Shown: positions 1 to 52,835 of the stretch, one piece after another
Numbering within the stretch: the stretch's first letter is position 1
How the letters are laid out: the number at the start of each line of letters is the position of its first letter
Source: an uncultured Candidatus Saccharibacteria bacterium
GTDB lineage: Bacteria; Patescibacteriota; Saccharimonadia; Saccharimonadales; Saccharimonadaceae
Length of the DNA: 52,835 nucleotides
Direction: 5' to 3'
Assembly (NCBI GenBank): GCA_946408595.1
Contig: CAMJSX010000006.1
Span: 1-52,835 of the forward strand
Notes under the pieces: generated by a model
What the model saw: only the letters and a program-made list of their open reading frames with translations
Database searches by the model: none
Told to the model about the DNA's origin: nothing
Translations under genes and position numbers: made by a program

Positions 1-110
1 CAACCAATTTAGTAAACAGCATTATCGGTCATTTCAAGAAGCGTGATTACTTTGAAGTAGCTGATTCCGAAAAGGCCAGAATTGCGGAAGCTCCAGAAGT
101 AAAATTCTAA
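1..110 (+). CDS. lemA: LemA family protein, C-terminal end (partial)
   Basis: Only the last 35 codons are inside the window, read from base 3 to the TAA at 108-110. The peptide has the typical LemA tail: an asparagine/isoleucine-rich stretch, HFKKRDYFEVAD, then a short charged end finishing in VKF. LemA proteins are small membrane-anchored helical-bundle proteins of unclear function. The next gene, htpX, starts 3 bases after this stop, and lemA-htpX is a common bacterial gene pair, which supports the call. The start and the membrane anchor lie outside the window. Confidence 0.8.
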   Translation, partial: TNLVNSIIGHFKKRDYFEVADSEKARIAEAPEVKF

Positions 111-113
111 AAT

Positions 114-972
114 ATGTACAAGCAAATAGCCCAAAACAAAAGACGGACAGTATTTATTATAATGGGGTTCGTACTTTTGATTGGGCTAATTGCGGCTATT
201 TTTGCCGTTTATTTTCAAGATCCTTGGATTGCAGTTTGGACGATTATTGCGGCCATGGTTTATGCGGCGATTCAATATTATGCGTCCAGTTCACTCACCG
301 TGTTGATGACCGGTGCGGAACAAATTGAAAAAAAGGATAATCCAAGACTATACAATATTGTCGAAAACCTTTCTATTACGACTGGTCTTCCAATGCCAAA
401 AGTTTATATCGTTAAAGACCAAGCACCAAATGCCTTTGCGACTGGGCGAGATCCAAGTCACGCAATTGTGGCAGCGACTACCGGGCTCATGGATATCATG
501 GATGACAAAGAACTCACTGCGGTTATGGCACACGAAATGTCCCACGTCAAAAACTACGACATCCGTGTCTCGATGATTGTCTTTGGTTTGGCATGTATGG
601 TTGGTCTTATTTCTGACATTGCTTTTCGAATGGTTTTTTATGGTGACCGACGTCGCAACAACGAAGGAAGTCCGATGGGATACGTATTGATATTGATAGC
701 AGCAATACTGTCACCGATTCTCGCATCCATCGCACAAATGGCAGTCTCAAGGCAACGAGAATATTTAGCCGATGCTTCAGCAGTCAACATCACACGTTAT
801 CCAGAAGGGATGATTAATGCGCTCAAAAAATTGCAAGCCCAATCACAACCGATGCGCAGTCAAAACACCGCCGCAGCGCCGATGTATATCAATGATCCTT
901 TAAGAAAAGGTTTTTTCAATAATTTATTTAGCACGCATCCGCCAATCGAGAAGCGGATAGAAAGATTGGAAA

Positions 973-992
<20 letters not shown>
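114..992 (+). CDS. htpX: HtpX-like membrane zinc metalloprotease (M48)
   Basis: Membrane protease of family M48, 292 residues, which is the usual HtpX length. In known members it degrades damaged or misfolded membrane proteins with the active site facing the cytoplasm. The zinc motif HEMSH is at residues 140-144 and the third ligand is expected to be Glu216 in REYLADA. Two hydrophobic segments lie at about 13-33 and 38-57, and two more between about 150 and 212. It follows lemA by 3 bases, so the two are probably co-transcribed. Its last 20 bases overlap the next gene. All catalytic residues are present, so it should be active. Confidence 0.93.
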
Positions 993-3952
<2,960 letters not shown>

Positions 3953-3954
3953 TT

Positions 3955-3963
3955 TGCTATAAT
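3955..3963 (+). promoter_or_regulatory. Extended -10 promoter of tRNA-Glu
   Basis: TGC-TATAAT ends 8 bases before the first base of the tRNA. Because the mature tRNA 5' end is known from its acceptor stem, this site helps calibrate where transcription starts relative to this promoter type. Confidence 0.75.
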
Positions 3964-3971
3964 ATATCTGC

Positions 3972-4046
3972 GGTCTCTTAGTATAACGGTTAGTACAACG
4001 GGTTTTCATCCCGTCAACGCGGGTTCGACTCCCGCAGAGATCACCA
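3972..4046 (+). tRNA. tRNA-Glu (anticodon TTC)
   Basis: A cloverleaf can be drawn by hand. The acceptor stem GGTCTCT pairs with AGAGATC (one G-U pair). The anticodon stem ACGGG/CCCGT encloses the loop TTTTCAT with anticodon TTC. The T arm is CGCGGG/CCCGC-type around TTCGACT. The CCA end is encoded in the DNA. It stands alone after ligA with its own promoter and is followed by a terminator. Confidence 0.96.
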
Positions 4047-4050
4047 ATTA

Positions 4051-4080
4051 ATAAAAAAGCCATTTGTGGCTTATTTTTTA
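4051..4080 (+). terminator. Rho-independent terminator after tRNA-Glu
   Basis: AAAAAAGCCA, loop TTTG, then TGGCTTATTTTTT. The A-rich left arm means it could also stop transcription from the opposite strand. Confidence 0.8.
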
Positions 4081-4112
4081 TGATTTTTATGCATATTTTT
4101 TTATTACGTTTA

Positions 4113-4121
4113 TGTTATAAT
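4113..4121 (+). promoter_or_regulatory. Extended -10 promoter of the 4150 surface protein gene
   Basis: TGT-TATAAT followed after 5 bases by an ATG at 4127. That ATG is placed as expected for a leaderless start, but it runs into TGA after eight codons. The long frame begins at GTG 4150 in another frame (see the A7-tract finding). Confidence 0.6.
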
Positions 4122-4149
4122 TGAATATGAAAAAAACAGAGAAAAGAGA

Positions 4150-7044
4150 GTGACTATTAAAACAACTACAAAGATTGTTTTGTTGGGGGTACTAGTTTTG
4201 CTAGGCTCGATTGTTTCAAGCCAGGATGTTTTTGCTGAATCTAATATTTCGATTTCGATTTCTTCAAATAGTATGGCGTTTAACCTTTTACCTGGGGAGT
4301 TTGGTTCTGATTCCCAAACAATTACCGCTTCCACCACGGACAGTGAAGGTTATACCATTAAAATATCTACAACTGGGAGCTCTTCAAGTCTTGTAAATAT
4401 TGCCGACAGCTCTAAAACTATTCCAACTTTTTCGTTGCCATCTGGACAAGATAGTATCCCGTTTAATTCTCTTAGTGACGGGTATGGCTACAGTATTGAC
4501 AGTGGCATCAATTATTTGCCAGTACCAAGTCCTTCTGACGCAGCGAAAGTATTGTTTCGCACTAACGCTGCAGGACAAAATACACATACCTTGACTTTCG
4601 GCGTAAAAGTACCACTTGGCACAGTTGCGGGTACATATGAAAATACATTCGAAATACAGATTGTAGCTAATTTGCCGCCTTGTCCCAATGACAGCATTTG
4701 TTACTATGGAAATGGAGATGACGGCACTGGAACTATGTCAAATCAAACTGCCAGTTCTAATTCCGAAACGACATTAATCCCTTCAAATTTTTCGCGTAGT
4801 GGATATGGGTTTGCCGGATGGAATACCGCAATAGACGGTAGCGGGACCAACTATGGTCCAAACGAAACGATTACCACCGGCGATTTATCTACGCAGGGCA
4901 TGCAGTTGTACGCTAAATGGGTAGCCTCAGCTGGGAATTTCCAAGACTGGAATGGTTGCGATAATCTGAGCGCAGGGGACATCACCGCCCTTACTGATAC
5001 TCGTGACGGCAACACTTATGCCGTCGCTAAATACGCGGATGGTAACTGCTGGATGATGGAAAATCTTCGCCTGGATCTTTCGGACGAAAATCTAGTCATT
5101 AGCACGCAAAACACCAATAAACCAACTCAAGTATTTATGGAGAATATCAATCAAAATCACCCAAGTTCAACGAATAGTTTTTGCGCTTCGTCCACTGCTG
5201 CATGCGTGAACACGATAAAACATAATACCGATAACACCAATCGCGGATTAACTGCTTCCTATAACACTAACGACACGGCTACGTCATGGTATTCCTACGG
5301 TCATTATTATAATTGGCACACTATTACCGCTGGCAACGGCACCCTTGCAGGCTCTACGGCTGGTGCAACCGTCAGCGGTGACATCTGCCCATCCGGCTGG
5401 AGACTGCCAACTGGCTACGACATCACTGGTAACCTCGCAGAATTAGACATCGCTATGAACGGAAGTGGTATAAACCAAGCATCGGGTTCCACAGCAGGAC
5501 TTGCGGGTAGCAAACGTTGGCGTAAATATCCATTAAATTATATATATAGTGGTGAATATAAAACTACTGTATCGAACCGTGCTATATCAGCTAGTAGCGC
5601 CACACGTAATATAGCTAACACTGAGCGCACCATTAATCTTTGGCTTAAAACAGACGGAGTATATGTGAATTCTAATTTGACTTATAAGTACCGTGGGCAA
5701 ACTGCACGTTGTATTTTCCATGGTACCCAAAGCATAATAGGAACTATTCATTACGACCCAAACGGCGGAACTGGCACCATGGCAGACCAAATAAACGTTG
5801 ATTTTTATTCAGCAACGGCCGCGAACAATGGGTTCACCAAACAGCATGCCAGATTTAGTGGCTGGAACACTCAAGCAAATGGTGGAGGTGTAGCAGTAGC
5901 CGAAGGTGGCTCAGTACAAGATGCTGCTGAGCAATTGTCACTCACAGATGGAGATACTTTAAATCTTTACGCAATTTGGACCCCAATCTATAGTTTGATT
6001 TACAATGGTAACGGAGCCGATGCTGGTTCCATGAGCTCCGTTGATGTGGTTGATTCGTTGACGGCTGGCAAACTACGTCTAGTGGCCTCAAATTTCTCCA
6101 GAACTGGCTATGGCTTTGCTGGTTGGAGTTTGGATAATGACGCCGCTACCAAGCTTTTGAGTGGTACCCAGGTGAAAGTTTACGGACCAAACGAAGCAGC
6201 TGTAGTTGACAATGCATTTCTTGCCTATGCCGACGCCAATAACGAAATTAACTTATACGCTGTTTGGATACCTGCGGATACTAATTATACCTTACAAACA
6301 TTTACTTCCACCGAGTGTGGCGCCATGAGCATCGGCGACGTTACCGCACTAACTGACACACGCGATAGTAACACTTATGCCGTCGCCAAACTAGAAGATG
6401 GTAAATGTTGGACAATTGAAAACCTTCGCCTCGATCCGTCCACTACTACATTTGACAGCAATAATACCAATCTACCCACTCAAGACTTTATCGATGCGGC
6501 CTTAGTTTCCTCGACCAATAATACTCTCTGCAACCAATATACAACTGCTTGTGTAGACTCGGTTCGCTTCAATACGAACAATATCAACCGTAACAATACC
6601 GCATCACACGATTCCAATACAGTTAATAAATCATGGTATAGTTACGGCGTAATGTACAACTGGTATACAGCGTCAGCTGGCAACGGTAATCTTGCGATGG
6701 ATAATGGTAATGTAGCTGGGGATATTTGTCCTAAAGGTTGGCGTCTACCAACCGGCGGAAGTAACGGCGAATACACCAATCTAAATAGATTAGCAAACAA
6801 TAATTCCTCGATCGATACCGCAGGACTACTTAAATTCCCCGATAATTTCATTCTTTCCGGCGACTATAATTATAATGCTCCGGGCGGGCGCAACTCCTTC
6901 AGCCGCTTCTGGAGTGCCACACCCGATGGTACCCAAAAAGCTTTCCGGCTCGGTATTAATTATGGTGCTTCTAATAATGCAGTCACCCCAGCGGGTTCCT
7001 GGGGCAAATGGGATGCCTTTGCAGTGAGATGCATTGTGAAATAA
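4150..7044 (+). CDS. Secreted surface protein with InlB B-repeats and two FISUMP domains
   Basis: A large exported protein of 964 residues from GTG 4150. A signal peptide covers about residues 1-30 (Lys-rich start, LLGVLVLLGSIV core, likely cleavage after FAE). A beta-rich domain follows (30-180), then an InlB B-type repeat (181-259), a FISUMP domain (260-522, with CWMMENLRLD and a final ARC), two more InlB repeats (531-612 and 614-709) and a second FISUMP domain (716-964). There is no LPXTG motif or C-terminal membrane anchor. Such proteins are thought to be adhesins or surface decorations, and that role is inference. The start is uncertain: ATG 4127 has the better promoter spacing but is out of frame after an A7 tract. 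Confidence 0.85.
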   Translation: MTIKTTTKIVLLGVLVLLGSIVSSQDVFAESNISISISSNSMAFNLLPGEFGSDSQTITASTTDSEGYTIKISTTGSSSSLVNIADSSKTIPTFSLPSGQDSIPFNSLSDGYGYSIDSGINYLPVPSPSDAAKVLFRTNAAGQNTHTLTFGVKVPLGTVAGTYENTFEIQIVANLPPCPNDSICYYGNGDDGTGTMSNQTASSNSETTLIPSNFSRSGYGFAGWNTAIDGSGTNYGPNETITTGDLSTQGMQLYAKWVASAGNFQDWNGCDNLSAGDITALTDTRDGNTYAVAKYADGNCWMMENLRLDLSDENLVISTQNTNKPTQVFMENINQNHPSSTNSFCASSTAACVNTIKHNTDNTNRGLTASYNTNDTATSWYSYGHYYNWHTITAGNGTLAGSTAGATVSGDICPSGWRLPTGYDITGNLAELDIAMNGSGINQASGSTAGLAGSKRWRKYPLNYIYSGEYKTTVSNRAISASSATRNIANTERTINLWLKTDGVYVNSNLTYKYRGQTARCIFHGTQSIIGTIHYDPNGGTGTMADQINVDFYSATAANNGFTKQHARFSGWNTQANGGGVAVAEGGSVQDAAEQLSLTDGDTLNLYAIWTPIYSLIYNGNGADAGSMSSVDVVDSLTAGKLRLVASNFSRTGYGFAGWSLDNDAATKLLSGTQVKVYGPNEAAVVDNAFLAYADANNEINLYAVWIPADTNYTLQTFTSTECGAMSIGDVTALTDTRDSNTYAVAKLEDGKCWTIENLRLDPSTTTFDSNNTNLPTQDFIDAALVSSTNNTLCNQYTTACVDSVRFNTNNINRNNTASHDSNTVNKSWYSYGVMYNWYTASAGNGNLAMDNGNVAGDICPKGWRLPTGGSNGEYTNLNRLANNNSSIDTAGLLKFPDNFILSGDYNYNAPGGRNSFSRFWSATPDGTQKAFRLGINYGASNNAVTPAGSWGKWDAFAVRCIVK

Positions 7045-7072
7045 GCACCACCTATCGTCGTAATGTTAATAT

Positions 7073-7573
7073 TTAGAAATCACAAGAGTAAACGTAATTA
7101 ACTCGATAATTCATTTTACCGAATGGCTCTTCAGGATGAATACGGATATAAGTCTTATTTTCATCGCAATATTCTTTAATAAATTCAGCCGTTTTTGCAT
7201 AGCGCTCATTGTCAAACAACAGTAGCTGACGGAGTGAAATCGTAGCAAAACCTGGTTCGACGTAGCGAGACATAATTTCGGCTAGCGATTCATCATCTTT
7301 GGCATTACCAATCAGATTCGGATAATAATAATTCTCATAATAATCAGCAGTAATGCCAGCGAGCCTTTGTTTGACGAGCCGCTCAGGATTTTCAAAGTAT
7401 ATTAATAATAGAGCCAAAATCACTATTAACATTGAAAATATGATTACTACAAGAATAGTCTTCTTAGTACCGCTAAATACTTGGCGGTCGAGTTTTTTAC
7501 GAGCAGAAATACGAGAAGGCTTAACGCGCGAACGCGAGGTATGAAAACTCTGACTGCTGTTGACCTTATTCAT
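7073..7573 (-). CDS. Small membrane-anchored protein, function unknown
   Basis: A 166-residue protein with a basic N-terminal tail (about 40 residues with many Arg/Lys/Ser), one membrane helix at about 41-62 (ILVVIIFSMLIVILALLLIY) and an extracytoplasmic domain of about 100 residues rich in Tyr, Glu and Asn, ending YSCDF. One Cys near residue 137 and one near the C-terminus could form a disulfide. It is divergent from pyk across a 45-bp gap that carries both promoters. No family is recognised. The -10-like TAATAT lies 6 bases before the start, matching the leaderless pattern seen elsewhere in the window. Confidence 0.7.
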   Translation of the reverse strand: MNKVNSSQSFHTSRSRVKPSRISARKKLDRQVFSGTKKTILVVIIFSMLIVILALLLIYFENPERLVKQRLAGITADYYENYYYPNLIGNAKDDESLAEIMSRYVEPGFATISLRQLLLFDNERYAKTAEFIKEYCDENKTYIRIHPEEPFGKMNYRVNYVYSCDF

Positions 7574-7579
7574 ACCATA

Positions 7580-7611
7580 ATATTACCATAAAAGCTTTAT
7601 TATGGTAATAT
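7580..7611. promoter_or_regulatory. Bidirectional promoter with 12-bp inverted repeat
   Basis: Perfect inverted repeat with arms ATATTACCATAA (7580-7591) and TTATGGTAATAT (7600-7611) around an 8-base spacer. Each arm ends in a TAATAT -10-like box that is 6 bases (minus gene) or 7 bases (pyk) from a start codon, so the repeat may be a mirrored promoter, an operator, or both. Confidence 0.6.
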
Positions 7612-7618
7612 ATATTAT

Positions 7619-9052
7619 ATGAGCAAGCTTTTTAAACGAACAAAAATATTAGCAACGATTGGACCGTCAACTAATTCAGCAGAGATGATTGAAGAAGTTA
7701 TTATGGCGGGTGTAAATGGGTGTCGGTTGAATTGTTCACATGGTTCAAACGAAGAGCGCGCACAGCAAATCAAATGGATTCGTGAAGCCGCCAAGAAAAA
7801 AGGTCGCAGCGTCGCAATTTTGCAAGATTTGCAAGGTCCCAAAATTCGACTCGGTATGTTGAAGGACAACCACCTAGATCTTAAAAAAGGTGACGAACTA
7901 ATTCTTGAATCGAAAGAAGATTTTGAGCACAACGGCGGTATGACTGTGCCAGTGCAATATAACTTAGCAGAGAAGGTTAAAGTTGGTGAACCACTCTCGT
8001 TATTTGATGGCAAGGTAAAAGCGACGATTAAAGGCATTGAGTCAGACACGGCCATCAAAGTCGAGATTTTAAACGACGGCTTTATTATGTCAAAAAAAGG
8101 CCTCAATTTGCCGGATACAGATTTTGGTGGCGATATCATTACGCCAAAAGATATGTCAGATATTGAATGTGGTGCAGAAGAAGATTACGACTATGTTTCA
8201 TTATCATTTGTTCAGTCAGCAAGCGACATTCTGAAATTAAAACAAATTCTATTGTCGCTTGGTTCGACAGCAAAAGTTATCGCTAAAATCGAGACCAAAA
8301 AAGCTATTGAAAGCGACGAAAACCTAGAAGAAATCGTCAAAGCTTCCGATGGTATCATGGTAGCTCGTGGCGATATGGCAGTAGAAGCTGGCGCTGAAGT
8401 AGTACCAATTATTCAGCGAAAACTAATTGCTATGTGCCGAGCGCATGCCAAGCTTTGTATTGTGGCAACCCAGATGCTTTCTTCCATGGTAGATAATCCA
8501 GAACCAACCCGCGCGGAAGTATCTGATGTAGCTACTGCAGTAGTGCAAGGCGCAGATGTCGTGATGCTTTCAGACGAAACGGCCAACGGCAAATATCCAG
8601 TCGAGACAGTCAAAGAAATGAAAAAAGTGATTCTTTATACTCAGAACCATTCACGTATTGCACCAATTTCGAGAATGCCAGAAGGTGAGTCGGCAATATA
8701 CGATGCCATATCAAGCGCTGCAGCAAGATTAGCAGAAAAAATCGAAGCCGACGTAATCATGTGCCAAACAGCATCTGGCGCTACAGCCTTCGCTATGGCA
8801 GCACAACGACCGAATTTACCAATCGTGTCAGTTACTTCCAACCCAAGAGTAGCCAATCAATTAGCTTTACTATATGCCAATTCGGCTTTTGTCAGGCCAT
8901 ACTCAGAAGAGTTTGGCTTAGAACTTGCCAAAGAGCAAAAAACCAATGGCTATTTGAAGGTGGAGGAAGGAAAGAAGAGCTTATTAGCAGTAATCGTATC
9001 GGGCGATAAAAACAAATATGGCACCGACACAATAAGAGTTCGCCAAATTTAA
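7619..9052 (+). CDS. pyk: Pyruvate kinase
   Basis: Converts phosphoenolpyruvate and ADP to pyruvate and ATP, the last step of glycolysis; 477 residues, a normal length. The N-terminal TKILATIGPSTNS and the following SHGSNEE segment are the classic substrate and nucleotide-binding start. DLQGPKIRLG and the active-site stretch IMVARGDMAVE are present, as are the Lys of AKIETKKA and VATQMLSSM. The C-terminal allosteric domain is shorter than in E. coli-type enzymes but recognisable (MCQTASGATA). It is followed by pgk, so two ATP-yielding glycolytic steps are made together. The start lies 7 bases after a TAATAT -10-like box. Confidence 0.96.
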   Translation: MSKLFKRTKILATIGPSTNSAEMIEEVIMAGVNGCRLNCSHGSNEERAQQIKWIREAAKKKGRSVAILQDLQGPKIRLGMLKDNHLDLKKGDELILESKEDFEHNGGMTVPVQYNLAEKVKVGEPLSLFDGKVKATIKGIESDTAIKVEILNDGFIMSKKGLNLPDTDFGGDIITPKDMSDIECGAEEDYDYVSLSFVQSASDILKLKQILLSLGSTAKVIAKIETKKAIESDENLEEIVKASDGIMVARGDMAVEAGAEVVPIIQRKLIAMCRAHAKLCIVATQMLSSMVDNPEPTRAEVSDVATAVVQGADVVMLSDETANGKYPVETVKEMKKVILYTQNHSRIAPISRMPEGESAIYDAISSAAARLAEKIEADVIMCQTASGATAFAMAAQRPNLPIVSVTSNPRVANQLALLYANSAFVRPYSEEFGLELAKEQKTNGYLKVEEGKKSLLAVIVSGDKNKYGTDTIRVRQI

Positions 9053-9079
9053 TAAATGGGTGTGGCAGAAAGAACGACT

Positions 9080-10138
9080 ATGGAATACAAAACCATCAAG
9101 GATGTAAATGTTAAAAACAAAGTAGTTTTAATGCGGGTAGATTATAACGTCCCCATGCAAGATGGTGCAGTAGCAGAAGATTTGCGCATCCGGGCTAGCC
9201 TACCAACTATAGAACTTTTACGCGAAAAAGGAGCAAATAAAATCATCCTCATTTCACACCTCGGCCGACCAGAAGGGCGAGACAAAAATCTGTCTCTAGC
9301 ACCAGTCGCAAAAGCTCTTGGTGAAATGATTCCTCAGGTAGCATTTATTAATGATGTATCTGGCCCCGATGTGGAAGCGGCGGTAGACAAACTACCAAAA
9401 GGCGGCATTTTGCTTCTCGAAAACCTACGTTTCTTTGCCGGTGAAGAAAAAAACTCGGATGATTTTATCCGCGAAATCATTGAATCAACCGGAGCTGAAT
9501 TATTCGTACAAGATGGCTTTGCCGTAGTTCATAGAGCGCATGCTTCGACTTCAGCGGTAGCCAATCATCTGCCAGTATATGCGGGTCTATTAGTTGAAAA
9601 AGAAGTTGTTAATTTAAAAAAAGTGATGGAAAAACCCGCCCGACCACTACTAATGATTATTGGTGGGTCAAAAGTTGAAGACAAAGAACCACTCATTGTT
9701 AAGTTTAAAACCATCGCCGACCAAATTGTGGTAGGTGGCAAAATCGCAGCAGATGGTTATAAAGCCAGCGACAAAGTATACGTCGCAGAAGATTTTGATG
9801 AAGATAGTACGGGCGCAAAACTTGATGTAGGACCTATATCTACCGCCAAAATCGCCAGCTACATTACCGACGCGAAGACCATCATTTGGAACGGTCTAAT
9901 GGGCAAAGCAGAAGATCCAGCCTACGCCACCGCATCAACCATTGTGGCAGAAATGATGGGTGAGAAAGAAGATGCCGAAACAATTATTTGTGGTGGTGAT
10001 ACTACTGGGTTCGTGGAAGCTTTAAGTGAAGAACATCCTAACCTGAAATATTCATTAGTTTCTACTGGCGGTGGTGCAGCCCTAGAATTCCTACTTGGCA
10101 AAGAACTACCAGGTCTAAGTGTAATTGAACTAAAATAA
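9080..10138 (+). CDS. pgk: Phosphoglycerate kinase, shortened C-terminal domain
   Basis: Transfers phosphate from 1,3-bisphosphoglycerate to ADP. Family motifs are in order: MRVDYNVPM, SHLGRPEGRD, LLENLRFFAGEE, HRAHAS, IIGGSKVEDK, IIWNGLMGK, CGGDTTGF and VSTGGGAALEFL. The start at 9080 gives the usual family N-terminus; ATG 9056 in the same frame is possible but adds eight unaligned residues, and neither has a clear Shine-Dalgarno site. At 352 residues it is about 35-45 shorter than most Pgk. The gap falls in the C-terminal nucleotide-binding domain between GGKIAADGYKA and VYVAEDF. It follows pyk by 27 bases. The substrate and nucleotide motifs are kept, so it should be active. Confidence 0.94.
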   Translation: MEYKTIKDVNVKNKVVLMRVDYNVPMQDGAVAEDLRIRASLPTIELLREKGANKIILISHLGRPEGRDKNLSLAPVAKALGEMIPQVAFINDVSGPDVEAAVDKLPKGGILLLENLRFFAGEEKNSDDFIREIIESTGAELFVQDGFAVVHRAHASTSAVANHLPVYAGLLVEKEVVNLKKVMEKPARPLLMIIGGSKVEDKEPLIVKFKTIADQIVVGGKIAADGYKASDKVYVAEDFDEDSTGAKLDVGPISTAKIASYITDAKTIIWNGLMGKAEDPAYATASTIVAEMMGEKEDAETIICGGDTTGFVEALSEEHPNLKYSLVSTGGGAALEFLLGKELPGLSVIELK

Positions 10139-10143
10139 TTTCT

Positions 10144-10156
10144 TGCATAATATGCA
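10144..10156. promoter_or_regulatory. Perfect palindrome TGCATAATATGCA, candidate operator of murA
   Basis: A 13-base perfect inverted repeat whose right end is 8 bases before the -10 box, so it covers the -35 region of the murA promoter. The MurA encoded next carries a helix-turn-helix domain, so self-binding at this site is a reasonable inference. It has not been shown. Confidence 0.5.
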
Positions 10157-10161
10157 TGTAG

Positions 10162-10170
10162 TGATATAAT
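10162..10170 (+). promoter_or_regulatory. Extended -10 promoter of XRE-murA
   Basis: TGA-TATAAT, followed by exactly 6 bases and the ATG at 10177, which predicts a leaderless transcript. Confidence 0.7.
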
Positions 10171-10176
10171 TTTTGT

Positions 10177-11727
10177 ATGAAAAAACCAAAGACTTATCAA
10201 GAAGCAATTGGCGAAGCAATTGAACAAATGCGTCTAGAAAAAGGCTGGACGCAGGGCGACTTGGCGAAAGAAGTAGGGACGAGTCAATCGGCAATTCATC
10301 GAATTGAAAAAGGCGGACAAAACGTTTCGCTAGAAATGATCAAAAAATTATCGGAGGCTTTAGGAAACCAAATCCTCTCTATCAATGACGCGGTTTCGCA
10401 AAGTTTTCGGATTCGTGGCGGCAAAGAACTTAGTGGCGAAATTACCATTAATACTTCCAAAAACGCTGCGGTAGGCTTACTTTGTGCGGCACTTTTGAAT
10501 TCCGGGAAAACGGTTCTTCACCGCGTAGCAAGAATCGAAGAAGTGTTTAGGATAATTGAAGTTTTGGAGTCAATCGGCGTAAAATGCCACTGGCAAAACC
10601 GCCATCGCGACTTAGAAATTATATCACCACGTGAATTGAAATTAGAAGAAATGGATATTGAAGCAGCCAGAAAAACGCGCTCAATTATCATGTTTTTAGG
10701 CCCCCTTCTTCATCGTTATCCGAAATTCAAGTTACCGTATGCAGGCGGTTGTTCGCTTGGCACGCGAACAGTAGAGCCACACATCCAGGCGCTCAAATCA
10801 TTTGGACTTGATGTAGATGCGGTATGTGAAAGTGGTTTTTATAACGTGAAAGTTAACCAGGATACTCTTAATAAATATACCGATAGATATATTGTGCTGA
10901 CTGAACGTGGCGATACGGTGACAGAAAACGTTTTAATGGCAGCTGCATTATCACCAGGACGTACTACCATTGTGGGTGCCTCACCAAACTATATGGTGCA
11001 AGATGTCTGTTTCTTCCTAGAAAAATTGGGCGTTAAAATCAGTGGGATCGGTACAACTACTTTAGTGGTACGAGGTAGGTCAAAGATTGACGAAGATGTC
11101 GAATACCATGTGTCAGAAGATCCAATTGAAGCGATGAGCTTCATTGCGGTGGGGTTAGTTACTAATTCGGAAATTGTGATTCGCCGCGCGCCAATCGAAT
11201 TTTTGGAAATTGAACTGGAAGTTTTAAAATCCATGAATGCCAGAATTGAAAAATCAGCCGAGTATTTATCGGCTAATGAACGGACACGCTTAGTAGATCT
11301 CACGGTCCATAAGTCCGACTTAGTCGCACCAGTAGACAAAATTCATCCGATGCCATTTCCTGGTCTCAATATTGATAACCTGCCATTCTTTTCCGTGATT
11401 GCCGCCGTGGCGGAAGGTCGTACTTTGATTCATGACTGGGTCTTTGAAAACCGTGCAGTATATACTACAGAACTTGCCAACTTAAATGCCAAAGTCGAAC
11501 TTCTTGATGCGCATCGCGTGTATATTGAAGGTCCAACCAATTGGCGACCAGCTGAAATGGTGGCACCACAAGCCCTGCGTCCAGCAGTCGTGGTTTTGAT
11601 TGGTATGTTAGCGGCACCAGGCACTTCAATTTTGCGTAATATTTATTCAATTAATCGTGGTTATCAAGATTTCGCCGCAAGGCTTAGACACCTCGGTGCG
11701 GATATCACACCGCTAACGGGGATTTAA
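10177..11727 (+). CDS. murA: XRE helix-turn-helix fused to UDP-GlcNAc 1-carboxyvinyltransferase (MurA)
   Basis: First committed step of peptidoglycan synthesis: transfer of enolpyruvate from PEP to UDP-GlcNAc. Of 516 residues, about 1-68 form a Cro/XRE helix-turn-helix (WTQGDLAKEVGTSQSAIHRI, then a third helix), and about 70-516 form MurA. The MurA part has the SKNAA substrate motif, the catalytic cysteine at C192 (GGCSLG), an Asp at the general-base position (NIDNL), VFENR, and the C-terminal RGY segment. Ordinary MurA is about 420 residues and lacks the DNA-binding part. The fusion is one uninterrupted frame starting 6 bases after a strong -10 box, with a palindrome upstream. pcrA begins on the next base after the stop, so they share a transcript. 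Confidence 0.93.
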   Translation: MKKPKTYQEAIGEAIEQMRLEKGWTQGDLAKEVGTSQSAIHRIEKGGQNVSLEMIKKLSEALGNQILSINDAVSQSFRIRGGKELSGEITINTSKNAAVGLLCAALLNSGKTVLHRVARIEEVFRIIEVLESIGVKCHWQNRHRDLEIISPRELKLEEMDIEAARKTRSIIMFLGPLLHRYPKFKLPYAGGCSLGTRTVEPHIQALKSFGLDVDAVCESGFYNVKVNQDTLNKYTDRYIVLTERGDTVTENVLMAAALSPGRTTIVGASPNYMVQDVCFFLEKLGVKISGIGTTTLVVRGRSKIDEDVEYHVSEDPIEAMSFIAVGLVTNSEIVIRRAPIEFLEIELEVLKSMNARIEKSAEYLSANERTRLVDLTVHKSDLVAPVDKIHPMPFPGLNIDNLPFFSVIAAVAEGRTLIHDWVFENRAVYTTELANLNAKVELLDAHRVYIEGPTNWRPAEMVAPQALRPAVVVLIGMLAAPGTSILRNIYSINRGYQDFAARLRHLGADITPLTGI

Positions 11728-13722
11728 ATGAACCCAATACTTGATGGTTTAAATCCGGAGCAGAAAAAAGCGGTAGAAACTTTAGAAGGACCGCTTCTGA
11801 TTTTGGCGGGAGCTGGTTCAGGAAAAACTAAAACCCTGACGCACCGGATTGCCAATTTGATTGCACACGGTGTGCAACCTTCGCACATTCTCGCAGTGAC
11901 TTTTACCAACAAAGCCGCCAATGAAATGCGCGAAAGATTAGCAAAACTATTAAACGTGCCACTCACCCGTTCGTTCATGCCTTACATGGGCACTTTTCAC
12001 GGCGTATGTGTCAAGATTTTGCGACAAGAAGCAGCAGCCGCCAACCTCGCGCGTGATTTTGTAATCTACGATACCGACGACCAAATATCTTTGATACGTC
12101 GCGTAATGAAAAACCTAGGAATTTCGGACAATAAAGCCTTAAAACCAAAGTCAGTACAGTCAATTATCTCGAGCGAAAAAAACCAAGGTAACGGGCCGGA
12201 AGAATATTTAGCTTCCGCCCTGTATCCGAATCAGCGAGACATTGCTAAAATATTCCGCGGCTACGAAGCAGAAAAGAAAAAAGCTGCCGCACTAGATTTT
12301 GATGATTTGTTGTTAAAGACCTTAGAACTATTCAGTAATAATCCAGAAGTGCGCGAAAAGTGGCAAAAAAAGTTTCAACACATTTTGATTGACGAGTATC
12401 AGGACACCAACATCATTCAATACCATTTAGTGAAGCTCTTAGTTGGACCAGAAAAAAATATTTGCGTGGTAGGGGATGACTGGCAATCAATTTATTCCTG
12501 GCGTGGTGCGGACTTTACCAACATCTTACATTTTGAACGCGATTTTCCTGGTGCCAAAGTTATTAAATTGGAGCAAAATTATCGCTCAACTGGCAACATC
12601 TTGGAAGCTTCGCAAAAAGTCATTGCGCACAACAAAACCCGCACTGAAAAAACTTTATTTACCGAAATCGGTAAAGGCGAACCAGTAGATATTGAATCCT
12701 TGCATGATGAAAATACGGAAGCTAGTTTCGTGGCGATGACGATTTTAAAAATGCAAAAAGATTTTCCGGACTTTGCCGACTTTGCAGTTTTGTATCGCAC
12801 CAACGCACAGTCGTATACGTTTGAAAACGCATTTATCAACTTGCATATTCCATACAAAATTGTTGGTGGCGTAAGATTTTATGATCGAAAAGAAGTTAAA
12901 GACGTGCTCGCAATACTAAAACTAATCGTGAATCAACGCGACAAAGTTTCCCTCGAACGCGTAGTTAAAAATGTTTTGTCCGGAATTGGTGAAGTGTCGC
13001 TAAAGAAAGTATTAATGGTAGTAGACGCGATAGACAGCGAAACGCCACTATTTGAACCAGATTTACCAGAAGTTTTAACCGCAGCCAAAGCCAAAAATGG
13101 TTTAATGCAACTAATTAATTTCCTGAAAAAAATCCGTAGTGAAACATTCCAAAACGCGGGTGAAATCGTGCAAAAAGTAGTTGAATATTTTGATTTTCGC
13201 AAACTCACCGACGATGGCACGCCAAGTAGTGAAGAACGTATGAAAAACCTGGAAGTCTTAGCAGGTAACGCGGCGGAGTATGATAACTTGGAGAATTTCT
13301 TGGCGGATGCGACTTTGATGTCATCGGCGGATGAAGCCTCCGGTCACAACGCAGTAACTTTAATGACGATGCACGCGGCAAAAGGTTTGGAATTTCCGGT
13401 GGTGTTTATGGTTGGGATGGAAGAAGGATTATTCCCGAGCTCCAGATCCTGCGACGATGAATCTGGTCTAGAAGAAGAACGTCGGCTAGCGTATGTGGGA
13501 ATGACTAGGGCAATGCGAAGATTGTTTTTGACTTACGCGGCTTCGAGATTTTCTTATGGTAGCCGAAACTATAGTATGCCATCACGATTCCTAACGGAAA
13601 TTGGCTACAATCCATACGGTTCTTCTAGCTATCGCGACCAAGACGGCGACGGTTTCACGGATGACGATTTTGAAAGCGACGATTTTGATCCTTTTCCACC
13701 AGACTTACCAGTGTATGAATAA
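11728..13722 (+). CDS. pcrA: UvrD/PcrA-type superfamily 1 DNA helicase
   Basis: ATP-driven 3'-5' DNA helicase used in repair and in clearing the replication path. Helicase motifs in order: Q motif and Walker A (AGAGSGKTKTL, residues 27-37), VTFTNKAANEM, LIDEYQDTN (Walker B), VVGDDWQSIYSWRGAD, EQNYRST, VTLMTMHAAKGLEFP and RLAYVGMTRAM. Length is 664 residues, slightly short for the family. The C-terminal 35 residues are unusually acidic (repeated Asp/Glu/Phe) and differ from the basic, Tudor-like tail of PcrA that binds RNA polymerase. The start codon abuts the murA stop, so translation is probably coupled. UvrD and PcrA cannot be told apart here. Confidence 0.95.
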   Translation: MNPILDGLNPEQKKAVETLEGPLLILAGAGSGKTKTLTHRIANLIAHGVQPSHILAVTFTNKAANEMRERLAKLLNVPLTRSFMPYMGTFHGVCVKILRQEAAAANLARDFVIYDTDDQISLIRRVMKNLGISDNKALKPKSVQSIISSEKNQGNGPEEYLASALYPNQRDIAKIFRGYEAEKKKAAALDFDDLLLKTLELFSNNPEVREKWQKKFQHILIDEYQDTNIIQYHLVKLLVGPEKNICVVGDDWQSIYSWRGADFTNILHFERDFPGAKVIKLEQNYRSTGNILEASQKVIAHNKTRTEKTLFTEIGKGEPVDIESLHDENTEASFVAMTILKMQKDFPDFADFAVLYRTNAQSYTFENAFINLHIPYKIVGGVRFYDRKEVKDVLAILKLIVNQRDKVSLERVVKNVLSGIGEVSLKKVLMVVDAIDSETPLFEPDLPEVLTAAKAKNGLMQLINFLKKIRSETFQNAGEIVQKVVEYFDFRKLTDDGTPSSEERMKNLEVLAGNAAEYDNLENFLADATLMSSADEASGHNAVTLMTMHAAKGLEFPVVFMVGMEEGLFPSSRSCDDESGLEEERRLAYVGMTRAMRRLFLTYAASRFSYGSRNYSMPSRFLTEIGYNPYGSSSYRDQDGDGFTDDDFESDDFDPFPPDLPVYE

Positions 13723-13725
13723 GTA

Positions 13726-13734
13726 TGGTATGAT
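13726..13734 (+). promoter_or_regulatory. Extended -10 promoter of rnhA
   Basis: TGG-TATGAT ends exactly 6 bases before the ATG at 13741. It lies just after the pcrA stop. Confidence 0.6.
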
Positions 13735-13740
13735 GGTAGT

Positions 13741-14175
13741 ATGAAAATCTTTTGGACTGACGGTAGCGCCTCACCAAACCCAGGACCAGGTGGTTTTGCG
13801 GTGATTGAAGTACAAAATGGCGTAGCCAAGCCAGTGATATTAGGCAGGGAAAAACAATCGTCAAACATTCGCATGGAAGGACATGCCCTCATTGCCGCCA
13901 TGAAACGAGCTTTGAATTATGGCGAACCGTGCGAAATACATACTGATTCGGAGTTTTGGATTAATGTAATCACTAGATGGATGGGGACTTGGGCAGAGAA
14001 GGGCTGGAAGAAAAACCGCGGCGAAATCAAAAACTTAGAAATAGTCAAAGAATTATATGAATTATACGACCCAAAAACCATCAAATTAGTGTGGGAACGC
14101 GGTCATGTCGGTACTGAATTTAACGAATTGGCGGACGAGTGGGCCAACAAAGCTAGAATGGGCGAAACTTTATAA
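13741..14175 (+). CDS. rnhA: Ribonuclease HI
   Basis: Cuts the RNA strand of RNA-DNA hybrids, removing primers and R-loops. The four acidic active-site residues are visible: D7 in TDGSASPNPGPGG, E46 in RMEGHAL, D69 in HTDSEFW and D132 in ELADEWAN. The histidine loop is present as ERGHVG. Length is 144 residues, close to the usual 150. It begins 18 bases after pcrA and has its own -10 box 6 bases before the start. The Glu environment (MEGHALIAA instead of MELMAAI) is slightly unusual, but spacing is normal. Confidence 0.95.
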   Translation: MKIFWTDGSASPNPGPGGFAVIEVQNGVAKPVILGREKQSSNIRMEGHALIAAMKRALNYGEPCEIHTDSEFWINVITRWMGTWAEKGWKKNRGEIKNLEIVKELYELYDPKTIKLVWERGHVGTEFNELADEWANKARMGETL

Positions 14176-14213
14176 AAAATCTCTAAAAAACGCTAGCTTT
14201 TTTATTACGGTTG

Positions 14214-14222
14214 TGCTAACAT
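14214..14222 (+). promoter_or_regulatory. Probable -10 promoter of the 14230 surface protein gene
   Basis: TGC-TAACAT, 7 bases before the ATG. CATAAT at 14220-14225 is an alternative but leaves only 4 bases. A weak A6/T6 hairpin around GCTAGC lies just upstream and may slow readthrough from rnhA. Confidence 0.45.
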
Positions 14223-14229
14223 AATATAT

Positions 14230-17200
14230 ATGCGGTTCATACACAAAAACCTTTTTGGGAAACAAACTTTGTCTAACTATATTTCCTATAAAAGAAATAG
14301 CCGTTTTGTTGGTATCTCATCTGTAGTTTTATTTAGTCTTCTTGCATTTACTATCTTATTCCCAGTACAAATCAAAACTGATTCGTCGTATGCTCGTACT
14401 GGCATGCTCGGTAACCCTAGCACTACTTCTCTTAACCTCACGCTCACTAATGATACTCTCGCACTAGATCTTGCTGCCACATCTTCTGCTGGCACCTTTG
14501 CGGCCTCTTCTCCGGCTAATTTCACTGTCTCTACCAATAATGTTTCGGGATATACACTAAGTATCAAATCTAAGGTTGTAAATCCTACTGACACTACAGA
14601 AATAACTAATGCCTCAAGATTAGTCAATACAGATGACGATACTAAGTATATCAGTAGCATTTCTAGCTCCCTCGCACCAGCCACCTTTTCAAATATCTCC
14701 AATACTCAATATAATAATCAATGGGGCTATAAACCAAGTAAACTAAACTCTAGTGATAATACCAACTACCTAGCAGCTCCAGACTATAATACTGCTACTA
14801 TACTAAATACTACTGGCTGTGCTAATGGTACTTCACCTTGCACTGATGCTTCAGATTCTTATAGCATCACTCTCGGTGCTAGAGTAGATAGTACTCTTCC
14901 TACCGGCACTTATGAGCATGCCTTCACCATTATCGCTATAGGTAATCCCATTAACTATAGCATTACCTACCACGCTAATGACGGTGCTAATGGTGCTAAT
15001 ACTACCAATATGCCTTCCCCCAACCCCCAGACTGGCAATGCTGCAAATGATATTACATCCATCAATCTAAGCACTACCAAACCCACCCGTTCTGGCTACG
15101 AATTAAAAGGCTGGTGCGATGTCCAACCAATAGCAGATACTAACTATCCAGACGACCAAGATTGTACTTCTGCTGGTGGTACCCTCTACCAACCAGGCGA
15201 TACCTTTGGTATAGACCAGACCACAGTAAACATTGTAGACCTCTACGCTACCTGGTGGCAACCAAACCTCACCAAACTTGATGGTCATACCATGCAGGAA
15301 ATGTCCCCAATGGCTTGCTATAACTCATCTATTAATGATACTGCTACCTTGACAGACAGTCGTGGAAAAGTGAGTCCCGAATCCCCCGAATCCTACACTA
15401 TCGCCAAACTTGCCGATGGCCTCTGCTGGATGACGACGAACCTAAATCTAGGTAAAAGCAATGGTAGTATTACTCTTACGCCAGAAGACACAGACATCAC
15501 TACTGACTTCACCCTCCCAGCCTCTCCGTCTAATTATTCTGCCACCAGCGATGCAACCAATATTAACACCCCAAATAATCTAAACAATCACACTATCGCT
15601 AGTCATACGGTCAATGGCGTCACTTATACTACCAGCGTAGCCTCTTACTATACTTACGCTGCAGCCACGGCAGATACTAGTACTTATAGTAAAAGTAGTG
15701 ATAGTTACGTTAATACTTCTATTTGCCCTAAAAATTGGGATCTCCCTACTGAATCTCAATATTTAAATCTCAGAACCAAAGGCTCCATTACCAGCGCCAA
15801 CACCGCCTTCGCTACTCCGTATACCTTCACCTATGGCGGCTGTAGAAATGGGACCAATTCCTTTTCTAATGAAACTAGCTATGGTTATTACTGGACTTCT
15901 AGAAATGTTAGTTCCACCTATGCTTACTGGACTAATGTGTCCAGTAGTGGTCTTTATAGCAACACTGCAACTTATTATAAATATTACGGTGCGATGATTA
16001 GATGTGTGGCTAGTAGTGGTACCGCCACAGTAAACTACAATGGCAACGGTACTACTGAACATCCAGTCACCGGCACTACTGCCGCTCAAGAGAATGTAGA
16101 AATTAATTCTACTATGGCCAAAGCAAATGGCTTCACTAGGACAGGTTGGTGGTTTAATGGTTGGAATACTGCGCCAGACGGCTCTGGTATCGCTATTGTG
16201 GCCAACGCTCCACTTTCTAACCTTGGCCTCGCTCCAGATAGCACAATTACCCTCTACGCCCAGTGGCTCCCACAATATACGATAACATATACCAACAACT
16301 GTAAATCTTGGGCTTCTTCAGATAGCAACTGTACTAATAACGCCTCAAATACTACTTCCACTCAAGCAATCAATCTCAACGCTTCCGGTAATGGCTCTGG
16401 TACCCTCGCCGCCTATAATGAGTTCTCTCTCATTGGCTGGAAGATTAAAGAATGGACTACTAATGCTGATGGTACTGGCACCGCTTACCCAGTAAGTAGT
16501 ACTTACAATGTCACTGGCGCTGGTGTCGGTGACGGTACCACTCTCTACGCCCACTGGGTCCCAGTCTACACTGTCCAATATGATGGTAATGGTGCAGACA
16601 ATCCTAATGGTATGGGTGTTGCTAATGCTACCACCGGTATTAAACCAGTCCGCCACTACAACGTCAGTGAAAGCGACACCTTTGATCTCTTTGCTTCTAA
16701 CTTCAAGCGTGACGGATATGGTTTCGTTGGCTGGAGTACAGATGCCAGTGCCTGGTCCCATCTTACGGATAATGATAATACCAATGACCCAAAGATTTGG
16801 GGCCCAAATGAAGTAATTACTGCTCCTGCTTACAATGGCACACCAATTACTACTCTTTATGCAGTCTGGGCTCCCGCTGAAAAAGATGGCAGTAATAACC
16901 CAGTCTATCTCCAAGGTTGGACTGGCTGCTCCGCTATGACTGCTACAACTTATAATTCTTCTACTGGCACTCTCACGGTAGCCAAGAATACCGTCACTGC
17001 CCTCACTGACAAGCGCGATGGTATGGTTTATGCTGTAGCTAAGCTAGCTGATGACAACTGTTGGATGATTGAAAACTTAAGATTAGACACTGCTGGCACT
17101 ATAGGTCAAAACACCATTGATAGTTCTGTTACTAATGAAAGTCTATCTCAGGGATATGGTGGTGTATTCCACGGCCTAGCTGACCCAGAAACAGGTAATT

Positions 17201-19092
17201 TTAGTAATGTAAACACTGCAAACTCTCTCTACACTACTGCTAGTGGTGTAACTGGTAAATACCAACTCACCATTGATAGCAGTTATTCTAGTTATCTTAA
17301 CTATCTCTTCCCCCGCTACAATAACACTAATATTACCTGGAATAATAATGCTTCTTCTGCCACTACCCCGACTGGACCTAGCCAAAACGTCACTTCAGCT
17401 TATGTCCACACTGATTACAACAACTACGTCTATTCTTACGGCAATTATTACACTTGGGCAGCTGCTATTGCTAGTACGAAGCACTATATCAATTATTACT
17501 ATACTAATGATAGTCGAGAATTATACCACTCCGATGCTGCACTTACCTCCATTTGTCCAGCAGGTTGGAAGTTGCCAAAAGGCGGATATCAGAACATCAG
17601 TGGTGCATTTCATTATCTAAATCAACAGATGGGGAAGAATACTTCAGCACAAGGCTCCAGAGAATGGCGGATGTTCCCAAACAATTTCGTTTACTCTGGG
17701 GAAAAGGGGAGCGGTCGGGGTAGGTCTGGTAAATATTGGTCATCTTCAGCGTATTCAGATATGGACTCGAAACTTTTATCTTTTAGTAGCTCTAACCTTC
17801 AGTATGATAGCAATTCCTATAAATACTATGGGCGCCCCGTGCGCTGTGTGATTGAAAACTTCTATAGTATATTATATGATGGTAATGGTACTACGGATGG
17901 TTCCATGTACGCTAGACATACTGAGCTTAACAGTGGCGACACCGTTGATCTCATTGCACCAAACTATGAAAAAACTGGTTATGGATTTGCTGGATGGTCC
18001 CCAAGCCCTACTGCCACTGTAGGTGGTACTGATCCAATCTATGGTCCAAATGAGACAATCACCATTTCTTCATCCATACTTAATCAATATGCGAATGATA
18101 GACGCCAAGTAGTTCTTTATGCAGTCTGGATAGCTAAAGAAACCAATGTGACGATGCAAACCTTTAATGCTACTAATTATGCTGCATATAATTCTGCTCC
18201 AATTGGTACAGTAATAGCACTAGAAGATACACGTGATAATGATGTATATGCTGTAGCTAAACTAGCAGATGGTAAATGGTGGATGATTGAAAACTTAAGA
18301 CTAGACAATACTGCTACAATAACCACCGCAAACACTCATAACCCACTAAACACTAACGGAACAGTTAATCTCAAAATAGATTATGCCAATAATACTATTG
18401 CTGACCACCTTGCCTCTACTAGTGATTCCTGGTGTACTAGGTATAATGCTGCTTGCTTTGACCAAACTATGCTAAACACCAACAACACTAACTATGGTGG
18501 TAAGAATGCTTCAAACACCGACCTTGTCCCAAATTACAATACCAATAATACTGCCACCGCCCAATGGTACGGTTACGGCAACTACTACAACTGGTATTCT
18601 GCTACTGCTGGTAATGGTACATATAGTTTCAGCACTAACAATAATTCCGTATCTGGTGACCTTTGTCCTGCAGGTTGGCATCTTCCACAAGGTGGACAAG
18701 CCTACGCAGAAGGTAACACTAGTGGTGTAAACGTGACAAATGACCCTTCCACCTACCGTGACTTCTATAATCTCGGTTACGTTCTAATGGGTAGTGTAGC
18801 ATATGAAAGCCAAGTAAATAGCGGCAACTCTTATTATGATAACACCCCAACAAACACGGCTGGTGATACTGCCACCAAAGCCTTCCGTAAGTTCCCGAAC
18901 AACTTTGTCTCATCCGGCTACTTCAGTGGCTCGTCTGCCTACTATCGCGGTTCCTACGGCTACTACTGGTCTAGCTCAGCCTACAATAGCTACTTCGCTT
19001 ACGCTCTGTACTTGGGCAGTGGCAACGTCTTCCCAGGTACTAGCCACTACAATAAGTACTACGGGCTTAGCGTCCGCTGTATATCGCAGTAG
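14230..19092 (+). CDS. Giant surface protein, five InlB B-repeats and three FISUMP domains
   Basis: A 1620-residue protein with a basic N-terminus and one hydrophobic segment at about 28-48, probably a signal peptide. A beta-rich Ser/Thr/Asn-rich domain (55-240) is followed by: InlB repeat (242-346), FISUMP (346-597), three InlB repeats (598-682, 683-777, 779-884), FISUMP (892-1210), InlB repeat (1212-1304), FISUMP (1307-1620). Each FISUMP ends in the typical RC motif. In the third, the conserved Cys before WMIENLRLD is Trp. No sortase motif or C-terminal anchor is seen. It shares its N-to-C logic with the 4150 protein. Role in host attachment is inferred. The last about 200 bases are richer in GC than the rest of the gene. 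Confidence 0.88.
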   Translation: MRFIHKNLFGKQTLSNYISYKRNSRFVGISSVVLFSLLAFTILFPVQIKTDSSYARTGMLGNPSTTSLNLTLTNDTLALDLAATSSAGTFAASSPANFTVSTNNVSGYTLSIKSKVVNPTDTTEITNASRLVNTDDDTKYISSISSSLAPATFSNISNTQYNNQWGYKPSKLNSSDNTNYLAAPDYNTATILNTTGCANGTSPCTDASDSYSITLGARVDSTLPTGTYEHAFTIIAIGNPINYSITYHANDGANGANTTNMPSPNPQTGNAANDITSINLSTTKPTRSGYELKGWCDVQPIADTNYPDDQDCTSAGGTLYQPGDTFGIDQTTVNIVDLYATWWQPNLTKLDGHTMQEMSPMACYNSSINDTATLTDSRGKVSPESPESYTIAKLADGLCWMTTNLNLGKSNGSITLTPEDTDITTDFTLPASPSNYSATSDATNINTPNNLNNHTIASHTVNGVTYTTSVASYYTYAAATADTSTYSKSSDSYVNTSICPKNWDLPTESQYLNLRTKGSITSANTAFATPYTFTYGGCRNGTNSFSNETSYGYYWTSRNVSSTYAYWTNVSSSGLYSNTATYYKYYGAMIRCVASSGTATVNYNGNGTTEHPVTGTTAAQENVEINSTMAKANGFTRTGWWFNGWNTAPDGSGIAIVANAPLSNLGLAPDSTITLYAQWLPQYTITYTNNCKSWASSDSNCTNNASNTTSTQAINLNASGNGSGTLAAYNEFSLIGWKIKEWTTNADGTGTAYPVSSTYNVTGAGVGDGTTLYAHWVPVYTVQYDGNGADNPNGMGVANATTGIKPVRHYNVSESDTFDLFASNFKRDGYGFVGWSTDASAWSHLTDNDNTNDPKIWGPNEVITAPAYNGTPITTLYAVWAPAEKDGSNNPVYLQGWTGCSAMTATTYNSSTGTLTVAKNTVTALTDKRDGMVYAVAKLADDNCWMIENLRLDTAGTIGQNTIDSSVTNESLSQGYGGVFHGLADPETGNFSNVNTANSLYTTASGVTGKYQLTIDSSYSSYLNYLFPRYNNTNITWNNNASSATTPTGPSQNVTSAYVHTDYNNYVYSYGNYYTWAAAIASTKHYINYYYTNDSRELYHSDAALTSICPAGWKLPKGGYQNISGAFHYLNQQMGKNTSAQGSREWRMFPNNFVYSGEKGSGRGRSGKYWSSSAYSDMDSKLLSFSSSNLQYDSNSYKYYGRPVRCVIENFYSILYDGNGTTDGSMYARHTELNSGDTVDLIAPNYEKTGYGFAGWSPSPTATVGGTDPIYGPNETITISSSILNQYANDRRQVVLYAVWIAKETNVTMQTFNATNYAAYNSAPIGTVIALEDTRDNDVYAVAKLADGKWWMIENLRLDNTATITTANTHNPLNTNGTVNLKIDYANNTIADHLASTSDSWCTRYNAACFDQTMLNTNNTNYGGKNASNTDLVPNYNTNNTATAQWYGYGNYYNWYSATAGNGTYSFSTNNNSVSGDLCPAGWHLPQGGQAYAEGNTSGVNVTNDPSTYRDFYNLGYVLMGSVAYESQVNSGNSYYDNTPTNTAGDTATKAFRKFPNNFVSSGYFSGSSAYYRGSYGYYWSSSAYNSYFAYALYLGSGNVFPGTSHYNKYYGLSVRCISQ

Positions 19093-19191
19093 CCTACCGC
19101 CCCATCCCGCCTAGGCTTATCCTAAAACTCATACTTTGATATTTGTTGGCATGGTCTAGCTAATCTTATAGTTTAAGAAAACAAAGGATTG

Positions 19192-19200
19192 TGGTAGAAT
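19192..19200 (+). promoter_or_regulatory. Extended -10 promoter of tyrS
   Basis: TGG-TAGAAT, 6 bases before the tyrS ATG. The 114-base gap after the surface protein holds no other clear element. Confidence 0.55.
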
Positions 19201-19206
19201 AATAGT

Positions 19207-20442
19207 ATGAAATTATCGGAAGAATTATTATACCGTGGGTTTAAGGCGGAGACGACGATTGAGGATATCACTTCGCTCGACACACGGGAATCAAAAAAAT
19301 TTTATTGGGGGGCGGACCCAAGTGCGGATTCGTTGACGATTGGGAATCTAGCGGCTCTGATGATGTGCGCATGTTTTGTGCGGCACGGGTACCAGCCGGT
19401 GCTACTGGTTGGCGGTGCGACGGGGCAGATTGGCGATCCAAAGGAAAATGGCGAGCGGGATTTGAAGTCGCTTGATGAAGTAGAGCACAATAAAATATGC
19501 ATCGGCGAGCAAATCAAAAGAGTGATTAATTGTAACGATGCGATAATAGTAGATAATTACGATTGGTTTAGAAAAATTAATTACTTGGAGTTTCTGCGTG
19601 AGGTTGGGAAAAATTTCTCAATGACGCAGCTACTTGATCGTCAATTTGTTCAAAAACGCATCGGCGACGGTGGCGCTGGCATAAGCTACGCCGAATTTTC
19701 ATATACTCTAATCCAGGGCTACGATTTCTTGCATCTCTATCGTCAATACGGAGTGGATTTGCAGCTCTGCGGTGCCGATCAATATGGCAACTGTACTTCC
19801 GGTATCCATCTAATTAAGCGCCTTGAGAATAAAGATGCCGATGTTTGGTCCACGCCACTTGTGATTGACCCAGTGACTGGCAGAAAATTTGGCAAATCAG
19901 AAGGTAACGCAGTGTGGCTAGCCGCTTCGGATAATGGCAACGGCAATTTCACTTCTATCTTTGATTTCTATCAATTCTGGATGAACCAGCCAGACGAATC
20001 GGTAGAATACTTAATTAAAATCTACACCTTACTTACGCCAGAAGAAATCGAAGATATTATGAGGCGTCACTCTGAAGCGCCAGAAAAACGCATCGCACAG
20101 CGTGCGCTTGCCTTCGGTGTGACTTCTGTAGTTCATGGAAAAGGCGCCGCCGAAGCTGTCGAAAACCTCACGGCGACCCTGTTTAACCGCGAAACGGATT
20201 TTGCGGATTTTTCAGAAGATGAATTAACCGAATTTGCAGCCTATTTGCCAGTCATCTCAAAGGGCACGATGCTAGTAGATATCCTAACTAACACTGGTCT
20301 AGCCGAATCGAAGAAAAAGGCTCGCGAATTCATTATACAAGGTGCAGTTTCAGTTAATGGTACAAAAGTGACGGACGATATTGCAATTAATCAGACCGCC
20401 ATTGTCAAAAAAGGTAAAAATAAATTTGTGATTGTCAAATGA
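19207..20442 (+). CDS. tyrS: Tyrosyl-tRNA synthetase
   Basis: Class I synthetase charging tRNA-Tyr. The HIGH-like element is read in GADPSADSLTIGNLAALM and the KMSKS-like loop in KFGKSEGN. The tyrosine-binding YAEFSYTLIQGYDF segment is present. The C-terminal 60 residues form an S4 RNA-binding domain (SKKKAREFIIQGAVSVNG). Length 411 residues matches the bacterial TyrRS family. The stop TGA overlaps the next start (ATGA), so the methyltransferase gene is translationally coupled. This TGA is also evidence for the standard code. Confidence 0.96.
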   Translation: MKLSEELLYRGFKAETTIEDITSLDTRESKKFYWGADPSADSLTIGNLAALMMCACFVRHGYQPVLLVGGATGQIGDPKENGERDLKSLDEVEHNKICIGEQIKRVINCNDAIIVDNYDWFRKINYLEFLREVGKNFSMTQLLDRQFVQKRIGDGGAGISYAEFSYTLIQGYDFLHLYRQYGVDLQLCGADQYGNCTSGIHLIKRLENKDADVWSTPLVIDPVTGRKFGKSEGNAVWLAASDNGNGNFTSIFDFYQFWMNQPDESVEYLIKIYTLLTPEEIEDIMRRHSEAPEKRIAQRALAFGVTSVVHGKGAAEAVENLTATLFNRETDFADFSEDELTEFAAYLPVISKGTMLVDILTNTGLAESKKKAREFIIQGAVSVNGTKVTDDIAINQTAIVKKGKNKFVIVK

Positions 20443-21479
20443 AATATCTTGCGGTGCTAGGGCGTCAGCCGGAAATATCAATTGCTGAGCTAGAAGCGAC
20501 AGATTTTTGCACGGATATTGAACGGTTGGGCGGTACGATGAAATTAGCAGAAAAACTCGACGAACGTCCGATTGAATATTTGCAAAAACTACCCGAAGGA
20601 AAAATCACCTTAGGCGTGAGCGACTATTCAGAAAAAGCCTCGCGAAAAACCGCAACCACCGAAGCTTTGAAATTAAAGAAGATTTTAGTGCGTCACGGTC
20701 GTTCAGTGCGCGTGGTAGAAAACAAAGACGCCACGCTCAGTACAGCCACTTCTCTTCACAATGGTCTATCCGGCAAAAATGAGCGCAAAATTGAGCTGAT
20801 TAAAGTGAACGATGAATGGTATAAAGTAATCGGCGTGCAAGATATTGAGGCTTATGCCAAGCGCGATCAAGCACGGCCGGCACGGGATGCCTTTGTCGGT
20901 ATGCTCCCGCCAAAGTTGGCACAAATTTTGATTAACTTATGTGGACATTTACCAGCGGGCGCCACGGTTTTAGATCCATTTTGTGGCACTGGCGTAGTTT
21001 TACAAGAAGCTATCCTCATGGGCTATCGCGCCTACGGCACCGACATCAGCGAAAAAATGATCGAGTATTCTGATAGAAACATGAAGTATTTTGATTTTAA
21101 GAATTATAAGGTTGAAGTTGGTGATGCAGTTAGTTTTAAATGGGCTGAAAAAATCGATGCGGTAGCCTGTGAAGGCTATCTCGGCAAACCAATGTCGATG
21201 ATACCAAACGAAATGAAGCTAAAAACGCAAAAACAAGAATGTAAAGCCATCATCATCGGCTTTTTAAAGAATCTAGCAGGGCAGATTAAGACCAAAACAC
21301 CAGTAGTAATCGCTGTACCCGCCTGGTTACGAGAGAGTGGCGAGTATTCCCGCCTCGAAATCCTTGACGAAATTGAGAAACTGGGGTATAATGTTAGCAA
21401 TAAATCGCGCGAGGGGCTTCTTTATCATCGAGAAGGGCAAATCGTAGCGAGAGATATAATAATATTAAGGAAGAATTAA
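20439..21479 (+). CDS. Trm11/TrmG10-like RNA methyltransferase
   Basis: SAM-dependent methyltransferase of 346 residues with a Rossmann fold: motif I in VLDPFCGTGVVLQEA (about residues 172-186), an acidic loop in YGTDISEKMIEYSDRN, and motif IV. The N-terminal 120 residues look like a THUMP-type RNA-binding region. This matches the Trm11 / archaeal-type tRNA G10 methylase group. Motif IV, usually (D/N)PPY or TEPYLG, reads CEGYLG here, so the substrate-binding proline is replaced. It overlaps tyrS by 4 bases and rpmA begins on the next base after its stop. The exact target nucleotide is not assigned. Confidence 0.8.
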   Translation: MKYLAVLGRQPEISIAELEATDFCTDIERLGGTMKLAEKLDERPIEYLQKLPEGKITLGVSDYSEKASRKTATTEALKLKKILVRHGRSVRVVENKDATLSTATSLHNGLSGKNERKIELIKVNDEWYKVIGVQDIEAYAKRDQARPARDAFVGMLPPKLAQILINLCGHLPAGATVLDPFCGTGVVLQEAILMGYRAYGTDISEKMIEYSDRNMKYFDFKNYKVEVGDAVSFKWAEKIDAVACEGYLGKPMSMIPNEMKLKTQKQECKAIIIGFLKNLAGQIKTKTPVVIAVPAWLRESGEYSRLEILDEIEKLGYNVSNKSREGLLYHREGQIVARDIIILRKN

Positions 21480-21752
21480 ATGTCACACGTAAAAGCTGGC
21501 GGTACCGCCAAAAACGTCCATAACAATGCTGGCCAGCGCCTTGGCGTTAAGCGCTTTGGTGGCCAGAAAGTCAAAAACGGCGAGGTTCTCGTTCGTCAAA
21601 CTGGTGCAACCAAATTAGCAGGCCCAGGTACTTATATGTCGCGCAATTTCACCATTCACGCGGCTAAAGACGGTGTAGTTACCTTCGTTAAAACCAAGAA
21701 AACTCACTTCTCCGGTAAGTCCTTACCAAGAGTGAGAGTAGAAGTTCGCTAA
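21480..21752 (+). CDS. rpmA: Ribosomal protein bL27
   Basis: Large-subunit protein near the peptidyl-transferase centre, 90 residues. The N-terminus MSHVKAGGTAKN is followed by the conserved RLGVKRFGGQKV and ILVRQ-like VLVRQTGATK. The N-terminal arm has no extra cleavable Firmicutes-type extension. It starts directly after the methyltransferase stop, without its usual partner rplU, and ends before a strong terminator, so it is the last gene of the tyrS transcript. Confidence 0.95.
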   Translation: MSHVKAGGTAKNVHNNAGQRLGVKRFGGQKVKNGEVLVRQTGATKLAGPGTYMSRNFTIHAAKDGVVTFVKTKKTHFSGKSLPRVRVEVR

Positions 21753-21757
21753 TTATT

Positions 21758-21785
21758 AAACGGGTCCAGCAGGGCCCGTTTTTTT
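21758..21785 (+). terminator. Rho-independent terminator after rpmA
   Basis: AAACGGGTCC, loop AGCA, GGGCCCGTTTTTTT. The 10-bp GC-rich stem with a U-run is one of the strongest terminators in the window. Confidence 0.92.
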
Positions 21786-21786
21786 G

Positions 21787-21795
21787 TGCTATAAT
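21787..21795 (+). promoter_or_regulatory. Extended -10 promoter of the 21802 gene
   Basis: TGC-TATAAT, 6 bases before ATG 21802. An in-frame GTG lies inside the promoter and would give a false start reading MCYN. Confidence 0.75.
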
Positions 21796-21801
21796 TGTGC
21801 T

Positions 21802-22845
21802 ATGGCTAAGAAAAAACATAAGCTGATTTCTTTTCGGGCGATTTTATCAATTTTGACCGCAGTGCTAGTAGGCTATGTTGTCTATCAAAACTGGCCTGAT
21901 ATGGTAGAAACCTTCCATCACCTTGGCGAAACCAATATTTTCATACTGTTATTATTAGTTCCAGAACAATTATTTATGTATTACGCCTGTGGGCAGATTT
22001 TCTTCTCCTATTTGAAAAACCAAAAAGAAGTCAAAGAATTCAGCAAGAAAGATATTCTGACTATTTCCACGGAATTAAACTTTGTCAATCACGCTGTTCC
22101 AGCTGGTGGTCTTGGCGGTTTGGCCTATCTTACTTATCGGCTTCATCCATACAATGTTACGGCAGGACAAGCCAGTTTTCTTTATGTATTTCGCTACGCT
22201 GTGACGACGGTAGTTAATTATTTCCAGGCGCTCGTGGCAATCGTAGCGCTTCTCATGCTCGATTTAATCCCGCCCGAAGCCAAATGGGTCATCCCGGTTT
22301 CTTTACTAATGAACTTTGGCGTGTTCGTGGGGCTAACTATTATTGTCTATGTAGCAAGCAACAAAAAACGTATCGAATTCTTTTCCAAATCAGTGTCAAT
22401 GGCCATCAATGCTCTAGGTAGAATCTTCACTTTTGGTAAAAAAAGAAAAATACTAAGCGAAGACCGCATGAACCACTATTTCATGGACATTCACGAAAGT
22501 GTCAAAATCGCTCGACGCAACAAAAAGTTCTTAAAACAACCGCTCAACTGGGGTTTTGTCTATTCCTTCTTCGAAGTAGCGACCTATTGGATCGTTGCCA
22601 TGTCGCTCGGCCGTCCGGAACTCTTGCCATTTATTCTAGTTGGTGAAGCCATCGGTTCAGTCTTTGACGGTATCGTGCCTTATGGCTTATATGAACTTGG
22701 CATGGCTGGCGTGATGATTGCTCTTGGCGTAGATTTCCCGACTGCGACCATTGTTACAGTGATGACACGCGTGTTTACTTTGATTTTCACAATCGCGACC
22801 GGCACCGGCCCTTATTACAAAGTAATTAGAGGGAAAAATGGATAG
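21802..22845 (+). CDS. LPG-synthase-type (UPF0104/AglD-like) membrane protein
   Basis: A 347-residue multi-pass protein with about eight hydrophobic segments. The stretch FVNHAVPAGGLGGLAYLTYRL is the conserved signature of the lysylphosphatidylglycerol-synthase transmembrane (UPF0104) family, whose members flip or transfer lipid-linked groups. The catalytic aminoacyl-transferase domain of true MprF is absent, so lysyl-lipid synthesis is not expected. The start at 21802 is set by the -10 box 6 bases upstream; the longer frame would begin inside the promoter. It overlaps xseA by 8 bases. Substrate is unknown. Confidence 0.82.
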   Translation: MAKKKHKLISFRAILSILTAVLVGYVVYQNWPDMVETFHHLGETNIFILLLLVPEQLFMYYACGQIFFSYLKNQKEVKEFSKKDILTISTELNFVNHAVPAGGLGGLAYLTYRLHPYNVTAGQASFLYVFRYAVTTVVNYFQALVAIVALLMLDLIPPEAKWVIPVSLLMNFGVFVGLTIIVYVASNKKRIEFFSKSVSMAINALGRIFTFGKKRKILSEDRMNHYFMDIHESVKIARRNKKFLKQPLNWGFVYSFFEVATYWIVAMSLGRPELLPFILVGEAIGSVFDGIVPYGLYELGMAGVMIALGVDFPTATIVTVMTRVFTLIFTIATGTGPYYKVIRGKNG

Positions 22846-23932
22846 TATGACTCCCACCGAATTTATCGCGGTGGTGAATCAAACGCTAGAGTATGCGTAT
22901 TCTTCAGTAACAATCGTAGGTGAGGTGGCGAGTTTTAAAGTTAACCAAGGAAAATGGGTATTTTTCGACGTTAAAGATGAAGAATCGAGCATCAGCTGTT
23001 TTATGACTCTGTTCCAGCTCCGGCAACCGCTCGAAGATGGCATGAAAGTGATTGTGCGTGGTGTGCCAAAACTCACCAAATGGGGCAAGTTTTCATTTAC
23101 AGTCACGGCAGTACAACCAGTCGGTGAGGGAAGTCTCAAAAAAGCTTTTGAATTGCTAAAGAAAAAATTATCTGACGAAGGCCTATTTGATGAAGCAAAA
23201 AAACGCGAACTACCAAAGTATCTCACCAAACTTGGAGTGATTTCCTCCACACAAGCGGCCGGCTATGCTGACTTTATCAAAATCATCAACGCCAGGTGGT
23301 GTGGTATGAAAATCCAGGTAGCGCATACTCAAGTACAAGGCCTAGACGCACCAGATCAAATCATTAGAGCACTCAACTATTTCAACGAACGCGGCGAAGT
23401 GGAAGCAATTGCAATTATCCGTGGTGGTGGTTCAGCAGACGATTTGTCGTGCTTTAATGATGAACAACTGGTGCGTGCAGTGTCTAGCTCCAAAATTCCT
23501 GTTATCACCGGCATTGGCCACGAAGTTGACGAATCCCTGTGTGATCTCGCGGCGGATGTGCGTGCTTCGACGCCGTCCAACGCCGCAGAAATTCTCACTT
23601 TGGATAAAGAGGCCGTCAAATTTAACATCAATATGCGAATTGATACACTTGATTCAGTTATCTACAACCGAGCAGATGCCGAGAAAAAAGCTGTCAATGA
23701 AAAACTAACACAAGCAATGAAAATCATTGGCATAAAAATTATCGATTACAGGAAACAAATTTCCGCCCGCATTAAAACTCTGAGCGCCCTAAATCCAGAA
23801 AGAGTTTTAAGACAAGGCTACGCCATACTTAAAGGAGAAATCAATCCAGGTAGTGTTGTAAATATTACAACATTTGATAAAATAATAAACGCCGAAGTAA
23901 AGGAGATACATGAGCGAGAAAAAAACCATTAG
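22838..23932 (+). CDS. xseA: Exodeoxyribonuclease VII large subunit
   Basis: Catalytic subunit of ExoVII, which degrades single-stranded DNA from both ends. The N-terminal OB fold (VTIVGEVASFKVNQGKWVFF) is followed by the catalytic domain with IAIIRGGGSADDLSCFND and ITGIGHEVDESLCDLAADV. Length is 364 residues, shorter than the about 450 of E. coli XseA; the missing part is mainly the C-terminal coiled coil that binds XseB. ATG 22847 in the same frame is an alternative start. It overlaps the previous gene by 8 bases and xseB by 23, so the two subunits are coupled. Confidence 0.93.
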   Translation: MDSMTPTEFIAVVNQTLEYAYSSVTIVGEVASFKVNQGKWVFFDVKDEESSISCFMTLFQLRQPLEDGMKVIVRGVPKLTKWGKFSFTVTAVQPVGEGSLKKAFELLKKKLSDEGLFDEAKKRELPKYLTKLGVISSTQAAGYADFIKIINARWCGMKIQVAHTQVQGLDAPDQIIRALNYFNERGEVEAIAIIRGGGSADDLSCFNDEQLVRAVSSSKIPVITGIGHEVDESLCDLAADVRASTPSNAAEILTLDKEAVKFNINMRIDTLDSVIYNRADAEKKAVNEKLTQAMKIIGIKIIDYRKQISARIKTLSALNPERVLRQGYAILKGEINPGSVVNITTFDKIINAEVKEIHEREKNH

Positions 23933-24107
23933 TGAAAAAATGGCCGAACTAGACAAAGATACCGACTGGTTTTATTCGGATGAGTTTAATTTAGACGAAG
24001 CCGTCGAAAAGTACAAAAAAGCCATCAAGATTGCCGAAGAATTGCAAAAAGATTTAAGCGACCTACAAAACGAAGTCGAAGTTTTGTCACAAGATTTTAG
24101 TAAATAG
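23910..24107 (+). CDS. xseB: Exodeoxyribonuclease VII small subunit
   Basis: Small helical subunit of ExoVII, 65 residues, usual size. It has the FNLDEAVEKYKKAIKIAEEL core followed by a heptad-like helix (LQKDLSDLQNEVEVL) typical of XseB. The Shine-Dalgarno AAAGGAG lies 6 bases before the ATG, inside the end of xseA. Position directly after xseA supports the call. Confidence 0.93.
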   Translation: MSEKKTISEKMAELDKDTDWFYSDEFNLDEAVEKYKKAIKIAEELQKDLSDLQNEVEVLSQDFSK

Positions 24108-24116
24108 TGATATAAT
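24108..24116 (+). promoter_or_regulatory. Extended -10 promoter of the 24123 gene
   Basis: TGA-TATAAT, exactly 6 bases before the ATG. Confidence 0.7.
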
Positions 24117-24122
24117 AAGCTT

Positions 24123-24869
24123 ATGGATAATACGAGTATGCCCCCGGTACAGCCAAACATGCAGGCCAACATGCATGCGGAAACATCTATGCAACGCGCA
24201 GAAGCTACGTTAAAAGCAAAAGCCAACAAGAAAAGCAGTTTTATTAAGACGGTTGTTATTGTAATGCTCTCGCTTGTAGCCTTGACCTTCATTGGGTTAT
24301 TCATTTGGGTGTTAATTGAATATAACGATATCAGTGATGACGTAAATGGCAAAATCACGCTAGCCGTTGCGGCAGCAACCGCAGAGCAACAAGAAAAAGA
24401 TGAGAAAGAATTTGCTGAACGCGAAAAGAACCCATACCTAGAGTTTGCCGGTCCTGCAGATTACGGTGAATTAAGTTTTAAATATCCTCGCACCTGGAGC
24501 GTTTATGTCGAAAAAGACGCCAGAAATGGTGGGGAATTCAAGGCATATCTCAACCCGATCCAAGTCGACCCAATTTCAAATGAGAACATCAATGCATTAA
24601 GGGTTACAATTAGAACTGAATCATTCGAGTCTGTAGTAGATGAATACCAAAGAATCATTGACTGGGGCTATTCTAATTTAAGCGTAGAAACTATTACTGT
24701 AGGCGGCGTAGTAGCGAATAAATATTCCGGTACTATTCCTAATTCTGAGCTCAACGGATATATTATCATATTCAAGATTCGCGATAAAGCCGCAATCTTG
24801 CAGACCGATTCAGTATTATTTGAAGAAGATTTTAACAGGCTACTCGAGACGGTTCATTTCAACGCCTAG
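24123..24869 (+). CDS. Membrane-anchored protein with PsbP-like outer domain
   Basis: A 248-residue protein: a Met/Gln/Ala-rich N-terminus of about 35 residues, one membrane helix at about 40-64 (VVIVMLSLVALTFIGLFIWV), a charged linker with many Glu/Gln/Lys, and an extracytoplasmic domain from about 100. That domain begins ELSFKYPRTWSVY, like the opening strands of PsbP/MOG1-type folds, and ends ETVHFNA. This likeness is by eye only. The gene has its own -10 box and stands between xseB and a histidine kinase, but no functional link can be shown. Confidence 0.75.
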   Translation: MDNTSMPPVQPNMQANMHAETSMQRAEATLKAKANKKSSFIKTVVIVMLSLVALTFIGLFIWVLIEYNDISDDVNGKITLAVAAATAEQQEKDEKEFAEREKNPYLEFAGPADYGELSFKYPRTWSVYVEKDARNGGEFKAYLNPIQVDPISNENINALRVTIRTESFESVVDEYQRIIDWGYSNLSVETITVGGVVANKYSGTIPNSELNGYIIIFKIRDKAAILQTDSVLFEEDFNRLLETVHFNA

Positions 24870-24871
24870 TG

Positions 24872-24880
24872 TGCTATAAT
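24872..24880 (+). promoter_or_regulatory. Extended -10 promoter of the kinase-regulator-recO unit
   Basis: TGC-TATAAT, 6 bases before ATG 24887. The longer reading frame from GTG 24869 begins in the promoter (MCYN) and is rejected. Confidence 0.75.
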
Positions 24881-24886
24881 GGGGGC

Positions 24887-25567
24887 ATGGATGTGGAGGT
24901 TGATAGTATTTTGGTAGCGGCGCATGAACTCAAAGCGCCTCTTGCTGTACTTCGCCAACTAGCACTTTCTTTTGATGAAATGGATGACAAGAGCGAACAC
25001 ATTCGCGATGAAATGGTCAGTGTATCCGAGAGAGCCATCAAGCAAGTTAACGATCTCACAAAATTACGACGACTGGAAGATGGAATATTTGAAATGGAGC
25101 CAGTGGCAATTCGCCCGGTTTGTGACGAAGTGACCAGAGAGCTAATGTATCTATTTAGATTCAATAAACGAGACCTGTATGTTAAATATTCTAGCCGCGT
25201 AGGTTTGGTAGTGGCGAATCGGGAATTATTGTACAGTGTTATTTATAACTTTTTGCTTAATGCCATGCATTATTCTGGTGAAGAAACCAAATCCGAATTA
25301 ATTGTGCGAGACTATCATGATAAAATCCGCATTTCGGTGAGGGATTATGGCCCAGCCTTACCAATCGATGTTTGGCGAGAGATGCAACGTGGCTGGATCA
25401 AAAAACCTATGTCAATTTCAATGCGACCCGGTTCATCGGGGCTTGGTTTGTTTATTGCATCAAAGTTTTCACGATATATGCATGCAGATGTGGGAGCGGT
25501 TAGGCACCGTGACGGGACGAGTTTCTATGTGGAGCTCAACAAATCTAAGCAAGCGAGTTTGTTCTAA
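24887..25567 (+). CDS. Cytosolic histidine kinase without a sensor domain
   Basis: A 226-residue kinase core. The phosphoacceptor His is at residue 13 (AAHELKAPLAVL), so there is no room for a sensor or membrane segment. The HATPase part has the N box (LYSVIYNFLLNAMHYS), the G1 box (ISVRDYGPALP) and the G2 box (GSSGLGLFIAS). It phosphorylates itself on His and should pass phosphate to the receiver protein encoded next. The stop and the next start share one base (TAATG). The signal must enter through a partner protein or through the dimer itself. Its target is unknown. Confidence 0.88.
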   Translation: MDVEVDSILVAAHELKAPLAVLRQLALSFDEMDDKSEHIRDEMVSVSERAIKQVNDLTKLRRLEDGIFEMEPVAIRPVCDEVTRELMYLFRFNKRDLYVKYSSRVGLVVANRELLYSVIYNFLLNAMHYSGEETKSELIVRDYHDKIRISVRDYGPALPIDVWREMQRGWIKKPMSISMRPGSSGLGLFIASKFSRYMHADVGAVRHRDGTSFYVELNKSKQASLF

Positions 25568-25923
25568 TGATTTTTATAATTGATGACGATGAAATAATGT
25601 CTGAATGCATTGCTTCGGCAATTTCAAAACACGAAGTAAAACTTTTTGGTAATGCGATTGAAGCCATGAACGCAATTTCTGAAGGCGATATTCCAGAAAT
25701 GATTTTTCTAGATATTTTACTCACCGGTCCTGATGGTTTTACTTTTCTAAATGAGTTAGTATCATATGACGATACATCAAAAATACCAATCGTAGTAGTC
25801 ACATCACTTGATTTAGCACGAACAGATTTGTCGGATTATGGCGTAGTGGGCATATTAGAAAAAGAGACAATGACGCCAAAAGATATTCGGGAGTATGTAG
25901 AAAAATATGCAGAAGGACACTAA
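25567..25923 (+). CDS. Receiver-only response regulator
   Basis: A 118-residue protein made of one REC domain: acidic pair in FIIDDDE (D6-D8), phosphorylation site D49 in FLDILL, switch Thr79 in VVVTS and Lys99 in ILEKE. There is no DNA-binding or enzymatic output domain, so it must act by protein-protein contact. It is coupled by a one-base overlap to the kinase gene and overlaps recO by 17 bases. A cognate pair is inferred from the arrangement. Confidence 0.9.
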   Translation: MIFIIDDDEIMSECIASAISKHEVKLFGNAIEAMNAISEGDIPEMIFLDILLTGPDGFTFLNELVSYDDTSKIPIVVVTSLDLARTDLSDYGVVGILEKETMTPKDIREYVEKYAEGH

Positions 25924-26578
25924 AACTTTAGCCTATGTTCTAAGGCGCACCAATTACGGAGAAGCAGACCGGATTTTGAATCTGATTACGCCAAGTGGCA
26001 AAATTTCAGCAATTGCCAAAGGTGCGAGAAAGGCAAAATCCAAGCTGGCTGGCGGTATTGAAATGTTTTCCTTGATTGAAATTAATATTCATTCTGGAAA
26101 AGGAGAATTAGGCGTAGTCACCAGTGCAAGAATGCTGAAGTATTATAATAATATCCTGGCTGATTATGAAAGAATGGAACTCGCATCGTGGATATTAAAA
26201 AGAGTCAGTATTTTAGCAGAGAGCTCTGACAACCCAGATTACTATAAAATCGTAGACCAAGCCCTCTCGGAGCTAAACGCAGGGACGAACGTTGCTTTTA
26301 TTAAGAGTTGGGTAGTTTTAAACATTAGAAAAGCCATGGGCGAAGAGGTCAATGTCTTCCGCGACACCGACGGTGAAAAATTATTACAAAGTGAGTGTTA
26401 CAGTTGGGATGGTTTAGAAATGGCCTTTTCTAAAAATCCGTCTGGCGAATACGCAGCGGACGAGATTAAAATGCTTCGTTTAATGCTAAGCACAGATTTA
26501 AATATTGCAAAAAGAGTTAAGGGTTATGAAGAGATGCTGCCAAAGATTTTGGCTGTCGCTAAAACTCTAGACAGATAA
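25907..26578 (+). CDS. recO: DNA repair protein RecO
   Basis: Helps load RecA onto SSB-coated single-stranded DNA, with RecF/RecR. The 223 residues begin with an OB fold (TLAYVLRRTNYGEADRILNL, then ITPSGKISAIAKGARKAKSK) and continue as a helical bundle. A Cys4 zinc motif found in some RecO proteins is absent, as in E. coli. It starts inside the response-regulator gene, so its translation is tied to the two-component unit and no separate promoter is seen. Confidence 0.9.
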   Translation: MQKDTKTLAYVLRRTNYGEADRILNLITPSGKISAIAKGARKAKSKLAGGIEMFSLIEINIHSGKGELGVVTSARMLKYYNNILADYERMELASWILKRVSILAESSDNPDYYKIVDQALSELNAGTNVAFIKSWVVLNIRKAMGEEVNVFRDTDGEKLLQSECYSWDGLEMAFSKNPSGEYAADEIKMLRLMLSTDLNIAKRVKGYEEMLPKILAVAKTLDR

Positions 26579-26580
26579 TG

Positions 26581-26589
26581 TGGTATAAT
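26581..26589 (+). promoter_or_regulatory. Extended -10 promoter of ppa
   Basis: TGG-TATAAT. Unlike the leaderless genes, the start codon is 22 bases further on, with AAGGAGAT (26601-26608) between. Confidence 0.75.
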
Positions 26590-26611
26590 AGTCTGATAAA
26601 AAGGAGATATT

Positions 26612-27214
26612 ATGGCAGACTTTAATAAAGTTTTGACGCCGGGGGACTATGAAAATGGTGAATTAAACGTAGTAATCGAAATCCCAACCGGTTCAAATCA
26701 CAAGATTGAATGGGACCGCAAACATGCTTGTTTCATGCTTGATCGTGTTGAACCGATGGCTTTTGCCAAACCATGCAACTACGGTTTTATCCCACAAACC
26801 ATTGATGAAGACGGCGACGAGCTAGATGTTCTCATGATCACCGAGCAGCCACTTACTACTGGTATTTGGATGAAGGCAAAAATTCTTGGTGTCATGAAGT
26901 TCGTAGATAGTGGCGAAGTTGACGACAAAATCATCTGTGTGCCAGCAGACGATCGCAATAATGGTGATGCCTACAATAAATTAGAAGACTTGCCAAAGCA
27001 AACCCTTAAGCAAATTGAATACCACTTCAATCACTATAAGGATTTAAAGAAACCTGGCTCAACCGAAGTTAAAGGGTTCGAAGATATCAAAGAAGCAAAG
27101 AAAGTCATTGAAGCAGCCATCGAGCGCTATGCCGAAGCTCATCCAGAACTAAAAATCAGAAACGATATCAAAGATACTGTTGAAAAAGCCAAAAAAGCAA
27201 TCAACAATCTCTAA
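26612..27214 (+). CDS. ppa: Inorganic pyrophosphatase
   Basis: Hydrolyses pyrophosphate and so pulls biosynthetic reactions forward. Soluble family I enzyme, 200 residues. It has IEIPTGSNHKIEWD, the GFIPQT motif and the metal-binding signature DEDGDELDVL, plus VPADDRN and the helix with KDLKKPG. The C-terminus has about 25 extra helical residues rich in Lys. A consensus Shine-Dalgarno is 4 bases from the start. Monocistronic, between its own promoter and terminator. Confidence 0.96.
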   Translation: MADFNKVLTPGDYENGELNVVIEIPTGSNHKIEWDRKHACFMLDRVEPMAFAKPCNYGFIPQTIDEDGDELDVLMITEQPLTTGIWMKAKILGVMKFVDSGEVDDKIICVPADDRNNGDAYNKLEDLPKQTLKQIEYHFNHYKDLKKPGSTEVKGFEDIKEAKKVIEAAIERYAEAHPELKIRNDIKDTVEKAKKAINNL

Positions 27215-27220
27215 AATCAT

Positions 27221-27252
27221 AAAAATAGCTCCACGAAAGTGGAGTTATTTTT
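27221..27252. terminator. Bidirectional terminator between ppa and glyS
   Basis: AAAAATAGCTCCAC, loop GAAA, GTGGAGTTATTTTTT. A-rich and T-rich flanks on both sides mean it can serve both converging genes. Confidence 0.9.
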
Positions 27253-27255
27253 TAT

Positions 27256-28599
27256 TTAAAGCTCAGATATTTTAACGCGAACTTGTTCAGTCGTATCACG
27301 ATCGCGGATGGTCACCGTATCGTCTTCCAAAGTATCGAAGTCAATCACAATACATTTTGGCGTACCAATTTCGTCTTGTTTGCGATAGCGTTTGCCAATA
27401 TTTCCAGAATCGTCCCAGGTGACATTAACATATTTTTCACGAAGCATTTGATAAACTCCTCGAGCCTTTTCGACTAACTCTGGTTTATTCTTAAGTAGTG
27501 GTGAAACACAAAACCTATATGGCGCGAGATTCTCAGGTAGTTTCAAGACAATACGTTTCTCGCCGTTGACTTCGTCTTCAGTATAAGCCATAGAAAGCAC
27601 AGCGAGCATCAAACGTTCCACACCGATAGATGGTTCAATCACATGTGGCACAAAGACTTCATTAGTCACTTTGTCGCGATAATCCATCGACTTGCCAGAT
27701 TCGCGAGCAATGTTCTGTAAATCAAAATCCGTCCGATAAGCTAGACCCATCAACTCTTCTTCACCATTCGGATAATCAAACATAAAATCAATCGTGCGTT
27801 TAGAATAGTGGGCACGGTCTTCAGCTGGCACTTCGTATTCGTGCAATTTATCAGCTGGAAGATGCATTACATTTTCCAGAAAATCGTGTTGAAGCGCCCG
27901 CATGGTTTCAAAACCATCTTCCCAAGCATTTGGTGCTACGAAATATTCAATTTCCATTTGCGAACATTCACGATCGCGTAAGATATAGTCACGCGGGCTA
28001 ATTTCATTACGAAAAGCCTTACCTTGCTGAGCAAGGCCAAATGGCAAATCTGGATAAATCGTGTCTACGATATTTTTGTAATTAGTGAAAATACCTTGCG
28101 CCGTCTCCGGACGGAGATAAGTCAAATTCTTGTTAGCGGTCTCCGCATCGTCATCTGGCAAAACTGCACCAACGTGAGTCGTAAACATCATATTGAACTT
28201 ACGAATTGGGCCCCAGTTTTCTTTGCCACAAACTGGACACTTAGTGTGAGTATCCAAAAATTCTTCCGTAGTCACAGACTCAGTAATTCCACTGGCGATT
28301 TTGTCAGCGCGAAAACGAGATTTACATTCTTTACATTCAACTAAAGGATCAGCAAAAGTTGCGAGATGGCCAGAAGCTACCCAAGTGCGCGGGTTCATAA
28401 TAATCGCCGCATCAACGCCATACATATCTTCACGTGATTCAACGAAATAACGCCACCACTCATCCATGATTTTTCGTTTTAATGTGGTGCCAAGGGGACC
28501 AAAATCCCACGTTCCGGCCATACCACCATAAATGTCACTGCCAGGAAAAATAAATCCACGGCGTTTGCATAAGCTTACAATATCTTCCAGTTTACTCAT
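27256..28599 (-). CDS. glyS: Glycyl-tRNA synthetase (single-chain type)
   Basis: Class II enzyme charging tRNA-Gly; 447 residues, the alpha2 type as in archaea, eukaryotes and many Gram-positives rather than the alpha2-beta2 GlyQ/GlyS pair. Seen: RGFIFPGSDIYGGMAGTWDF at the N-terminus, a zinc site with CKEC and CPVC pairs, class II motif 2 (FRNEISPRDYILRDRECSQM) and motif 3 (PSIGVERLMLAVL), then the anticodon-binding domain. Starts 6 bases from a -10 box that overlaps the promoter of the divergent ABC gene. Confidence 0.96.
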   Translation of the reverse strand: MSKLEDIVSLCKRRGFIFPGSDIYGGMAGTWDFGPLGTTLKRKIMDEWWRYFVESREDMYGVDAAIIMNPRTWVASGHLATFADPLVECKECKSRFRADKIASGITESVTTEEFLDTHTKCPVCGKENWGPIRKFNMMFTTHVGAVLPDDDAETANKNLTYLRPETAQGIFTNYKNIVDTIYPDLPFGLAQQGKAFRNEISPRDYILRDRECSQMEIEYFVAPNAWEDGFETMRALQHDFLENVMHLPADKLHEYEVPAEDRAHYSKRTIDFMFDYPNGEEELMGLAYRTDFDLQNIARESGKSMDYRDKVTNEVFVPHVIEPSIGVERLMLAVLSMAYTEDEVNGEKRIVLKLPENLAPYRFCVSPLLKNKPELVEKARGVYQMLREKYVNVTWDDSGNIGKRYRKQDEIGTPKCIVIDFDTLEDDTVTIRDRDTTEQVRVKISEL

Positions 28600-28613
28600 G
28601 CTATAATTATATC
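28600..28613. promoter_or_regulatory. 14-bp divergent promoter shared by glyS and the ABC exporter
   Basis: The whole space between the two start codons is GCTATAATTATATC. It holds a plus-strand TATAAT (28602-28607) and a minus-strand TATAAT (28606-28611) overlapping by 2 bases. Each is 6 bases from its own start codon, and each TG extension runs into the start codon of the other gene. Confidence 0.75.
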
Positions 28614-30386
28614 ATGAAACAAAAGAAGACAGGGAACATAAAACGCACGTTGCACTATTTTTGGCAAGCGTTAATGCAATATAAAGTCAGAACGTTTTTA
28701 GTTTTATTTTTGGTGCCAACCTGGATTTTTGTGTCCAATGTCGTAGTGCCGTATGGAACGTCGCAAATCATTGGCAAATTATCAAGTGGTGATTTTGAAA
28801 TCGCCAGCTATGTAGGAATCTTATTAATTACTATTATCCCGGCAGCCATTAATAACCTTGCCGTAATTAGGGCGATTGATTGGCTGGACTGGTCGCTGGA
28901 TGCTAAGGGTGGTGAATACTTGTCGCAACTTGCTTTTAATGCTGTAATTAACCAATCAATGACTTTCCATAGCAACCGTTTTTCCGGTTCTCTTACTTCC
29001 GCAGCGAATAAACTGCCGAATGCCTTCATCCATCTCAAATCGAATTTCGTGTGGGACATTTATCCGCTAATTCTCACGGTGTTTTATTCCATTGGTGTGA
29101 CGGCAGTAATATGTTTGCCATTTGCAATTATCTTAGCGACATATGCAACTTTATATATGGCGGTTGCCATCATAACTTATTACAAAACTCGTCACGTGGA
29201 CGAAAGTCTAGCCAATGCCGAAAACAAACAGACTGGACAACTAGCTGATTCAATCACTAACGAGATGTCAGTCAAATCATACGCGCGTGAAAATTTTGAA
29301 CGAGCAAGATTCTCTCGCGCCACCAGTAAAACTAAGGAAGCAACCTTTAACGTGGCGAAAGTATCTTTCTGGCGAAATCTGTCGATGAACACTATCAACA
29401 TGATTACCTATGCAACGCTCCTAGTATTAATTATCATGAGTCATAATTTGTTTGGCCTTTCAATCGCTAGCGTGGTGCTTATTTATTCCTTGTCAAATTC
29501 ATTACTTTCCAACGTGTGGACCATCAACCATATTTTGAGAAGCATCAATAGTGCACTTGGCAATGCTAAAGAAATGGTGGAGATTCTAGATTTACCATAT
29601 ATTATTGATGACAAAACTGACAAACCACTTAAAATTGAAAAAGCCGAAATTGATTTTTCGCACATCAGCTTCCGTCATGAAGAGCAAAAAGATGTGCTGT
29701 TTACTGATTTCAGTTTAGATATTTCAGCTGGGAAGAGTGTAGGCCTAGTCGGTGTTTCAGGTTCTGGAAAAACCACCTTAACAAAGCTTTTGTTAAGGTT
29801 TGCAGATGTTGAGAATGGCGCGATTTATATTGACGGGCAAGACATTCGTGACGTGACGCAACAAAGCTTGCGTGAGGCAATTGCCTATGTACCACAAGAA
29901 TCATCACTTTTTCATCGCTCAGTCTTTGAAAATATTGCGTATGGCAAGCCAGGCGCCACAGAAGAAGAAGTTTTGCGTGCAGCGAAGTTAGCCAATGCGG
30001 ACGAATTCATTCGCGAATTACCAAACGGCTACGATACTTTAGTAGGAGAACGTGGCGTCAAACTATCGGGTGGTCAAAGACAACGTATTGCCATCGCACG
30101 AGCAATTTTGAAGGATGCGCCAATCCTGGTTTTGGATGAAGCGACTTCGGCGCTAGATTCGGAATCGGAAGCTCTGATTCAAGGAGCTTTGAAAAACCTG
30201 ATGAAGGGACGGACTTCAATTGTGGTGGCCCACCGATTATCTACCATTGCTGGGCTAGACGAAATTGTTGTCTTAAAAGAGGGAAAGATTGTCGAACAAG
30301 GATCGCATCATGAACTTCTCAAAAACAACGGCGAATACGCTAAGCTTTGGTCCCGTCAGTCGGGCGCTTTTCTGGACGAAAAATAG
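28614..30386 (+). CDS. ABC exporter half-transporter (permease plus ATPase)
   Basis: A 590-residue MsbA/MDR-type half exporter with about six membrane helices in the first 330 residues and a nucleotide-binding domain after that. ATPase motifs: Walker A GVSGSGKTTLT, Q loop YVPQESSLF, signature LSGGQRQRIAIARAI, Walker B ILVLDEATSALD and H loop VAHRLS. It probably works as a homodimer because no partner gene is adjacent. Substrate unknown. It shares a 14-bp promoter with glyS, and its 3' end overlaps the opposite-strand rarA by 47 bases. Confidence 0.93.
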   Translation: MKQKKTGNIKRTLHYFWQALMQYKVRTFLVLFLVPTWIFVSNVVVPYGTSQIIGKLSSGDFEIASYVGILLITIIPAAINNLAVIRAIDWLDWSLDAKGGEYLSQLAFNAVINQSMTFHSNRFSGSLTSAANKLPNAFIHLKSNFVWDIYPLILTVFYSIGVTAVICLPFAIILATYATLYMAVAIITYYKTRHVDESLANAENKQTGQLADSITNEMSVKSYARENFERARFSRATSKTKEATFNVAKVSFWRNLSMNTINMITYATLLVLIIMSHNLFGLSIASVVLIYSLSNSLLSNVWTINHILRSINSALGNAKEMVEILDLPYIIDDKTDKPLKIEKAEIDFSHISFRHEEQKDVLFTDFSLDISAGKSVGLVGVSGSGKTTLTKLLLRFADVENGAIYIDGQDIRDVTQQSLREAIAYVPQESSLFHRSVFENIAYGKPGATEEEVLRAAKLANADEFIRELPNGYDTLVGERGVKLSGGQRQRIAIARAILKDAPILVLDEATSALDSESEALIQGALKNLMKGRTSIVVAHRLSTIAGLDEIVVLKEGKIVEQGSHHELLKNNGEYAKLWSRQSGAFLDEK

Positions 30387-31545
30387 TTTCATTTTTAATT
30401 GAATCAGGCAGATAGTTTTTATCTAGGTGAAAACCAGATTCCCATTTTTGACCCTTACCAAAACCGAGATCCTTCATCAGTTTAGTCGGAGAATTACGAA
30501 GCCAAATCGGAACCGGCTCGCCACGAGTTTTTCGAGCTAAATCTTGTGCTTTGTACCAGGCATCGGCAGTGGCGCGAGATTTCTTAGAAAGTGAAAGTGC
30601 TACCACGGTATGAGCCAGAATCAACCCAGATTCTGGCATCCCGACTCGTTCCACCGCTTGAAAACAAGCCGTAGCCAGCGACAGTGCGCCATTGCCAGCT
30701 AAACCAATATCTTCCGATGCAAAAATCACCATGCGACGGGCAATGAATTTAGGATCCTCACCAGCTTCTACCATGCGGGCAAGATAATATAACGCCGCAT
30801 CAACATCCGAACCGCGCATCGATTTAATAAATGCAGAAATCGTATCATAATGATTGTCACCTTTTTTGTCATAACCCGGGAGTTTTTTGCCAGCGGCTTC
30901 AACCACTACATCCTTAGTAATTCCATTTGGTGCTAGCGACACAGCAAGCTCTAAGTCACCAAGGGCCGAACGCGCATCACCACCCGAAAGCTCCGCAATA
31001 TAATCAAGCGCATCAGACTCAATAACAATATCTTCTTTTTTACAAGCGGACTTTAATACTTTTAAAATATCTTTTTTAGAAAGCGGTTTAATCACGACCA
31101 CACGAGAACGGGAAAGAAGTGGCGATATAACTTCAAAAGACGGGTTTTCGGTCGTGGCGCCAATTAATGTAATCAAACCAGACTCTACGTGTGGCAAAAA
31201 TGCATCTTGCTGAGCCTTATTAAAACGATGGATTTCGTCTACGAATAGCACCGTGCGGGTGCCAAGATTCCAGTTTACTTTTGCTCGCTCCACCACGGCT
31301 TCCACATCTTTTTTGCCAGCCGTAACGGCAGAGATTTCTACAAAATCAGCCTTGAACTCACGAGCCAGAATCCGTGCTAAGGTAGTTTTGCCCGTACCAG
31401 GAGGTCCCCAAAAAATCAAATTTACCGGTTCACCTTTTTTCACGATTTCAGTTAGAATCTTTCCGTTACCAATAATCTCGTCCTGTCCCAAGACGTCTTT
31501 TAGCTTAGTCGGTCTCATCCGTTCGGCAAGTGGAACTCTATTCAT
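30340..31545 (-). CDS. rarA: Replication-associated recombination ATPase RarA (MgsA)
   Basis: AAA+ ATPase related to clamp-loader subunits and Mgs1/WRNIP1, acting at stalled replication forks; 401 residues, slightly short. Seen: [16 protein letters not shown], Walker [14 protein letters not shown], Walker [16 protein letters not shown], sensor 1 [11 protein letters not shown], the arginine-finger region SPLLSRSRV, sensor 2 SGGDARSAL, and a C-terminal helical tetramerisation domain ([15 protein letters not shown]). Its TATAAT is 6 bases before the start on the minus strand. It converges on the ABC gene with a 47-base coding overlap. Confidence 0.95.
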
Positions 31546-31587
31546 GAGATTATTATAATAAAAATCTTTACAAAATAAAATTTTTTA

Positions 31588-31596
31588 TGCTATTAT
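31588..31596 (+). promoter_or_regulatory. Extended -10 promoter of the 31628 gene
   Basis: TGC-TATTAT followed by a leader of about 25 bases with AAAGGAG before the start. Confidence 0.6.
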
Positions 31597-31627
31597 TAAA
31601 GTAATAATAATAAAGGAGTTATAAAAA

Positions 31628-32032
31628 ATGTACGACTTAGAATCACTACTCAGCAGTGGTAGCAGCTTGATTTCTGCCGCTGAAGGCAAGATGAACTTTG
31701 TCACTAACTGGATGATCGTCGGCTTTGCAGTCGCTATCGTCGCGGCAGTTTTACTATTCTTCTTGTTTGTCAACAAAAAGAATGCTGTCAAAGGCGTCGG
31801 CGGTAAAATCAAAGATTTTCTAGCTTTCAAGGATATGTACATTGAATCATTGCTCAAGATGTTCTACATTGGTTCAACTGTATACATTTTCTTCCAAGCT
31901 ATCGCTACTGTAGTACTTGGCGATGTCATGGGATTCTTTGTTGAATTATTCCTTGGGCCAATCATTATTCGTGCTCTTTACGAATTGGCTATGGTTCTCG
32001 TCAAAATTTGGCGCAATACTGAAAAGAAATAA
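31628..32032 (+). CDS. DUF4282-like small membrane protein
   Basis: A 134-residue protein with a first membrane helix at about 27-48, a short Lys-rich loop with FLAFKDMYIESLLKMFY, a second helix (about 72-98) and an amphipathic end with RALYELAMVLVKIWRNTEKK. The FxxM...LK...Y and RxxYEL patterns resemble the DUF4282 family of bacterial membrane proteins of unknown role. That likeness is from memory of the family. It has a leader with a good Shine-Dalgarno and is followed by a strong terminator, so it is a single-gene unit. Confidence 0.75.
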   Translation: MYDLESLLSSGSSLISAAEGKMNFVTNWMIVGFAVAIVAAVLLFFLFVNKKNAVKGVGGKIKDFLAFKDMYIESLLKMFYIGSTVYIFFQAIATVVLGDVMGFFVELFLGPIIIRALYELAMVLVKIWRNTEKK

Positions 32033-32044
32033 TCTAAGCACAAG

Positions 32045-32074
32045 AAAAATCCCCTTTCAAAAAGGGGATTTTTT
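32045..32074. terminator. Terminator after the 31628 gene
   Basis: AAAATCCCCTTT, loop CAA, AAAGGGGATTTTTT. The stem is 12 bp and nearly symmetric, so it can act on both strands. Confidence 0.9.
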
Positions 32075-32108
32075 GATATTATTATATATATAATATAGTG
32101 GAGGTAAT

Positions 32109-32861
32109 ATGTTGGCACCAAGCGAAGTTGCAGTAGTGGCAGCAAAGGTGGGCGAAAAGAAAGCAAATCTTCCGTGGTGGAAGATGTTAATACTTGGAAT
32201 GTTTGCAGGAGCATTCATCGCACTTGCTGGAGTAGGCGCGACATTCGCGAATGTTTATGTTGGGAAACTGGCAGGGGCACTAGTGTTTCCGGCCGGCCTT
32301 GCCATGGTGGTCATCGCGGGGAGCGAATTATTCACCGGCAACAATTTAATGGTGATAGGCTTATTTGATCGTAGGTTCGGCGTATGCAAACTATTTAAAA
32401 ATTGGTTCTTTGTATTTATAGGAAACCTACTTGGTGCTTTAGCAGTAGCCGGTTTGGTGGCGGTAAGTGGAGTATTTGACCCTATCGCCGAAACGGTAAT
32501 GTCAACAGCTAGCGCCAAAGTGAATCTGGGCTTTGCCGAAGCGATGATCCGTGGGGTTTTGTGCAACTTCTTAGTCTGTATTGCGGTATGGATGGCCTTC
32601 GCTGCAGAGACAGTTGGTGGCAAAATTGCGGCGGTATTTCTACCAATTATGCTATTTGTCTTATGTGGATTCGAACATTCAGTGGCAAATATGTTCTATG
32701 TACCAGCCGGTATGTTTATAGCAGGTTTAAATGGCCTAGTGGGTCCAAGTATAGCAGGTTTTCTGGCGGGGAATCTGTTACCAGTAACTCTCGGTAATAT
32801 TATTGGCGGTGCAATATTTGTGGGCGGTGGGTATTATCTCACGTATCTAAAGAAAAAATAA
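32109..32861 (+). CDS. Formate/nitrite transporter (FNT) family channel
   Basis: A 250-residue pentameric-channel type protein with six membrane helices. Signatures: GSELFTGNN (FNT signature loop), FIGNLLGALAVA, LCNFLVCIAVWMA, and FEHSVANMFYVPAGM with the gating histidine. FNT channels move formate, nitrite, hydrosulfide or short organic acids such as lactate. The substrate cannot be told from sequence alone. No formate lyase or nitrite reductase lies nearby, so export of a fermentation acid is a reasonable inference. The Shine-Dalgarno GGAGGT is 4 bases from the start. Confidence 0.92.
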   Translation: MLAPSEVAVVAAKVGEKKANLPWWKMLILGMFAGAFIALAGVGATFANVYVGKLAGALVFPAGLAMVVIAGSELFTGNNLMVIGLFDRRFGVCKLFKNWFFVFIGNLLGALAVAGLVAVSGVFDPIAETVMSTASAKVNLGFAEAMIRGVLCNFLVCIAVWMAFAAETVGGKIAAVFLPIMLFVLCGFEHSVANMFYVPAGMFIAGLNGLVGPSIAGFLAGNLLPVTLGNIIGGAIFVGGGYYLTYLKKK

Positions 32862-32880
32862 TTACAAAAAGCCAATTTTG

Positions 32881-32889
32881 TGGTATAAT
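32881..32889 (+). promoter_or_regulatory. Extended -10 promoter of the tRNA cluster
   Basis: TGG-TATAAT, 15 bases before the first base of tRNA-Phe, leaving a short 5' leader for processing. Confidence 0.7.
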
Positions 32890-32904
32890 AGGTCAAGTAG
32901 CGCC

Positions 32905-32980
32905 GGCGCTGTAGCTCAGTTGGTAGAGCAGAGGCCTGAAGAGCCTTGTGTCACTGGTTCAAGTCCAGTCGGCGCCACCA
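32905..32980 (+). tRNA. tRNA-Phe (anticodon GAA)
   Basis: Acceptor GGCGCTG pairs with CGGCGCC; D arm GCTC/GAGC; anticodon stem GAGGC/GCCTT with loop CTGAAGA; T arm ACTGG/CCAGT; encoded CCA. Confidence 0.97.
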
Positions 32981-32991
32981 CATTAATAATT

Positions 32992-33068
32992 GGGTCGGTA
33001 GCTCAGCAGGTTAGAGCACGGGCCTTTTAAGCCCGGTGTCGAGGGTTCGAGCCCCTCCCGACTCACCA
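32992..33068 (+). tRNA. tRNA-Lys (anticodon TTT)
   Basis: Acceptor GGGTCGG pairs with CCGACTC; anticodon stem CGGGC/GCCCG with loop CTTTTAA; encoded CCA. It lies 11 bases after tRNA-Phe in the same transcript. Confidence 0.97.
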
Positions 33069-33071
33069 AGT

Positions 33072-33148
33072 GGGCGGCTAGCTCAGTTGGCTAGAGCGTG
33101 TCTTTGACGTAGACAAGGTCAGAGGTTCGACTCCTCTGTCGCCCACCA
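33072..33148 (+). tRNA. tRNA-Val (anticodon GAC)
   Basis: Acceptor GGGCGGC pairs with GTCGCCC; anticodon stem TGTCT/AGACA with loop TTGACGT; encoded CCA. It starts 3 bases after tRNA-Lys ends. Confidence 0.97.
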
Positions 33149-33150
33149 CG

Positions 33151-33171
33151 AAGCTCCAATGGAGCTTTTTT
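33151..33171 (+). terminator. Terminator after the tRNA cluster
   Basis: AAGCTCC, loop AAT, GGAGCTTTTTT. Confidence 0.88.
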
Positions 33172-33181
33172 GTTGCGTTCA

Positions 33182-33190
33182 TGCTATAAT
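33182..33190 (+). promoter_or_regulatory. Extended -10 promoter of hisS
   Basis: TGC-TATAAT, 6 bases before ATG 33197. Confidence 0.75.
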
Positions 33191-33196
33191 GATAAT

Positions 33197-34468
33197 ATGA
33201 AAAAGATAAATACTACGGCTATTTCTGGTATGCAAGAATTGATGCCGGAAGCGCAAGCTACATTTGATAGATTAAAAGACAAAATTAGCGAAGTTTATCA
33301 TCAGCATGGGTTTTTGAGTATTGAAACCCCGATGATTGAACGGTCAGAAATATTACTAGCCAAAGCCGGTGGTGATACTGAGAAGCAAATCTACAAAGTC
33401 GTTAAGACCGCCGAGACGGTAGACGATGCCGACCAGGCACTTCGTTTTGATCACACAGTGCCACTAGCAAGATATATAGTAGAACACGAGAGTGCTTTGA
33501 GCTTTCCTTTCAAAGTAACCCAAATCGGGAGAAACTATCGAGGGGAACGAGCGCAAAAAGGAAGATTTCGTGAGTTTTATCAGTGTGATGTTGATGTAGT
33601 TGGAAGAGGAAGCTTACCGCTATATTATGATGCAGACGTGATTGCGACCCTACTCGATGTATTTTCCGAATTTAAACTAGGCACTCCAGTACTCGCACGT
33701 ATCTCAAATCGCAAGATTTTGTCAGGTTTTATTGCCGAGTATAATCTAGAAGCTAAAGCTAGCGAAATATTTAACATTATTGATCACGCCGAAAAAGTCC
33801 CAGAAGAGAAAACCAAATCCGCATTTTCTGAAATTGGTCTAGGTAGTGAACGGGTAGAGACGATGATGTCGTTTATCGAGATTCACGGTGGGCGCAAGGA
33901 AGTAGTAGCCGAGCTAAAAAATTTGTCCATTAGTAACGATACCTTCATCAGCGGCGTAAATGAATTAGACGAAGTTATGAAGTTATTAGAGATAGATGGT
34001 TATACTGAAAGTATCAGCGCTGATATGAAAATTGTACGTGGGCTAGATTATTACACCGGTACAGTATTTGAGTTTAATCTGTCAGAATACAGTCATATTG
34101 GCTCAGTTTGCGGTGGTGGTCGTTATGACAATCTCACGGGCTATTTTACAGATCAAAAATTCCCAGGCATAGGTGGTTCGATTGGACTAACAAGGCTATT
34201 TTATGTTCTAGCTGAAAATAATTTGGTAAAAAGTCAAGAAGAAAAATCAGTAGACGTAGCGGTAATCCCAATTACGAATGATGAACTAGAGTATTCTATG
34301 AAGGTTGCTAAGGAATGGCGAGGTAAAGGCAACAAAGTGACGGTTGTAGCCGGAGACAAAAGATTGGGCGACAAATTAACCTATGCCGCAAAAATTGCCA
34401 AAAATGCGATAGTTTTAGGAGAAAATGAGGCAAAAACTGGCAATTACGAAGTAAAAAAGTTTAATTAG
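33197..34468 (+). CDS. hisS: Histidyl-tRNA synthetase
   Basis: Class II synthetase charging tRNA-His; 423 residues, normal size. Seen: GMQELMPEAQATFDRLKDKI, motif 1 (FLSIETPMIE), motif 2 (YRGERAQKGRFREFYQCDVD), the histidine-A loop VRGLDYYTGTVFEF, motif 3 (PGIGGSIGLTRLF) and a C-terminal anticodon-binding domain. The start at 33197 is set by the -10 box. The longer frame from 33170 would begin in the tRNA terminator and translate the promoter. Confidence 0.96.
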   Translation: MKKINTTAISGMQELMPEAQATFDRLKDKISEVYHQHGFLSIETPMIERSEILLAKAGGDTEKQIYKVVKTAETVDDADQALRFDHTVPLARYIVEHESALSFPFKVTQIGRNYRGERAQKGRFREFYQCDVDVVGRGSLPLYYDADVIATLLDVFSEFKLGTPVLARISNRKILSGFIAEYNLEAKASEIFNIIDHAEKVPEEKTKSAFSEIGLGSERVETMMSFIEIHGGRKEVVAELKNLSISNDTFISGVNELDEVMKLLEIDGYTESISADMKIVRGLDYYTGTVFEFNLSEYSHIGSVCGGGRYDNLTGYFTDQKFPGIGGSIGLTRLFYVLAENNLVKSQEEKSVDVAVIPITNDELEYSMKVAKEWRGKGNKVTVVAGDKRLGDKLTYAAKIAKNAIVLGENEAKTGNYEVKKFN

Positions 34469-34470
34469 TA

Positions 34471-34476
34471 TATAAT
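34471..34476 (+). promoter_or_regulatory. -10 box of the CPTC protein / DsbA-like gene pair
   Basis: TATAAT just after the hisS stop, followed by TGGAGGT (34491-34497) and the GTG start at 34501. Confidence 0.55.
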
Positions 34477-34500
34477 ATATATAATAAGTGTGGAGGTAGT

Positions 34501-35154
34501 GTGGCCGAAAAAAGCCGTAAAAAGCTGAAGTTTAATTGGCGCAAATGGTGCGATGAGTTTGTTTTAGCTGACAATGGCATCGTGCTTGCAACCAAAGAAA
34601 AAAGGTTTTGGGCAGGATTCATTCCAGCGTTTTTGCTGTTTGGGATGTTAATTAATCTACTTTCCGGAGGGTTATCGAAATTCGAACTCATGGGTGCGGT
34701 AGGTTTTTCTGGCAGCATGAAAATTATCCTTGACGCCTTTTTAGGAATATTTGGCATCAATATGATTTTTTTAGAATGGGTGCCAGTATTCTTTCTTGCC
34801 TTACTCCAAGGCATACTAATCGGACTCATCGTTTTACTGTGGCATAAGAAAAGAATTAATAATAGTAACGAAACCTCAAATTCGGCAAACGTAGAAAAAG
34901 CAGGTATTATTACAGGCCTAATCGCACTTGGCGCAGGTTGCCCGACTTGTGGCACTACTCTATTAACACCACTACTCGGGGCAATCTTCTCAACCGGTGG
35001 GCTAGCACTGGTGGGAATTGTATCAAATATTGTAACGTCTCTTGCGATACTTATTGCGATTTTAAGTCTAAAACGTATCGGCGAAGAAACGTATGTTATA
35101 ATCATAAATGAAAAGTATTTGAAGAAAAAGGAGGAGTGTGAAAAGCGCGCTTAG
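34501..35154 (+). CDS. Membrane protein with intramembrane CPTC motif
   Basis: A 217-residue protein from GTG 34501 (TGGAGGT 3 bases upstream). It has about five hydrophobic segments: near 35-55, 68-85, 92-115, 138-165 and 170-190. A CPTC motif (C147-C150, in GAGCPTCGTTLL) lies at the start of a membrane segment. CxxC inside a membrane helix is what redox partners of DsbA (DsbB, VKOR, CcdA/DsbD) use, but the overall sequence does not look like any of these by eye. The next gene, overlapping by 17 bases, encodes a DsbA-like protein. Function is not assigned; a thiol-redox or metal role is inference. Confidence 0.8.
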   Translation: MAEKSRKKLKFNWRKWCDEFVLADNGIVLATKEKRFWAGFIPAFLLFGMLINLLSGGLSKFELMGAVGFSGSMKIILDAFLGIFGINMIFLEWVPVFFLALLQGILIGLIVLLWHKKRINNSNETSNSANVEKAGIITGLIALGAGCPTCGTTLLTPLLGAIFSTGGLALVGIVSNIVTSLAILIAILSLKRIGEETYVIIINEKYLKKKEECEKRA

Positions 35155-35827
35155 AGCAATCGGCGTAGTAGCGGTAATTGGCTTGATCATTGCAGCGATT
35201 GTTATCAGTATGACCAGTAAGCCATCCATCGCTGAAATGGTTTGGGATGAGGATATGACGGTCGGTAATATGGAGGCAAAAAACTACTTTATTATTTACT
35301 CGGATATCGCCTGCCCATATTGTATCGCTTTTGAAAATGCGATTATTGAACATGAAGAAGAATTCAAGAAATACATTGAAGAAAACGACATCTTGGTAGA
35401 AGTAAGATTGTCGGATTTCTTGTATGAATATGGGGAATCAAAATCAATCGAATCGCGCTACGGGGCAGAAGGTGCATTTTGTGCAAAAAGAGAAGGTAAA
35501 TTCTGGGATTATTATTATTTAGCAGTAACGAGAGTTTGGAAAGAATACTTTGAGGGAAGTGGCAAATCTGCATTCTACGACTTTAATAAACTAACCAAAG
35601 ATTATTGGGTAAAGCTTGGTAAAGAAGTCGGATTGGGTGATAGCTTCAAAGAATGTATGGAAAATGAAGAGACAGTAGAGGAAATTATGGCCGACGCCAA
35701 AAAGACGCTAAAACTCGTTAATGGAATGCCACATTTCAAATTCAATAATTATACCTTAGGTGGATTTGATCTCTCATGGGGTTGGGAGTATGTGTTGATG
35801 TATTTTGACGCCGGGCTGAAATCCTAA
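35138..35827 (+). CDS. Membrane-anchored DsbA-like thiol oxidoreductase
   Basis: A 229-residue protein with an N-terminal membrane anchor (about 5-27) and a thioredoxin-fold domain interrupted by a helical insert, as in DsbA. The active site is CPYC at residues 59-62 (SDIACPYCIAF), and the cis-proline loop is GMPHF. It should introduce or shuffle disulfides in exported proteins. The GTG start at 35138 has AAGGAGG upstream. It is coupled to the CPTC membrane protein by a 17-base overlap, suggesting the two work together. The Cys-containing FISUMP proteins in this window are possible clients. Confidence 0.88.
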   Translation: MKSALRAIGVVAVIGLIIAAIVISMTSKPSIAEMVWDEDMTVGNMEAKNYFIIYSDIACPYCIAFENAIIEHEEEFKKYIEENDILVEVRLSDFLYEYGESKSIESRYGAEGAFCAKREGKFWDYYYLAVTRVWKEYFEGSGKSAFYDFNKLTKDYWVKLGKEVGLGDSFKECMENEETVEEIMADAKKTLKLVNGMPHFKFNNYTLGGFDLSWGWEYVLMYFDAGLKS

Positions 35828-35905
35828 AGATAGAGAAGAGATATATTATAATAATCTTCGCAATTGTCAAATAATATTACAACATTAAATTCGCGAAAAT
35901 CAATA

Positions 35906-35933
35906 TTGACACGTATTATGGCTATGCTAAAAT
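35906..35933 (+). promoter_or_regulatory. Full consensus promoter of the 35940 RNA
   Basis: TTGACA (35906-35911), 16-base spacer, TGC-TAAAAT (35928-35933). One of only two promoters in the window with a consensus -35. Confidence 0.8.
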
Positions 35934-35939
35934 AAGAGT

Positions 35940-36072
35940 AGGTTCGAGCCGATCATCGTTGAGAGAGGCTGGAACGAAAGAGTTTTATTGGTGTAGAGTG
36001 TAGAGTTGTCTTGGTTAGAAGCACGTCCGCCTAGAAAGAATTTTAAAAAGAGCCTATTTAAGGTTCTTTTTT
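35940..36072 (+). ncRNA. Unidentified small structured RNA
   Basis: A unit of about 133 bases running from a consensus promoter to a terminator with no credible reading frame. The 5' part forms a stem of GTTC-G-AGCC (35942-35950) with GGCT-G-GAAC (35967-35975) around a 16-base loop that contains a small TCA/TGA hairpin. The middle has the tandem GTGTAGA-GTGTAGA at about 35991. The 3' end is the hairpin GAGCCT/AGGTTC (36050-36066) with a U-run. It lacks the SRP RNA GGAAGGAAGC-type loop and tmRNA or RNase P landmarks. The 5' end is inferred from the -10 box. Identity unknown. Confidence 0.55.
36050..36072 (+). terminator. Terminator of the 35940 RNA
   Basis: A-tract, GAGCCT, loop ATTTA, AGGTTC, TTTTTT. 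The stem is 6 bp with one G-U pair. Confidence 0.8.
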
Positions 36073-36209
36073 GTTATTGGTTTTTTGCTTATACGGCTAA
36101 TCTAGCTAATGGTATCTATTCATTATACATAGGTGGAAGTTCTGTTTACGCAAGTCCCCCTGGTAATAGCAATACCGGTCAATCAATTCGTTGTGTCGCC
36201 GAAAACTAG
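36073..36209 (+). pseudogene. Remnant of a FISUMP-domain gene (3' end only)
   Basis: About 45 codons matching only the last part of a FISUMP domain: YW, then TANLANGIYSLYIGGSS, a Pro/Gly/Asn loop and the terminal GQSIRCVAEN with TAG. Intact FISUMP domains here are 250-320 residues, so about five sixths is missing. The YWSS motif is disrupted to YWFFAY. No start or promoter of its own is seen; it begins directly after the terminator U-run of the 35940 RNA. It may be a decayed gene or a silent donor fragment for recombination with the two large surface genes. Confidence 0.65.
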
Positions 36210-36237
36210 CCAAAACCTATAGTTTTTATTCAAAAAA

Positions 36238-36246
36238 TGCTATAAT
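36238..36246 (+). promoter_or_regulatory. Extended -10 promoter of the G5/3D protein gene
   Basis: TGC-TATAAT, 6 bases before ATG 36253. Confidence 0.75.
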
Positions 36247-36252
36247 AGTAAT

Positions 36253-37338
36253 ATGAAGCTTGAAAAAAGCCTTGATAAGCTACTTTTTGTCTTGATGACT
36301 TTAATTTTGTTGACCATTTTTAGCACAATTTACACCTTAGGACGCCAAAAGACTTATGCAGAAGTGGATGGCGAAATCGTTCTCGAAACCGGCGAATATT
36401 TTGTCAATATTAATGATGGCACAGAACGATTAATCGTTAAAAGTGGGACGGCAACCGTGGAAGAAGTGTTAAGGCGTGCCGGAATAACATTAAGCGAAGC
36501 AGATACAGTAGAGCCGAGCCTAGAGAGCAAAATAGATAGCGATAACTACTTTATAAATATATATCGTGCTAGACCAGTCATTCTAAAAGACGGCAAAATC
36601 CAAAAGTATGTTATGTCATCAAGCTATGATCCAAAAACAATCGCCAAAAGAGCGGGGCTAACAATTTATGACGGCGACGAAATCAATCTCGTGAGAAACA
36701 CCAATTTTCTTGAAGCCGGAGTAGCAGAAACCTATGAAATCATCAGAAATGGTGGAAGAATAGTGACGGAAGAGGAAGAAATTGCATTTGGTGAAGAAAC
36801 AATAAAAGATTACAATATCGCACCAGGCGCCAAGGAAGTCAGGCAATTAGGTGAGGTTGGCTTGAAAGTATTGAGCTACGAAGTATTCTACGAAAATGGC
36901 GAGGAAGTTAAACGCGAATTAATCAGTGAAGAAGTCAAACGCCAACCAGTGACAAAAATCATTGCGGTTGGAGCAAGTGAAATTGAAAGAACGCCTCTCA
37001 CGGCCAGAAAAGGTCGCAATCGCTACACAGTACGAAAGAATAATGGAGCAGTTGTCGAAAGGCAAGAGACTTATTATGACTTGCCAATGGGCGGCGTAAT
37101 GAATATTGCAGCACGCGAATGTGGTGTAGAGCCATACTACACAGTACGCGAAGATGGCGTGAAAGTTGATGCCGAGGGTTATGTTTTGGTAGCAGCTCAT
37201 TTGGGCAATTATCCAAGATGTACAGTAGTTGAAACATCGCTAGGTCCTGGACGGGTCTATGACACTGGCTCATTTGCCAACTCAAATCCAGAACAATTTG
37301 ATCTCGCGACGGATTGGACCAATCATAATGGTAAATAA
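36253..37338 (+). CDS. RpfB/YabE-like cell-wall protein (DUF348, G5, 3D domains)
   Basis: A 361-residue exported protein: membrane anchor or signal at about 10-30, two DUF348 ubiquitin-like units (about 40-80 and 97-140), a G5 domain (about 155-240), and a C-terminal 3D-type domain with the Asp residues in YDTGSF and FDLATDW. DUF348-G5 proteins with a 3D or Rpf domain bind and cut peptidoglycan, as in Bacillus YabE and actinobacterial RpfB. No Rpf transglycosylase domain is present; the 3D domain is the candidate catalytic part. The next gene is rsmA, the same order as rpfB-ksgA and yabE-(rnmV)-ksgA elsewhere. Confidence 0.87.
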   Translation: MKLEKSLDKLLFVLMTLILLTIFSTIYTLGRQKTYAEVDGEIVLETGEYFVNINDGTERLIVKSGTATVEEVLRRAGITLSEADTVEPSLESKIDSDNYFINIYRARPVILKDGKIQKYVMSSSYDPKTIAKRAGLTIYDGDEINLVRNTNFLEAGVAETYEIIRNGGRIVTEEEEIAFGEETIKDYNIAPGAKEVRQLGEVGLKVLSYEVFYENGEEVKRELISEEVKRQPVTKIIAVGASEIERTPLTARKGRNRYTVRKNNGAVVERQETYYDLPMGGVMNIAARECGVEPYYTVREDGVKVDAEGYVLVAAHLGNYPRCTVVETSLGPGRVYDTGSFANSNPEQFDLATDWTNHNGK

Positions 37339-38062
37339 AGCACTCGGTCAGCACTGGCTAAAAAACCGAGAAATACTAGAAGAAATCGCAGAGCTGACTA
37401 ATGGTGGCGAAGTCTGTTTAGAAATCGGCCCAGGGTTAGGGTTTTTAACTTCATCACTTTTTAAAAGATTTAACAAAGTAGTTGCGGTAGAGTTTGACGC
37501 AGATTTGGCTAAAAAACTTCCTGGCTCATTCCCAGGTAAAAACCTAGAAGTAGTAGAAGCCGACATTTTGAAGTATGATTTGTCAACTATGCCAAAAGGC
37601 TACAAAGTTGCTGGAAATATTCCATATTATATTACTAGCCCCATCATTGAAAAAGTCCTCACCGCCGAAAGACTACCAGAAAAAGTAGTGTTATTAATGC
37701 AAAAAGAAGTAGCCGAAAGAATCGCCTCAGACAAAGAAACCATGCTCTCACTGTTTGTTAAAAACCGTGCTGAAATCGAACTAGGTCCCGTAGTAGAAAA
37801 AGGCGAATTTACTCCACCACCAAAAGTGGACTCACAAGTTTTAATTCTCACTCCTCACCAGCCAGAAATCCCGGAAAAAGTCTTTAGCCTCATCAAATTA
37901 GCCTTCACAGCACCCAGAAAAAAGCTCATCCACAATCTTTTACCGTTAAAATCTAAAGATGAATTAACCAGCATCTTCAAAAAACTAGACATCTCCCCTG
38001 ATGCTCGTCCGGCGGATTTACATTTAGCCGACTACGAGCGACTTTTTGAAAGTATGCTATAA
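37328..38062 (+). CDS. rsmA: 16S rRNA dimethyladenosine transferase RsmA/KsgA
   Basis: Dimethylates two adjacent adenines near the 3' end of 16S rRNA, a late step of 30S assembly. The start at 37328 gives the standard N-terminus (NKALGQHWLKN, matching GQNFL/GQHFL). A longer frame from 37259 lies inside the upstream gene and adds unaligned residues. Seen: SAM motif LEIGPGLGFLTSSL, acidic VAVEFDADL, catalytic NIPYYITSPII, and the C-terminal helical domain. Length 244 residues. It overlaps the G5/3D gene by 11 bases, so the two are coupled. Confidence 0.95.
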   Translation: MVNKALGQHWLKNREILEEIAELTNGGEVCLEIGPGLGFLTSSLFKRFNKVVAVEFDADLAKKLPGSFPGKNLEVVEADILKYDLSTMPKGYKVAGNIPYYITSPIIEKVLTAERLPEKVVLLMQKEVAERIASDKETMLSLFVKNRAEIELGPVVEKGEFTPPPKVDSQVLILTPHQPEIPEKVFSLIKLAFTAPRKKLIHNLLPLKSKDELTSIFKKLDISPDARPADLHLADYERLFESML

Positions 38063-38063
38063 T
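38055..38063 (+). promoter_or_regulatory. Extended -10 promoter of serS
   Basis: TGC-TATAAT overlapping the rsmA stop, 9 bases before ATG 38073. Confidence 0.65.
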
Positions 38064-38072
38064 ATATATAAT

Positions 38073-39317
38073 ATGTTAGACGTGAAGTTTATTAGAGATA
38101 ATCTCGCTTTGGTAGAGAAGTCCACCAAAGAAAAAGGCTATAAAATCGACGTGAGCGAGGTCGTGCGGCTAGATGATGAAAGGAAGAAGGTTCTTGCCGA
38201 AGTAGAAGTATTACGTGCTAAGCGAAATGAAATCGCTGGCAAGATGAAGGGCGGCAAACCATCACCAGAATTAATCGCCGAAGGAAAAGAAATCAAGGCA
38301 AAACTCGCTGGCTTAGAAGAAGAGCTTTCGGAAGCCGAGAGCAAACTAAATACACTAGTGAAAACTGTGCCGAATGTGATTTTTGACGACGTACCACTAG
38401 GCGGCGAAGAATGCTCAGTAGAAGTAAAAAAATGGGGCGAAAACCACGAAAAAGGTGTCGACCATTTAGATTATGCCGTGAGTCGTGATTGGGTAGATTT
38501 TGAACGTGGTGCCAAAGTTGCCGGCGCGAAGTTCTACTATTTGAAAGGCGAGCTAGCACTACTTGAAAACGCTTTGCTCCAGTATGGCTTAAGTAAAGTC
38601 TTGGAACACGGCTTTACCTATATGACAGTGCCAGACATGGTATCATCACGCGTGCTTGAAGGCTGCGGTTTTAATCCGCGTACGTCAGAACAATCAGATG
38701 AATACTATATTGAAGGCGAAGATCTCGCCATGATTGCCACGGCCGAAATGCCTCTCACTGGCTATCACATGGATGAAATTATTGACGAAGATAAGTTGCC
38801 ACTATTCTACGCTGGCTACTCAGCCTGTTTTAGAAAAGAAGCAGGAACTTACGGCAAATACACTCGCGGTCTATTCAGAGTACATCAATTTAATAAACTA
38901 GAAATGTACGTTTTCTGTTTACCAGAACAATCAAAAGAAATTCACGAAAAGATTTTACAAATTGAAGAAGAAATTTGGCAGGGACTTGGTATCCCGTATC
39001 ATATTATTAACATTGCAGCCGGTGACCTCGGTGCGCCAGCCGCCAAGAAATATGACATGGAATACTGGTCACCAGTGAATCAAAAATATCAAGAAATCAC
39101 TTCGTGTTCTAACTGTACCGATTTCCAGGCACGAGCCTGCAATGTGCGCGTCCGCCGAAAAGATGGCACGGTAGAATTTGTGCATACATTAAATGGAACG
39201 GCAATACCTCTAGCTAGAGCCCTAGTGGTACTTCTAGAAAACTACGCAAAAGAAGGCGGGAAGTTGAAGGTTCCAGAAGTATTAAGACCGTATTTAAATA
39301 ACAAGGAGGAAATCTAA
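38073..39317 (+). CDS. serS: Seryl-tRNA synthetase
   Basis: Class II synthetase charging tRNA-Ser; 414 residues. The N-terminal long coiled-coil arm that contacts the tRNA variable arm is seen at about 30-100 (Lys/Glu/Leu-rich). The catalytic part has VPDMVSSRVLEGCGF, the serine site TAEMPLTGYHMDEI, motif 2 (CFRKEAGTYGKYTRGLFRVH) and motif 3 (LNGTAIPLARALVVLLENY). A longer frame from 38046 would read through the promoter and is rejected. hpf starts on the next base after the stop. Confidence 0.96.
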   Translation: MLDVKFIRDNLALVEKSTKEKGYKIDVSEVVRLDDERKKVLAEVEVLRAKRNEIAGKMKGGKPSPELIAEGKEIKAKLAGLEEELSEAESKLNTLVKTVPNVIFDDVPLGGEECSVEVKKWGENHEKGVDHLDYAVSRDWVDFERGAKVAGAKFYYLKGELALLENALLQYGLSKVLEHGFTYMTVPDMVSSRVLEGCGFNPRTSEQSDEYYIEGEDLAMIATAEMPLTGYHMDEIIDEDKLPLFYAGYSACFRKEAGTYGKYTRGLFRVHQFNKLEMYVFCLPEQSKEIHEKILQIEEEIWQGLGIPYHIINIAAGDLGAPAAKKYDMEYWSPVNQKYQEITSCSNCTDFQARACNVRVRRKDGTVEFVHTLNGTAIPLARALVVLLENYAKEGGKLKVPEVLRPYLNNKEEI

Positions 39318-39680
39318 ATGATTGACAAAATCGAAATTACCGGCAACGGTTTTAAGGTGGAAGATACTTTCCGTAAGTATGTAGAAAAGCGCATTGGCAA
39401 ACTTGATCGTTATTTACCAAGAGGTTCCAAAAAAGATGTCGTGGCAAAAGTTATTGTGACTGAAATCGGCAAGAGTAAAGCCGACAAATATGAAATTTCC
39501 GCCGCGATGGATATTCCTGGCGGTAAAGTTGTGGCCGCCAAAGACGAATGTTCAAACATTTTTGCTGGTGTTGATTTAGTAGAGGCCAAACTCACCGGCC
39601 AAATTAGACGTTACAAATTAGAAATGCAACCACATCGCCAAAAACACAGTCTAAAAAACCTCTTTATCAAGAAGCACTAA
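39318..39680 (+). CDS. hpf: Ribosome hibernation/stabilisation factor (HPF/RaiA family)
   Basis: A 120-residue short HPF-type protein that binds the 30S subunit in resting cells. The N-terminus IEITGNGFKVEDTFRKYVEKRIGKLDRYL and the strand-turn VVAAKDECSNIFAGVDLVEAKL are typical. The C-terminal dimerisation domain of long HPF is missing, so it resembles E. coli HPF/YfiA. The tail is basic. Its Shine-Dalgarno AAGGAGG lies inside the last codons of serS, with no gap between genes. Joint expression with serS is inferred. Confidence 0.9.
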   Translation: MIDKIEITGNGFKVEDTFRKYVEKRIGKLDRYLPRGSKKDVVAKVIVTEIGKSKADKYEISAAMDIPGGKVVAAKDECSNIFAGVDLVEAKLTGQIRRYKLEMQPHRQKHSLKNLFIKKH

Positions 39681-39682
39681 TG

Positions 39683-39691
39683 TGCTAAAAT
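39683..39691 (+). promoter_or_regulatory. Extended -10 promoter of secA
   Basis: TGC-TAAAAT followed by a short leader with TTGGAG before the secA start. Confidence 0.6.
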
Positions 39692-39713
39692 AAAGAGAGA
39701 TTGGAGTTATTTT

Positions 39714-42380
39714 ATGGCGAAAAAAGAAAAGAAGCCTACCGATAAGTTGGCAGACAAGACCGCGTTAACTAAATTCTTACAAGGTGTTTTTGGTGATGCT
39801 CAGAAAAAAGTCCTCAAGAAAATGTGGAAACGAGCTCAAGAAATCAATAAACTAGAGCCGAAATATGAAAAAATGAGCAAAAAAGAACTGGCTGCTCAAA
39901 CCGAAGTTTTCAAGAAAGCATTGAAGAAAAAAACACTCGATGACATTTTGCCAGAAGTCTTTGCCGTAGCAAGAGAAGTATCCAAACGTGTTTTAGGACT
40001 ACGCCCTTATGACGTGCAGTTAATCGGTGGTATGGTCTTACACGAAGGCGCAGTAGCCGAGATGAAGACCGGTGAAGGTAAAACTCTCGTCGCCATGCTC
40101 CCAGCCTACCTTAATGCTTTAACCGGACACGGTGTGCACATCGTGACGGTGAACGATTATCTTGCTCAACGTGATGCCGGTTGGAACGGCCCAATCTACG
40201 ATTTCCTAGGCATTTCAGTTGGTGTGATTATCAACGAGGCATCCTTTATTTATGATCGTGAATATGAAAACGAAGGCCACGATGATGAAAGATTCTTACA
40301 TCTTAAGCCTTGTACCCGTAAAGAAGCCTATAACGCAGACATCACTTATGGTACCAACAACGAGTTCGGCTTCGACTATCTTCGCGATAACATGACTTCA
40401 GAAGTCCAGTATCTCCGCCAAAGAGAGCTCAATTTCGCTATCGTGGATGAGGTAGATTCCATCTTGATCGATGAAGCCAGAACTCCTCTTATTATTTCTG
40501 CACCAGCTGGCGACAATCCTGAAGCTTACTATCAATTTGCGAAAGTTGCATCAAGATTAATTCCAGAAGATTATATTTTGGACGAAAAACGTCGCTCAGT
40601 GACTTTGACCGACAAAGGTATCGAAAAAGTCCAACAAATCTTGGGTGTAGATAATTTATATTCCACCAAGAATACCCCGTTAGTTTATCATTTGGAACAG
40701 GCAATCCGCGCTGAGATATTGTTTAAGCGCGATAAAGATTATGTAGTAACGAACTCCGGCGAAGTCATCATTGTTGACGAACATACTGGCCGTTTGATGC
40801 AGGGCCGCCGCTATAATGAAGGTTTGCACCAAGCTATTGAAGCTAAGGAAGGTGTAGTAGTCAAGCAAGAGTCTATGACACTTGCTACGATTTCATTCCA
40901 GAACTTCTTCCGTCTTTATAAGAAATTATCTGGTATGACCGGTACGGCCTTTACTGAAGCAGAAGAATTCCAACAGATTTATGCTCTCGATGTCATTCAG
41001 ATTCCACCTAACAAACCAATTATTCGTGTCGATAAGGATGATTTAATTTACAAAACCAAGGCAGGGAAACTTAAGGCCATTGCCGAAGCCGTAAAAGAAT
41101 ATCACGAAAAGGGCCAGCCAGTGCTCGTCGGTTCCGGCTCAATTGCCAACAACGAGGAAATCGCAAGATATCTCGACCAATATGGCCTACCATACGAACT
41201 TTTGAACGCTAAGAATAACGAGCGCGAAGCTGCCATCATTGCCAAAGCCGGCGAAAAAGGCGCCATCACCCTAGCCACTAACATGGCTGGTCGTGGTACC
41301 GATATTAAGCTCGGCAAAGGTGTCAAAGAGCTTGGCGGTCTCGTCGTGATTGGTTCCGAAAGGCACGATTCTCGCCGAGTAGACAACCAGCTCCGTGGTC
41401 GTGGTGGTCGTCAAGGCGATCCTGGCACGACACAATTCTTTGTTTCTTGCGAAGATGATTTGATGAGGATTTTCCAAGGTGATCGTGTGAAGATGTTGAT
41501 GACAAGACTTGGTGTAGACGAAGACACACCAATTCAAACTAAAGCCATTTCGAAGACTTTGGAAGCTGCCCAAAAACGTATCGAAGGGTTCAACTTTGAT
41601 TCCCGCAAGAACGTGGTGCAATACGATAACGTAATTAACCGCCATCGTAAAGTTGTTTATATGATGCGCCGCAAGATTCTCGAAGGCGAAAATATCTACA
41701 AAGAAATCCAAAGATTGATGCGCGACGAAGCAGAAGCTTTGACGGAATTCTCATCCAGAGTTAATAAAAACTTTGATGAAGAGTTTAAGGCCGTATTTGA
41801 TTTTGACGACGACTTGATTCACGAAATCGGTTTGAAGCGCAAAGAAAAGGAGCGCAACAAACTGGCTCTCGAAGCAATCGAGGAAGCTTACAAGGATAAA
41901 GAAGCCGAGTTTGGCGCTGAAACCATGCGTAAAGTCGAGCGCGAAGTATATCTCAAGGTGCTTGATACTTTATGGATGCAGCATCTTGAAAACATGCAAC
42001 ATTTGCGCGAAGGAATCCACTGGCGTTCAGTCGGGCAACGCGATCCTTTGGTTGAATATCGTTCCGAATCACAGAAACTATTCGATGGTTTGCAAAGAAA
42101 CTTGCGCGAGGAAGTGCTCAAGATCTTGCTCACCATTACCCCATCCGAAGCGGCAGCTGATAATGTAACGGATGGCGAAGAATATGAATCAGAGCTCACC
42201 AAGATGGCTGGTTCACAAACCGAACGTGGCGTGAATGAAATTCAAAAAGGCGAGAGAAATCTTGACTCAGAATTCAAGAAAAAGACGCCAGGCGCACACG
42301 CAGTGCCAAAAAGAGCTTTAAGAACTGGCAAAAAATCTGGTTCTAAGAAGAAGAACAAGAAATCCAAGCGAAAAAAATAA
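39714..42380 (+). CDS. secA: Preprotein translocase ATPase SecA
   Basis: Motor that drives unfolded exported proteins through SecYEG; needed here for the large surface proteins. Of 888 residues, nucleotide-binding fold 1 has MKTGEGKTLVAMLPAY and VDEVDSILIDEARTPLIIS; the preprotein cross-linking domain and fold 2 follow (TNMAGRGTDIKLG, QLRGRGGRQGDPG), then the helical scaffold (DTLWMQHLENMQHLREGIHW). The C-terminal zinc-binding Cys motif that contacts SecB is absent; the tail is a Lys/Ser-rich run of about 25 residues. The N-terminus has about 20 extra Lys-rich residues. Leader with Shine-Dalgarno TTGGAG. Confidence 0.97.
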   Translation: MAKKEKKPTDKLADKTALTKFLQGVFGDAQKKVLKKMWKRAQEINKLEPKYEKMSKKELAAQTEVFKKALKKKTLDDILPEVFAVAREVSKRVLGLRPYDVQLIGGMVLHEGAVAEMKTGEGKTLVAMLPAYLNALTGHGVHIVTVNDYLAQRDAGWNGPIYDFLGISVGVIINEASFIYDREYENEGHDDERFLHLKPCTRKEAYNADITYGTNNEFGFDYLRDNMTSEVQYLRQRELNFAIVDEVDSILIDEARTPLIISAPAGDNPEAYYQFAKVASRLIPEDYILDEKRRSVTLTDKGIEKVQQILGVDNLYSTKNTPLVYHLEQAIRAEILFKRDKDYVVTNSGEVIIVDEHTGRLMQGRRYNEGLHQAIEAKEGVVVKQESMTLATISFQNFFRLYKKLSGMTGTAFTEAEEFQQIYALDVIQIPPNKPIIRVDKDDLIYKTKAGKLKAIAEAVKEYHEKGQPVLVGSGSIANNEEIARYLDQYGLPYELLNAKNNEREAAIIAKAGEKGAITLATNMAGRGTDIKLGKGVKELGGLVVIGSERHDSRRVDNQLRGRGGRQGDPGTTQFFVSCEDDLMRIFQGDRVKMLMTRLGVDEDTPIQTKAISKTLEAAQKRIEGFNFDSRKNVVQYDNVINRHRKVVYMMRRKILEGENIYKEIQRLMRDEAEALTEFSSRVNKNFDEEFKAVFDFDDDLIHEIGLKRKEKERNKLALEAIEEAYKDKEAEFGAETMRKVEREVYLKVLDTLWMQHLENMQHLREGIHWRSVGQRDPLVEYRSESQKLFDGLQRNLREEVLKILLTITPSEAAADNVTDGEEYESELTKMAGSQTERGVNEIQKGERNLDSEFKKKTPGAHAVPKRALRTGKKSGSKKKNKKSKRKK

Positions 42381-42398
42381 TTTGTTGATTACGCCGAT

Positions 42399-43670
42399 AT
42401 GAAACACACTGTTGAAGAAGTACAATTAAAAAATGGTGCGCACGGGCTTTTAATTGATATACCCGGTGCGAGCGTAATGTCGACAAGAATACAATTCCGC
42501 GCAGGCATGATGTATGCCAAAAATCACGAGGTTTATGAAATCCCACACGTAGTAGAGCATTTAGCTTTTGGTGCGAATGCAAAATTCCGTGACGAACAAG
42601 CCTTTGAAGCAGAGTTCACTAAAAATGGCGCCTATCATAACGCTTGGACCTCAGATATTTCAGTATGTTATGAGACGGAATGCGCAGATTTTGAATGGGA
42701 TAGGATTATGGAGCTCCAAAGAGTTTCAATTTGCGAGCCAAAATTCAATGAAGAAGAATTAAAATCCGAGAAAGCCAATGTGAAATCAGAACTCACTGGC
42801 TACATGAACGATTATTATCGTTTGCTTTGGCCACGTGTTCAACAGGCAGTTGGTGAAGACATTCTGGATTTGCCAGAAAGAATCAAGACGATCCAAAATA
42901 TTGATTTGAAAGATATTCGGGAGCACTACCGCCGTACTCATACCGCAAAAAATATGCTCTTTATTATTGCTGGTAAAATTCACGGCAGAAAGCATAAGAT
43001 AATCCGAGAATTAGAAGCTTGGCCATTAAAAGAAGGCGAAAAATTCGAAATTCCACGCGCAGATCTTCACTCTTCAGAGGCCGTGTCAATCAGAAGAAAA
43101 GACGCTTCAAATATCACCTTTGGTTTTTCTCTAGTTACACCGAGGCATCTAGATCCAAAAGAAGTCTTCACGATGAACTGTTTGAACCATATTCTAAACG
43201 GCACCACCAACTCAAAAATCTTTGGGATGGCACGAAAACGCGGATTAGTTTATGGTATGGGGAGCTCAATTGCTTCAAATGCCCACAATTCATATTGGGA
43301 TTTTGACGGGGAGGTTAATGTCGAAAACGCCGAAGAATTGTTCGCCCTCATCCAAACTGAAATGATGAAAGTCCTAAATGGTGAAGTATCAGAAGCGGAT
43401 TTTGAGGCCGCTAAACTCTATGCTCTCGGGCGTTTGCAAATGGGCGCACAAACCGTCGGACAGATTGCAGACTATTATGCCGAGAATTACTTTACCAACG
43501 AATCAGTTGAAAAATACGACAACATGCCAAACCTCATTAAATCAATCGATCGTGGACAAATGATTGAACTCGCAAGAGAATTTGCCGGATCAGGAATTAA
43601 AGGTTTTGCCACCGTATCATCTGTAGAAAAAGCGATGATTTCTAATTTAGAGACTCGATTAAATTTTTAA
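42399..43670 (+). CDS. M16 family zinc peptidase
   Basis: A 423-residue pitrilysin/mitochondrial-processing-like protease. The inverted zinc motif HVVEH is at residues 50-54 (H50, E53, H54), and the distal Glu ligand is in the helix EELKSEKANVKSEL. The second half is the inactive-like M16 repeat with the substrate-binding RGLVYGMGSSI. It begins 18 bases after secA, so it may be on the secA transcript; a role in clearing signal peptides or exported fragments is only inference. Its 3' end overlaps the opposite murD by 29 bases. Confidence 0.93.
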   Translation: MKHTVEEVQLKNGAHGLLIDIPGASVMSTRIQFRAGMMYAKNHEVYEIPHVVEHLAFGANAKFRDEQAFEAEFTKNGAYHNAWTSDISVCYETECADFEWDRIMELQRVSICEPKFNEEELKSEKANVKSELTGYMNDYYRLLWPRVQQAVGEDILDLPERIKTIQNIDLKDIREHYRRTHTAKNMLFIIAGKIHGRKHKIIRELEAWPLKEGEKFEIPRADLHSSEAVSIRRKDASNITFGFSLVTPRHLDPKEVFTMNCLNHILNGTTNSKIFGMARKRGLVYGMGSSIASNAHNSYWDFDGEVNVENAEELFALIQTEMMKVLNGEVSEADFEAAKLYALGRLQMGAQTVGQIADYYAENYFTNESVEKYDNMPNLIKSIDRGQMIELAREFAGSGIKGFATVSSVEKAMISNLETRLNF

Positions 43671-44883
43671 ACTGAGCACCACGGTCGTAGACATTCTCAA
43701 ACATATCAAATGAAGCAGCAGCCGGCGACATAATCACGATTGCTGGATGCTCTTCAGAAGTGATGGCTTCTGCTTCGAGTCGGGCAGCGGAAATTGCCGC
43801 GGAAAGACTATTCGCTAAGCGAAAACGTGGATCAGGGTATCTTTTTGCTAGCTCGTGACCAGATTCGCCAATCAAAATGATTTTCTTCACCTGAGGAGCC
43901 TTCAAAATATCGTAAACTTCCGGGAGATCTTCGTAATTAGTCTTATCACGACCACCAACGATCACCACAAGCTCATCATTCGAAAACGCATCCACGGCAA
44001 CCTTAGTTGACGAAGGATTAGTGGCAAAATTATCATCATAGTATTTGACGTGATTATATTCACGAAGGAATTCTAGGCGATGAGGCAGGCCATGGAAGTT
44101 TTTGAGACCTTCTATTATCTCATTTTTGAAGTCCCTTAAATATTCATCTGGTGATATATTTTTATAACAAGCGACCGCAGCGATAGCCGCAATGGCGTTG
44201 TTGATATTATGCTCACCGGGTAGGCTGACGGCTTCCCTAATCTCATCAGGGATACTAAAAGGATAAGGAATCATCTTAGCTTTAGAATCACGAACAAGCT
44301 GCAGCGTCTCAAGGTTATCTTTAAAATAAATACAGTAATCCTCGGGAGCTTGGAAACGACAAATATTCGCCTTGGCAGCCAAATAATCTGCGTAATCTTT
44401 ATGAATGTTTAAATGGTCAGGCTCCAGATGGCCCACGATAGCGATATGAGGTGATTTTTGAAGATCCCAAAGTTGAAAACTGGACATCTCATAAACCACT
44501 ACGGAGCTAGGTTTTAACTGGTCTAGCATATCAATGGCCGGCTCACCAATATTTCCAACTAGATAAGCACCCTCGTGATGGGCATCAAGCAGAGACTTAA
44601 CAAATGAGCAGGTAGTACCTTTACCCTTAGTAGCCGTTACCCCGATAATTGGGCACGGACAATGGTCAAAAAAATATTTTGTGACGCTAGATTCATTTGG
44701 AAGATGGAGTGGTGGCACCGACGGACTCCGGAAAACTATATCATAGGATGAATAATCCTTCTTGGAAATTTCATCGTAAGTAAAGTTTTCAAACACATCA
44801 ATTTCGACGTCGTCAAAATGGTTTTTAAAATATTTTTCAGTGGATTGGCCTTCTTTGCCATATCCGAGTAATGCGATTTTCAT
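43642..44883 (-). CDS. murD: UDP-N-acetylmuramoyl-alanine--D-glutamate ligase
   Basis: Adds D-Glu to the peptidoglycan precursor. The 413 residues start with a Rossmann-like MKIALLGYGKEGQST domain, then the Mur ligase P-loop written VTATKGKGTTCSF (instead of the usual TNGKTT/ST), the metal-binding region VVYEMSSFQLWDL, the Lys to be carbamylated in YLAAKANICRF, HNINNAIAAIA, LPHRLE, and the C-terminal DNFATNPSSTKVAVDAF. This matches MurD better than MurC/E/F. It is transcribed with dus upstream (4-base ATGA overlap). The P-loop variant keeps the Lys and Thr that bind ATP. Confidence 0.9.
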   Translation of the reverse strand: MKIALLGYGKEGQSTEKYFKNHFDDVEIDVFENFTYDEISKKDYSSYDIVFRSPSVPPLHLPNESSVTKYFFDHCPCPIIGVTATKGKGTTCSFVKSLLDAHHEGAYLVGNIGEPAIDMLDQLKPSSVVVYEMSSFQLWDLQKSPHIAIVGHLEPDHLNIHKDYADYLAAKANICRFQAPEDYCIYFKDNLETLQLVRDSKAKMIPYPFSIPDEIREAVSLPGEHNINNAIAAIAAVACYKNISPDEYLRDFKNEIIEGLKNFHGLPHRLEFLREYNHVKYYDDNFATNPSSTKVAVDAFSNDELVVIVGGRDKTNYEDLPEVYDILKAPQVKKIILIGESGHELAKRYPDPRFRLANSLSAAISAARLEAEAITSEEHPAIVIMSPAAASFDMFENVYDRGAQFKNLIESLN

Positions 44884-45809
44884 GATTCTATTATAGCACG
44901 AGCTTCGGCCACCGAATGGGTTTCCATGAGTTTAGCTCTAAGGTCAGAAGCACCAGGGAAATTATTGATATAGATTTTAAAAAAGTGCTTCAGCGGCTCG
45001 TAAGATTTAAACTCGTACTTTTCGTATAAATCTAGATGTAGTTTCAATAATTCCATTAACTCCTCGCGGGTCGCTACATGGTCAGTAAAACAATACGGAT
45101 TAGCAAAAACACCACGACCAATCATAAACCCATCCACCCCAGGGTATTTTTCATGCAGTTCAAGGGCATGAGCCCGGTCTTTAATGTCTCCATTGATAAT
45201 CAGCTTCGTCTCGGGGCTAATTTCGTCGCGAAGCTTAATAATTTCTGGTATCAATTCATAATGGGCCGGCACTTTGCTCATTTCTTTCTTGGTGCGAAGA
45301 TGAACCGTGAGCGCAGCAGGATGCTCGGCGAGCAAAGTAGAGAGCCAACCAACATATTCCTCTGGTTTAGCCCAGCCAAGACGAGTTTTAATCGAAATCG
45401 GAAGATTAGTGTGTTCCTTGGCATTTCTAAAACACGAAACAGCCAGTTCCGGCGTCTTAATCATCGCTGCCCCACCACCAGCGCGATTTACGTTCTTGTC
45501 CGGACAACCAAAATTCAGATCTACCCCAGAAAAACCAAGCTCATAGAGGGCCTCGGCCGTCGCCGCAAAATGTTCTGGGTTTTTGCCCCAAATCTGGGCA
45601 ATAATTGGCGAATCAGAAGGTGCAATCTGTAGCCTCTCAAGAGCATTAAAGCGCCCCTTATCAGAGGCAAATGACGACACATTAGTAAATTCCGTAAAAA
45701 ACAAATCTGGCCGACCAGCATGCGCCACCACCTGCCTAAAGGCAATATCGGTCACACCTTCCATCGGCGCCAGAATCAAAAACGGTTTTTTCAGGGTATC
45801 CCAAATCAT
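44880..45809 (-). CDS. dus: tRNA-dihydrouridine synthase
   Basis: FMN enzyme reducing uridines in the tRNA D loop. The 309 residues contain LAPMEGVTDIAFRQVV, the active Cys in VDLNFGCPDKNVNRAGGGAAM, IKTRLGW, the HLRTK segment, and the phosphate-binding GVDGFMIGRGVFANPY. The start at 45809 is set by TATAAT 6 bases upstream; the longer frame starting at 45827 translates the promoter as MCYN. The TGA stop overlaps the murD start. Which of the DusA/B/C specificities applies is not clear; it is nearest to DusB in style. Confidence 0.94.
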   Translation of the reverse strand: MIWDTLKKPFLILAPMEGVTDIAFRQVVAHAGRPDLFFTEFTNVSSFASDKGRFNALERLQIAPSDSPIIAQIWGKNPEHFAATAEALYELGFSGVDLNFGCPDKNVNRAGGGAAMIKTPELAVSCFRNAKEHTNLPISIKTRLGWAKPEEYVGWLSTLLAEHPAALTVHLRTKKEMSKVPAHYELIPEIIKLRDEISPETKLIINGDIKDRAHALELHEKYPGVDGFMIGRGVFANPYCFTDHVATREELMELLKLHLDLYEKYEFKSYEPLKHFFKIYINNFPGASDLRAKLMETHSVAEARAIIES

Positions 45810-45815
45810 TTTCTC

Positions 45816-45824
45816 ATTATAGCA
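45816..45824 (-). promoter_or_regulatory. Extended -10 promoter of dus-murD
   Basis: On the minus strand TGC-TATAAT, 6 bases before the dus start. Confidence 0.75.
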
Positions 45825-45837
45825 CAAGGGTGATATA

Positions 45838-45866
45838 TTGACAATAACTTAGTTTTGTGCTATAAT
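45838..45866 (+). promoter_or_regulatory. Full consensus promoter of the 45919 gene
   Basis: TTGACA (45838-45843), 17-base spacer, TGC-TATAAT (45861-45866). It is followed by a leader of about 46 bases with a small hairpin AGGGCTT/AAGTCCT and the ribosome site GGTGGTGAG. Confidence 0.85.
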
Positions 45867-45918
45867 TAATAGATAGGGCTTGCCAAAAGTCCTAGAATAC
45901 TAACAAGGTGGTGAGAAT

Positions 45919-46719
45919 ATGGGGGAAGAGTATTACCTGAACAAATTGATCACGATTTCAATAATCGTGGGCCTTTTGGTTGTGGTAATCGTCGCAGTAT
46001 GCCTGGTGGCTAGAAAATCTGCTACCAGAAAATACTTTAGAGCGTTGATGGGTTCAGCGGAGAAACTGTATTTCTACGAAACGAACCTCAAGAAAATCAT
46101 TAAAACGCATACTCTGTATCGGCTCCAGAACTGGGCATATATAAGTATGTGCAATTGGTGGGCGCCTCTGGCGATGTTGCTCTTGAGAGATGAGCCTACG
46201 GCGGTTCTGTACCAAGGAACGTTAAGGGATCTCGACGGAACAGAGAAATTTCACTCCTGGGTAGAATTCACCATCCGTGATGGTGAAAAATACGTCCTTG
46301 ATTTCTCTTGGCTGAAATCTGGATATTGCTCAAAGAAGCGATATTTGAAATGGCTAAAGAGAAATAAAGTGGAGTTAATTCCAGAATGGGAATGTGATTA
46401 CAAGACATTCTGGCTGTTCTGTTGGCCGAATTTCCTCTGGAAGGCGATGAAAAGCAAAAAAACATCCCACATTATGGAAGGGCTCGATGTGTTTAGCCCC
46501 GAACCTGGCGAAGATTGGGGCTTTAAGCAGACCATTGCCGATCTCCAGACGAATACCCCTGAAGGTTTTGGTACCTCTAAGGTTCCGTGGAAAATTACAC
46601 ATTCTTCAAGATTAGTCTCAGCCGAGATTATTCAAGATTTTGTGAGATTTCCCAGAATCAAAGAACCGACGTCGGAGACCAAAAAAAGAGCCTATCGCTC
46701 CGTGCAAAGCTCTAAATAG
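45919..46719 (+). CDS. Membrane-anchored transglutaminase-like protein
   Basis: A 266-residue protein with one membrane helix at about 10-30, a basic stretch, and a domain in which a Cys (MCNWWAPLAMLLL, near residue 75), a His (FHSWVEF, near 113) and an Asp (YVLDFSW, near 127) are spaced as in transglutaminase-like and lasso-leader peptidase-type cysteine enzymes. This triad reading is by eye and needs a structural check. The last 90 residues have no recognised motif. It has its own strong promoter and a terminator 15 bases after the stop, so it is a single-gene unit in a patch of orphan genes. Confidence 0.65.
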   Translation: MGEEYYLNKLITISIIVGLLVVVIVAVCLVARKSATRKYFRALMGSAEKLYFYETNLKKIIKTHTLYRLQNWAYISMCNWWAPLAMLLLRDEPTAVLYQGTLRDLDGTEKFHSWVEFTIRDGEKYVLDFSWLKSGYCSKKRYLKWLKRNKVELIPEWECDYKTFWLFCWPNFLWKAMKSKKTSHIMEGLDVFSPEPGEDWGFKQTIADLQTNTPEGFGTSKVPWKITHSSRLVSAEIIQDFVRFPRIKEPTSETKKRAYRSVQSSK

Positions 46720-46734
46720 AGCAAACCACCAACA

Positions 46735-46763
46735 CCCCCTGCAACTTAGCGGGGGGATTTTTT
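46735..46763 (+). terminator. Terminator after the 45919 gene
   Basis: CCCCCTGC, loop AACTTA, GCGGGGGG, then ATTTTTT. Confidence 0.9.
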
Positions 46764-46781
46764 ATCTAAAATTTTTTATGG

Positions 46782-46787
46782 TAAAAT
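46782..46787 (+). promoter_or_regulatory. Probable -10 box of the 46934 gene
   Basis: TAAAAT with a weak, T-rich -35 region. It predicts transcription from about 46794, giving a leader of about 140 bases. Confidence 0.45.
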
Positions 46788-46793
46788 AAAAAT

Positions 46794-46933
46794 GTCTCAT
46801 GCTACACTTCGGTCACTGGCATTGAGAAAAGTTAAAGGCTGTTGGTATCGTCATTTATGCCTTCAGCTACGAGCCCGAGAAATCAGTGGGCTCACATAAA
46901 TGACTCTAATAAATCAATTTAAAGGAGTCTTTT
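46794..46933 (+). promoter_or_regulatory. Structured switch-like 5' leader of the 46934 gene
   Basis: Three helices can be drawn. Hairpin 1 pairs TCTCATGC (46795-46802) with GCATTGAGA (46819-46827), one bulge. The main arm is a perfect 10-bp helix, GTCATTTATG (46850-46859) with CATAAATGAC (46895-46904), closing over an inner 6-bp hairpin GAGCCC/GGGCTC (46871-46893). A competing helix pairs GACTCT (46902-46907) with GGAGTC (46924-46929), which is the Shine-Dalgarno itself. The two helices share GAC, so they exclude each other. This is the layout of a translation-control switch; no known riboswitch class is recognised. Confidence 0.6.
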
Positions 46934-47185
46934 ATGAAAAACTTTAACAAAAACAAAACAGAACAAGTCGAGGTGATGGCGCTCTTCGGTTACGAAATGA
47001 CGCCCTGCCAGCCGTTAACTTTTCGGCGGCGAGGTCAAAAAGAAACCGAAGTGACAGAGCTACTCCGCACTCGAGTACACTTCGCGGGGCAGGCGACGCT
47101 GCACATATTCGACGTTCTGGTTGGTCGGGAGAAAATGACGCTTGAGTTCAACTCATGCGACCTCTCCTGGCACCTCACACAATAA
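46934..47185 (+). CDS. Orphan small protein behind the structured leader
   Basis: An 83-residue protein with Shine-Dalgarno AAAGGAG 6 bases before the ATG. The first 12 residues are Lys/Asn/Glu-rich; the rest looks like alternating beta strands with several Arg, two Cys (near residues 24 and 75) and no membrane segment. Codon use is unlike the neighbours: bases 46981-47160 are about 54% GC by hand count against about 42% in typical genes here, with many CGG, CTG, GCG and ACG-type codons. No family is recognised. Transfer from elsewhere is plausible. Confidence 0.65.
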   Translation: MKNFNKNKTEQVEVMALFGYEMTPCQPLTFRRRGQKETEVTELLRTRVHFAGQATLHIFDVLVGREKMTLEFNSCDLSWHLTQ

Positions 47186-47187
47186 GG

Positions 47188-47215
47188 CGAGCCCCCTAGG
47201 GGGCTTGTTTTATTT
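47188..47215 (+). terminator. Terminator after the 46934 gene
   Basis: CGAGCCCC, loop CTAG, GGGGCTTG, then TTTTATTT, starting 3 bases after the stop. Confidence 0.85.
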
Positions 47216-47226
47216 AATATTTTAAT

Positions 47227-47232
47227 TATAAT
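47227..47232 (+). promoter_or_regulatory. -10 box of the 47260 gene
   Basis: TATAAT without the TG extension. AAGGAGG lies 5-10 bases before the start codon. Confidence 0.55.
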
Positions 47233-47259
47233 AGACAATATAAACTACTAAGGAGGTAA

Positions 47260-47529
47260 ATGAAAAACACTGAAGACTGGAATCCAGATGCTATGGATAG
47301 CAACGAACTTTCAGAGAGCTGGGACAAAATGGCCAAAAGTATGAGATCCGGTGAGCACGGATATACTCCAGAGCCAGGTGAAAACACAAAATTGGTTGCA
47401 GAAGACGAGGAATTTGAAAAGCATCTAAGAGAGCTATACGAAAAACGCGGCAAAAAAGCAAGGCGTGGCTCACTTAATGTAGAAGGCAAAGTAGACGCCG
47501 GCGCTGATGATATTAAAAAAGAAGCCTAA
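47260..47529 (+). CDS. Small acidic hydrophilic protein, function unknown
   Basis: An 89-residue protein with no hydrophobic segment, rich in Glu, Asp, Lys and Ser. The middle (DEEFEKHLRELYEKRGKK) should be a charged amphipathic helix; the ends look disordered. It has a perfect Shine-Dalgarno (AAGGAGG), its own promoter and a strong terminator. No family is recognised. It lies in the orphan-gene patch between dus and prfB. Confidence 0.65.
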   Translation: MKNTEDWNPDAMDSNELSESWDKMAKSMRSGEHGYTPEPGENTKLVAEDEEFEKHLRELYEKRGKKARRGSLNVEGKVDAGADDIKKEA

Positions 47530-47551
47530 TTCTAGGCCGTCATTCTAAAAA

Positions 47552-47583
47552 AATAAACCCCAGTCTAAAGACTGGGGTTTTGT
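47552..47583. terminator. Bidirectional terminator between two converging orphan genes
   Basis: AAACCCCAGTCT, loop AA, AGACTGGGGTTT with A-rich and T-rich flanks. It serves the 47260 gene and the converging minus-strand gene. Confidence 0.9.
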
Positions 47584-47587
47584 TCTG

Positions 47588-48289
47588 CTAGGCGAAGAGA
47601 CTTGGGCTTTCATTGAAAATCTGAATTGCAATTTCTTTTGCCATCCTCGGCTCGCAGAGTTTAATTTTGATGTTACTTTTTAGGGCTTTATAACCCATAC
47701 ACATCTCCGGAATAAACATGCGAAGACTATTGACATTGTGGATACCGTTTTTAATGAGGAACTTCTTCCGTCGAATCTGATAAGCCTCGACAAGCTTAGT
47801 AAAAGTGACCTCATTTAGGCCAAAGTCCGATAGTTCGTCCTTCAATCCATCGTAGAAGATTTGCAACATATAGGTGCCAATCAACTCGATAGGAAGGTAG
47901 ATAAACTCTTGTCCGACAAAGTAGCTGAAGAAATTAGCATGGTGGGTATTAGCCCACACATCATGCATAGCTGCTAACATATCAAGAATGATGTTAGCTC
48001 TTTGCATAATGGTGAGTTTTTGCATCTCCATCAGGGCTTCTTCAGGCAACTGGTAGTCCTGCGACTGCAGGTTCTTGGAAAAATCCGCAGGGAAGTTTCC
48101 AAGGTCTACGATACCTTTTCTTTGGTACTCATATAGATCTTTGGTGTAGGCCTCTATAGCTAACGCCATACCGGCAACATTGGAATCTATATCTTTGCAC
48201 AGATCATCTTTACGGCCGGAATTACTCCATTTTACCGCGTCTCTGTTCTTCATAGGACGGAAGTCGTTTAAAAAAACAATTTCGCCCAT
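47588..48289 (-). CDS. Orphan helical protein, function unknown
   Basis: A 233-residue protein from the ATG at 48289, chosen because a perfect AGGAGG lies 8 bases upstream; a longer frame to 48325 has no such site. It starts MGEIVFLNDFRPMK and is then mostly helical with mixed charge, no signal peptide and no long membrane segment, though the middle is fairly hydrophobic (IYLPIELIGTYMLQIFY). Three His in a cluster (ANTHHANFF and nearby MHDVW) might bind metal. No family is recognised. A palindrome overlaps its probable promoter. Confidence 0.65.
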   Translation of the reverse strand: MGEIVFLNDFRPMKNRDAVKWSNSGRKDDLCKDIDSNVAGMALAIEAYTKDLYEYQRKGIVDLGNFPADFSKNLQSQDYQLPEEALMEMQKLTIMQRANIILDMLAAMHDVWANTHHANFFSYFVGQEFIYLPIELIGTYMLQIFYDGLKDELSDFGLNEVTFTKLVEAYQIRRKKFLIKNGIHNVNSLRMFIPEMCMGYKALKSNIKIKLCEPRMAKEIAIQIFNESPSLFA

Positions 48290-48333
48290 TTCGATCGCCT
48301 CCTTGCAGAAAATTTTAAAGTACAAAATAATTG

Positions 48334-48349
48334 ATACTCAATAGAGTAT
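48334..48349. promoter_or_regulatory. Palindrome ATACTC-AATA-GAGTAT, candidate operator
   Basis: Perfect 6-bp arms with a 4-base centre, 45 bases before the minus-strand start at 48289. On that strand it overlaps a possible -35 (TTGAGT) that is 18 bases from TAAAAT. The 16-bp size is typical of a dimeric repressor site. Confidence 0.45.
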
Positions 48350-48405
48350 ACCTTAATTGTATCATATTTTTTAAAATTTGTCAATACTAAATAATGATAA
48401 TTGTT

Positions 48406-48414
48406 TGATATAAT
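48406..48414 (+). promoter_or_regulatory. Extended -10 promoter of prfB
   Basis: TGA-TATAAT, 9 bases before the prfB ATG. Confidence 0.65.
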
Positions 48415-48423
48415 AGGTTAAGT

Positions 48424-49497
48424 ATGCAAGAATTACAGAAACGTTTAGTAAGTTTGAAAGAGCTATTTTTGAAGGCCTATGAAAAGCTTCTAATTGACGA
48501 AAAGTTAGAAACCGTAGCAAAACTAGAAAAAGAGGTCGCCGAGCCAGAAATCTGGAAAGACGTAAAGAAAGCAACCGAGAAAAACCAAGAACTAGCCAAA
48601 CTAAATGACGAAGTGCAGCCGTGGGTGCTTTTAAAAACCCAAATTAACGACCTAGGTGAACTAATATCCATGTCAGACGAATCACTGAAGGATGAAATTG
48701 CCGAGCAAATCGAAGCAATGGAAAAGAATTTTGCGGAGCTAAAGAAGACTCTAAGGTTCAACGGCCCGTACGACAAAAACGACGCAATAGTTAGAATCAC
48801 TTCCGGTGCTGGTGGCACGGAAGCGATGGATTGGGCCGGGATGCTTGAAAGAATGTATTTGAGATTTTTTGAACGGCATAGTTTTAAAGCGAGTCTAATT
48901 GAAAAAGTTGAAGGTGAAGAAGCCGGAATCAAAACTGCAGTATATGAAGTTTCTGGTACTAATGTATATGGCACTTTGAAATCTGAACATGGCGTGCATC
49001 GTTTGGTGAGATTGTCGCCGTTTAATGCGCAGAATTTAAGACAGACTTCGTTTGCGTTGGTAGAAGTTTTACCAGTAATTAAAGCAGATACAGAAGTTCA
49101 GATTGATGAAAAAGATTTGAGGATTGATGTGTATCATTCTGGTGGACATGGTGGGCAATCGGTCAACACAACCAATTCGGCAGTCAGAATTACGCATTTA
49201 CCAACCAATACTGTAGTAGCAATTCAAAATGAACGTTCACAACTGCAAAACAAAGAAAAGGCCATGGAAATTCTGCGTGGTAAACTAGCGCAAATGCAGA
49301 TGGAACAACATGCTGCAACTATTGGCGAATTAAGAGCTGGCGAATCAGCGGGTTGGGGCCAACAAATCAGAAACTATGTTTTGCAACCATATAAGTTGGT
49401 AAAAGACACTCGCACAGATTATGAAGAAACCGACCCGGATGCGGTGCTCGATGGTAAAATTGATAATTTTATCGATAAATATCTTGAAAATTTTTAG
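48424..49497 (+). CDS. prfB: Peptide chain release factor 2
   Basis: Ends translation at UGA and UAA. The 357 residues hold the RF2 stop-codon reader SPF (in VRLSPFNAQN) instead of the PxT of RF1, and the peptidyl-tRNA hydrolysis motif GGQ (SGGHGGQSVNTTNSAVRI). The reading frame is continuous: the in-frame UGA and +1 programmed frameshift that autoregulate most prfB genes (near codon 25) are not present. Its presence agrees with TGA being used as a stop here. It stands just before the S10-type ribosomal operon. Confidence 0.96.
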   Translation: MQELQKRLVSLKELFLKAYEKLLIDEKLETVAKLEKEVAEPEIWKDVKKATEKNQELAKLNDEVQPWVLLKTQINDLGELISMSDESLKDEIAEQIEAMEKNFAELKKTLRFNGPYDKNDAIVRITSGAGGTEAMDWAGMLERMYLRFFERHSFKASLIEKVEGEEAGIKTAVYEVSGTNVYGTLKSEHGVHRLVRLSPFNAQNLRQTSFALVEVLPVIKADTEVQIDEKDLRIDVYHSGGHGGQSVNTTNSAVRITHLPTNTVVAIQNERSQLQNKEKAMEILRGKLAQMQMEQHAATIGELRAGESAGWGQQIRNYVLQPYKLVKDTRTDYEETDPDAVLDGKIDNFIDKYLENF

Positions 49498-49503
49498 AAA
49501 GTG

Positions 49504-49512
49504 TGCTAAAAT
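49504..49512 (+). promoter_or_regulatory. Extended -10 promoter of the S10-type ribosomal operon
   Basis: TGC-TAAAAT just after the prfB stop, predicting transcription from about 49519. Confidence 0.65.
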
Positions 49513-49518
49513 AGCTTT

Positions 49519-49689
49519 GTTATCTAGACATAAGGAGAGGTCCTAACGGGGAAACCAGCCTAAAAGTCTAGTTTTAATAGTGCGATTTTGCCTGTTGTAC
49601 AGAGGCAAAACCCACATTACGCCTTATAGGGGCGTGGAGTGCTGGATTTTCCAGCAAACAACAACTAAAAATTAAAGGAAAGGAATAGA
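49519..49689 (+). promoter_or_regulatory. Structured leader of the S10-type operon
   Basis: A leader of about 171 bases with four helices: CTAGAC/GTCTAG (49524-49529 with 49566-49571), TTTTGCCT/AGGCAAAA (49586-49593 with 49603-49610), ACGCC/GGCGT (49619-49623 with 49631-49635), and TGCTGGA-TTT-TCCAGCA (49640-49656). The ribosome site AAAGGAAAGGA follows. In E. coli an S10 leader is bound by L4 to repress the operon. A similar self-control here is inference; the structure is not recognisably the E. coli one. Confidence 0.6.
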
Positions 49690-50310
49690 ATGCAAGTCAT
49701 TCTCGGCACCAAGATTGGTATGACTCAGATCATCGGTGAAGATGGCGTAGTTACTCCTGTGACTATCCTTCAAGCTGGCCCGTGCACTGTGACTCAGATA
49801 AAAACTGTCGAAACCGACGGTTATAATGCAGTGCAAGTGGGTTATGGTCAGGGTAAGAATCTGAGCAAGTCGGTTTCTGGCCACGTTAAAAAGGCCGGAG
49901 AAAATATAAAACCTAAGGTCCTCAAGGAATTTCGTGTTGACGAACTTCCTGAAGGTGTGAAACTAGGCGACAGCCTCACTGTTGAGAGTTTCAAACTCGG
50001 GGACAAGGTAGCTGTGACCGGTACAAGCAAAGGCAAAGGCTACGCTGGTACCATTAAGCGCTGGAACTTCCAAGAATCCCGCAATACGCACGGCTTTAAG
50101 GGCGACATTAGAAAAGTCGGTTCTATCGGCTCGATGTACCCACAAAAAGTATTTAAAGGCAAAAGAATGTCTGGTCGGATGGGCCACGACACCGTAACCG
50201 TCAAAAACTTGGTAGTTGCATATATTGATGCAGCTAACAATTTGATTGGTCTTAAAGGTGCAGTGCCTGGTCCAAAGAAAGGCATCGTAGTCGTGGAGGG
50301 AAAGGAGTAA
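49690..50310 (+). CDS. rplC: Ribosomal protein uL3
   Basis: Early-assembling 50S protein, 206 residues. Begins MQVILGTKIGMTQIIGEDG and has the conserved internal GRMGHDTVTVKNL and a loop that reaches toward the peptidyl-transferase centre (HGFKGDIRKVGS). First gene of the operon in this window: the usual first gene, rpsJ, is not in front, so it must be elsewhere. One base separates it from rplD. Confidence 0.97.
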   Translation: MQVILGTKIGMTQIIGEDGVVTPVTILQAGPCTVTQIKTVETDGYNAVQVGYGQGKNLSKSVSGHVKKAGENIKPKVLKEFRVDELPEGVKLGDSLTVESFKLGDKVAVTGTSKGKGYAGTIKRWNFQESRNTHGFKGDIRKVGSIGSMYPQKVFKGKRMSGRMGHDTVTVKNLVVAYIDAANNLIGLKGAVPGPKKGIVVVEGKE

Positions 50311-50311
50311 T

Positions 50312-50908
50312 ATGGCAACTTTAGATAAAGAAGTTTTCGGTCTTTCCGTAGAAAACCACGAACTCGTGAAACTCGCATATGATGCATATCTTGCAAACTC
50401 TCGTTCTTCACACGCCAAAACTTTGAAGCGTGGTGAAGTTTCTGGTGGTGGCAAGAAACCATGGAAGCAAAAAGGTACCGGTCGTGCTCGTTTTGGTAGC
50501 ACCCGTAACCCAATTTGGCGCCATGGTGGTGTGGCCTTTGGTCGCACTGGTGAAGAGAATTTCACCAAGAATATGTCTCGCTCAGCTAAGAAACAAGCAG
50601 TCTGCCAAGCACTTTCAATGAAAAATGCTAAGAAAGCTGTTTTGATTCTCCCAGCCGAAGTCAAACTCACCGGCAAAACCAAAGACGCCGCGAAGGTTTT
50701 GAAGGATATGAAACTCGAAGGTAAAAACGTGCTTGCAGTCGCAGCCGAGAAAACCCCAGAAGTTCTTCGCTCCACTAACAACCTTCCAAACGTTAAGTTG
50801 GTTCGTGCCACTTATCTCAACGTATTTGATATCATGAATGCAGACGCGATTGTCTTCTCCGAAGCAGCGCTAAAAGCTACCGTAAAGTGGTTGAAGGGAG
50901 ATAAGTAA
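50312..50908 (+). CDS. rplD: Ribosomal protein uL4
   Basis: 50S protein lining the exit tunnel, 198 residues, and in E. coli the repressor of this operon. Has the typical SRSSHAKTLKRGEVSGGGKK, then KPWKQKGTGRARFGS and IWRHGGVAFG of the extended tunnel loop, followed by the globular part. Shine-Dalgarno AAAGGAG at the end of rplC. Confidence 0.97.
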   Translation: MATLDKEVFGLSVENHELVKLAYDAYLANSRSSHAKTLKRGEVSGGGKKPWKQKGTGRARFGSTRNPIWRHGGVAFGRTGEENFTKNMSRSAKKQAVCQALSMKNAKKAVLILPAEVKLTGKTKDAAKVLKDMKLEGKNVLAVAAEKTPEVLRSTNNLPNVKLVRATYLNVFDIMNADAIVFSEAALKATVKWLKGDK

Positions 50909-50909
50909 A

Positions 50910-51287
50910 ATGGCAGATAAGAAAACCGCAAAGGTGGCACTTCACATGATCGAGCCACGCGCAACTGAAAAAACTTATCTTGAACAAGCTAAGAGAACCT
51001 ATGTGTTCCCAATCAAGCTTTCTACTTCCAAGCAAGAAGTTATCAAGATGGTTGAAAAAGAATTCAATGTTACAGTCACTGATGTGAGATCTTTGATTAG
51101 AAACGGTAAGAAAACCAAATTTAGCAAAGGTAAGCACGCTTATCCTGGTATTACTCACCGTCAAGACAAGAAGTTCGCTTATGTAACTTTGAAAGAAGGT
51201 GATTCAATCAAAGTATTTGAAGAGCCAGAAAAAGAAGAGAAGAAAACAGTAAAGCCAGCAAAGTCTGCTAAGAAGGAGGACAAGTAA
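50910..51287 (+). CDS. rplW: Ribosomal protein uL23
   Basis: 50S protein at the tunnel exit and docking site for trigger factor and SRP; 125 residues. The core (ATEKTYLEQAKRTYVFPIKL, then VTDVRSLIRNGKKTKFSKGK) is normal. The last 25 residues are an added Lys/Glu/Ala-rich tail beyond the usual length of about 95-100. It shares one base with rplB. Confidence 0.95.
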   Translation: MADKKTAKVALHMIEPRATEKTYLEQAKRTYVFPIKLSTSKQEVIKMVEKEFNVTVTDVRSLIRNGKKTKFSKGKHAYPGITHRQDKKFAYVTLKEGDSIKVFEEPEKEEKKTVKPAKSAKKEDK

Positions 51288-52123
51288 TGGCAATTTCTGC
51301 ATATCGCCCGATTACGCCGGCGCAACGTCAAAAGACGACTGAGGATTATGATCAAATTACGACCAATAAACCAATGAAGTCTTTGCTTGCCGCCAAAAAG
51401 CAACAAGCGGGTAAGAATAACCAAGGTCGCATCACGGTACGTCACCGTGGTGGTGGTGTGAAACGCCACTATCGCTTGATGACCTACAACTTGCCAAAGG
51501 ATCTTACTTTGACGGTTGAAGAAATCGAATACGATCCAAATCGCTCAGCACGTATTGCTCGTGTGAAAGATCAAAACGGTACATATTATTATGTACTCGC
51601 TGATACGAAAATGACGAAAGGTACCACCTTCAAGACTGGTAACGAAATTGAAGTCGAAGATTCCAACCGTTTGCCACTTGAAAACATCCCAGTTGGTACA
51701 TTTGTATATGCAATTGAACTCACTCCGGGCAAAGGTGCCCAAATGGCACGTGCCGCCGGAGCTCAAGCTCAGCTCATGGCAAAAGAAAATGGCTATGCCA
51801 CCCTCAAAATGCCATCAGGCGAGGTCCGCAAAGTCCTCTTAGCTTGTGAAGCTTCAATTGGTACGGTTTCTAACCTTCAGCACCAAAACGTTAAAATCGG
51901 TGCTGCTGGTCGCCGCCGCCGCAAAGGCATTCGCCCAACGGTACGTGGTGTCGTGATGAACGCAACGGATCACCCACACGGTGGTGGTGACGGTGGTCGT
52001 CACGGTTCAGGTAAAGCACCAAGAACTCCTTGGGGCCAACTCACCTTGGGTTACCGTACTCGTCATAATAAGAAAACTAATAAGATGATCGTGCGCAGTC
52101 GCCACGAAGGAAAGAGGAAATAA
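51287..52123 (+). CDS. rplB: Ribosomal protein uL2
   Basis: Core 50S protein close to the peptidyl-transferase centre, 278 residues. Conserved [14 protein letters not shown] start, [30 protein letters not shown], and the C-terminal [12 protein letters not shown] with the key His. Starts in the stop of rplW and ends in the start of rpsS (TAATG overlaps), showing tight coupling. Confidence 0.97.
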
Positions 52124-52416
52124 TGTCTCGGAGTCTTAAGAAAGGTCTATTTGTAGACTACAAACTCGCGAAGAAAGTTGCTGCTCTCTCCAGCGAGGAT
52201 CGCACCGTGATTAAAACTTGGGCACGCCAATCAACTATTTCACCAGAAATGGTTGGTCGCACAATTGCCGTTCACAATGGCAAAATGCACGTACCTGTGT
52301 TTGTTTCAGAAAACATGGTCGGTCACAAGCTTGGCGAATTTGCGCCAACTCGTAAGTTTAAGCGCCACGGTGGTAAGAAAGCCGCTGAGGCCGCAGCAGC
52401 GAAAGGAGCTAACTAA
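52123..52416 (+). CDS. rpsS: Ribosomal protein uS19
   Basis: 30S head protein, 97 residues. Conserved [32 protein letters not shown], and [19 protein letters not shown]. The Ala-rich tail ([11 protein letters not shown]) is a minor extension. One-base overlaps with both neighbours. Confidence 0.97.
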
Positions 52417-52796
52417 TGAGTACTCATTTCGCACATGCCTATGAAAAAGGTATTGATTCATTACCAAGAAAAACTAGCATCGTCGCATCACTCGTTCGTG
52501 ATCGTTATGTCGCTGACGCGGTGGTGATCCTTGAAAACACCCCACGCCGTGCTGCTCGTGCAGTTCTCAAGGCTATTGAATCAGCTAATGCAAATCTATT
52601 GAACAATTCCAAAGTTTCGATTGATCCGAAAACCGTCAGAATTGCCCGAATTTTCGTAACAAGTGGTACCAGAATGCGCCGCTATATGCCAGCATCTCGT
52701 GGTCGCGCACTTCCTTATGAGAAGATTTCAAGCAACATTTTCGTCGAGGTCGCCGGCGAAGAAAAAGTAAAGAAAGCTGAAAAGGAGAAAAAGTAA
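52416..52796 (+). CDS. rplV: Ribosomal protein uL22
   Basis: 50S protein with a long loop lining the exit tunnel; 126 residues. Has RKTSIVASLVRDRYVADAVV, TPRRAARAVLKAIESANAN, and the loop RMRRYMPASRGRALPYEK. The Lys/Glu-rich tail is about 12 residues longer than usual. Confidence 0.95.
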   Translation: MSTHFAHAYEKGIDSLPRKTSIVASLVRDRYVADAVVILENTPRRAARAVLKAIESANANLLNNSKVSIDPKTVRIARIFVTSGTRMRRYMPASRGRALPYEKISSNIFVEVAGEEKVKKAEKEKK

Positions 52797-52797
52797 T

Positions 52798-52835
52798 ATG
52801 GGTCAGAAGGTTAATCCCATCTCTTACCGTCTCCA
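52798..52835 (+). CDS. rpsC: Ribosomal protein uS3, N-terminus (partial)
   Basis: The window ends 12 codons into the gene. The peptide MGQKVNPISYRL matches the start of uS3 (MGQKVNPIGFRL-type), and rpsC follows rplV in the standard gene order. It starts one base after the rplV stop. Confidence 0.93.
   Translation, partial: MGQKVNPISYRL

Follow-up and report, generated by a model that had tools for sequence, protein, structure and literature searches.

A HipB-like helix-turn-helix domain fused to MurA in Saccharibacteria: a probable cell-wall enzyme and predicted repressor of its own gene

MurA, which carries out the first committed step of peptidoglycan synthesis, is normally a protein of about 420 amino acids. 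In a stretch of 52,835 nucleotides from an uncultured Candidatus Saccharibacteria bacterium (assembly GCA_946408595.1, contig CAMJSX010000006.1, positions 1 to 52,835 of the forward strand; hereafter the window), one open reading frame codes for a longer protein, in which a Cro/XRE helix-turn-helix (HTH) domain precedes the MurA part. The question raised by this locus is whether the enzyme also binds DNA and, if so, which DNA and with what effect.

An earlier note on this DNA had described an unbroken frame with an HTH at about residues 1-68 and a complete MurA with its catalytic cysteine at position 192. These boundaries are borne out by the reading frame itself (ATG start, 516 codons, no internal stop), by Pfam and by alignment with E. 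coli MurA, and the features are collected in Table 1. The HTH_3 profile covers residues 15-63 (E 6e-15) and EPSP_synthase (PF00275) covers residues 80-502 (E 4e-48), the EPSP-synthase/MurA fold extending over the full length. The NCBIfam MurA subfamily NF006873 matches residues 75-511 (E 1e-97) with 327 bits and passes its cut-off of 297. The score against the equivalog TIGR01072 is 305.5 bits, under the cut-off of 392.7, and the MurA part is therefore a divergent member of the MurA subfamily and not the equivalog. It is confirmed that a HipB-like Cro/XRE HTH (about residues 9-66) and a complete MurA (about 75-513) stand in one chain.

Table 1. Features of the HTH-MurA locus, in positions of the window.
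Feature	Position	Strand	Basis
Phosphoglycerate kinase (pgk) gene, upstream	9056..10138	+	ORF, by inspection
Probable -35 hexamer TTGCAT, spacer 16	10143..10148	+	Sequence; TTTACA/TTGACA-like in genus relatives
Predicted operator TATGCATGTAGTGATATA (own-genus form TATKCAYNNNGTGATATA of TATAYC-N6-GRTATA)	10151..10168	+	Position and right arm common to fused relatives
-10 hexamer TATAAT with TG extension; ATG 6 nt downstream (10177)	10165..10170	+	Sequence; same layout in relatives
HTH-MurA fusion gene, 516 aa	10177..11727	+	ORF, Pfam, NCBIfam
HipB-like Cro/XRE HTH domain, residues 1-68	10177..10380	+	HTH_3 E 6e-15; structural relatives; model helices
Recognition helix T35-S36-Q37-S38-A39-I40-H41-R42-I43-E44	10279..10308	+	Conservation; residue 36 covaries with operator
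MurA domain, residues 76-513	10402..11715	+	Pfam, NCBIfam, Foldseek
Catalytic Cys192 (= E. coli Cys115)	10750..10752	+	Alignment with E. coli MurA
UvrD/PcrA-like helicase gene, directly adjoining the HTH-MurA stop with no base between	11728..13722	+	ORF/translation; function by inspection

Using an alignment of 109 sequences, an AlphaFold2 model was built that has a mean pLDDT of 93.7. The HTH is mostly at 88-96, with its helices (residues 7-21, 26-33, 37-44 and 52-62) at high confidence, and the linker, residues 61-80, is weaker (73-79). The solved natural relatives closest to the HTH include HipB, SinR and the 434 repressor. For the MurA part, a Foldseek comparison with MurA crystal structures gave TM scores (target) of 0.87-0.93, the value for 1uae (UDP-N-acetylglucosamine enolpyruvyl transferase, EC 2.5.1.7) being 0.93 at 28% identity. 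The likeness to MurA extends to most of the tested catalytic residues: K22, N23, R91, C115, R120, D305, R331, R371 and R397 (E. coli numbers) are kept in the query, in all 119 fused homologues and also in the 17 unfused sisters, with the catalytic cysteine present in 119/119 and 17/17 in the alignment with E. coli MurA. The differences from MurA are the extra N-terminal HTH, the TIGR01072 score below cut-off, an altered uridine-contact loop, and the replacement of Asp369 (E. coli) by P, S or Q; the last two are common to fused and unfused members of the subfamily alike. Position 369 is variable in this subfamily; with the Asp replaced, normal activity is not certain, and the MurA assignment rests on the other features. 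In standard unfused MurAs (L073-L096), mostly from other orders of the class, the position of Cys115 is occupied by Asp in 16 of 18.

The fused protein is the sole PF00275 (EPSP-synthase/MurA-family) protein in the genome, which has 737,758 bases and is 99% complete. MurB was found in the same genome, and a search for Mur ligases gave five matches, four of them above the cut-off. Since MurB and the Mur ligases are present, a MurA is needed, and HTH-MurA is the only candidate; we infer from this that the fused protein has MurA activity.

The architecture is widespread. Matches to the query protein were found in 95 of 101 genomes of the family, most of them spanning both domains, and in 143 of 149 genomes of the order. 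In family and order alike, nearly all genomes have full-length fused homologues, at 48-100% identity; counted together, full-length homologues with both domains occur in about nine in ten genomes of family and order, single-contig genomes included. The earlier note had allowed that relatives may exist in other Saccharibacteria, which turns out to be an understatement, as almost all sampled genomes of the order have the fusion and several other lineages of Patescibacteria have it too. It had also considered that the fusion might be confined to this assembly, and the protein homologue search places it in more than 100 independent genomes, some of them single-contig. In the other orders of this class the MurAs are of the standard unfused type (26-30% identity), and a MurA subfamily from the rest of the phylum (about 42-57% identity) holds both fused and unfused members. 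Among the best 80 loci of a named-genome scan, the fusion is found in records labelled Saccharibacteria/Saccharimonadia, Doudna-, Taylor-, Nomura-, Kaiser-, Uhr- and Kerfeldbacteria, whereas Zambryski- and Jorgensenbacteria have unfused sisters; fusions may also exist outside Patescibacteria. One match labelled Acidimicrobiia (L280) nests among the Saccharibacteria in the tree, and its bin was probably mislabelled.

In the tree of the MurA domain, unfused lineages stand at the base of the subfamily and nine changes of HTH presence are needed. With the direction inferred from the outgroup, this is consistent with an early gain of the HTH followed by several losses; loss or decay of the HTH took place several times among relatives, and unfused sister MurAs exist. 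Where it is present, the HTH is under purifying selection, with a dN/dS of about 0.05 in the HTH and in the MurA part alike (14 unsaturated pairs) and changes mostly at third codon positions. In the recognition helix of the fused proteins, Q37 is kept in 117, S38 in 118, R42 in 116 and E44 in all of 119.

Upstream of the fused genes, an inverted repeat, TATATCA-N4-TGATATA, was found to recur over the -10 box, mostly 26-33 bp before the ATG. More than 150 species were compared, and the 18-bp pattern TATAYC-N6-GRTATA was scored up to 120 bp upstream, with at least 10 of the 12 positions matching. At this threshold the pattern is present before 110 of 119 fused genes, compared to 6 of 178 other genes in the same loci, 0 of 17 unfused sisters and 0 of 19 standard murA genes. 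The spacer of 6 is special, in that 75 genes reach at least 11/12 with it and 0-8 with other spacers. It is important to point out that GRTATAAT doubles as an extended -10 box, and the left arm was therefore scored given the right arm: at spacer 6 from a GRTATA it is present in 69 of 112 cases in fused genes and in none of 17 control occurrences. Apart from this left arm and the covariation described below, the signal is subject to promoter constraint. Some of the sequences counted had also served to define the motif, and the sampling is phylogenetically clustered with start codons assigned automatically; a fairer test is given by the best 80 loci of the named collection, partly overlapping with the first set, which show the palindrome again.

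In the family genomes, exact ATATCA-N4-TGATAT occurs about once per genome, repeatedly in the murA promoter. Across the order the murA promoter is likewise the dominant place of the strict pattern (about 33 of 46), the remaining matches being scattered and, by estimate, about as frequent as chance. Recurrent matches inside coding sequence were discounted, since they stem from protein motifs: NISLDM, which is part of the HTH, and KYSSGDINI, from a MurE-like gene. Of the 125 intact fusions in the tree, 18 are without the site by the fixed criterion; some of these have a short upstream region or a different spacer (7 in L033). With decayed HTHs the site is absent (L051, L054, L256 and L282), and in about 6.5 of 7 independent tree pairs the operator is present where the HTH is intact and absent where it is not (median p 0.016).

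The sequence of the site was also found to vary with the recognition helix. Residue 36, the second of T-S-Q-S, aligns with the Lys of I-K-Q-A in HipB. Among intact fusions, Ser36 goes with a GRTATA half-site in 136 cases and with GCTATA in 3, and Thr36 with GCTATA in 22 and GRTATA in none (Fisher 3e-24, with relatedness ignored). The residue changes about four times on the tree, which is too few for a phylogeny-corrected p-value; two supported independent pairs give 1.7 the same way and 0 opposite, and L042 has one switch among relatives of the other state. Since the site follows the presence of the HTH and the half-site follows residue 36, the promoter of its own gene is most likely bound, and most likely repressed, by the HTH. 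The proposal that the enzyme also binds DNA has strong support, all of it from sequence comparison, with the palindrome counts and the covariation pointing to its own promoter as the target.

In the genus of the query, the left arm has diverged and is no longer part of a clean palindrome (TATKCAY-N3-GTGATATA). Most murA genes in the genus have TATKCAY-N3-GTGATATAAT or something close to it in front of them, with L194, L198 and L201 among those that differ, and the left arm of the predicted operator is conserved in most of the genus. Operator and promoter are both contained in the 38-bp gap between pgk and murA. With the ATG so close to the -10 hexamer, the HTH-MurA mRNA is probably leaderless. 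The helicase gene downstream is probably co-transcribed. A first candidate for the operator, the 13-bp perfect palindrome TGCATAATATGCA (10144..10156, no strand assigned), overlaps the -35 hexamer; it is not conserved in relatives and is probably incidental. The pyk-pgk-murA-uvrD-rnhA block is flanked by repetitive surface-type proteins at 4150-7044 (964 aa) and 14230-19092 (1620 aa).

The own-genus motif has five exact occurrences in the genome, compared to an estimated 0.02 expected and none for the reversed control. One is at murA and one at tsaD (L283), two are in small-RNA-like promoters (L284, L285), and the fifth is inside a murD-like gene of the window (44141-44158); the tsaD and small-RNA-element sites recur in other species of the genus. 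Before tsaD the motif lies about 9 bp from the start codon (L283:1501-1518 in this genome; L310 and L314 in two other species of the genus). The murD-like gene (43642-44883) has a further copy with one mismatch at 44737-44754, and both matches in this gene may be coding coincidences. For murB, genome G010 has a canonical operator (12/12) 10 bp before the gene (L328, near 1477-1508) and G028 and G029 have 11/12 matches (L343; L353), and murB genes are mostly without a site (3 of 21 scored reach at least 11/12). We regard the tsaD, small-RNA and murB sites as leads for a small regulon, not as established targets.

The small-RNA-like element is a conserved unit of about 75 nt, with a TTGACA promoter that carries the own-genus motif, a hairpin loop ACTGCGAGG and, in most copies, a hairpin resembling an intrinsic terminator. 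Copies are at L285:1454-1753 (C4 of this genome, near 56297) and L284:1266-1565 (C1, near 178370), with further ones in L298, L299, L304, L306, L309, L315, L320 and L324, often near tRNA-Ala/Ile genes or a KGG-type gene. A search of four loci gave no convincing Rfam match. Two other repeats were observed. A perfect palindrome, ATATCATATATGATAT, lies between divergent Sua5/TsaC-like and RNA-methyltransferase-like genes (L102:2177-2192; C5:49176 of this genome). An identical 16-mer, ATATCACAAATGATAT, is present in three genomes (L103, L104, L105, L106), in L103-L105 near exported-looking genes, and may belong to another regulator.

Taking these results together, we consider it very likely that HTH-MurA both functions as a MurA and represses the gene that encodes it. 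In the proposed mechanism, the two HTH heads of a presumed dimer would bind the 18-bp inverted repeat covering the -10 box. Once enough HTH-MurA is present, RNA polymerase would be blocked just before the start codon of the probably leaderless mRNA, so that the entry step of wall synthesis would be kept under homeostatic control with no separate regulator. The supported steps are the fusion, the conserved catalytic residues, the sole MurA copy, the conserved HTH and the coupling of operator and HTH; binding would presumably be dimeric and repressing rather than activating, and any switching by PEP, UDP-GlcNAc or UDP-MurNAc would be a further, conjectural step. Negative autoregulation is favoured because a palindrome over the -10 box is in a typical repressor position and because there is a precedent in HipB, whose HTH is homologous (E about 1e-5) and which autorepresses its own operon via TATCC-N8-GGATA, also 18 bp (PMC3376134, PMC3920265). 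The predicted operator of HTH-MurA likewise has TAT...ATA ends and lies at its own promoter. HipB, however, is a small antitoxin with the HipA toxin as partner, whereas the fused HTH is covalently joined to a biosynthetic enzyme and has pgk and uvrD as neighbours.

Autorepression could be extended by ligand gating, in which UDP-GlcNAc/PEP or UDP-MurNAc in the active site would rearrange the HTH so that promoter binding reports the metabolic state. MurA opens and closes on its substrate, and here such a sensor-capable enzyme is physically fused to a DNA-binding head, kept across an order, through a short linker of lower model confidence. No coupling is visible in the sequence or the model, however, dose-dependent autorepression needs no ligand effect, and the domains could be insulated from each other by the linker. 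The data are explained as well by ligand-free negative autoregulation as by a PEP/UDP-GlcNAc-dependent trigger enzyme, and we give gating appreciable but not prevailing weight. Another option considered is that the HTH activates, or governs a small regulon of murA, tsaD, the small RNA and, in some lineages, murB. The recurrence of the own-genus motif in several species and the murB sites in G010, G028 and G029 speak for it, but the position over the -10 box is that of a repressor, the other strict matches are at about chance frequency by estimate, and most murB genes have no site; this we find somewhat doubtful. In a more far-reaching reading, wall synthesis in Saccharibacteria and related Patescibacteria would have HTH-MurA as its substrate-gated master switch. 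Bound substrate or product would set whether it represses the operon it belongs to and, within this genus, tsaD and an undescribed small RNA of about 75 nt as well, so that growth would be tied to the supply of wall precursors in cells that have very few regulators. We consider this unlikely.

The palindrome could also be bound by a separate, stand-alone regulator, the fused HTH serving dimerisation or localisation. Other XRE proteins are indeed present in some genomes (weak matches), but paralogues similar to the fused HTH occur in few, and both the presence and the sequence of the site track the fused HTH and its recognition-helix residue, which makes this scenario very improbable. Finally, the fusion could be an artefact of mis-assembly, or of an internal start yielding a MurA of the normal length with no HTH. 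The earlier note had considered a possible start near residue 68, but no in-frame ATG, GTG or TTG is found between Met54 and the MurA domain, and the promoter lies directly before the HTH start codon. Together with the number of independent genomes and the selection on the HTH, this leaves the artefact with a practically negligible probability.

Autoregulation by HTH-MurA can be compared with other systems. PutA, BirA and NadR are trigger enzymes with a built-in DNA-binding domain that act on their own or their pathway's promoter, with ligand control shown, and BzdR is an XRE HTH fused to a shikimate-kinase-like domain that serves as sensor. Like the former three, the fusion would, judging from its sequence, unite enzyme and DNA-binding regulator in one chain; unlike it, however, none of them is a cell-wall enzyme, and the ligand control shown for them would be conjectural for HTH-MurA. 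With BzdR it shares the XRE head on an enzyme-type fold, but the fold is another one, and HTH-MurA keeps its catalytic residues and is the sole MurA. Autoregulators of the HTH-enzyme type are a known kind, and in the open-access literature we found no HTH-MurA or MurA trigger enzyme, and thus no characterised precedent for the MurA example.

If the proposed autorepression is true, peptidoglycan synthesis would begin with an enzyme that bears its own promoter switch across a large and mostly uncultured branch of bacteria, which would help to explain how minimal genomes control wall synthesis. It would also mean that a regulator, its operator and a specificity residue have been predicted for Patescibacteria from sequence alone, and would offer a ready test system consisting of one protein and one 18-bp site.
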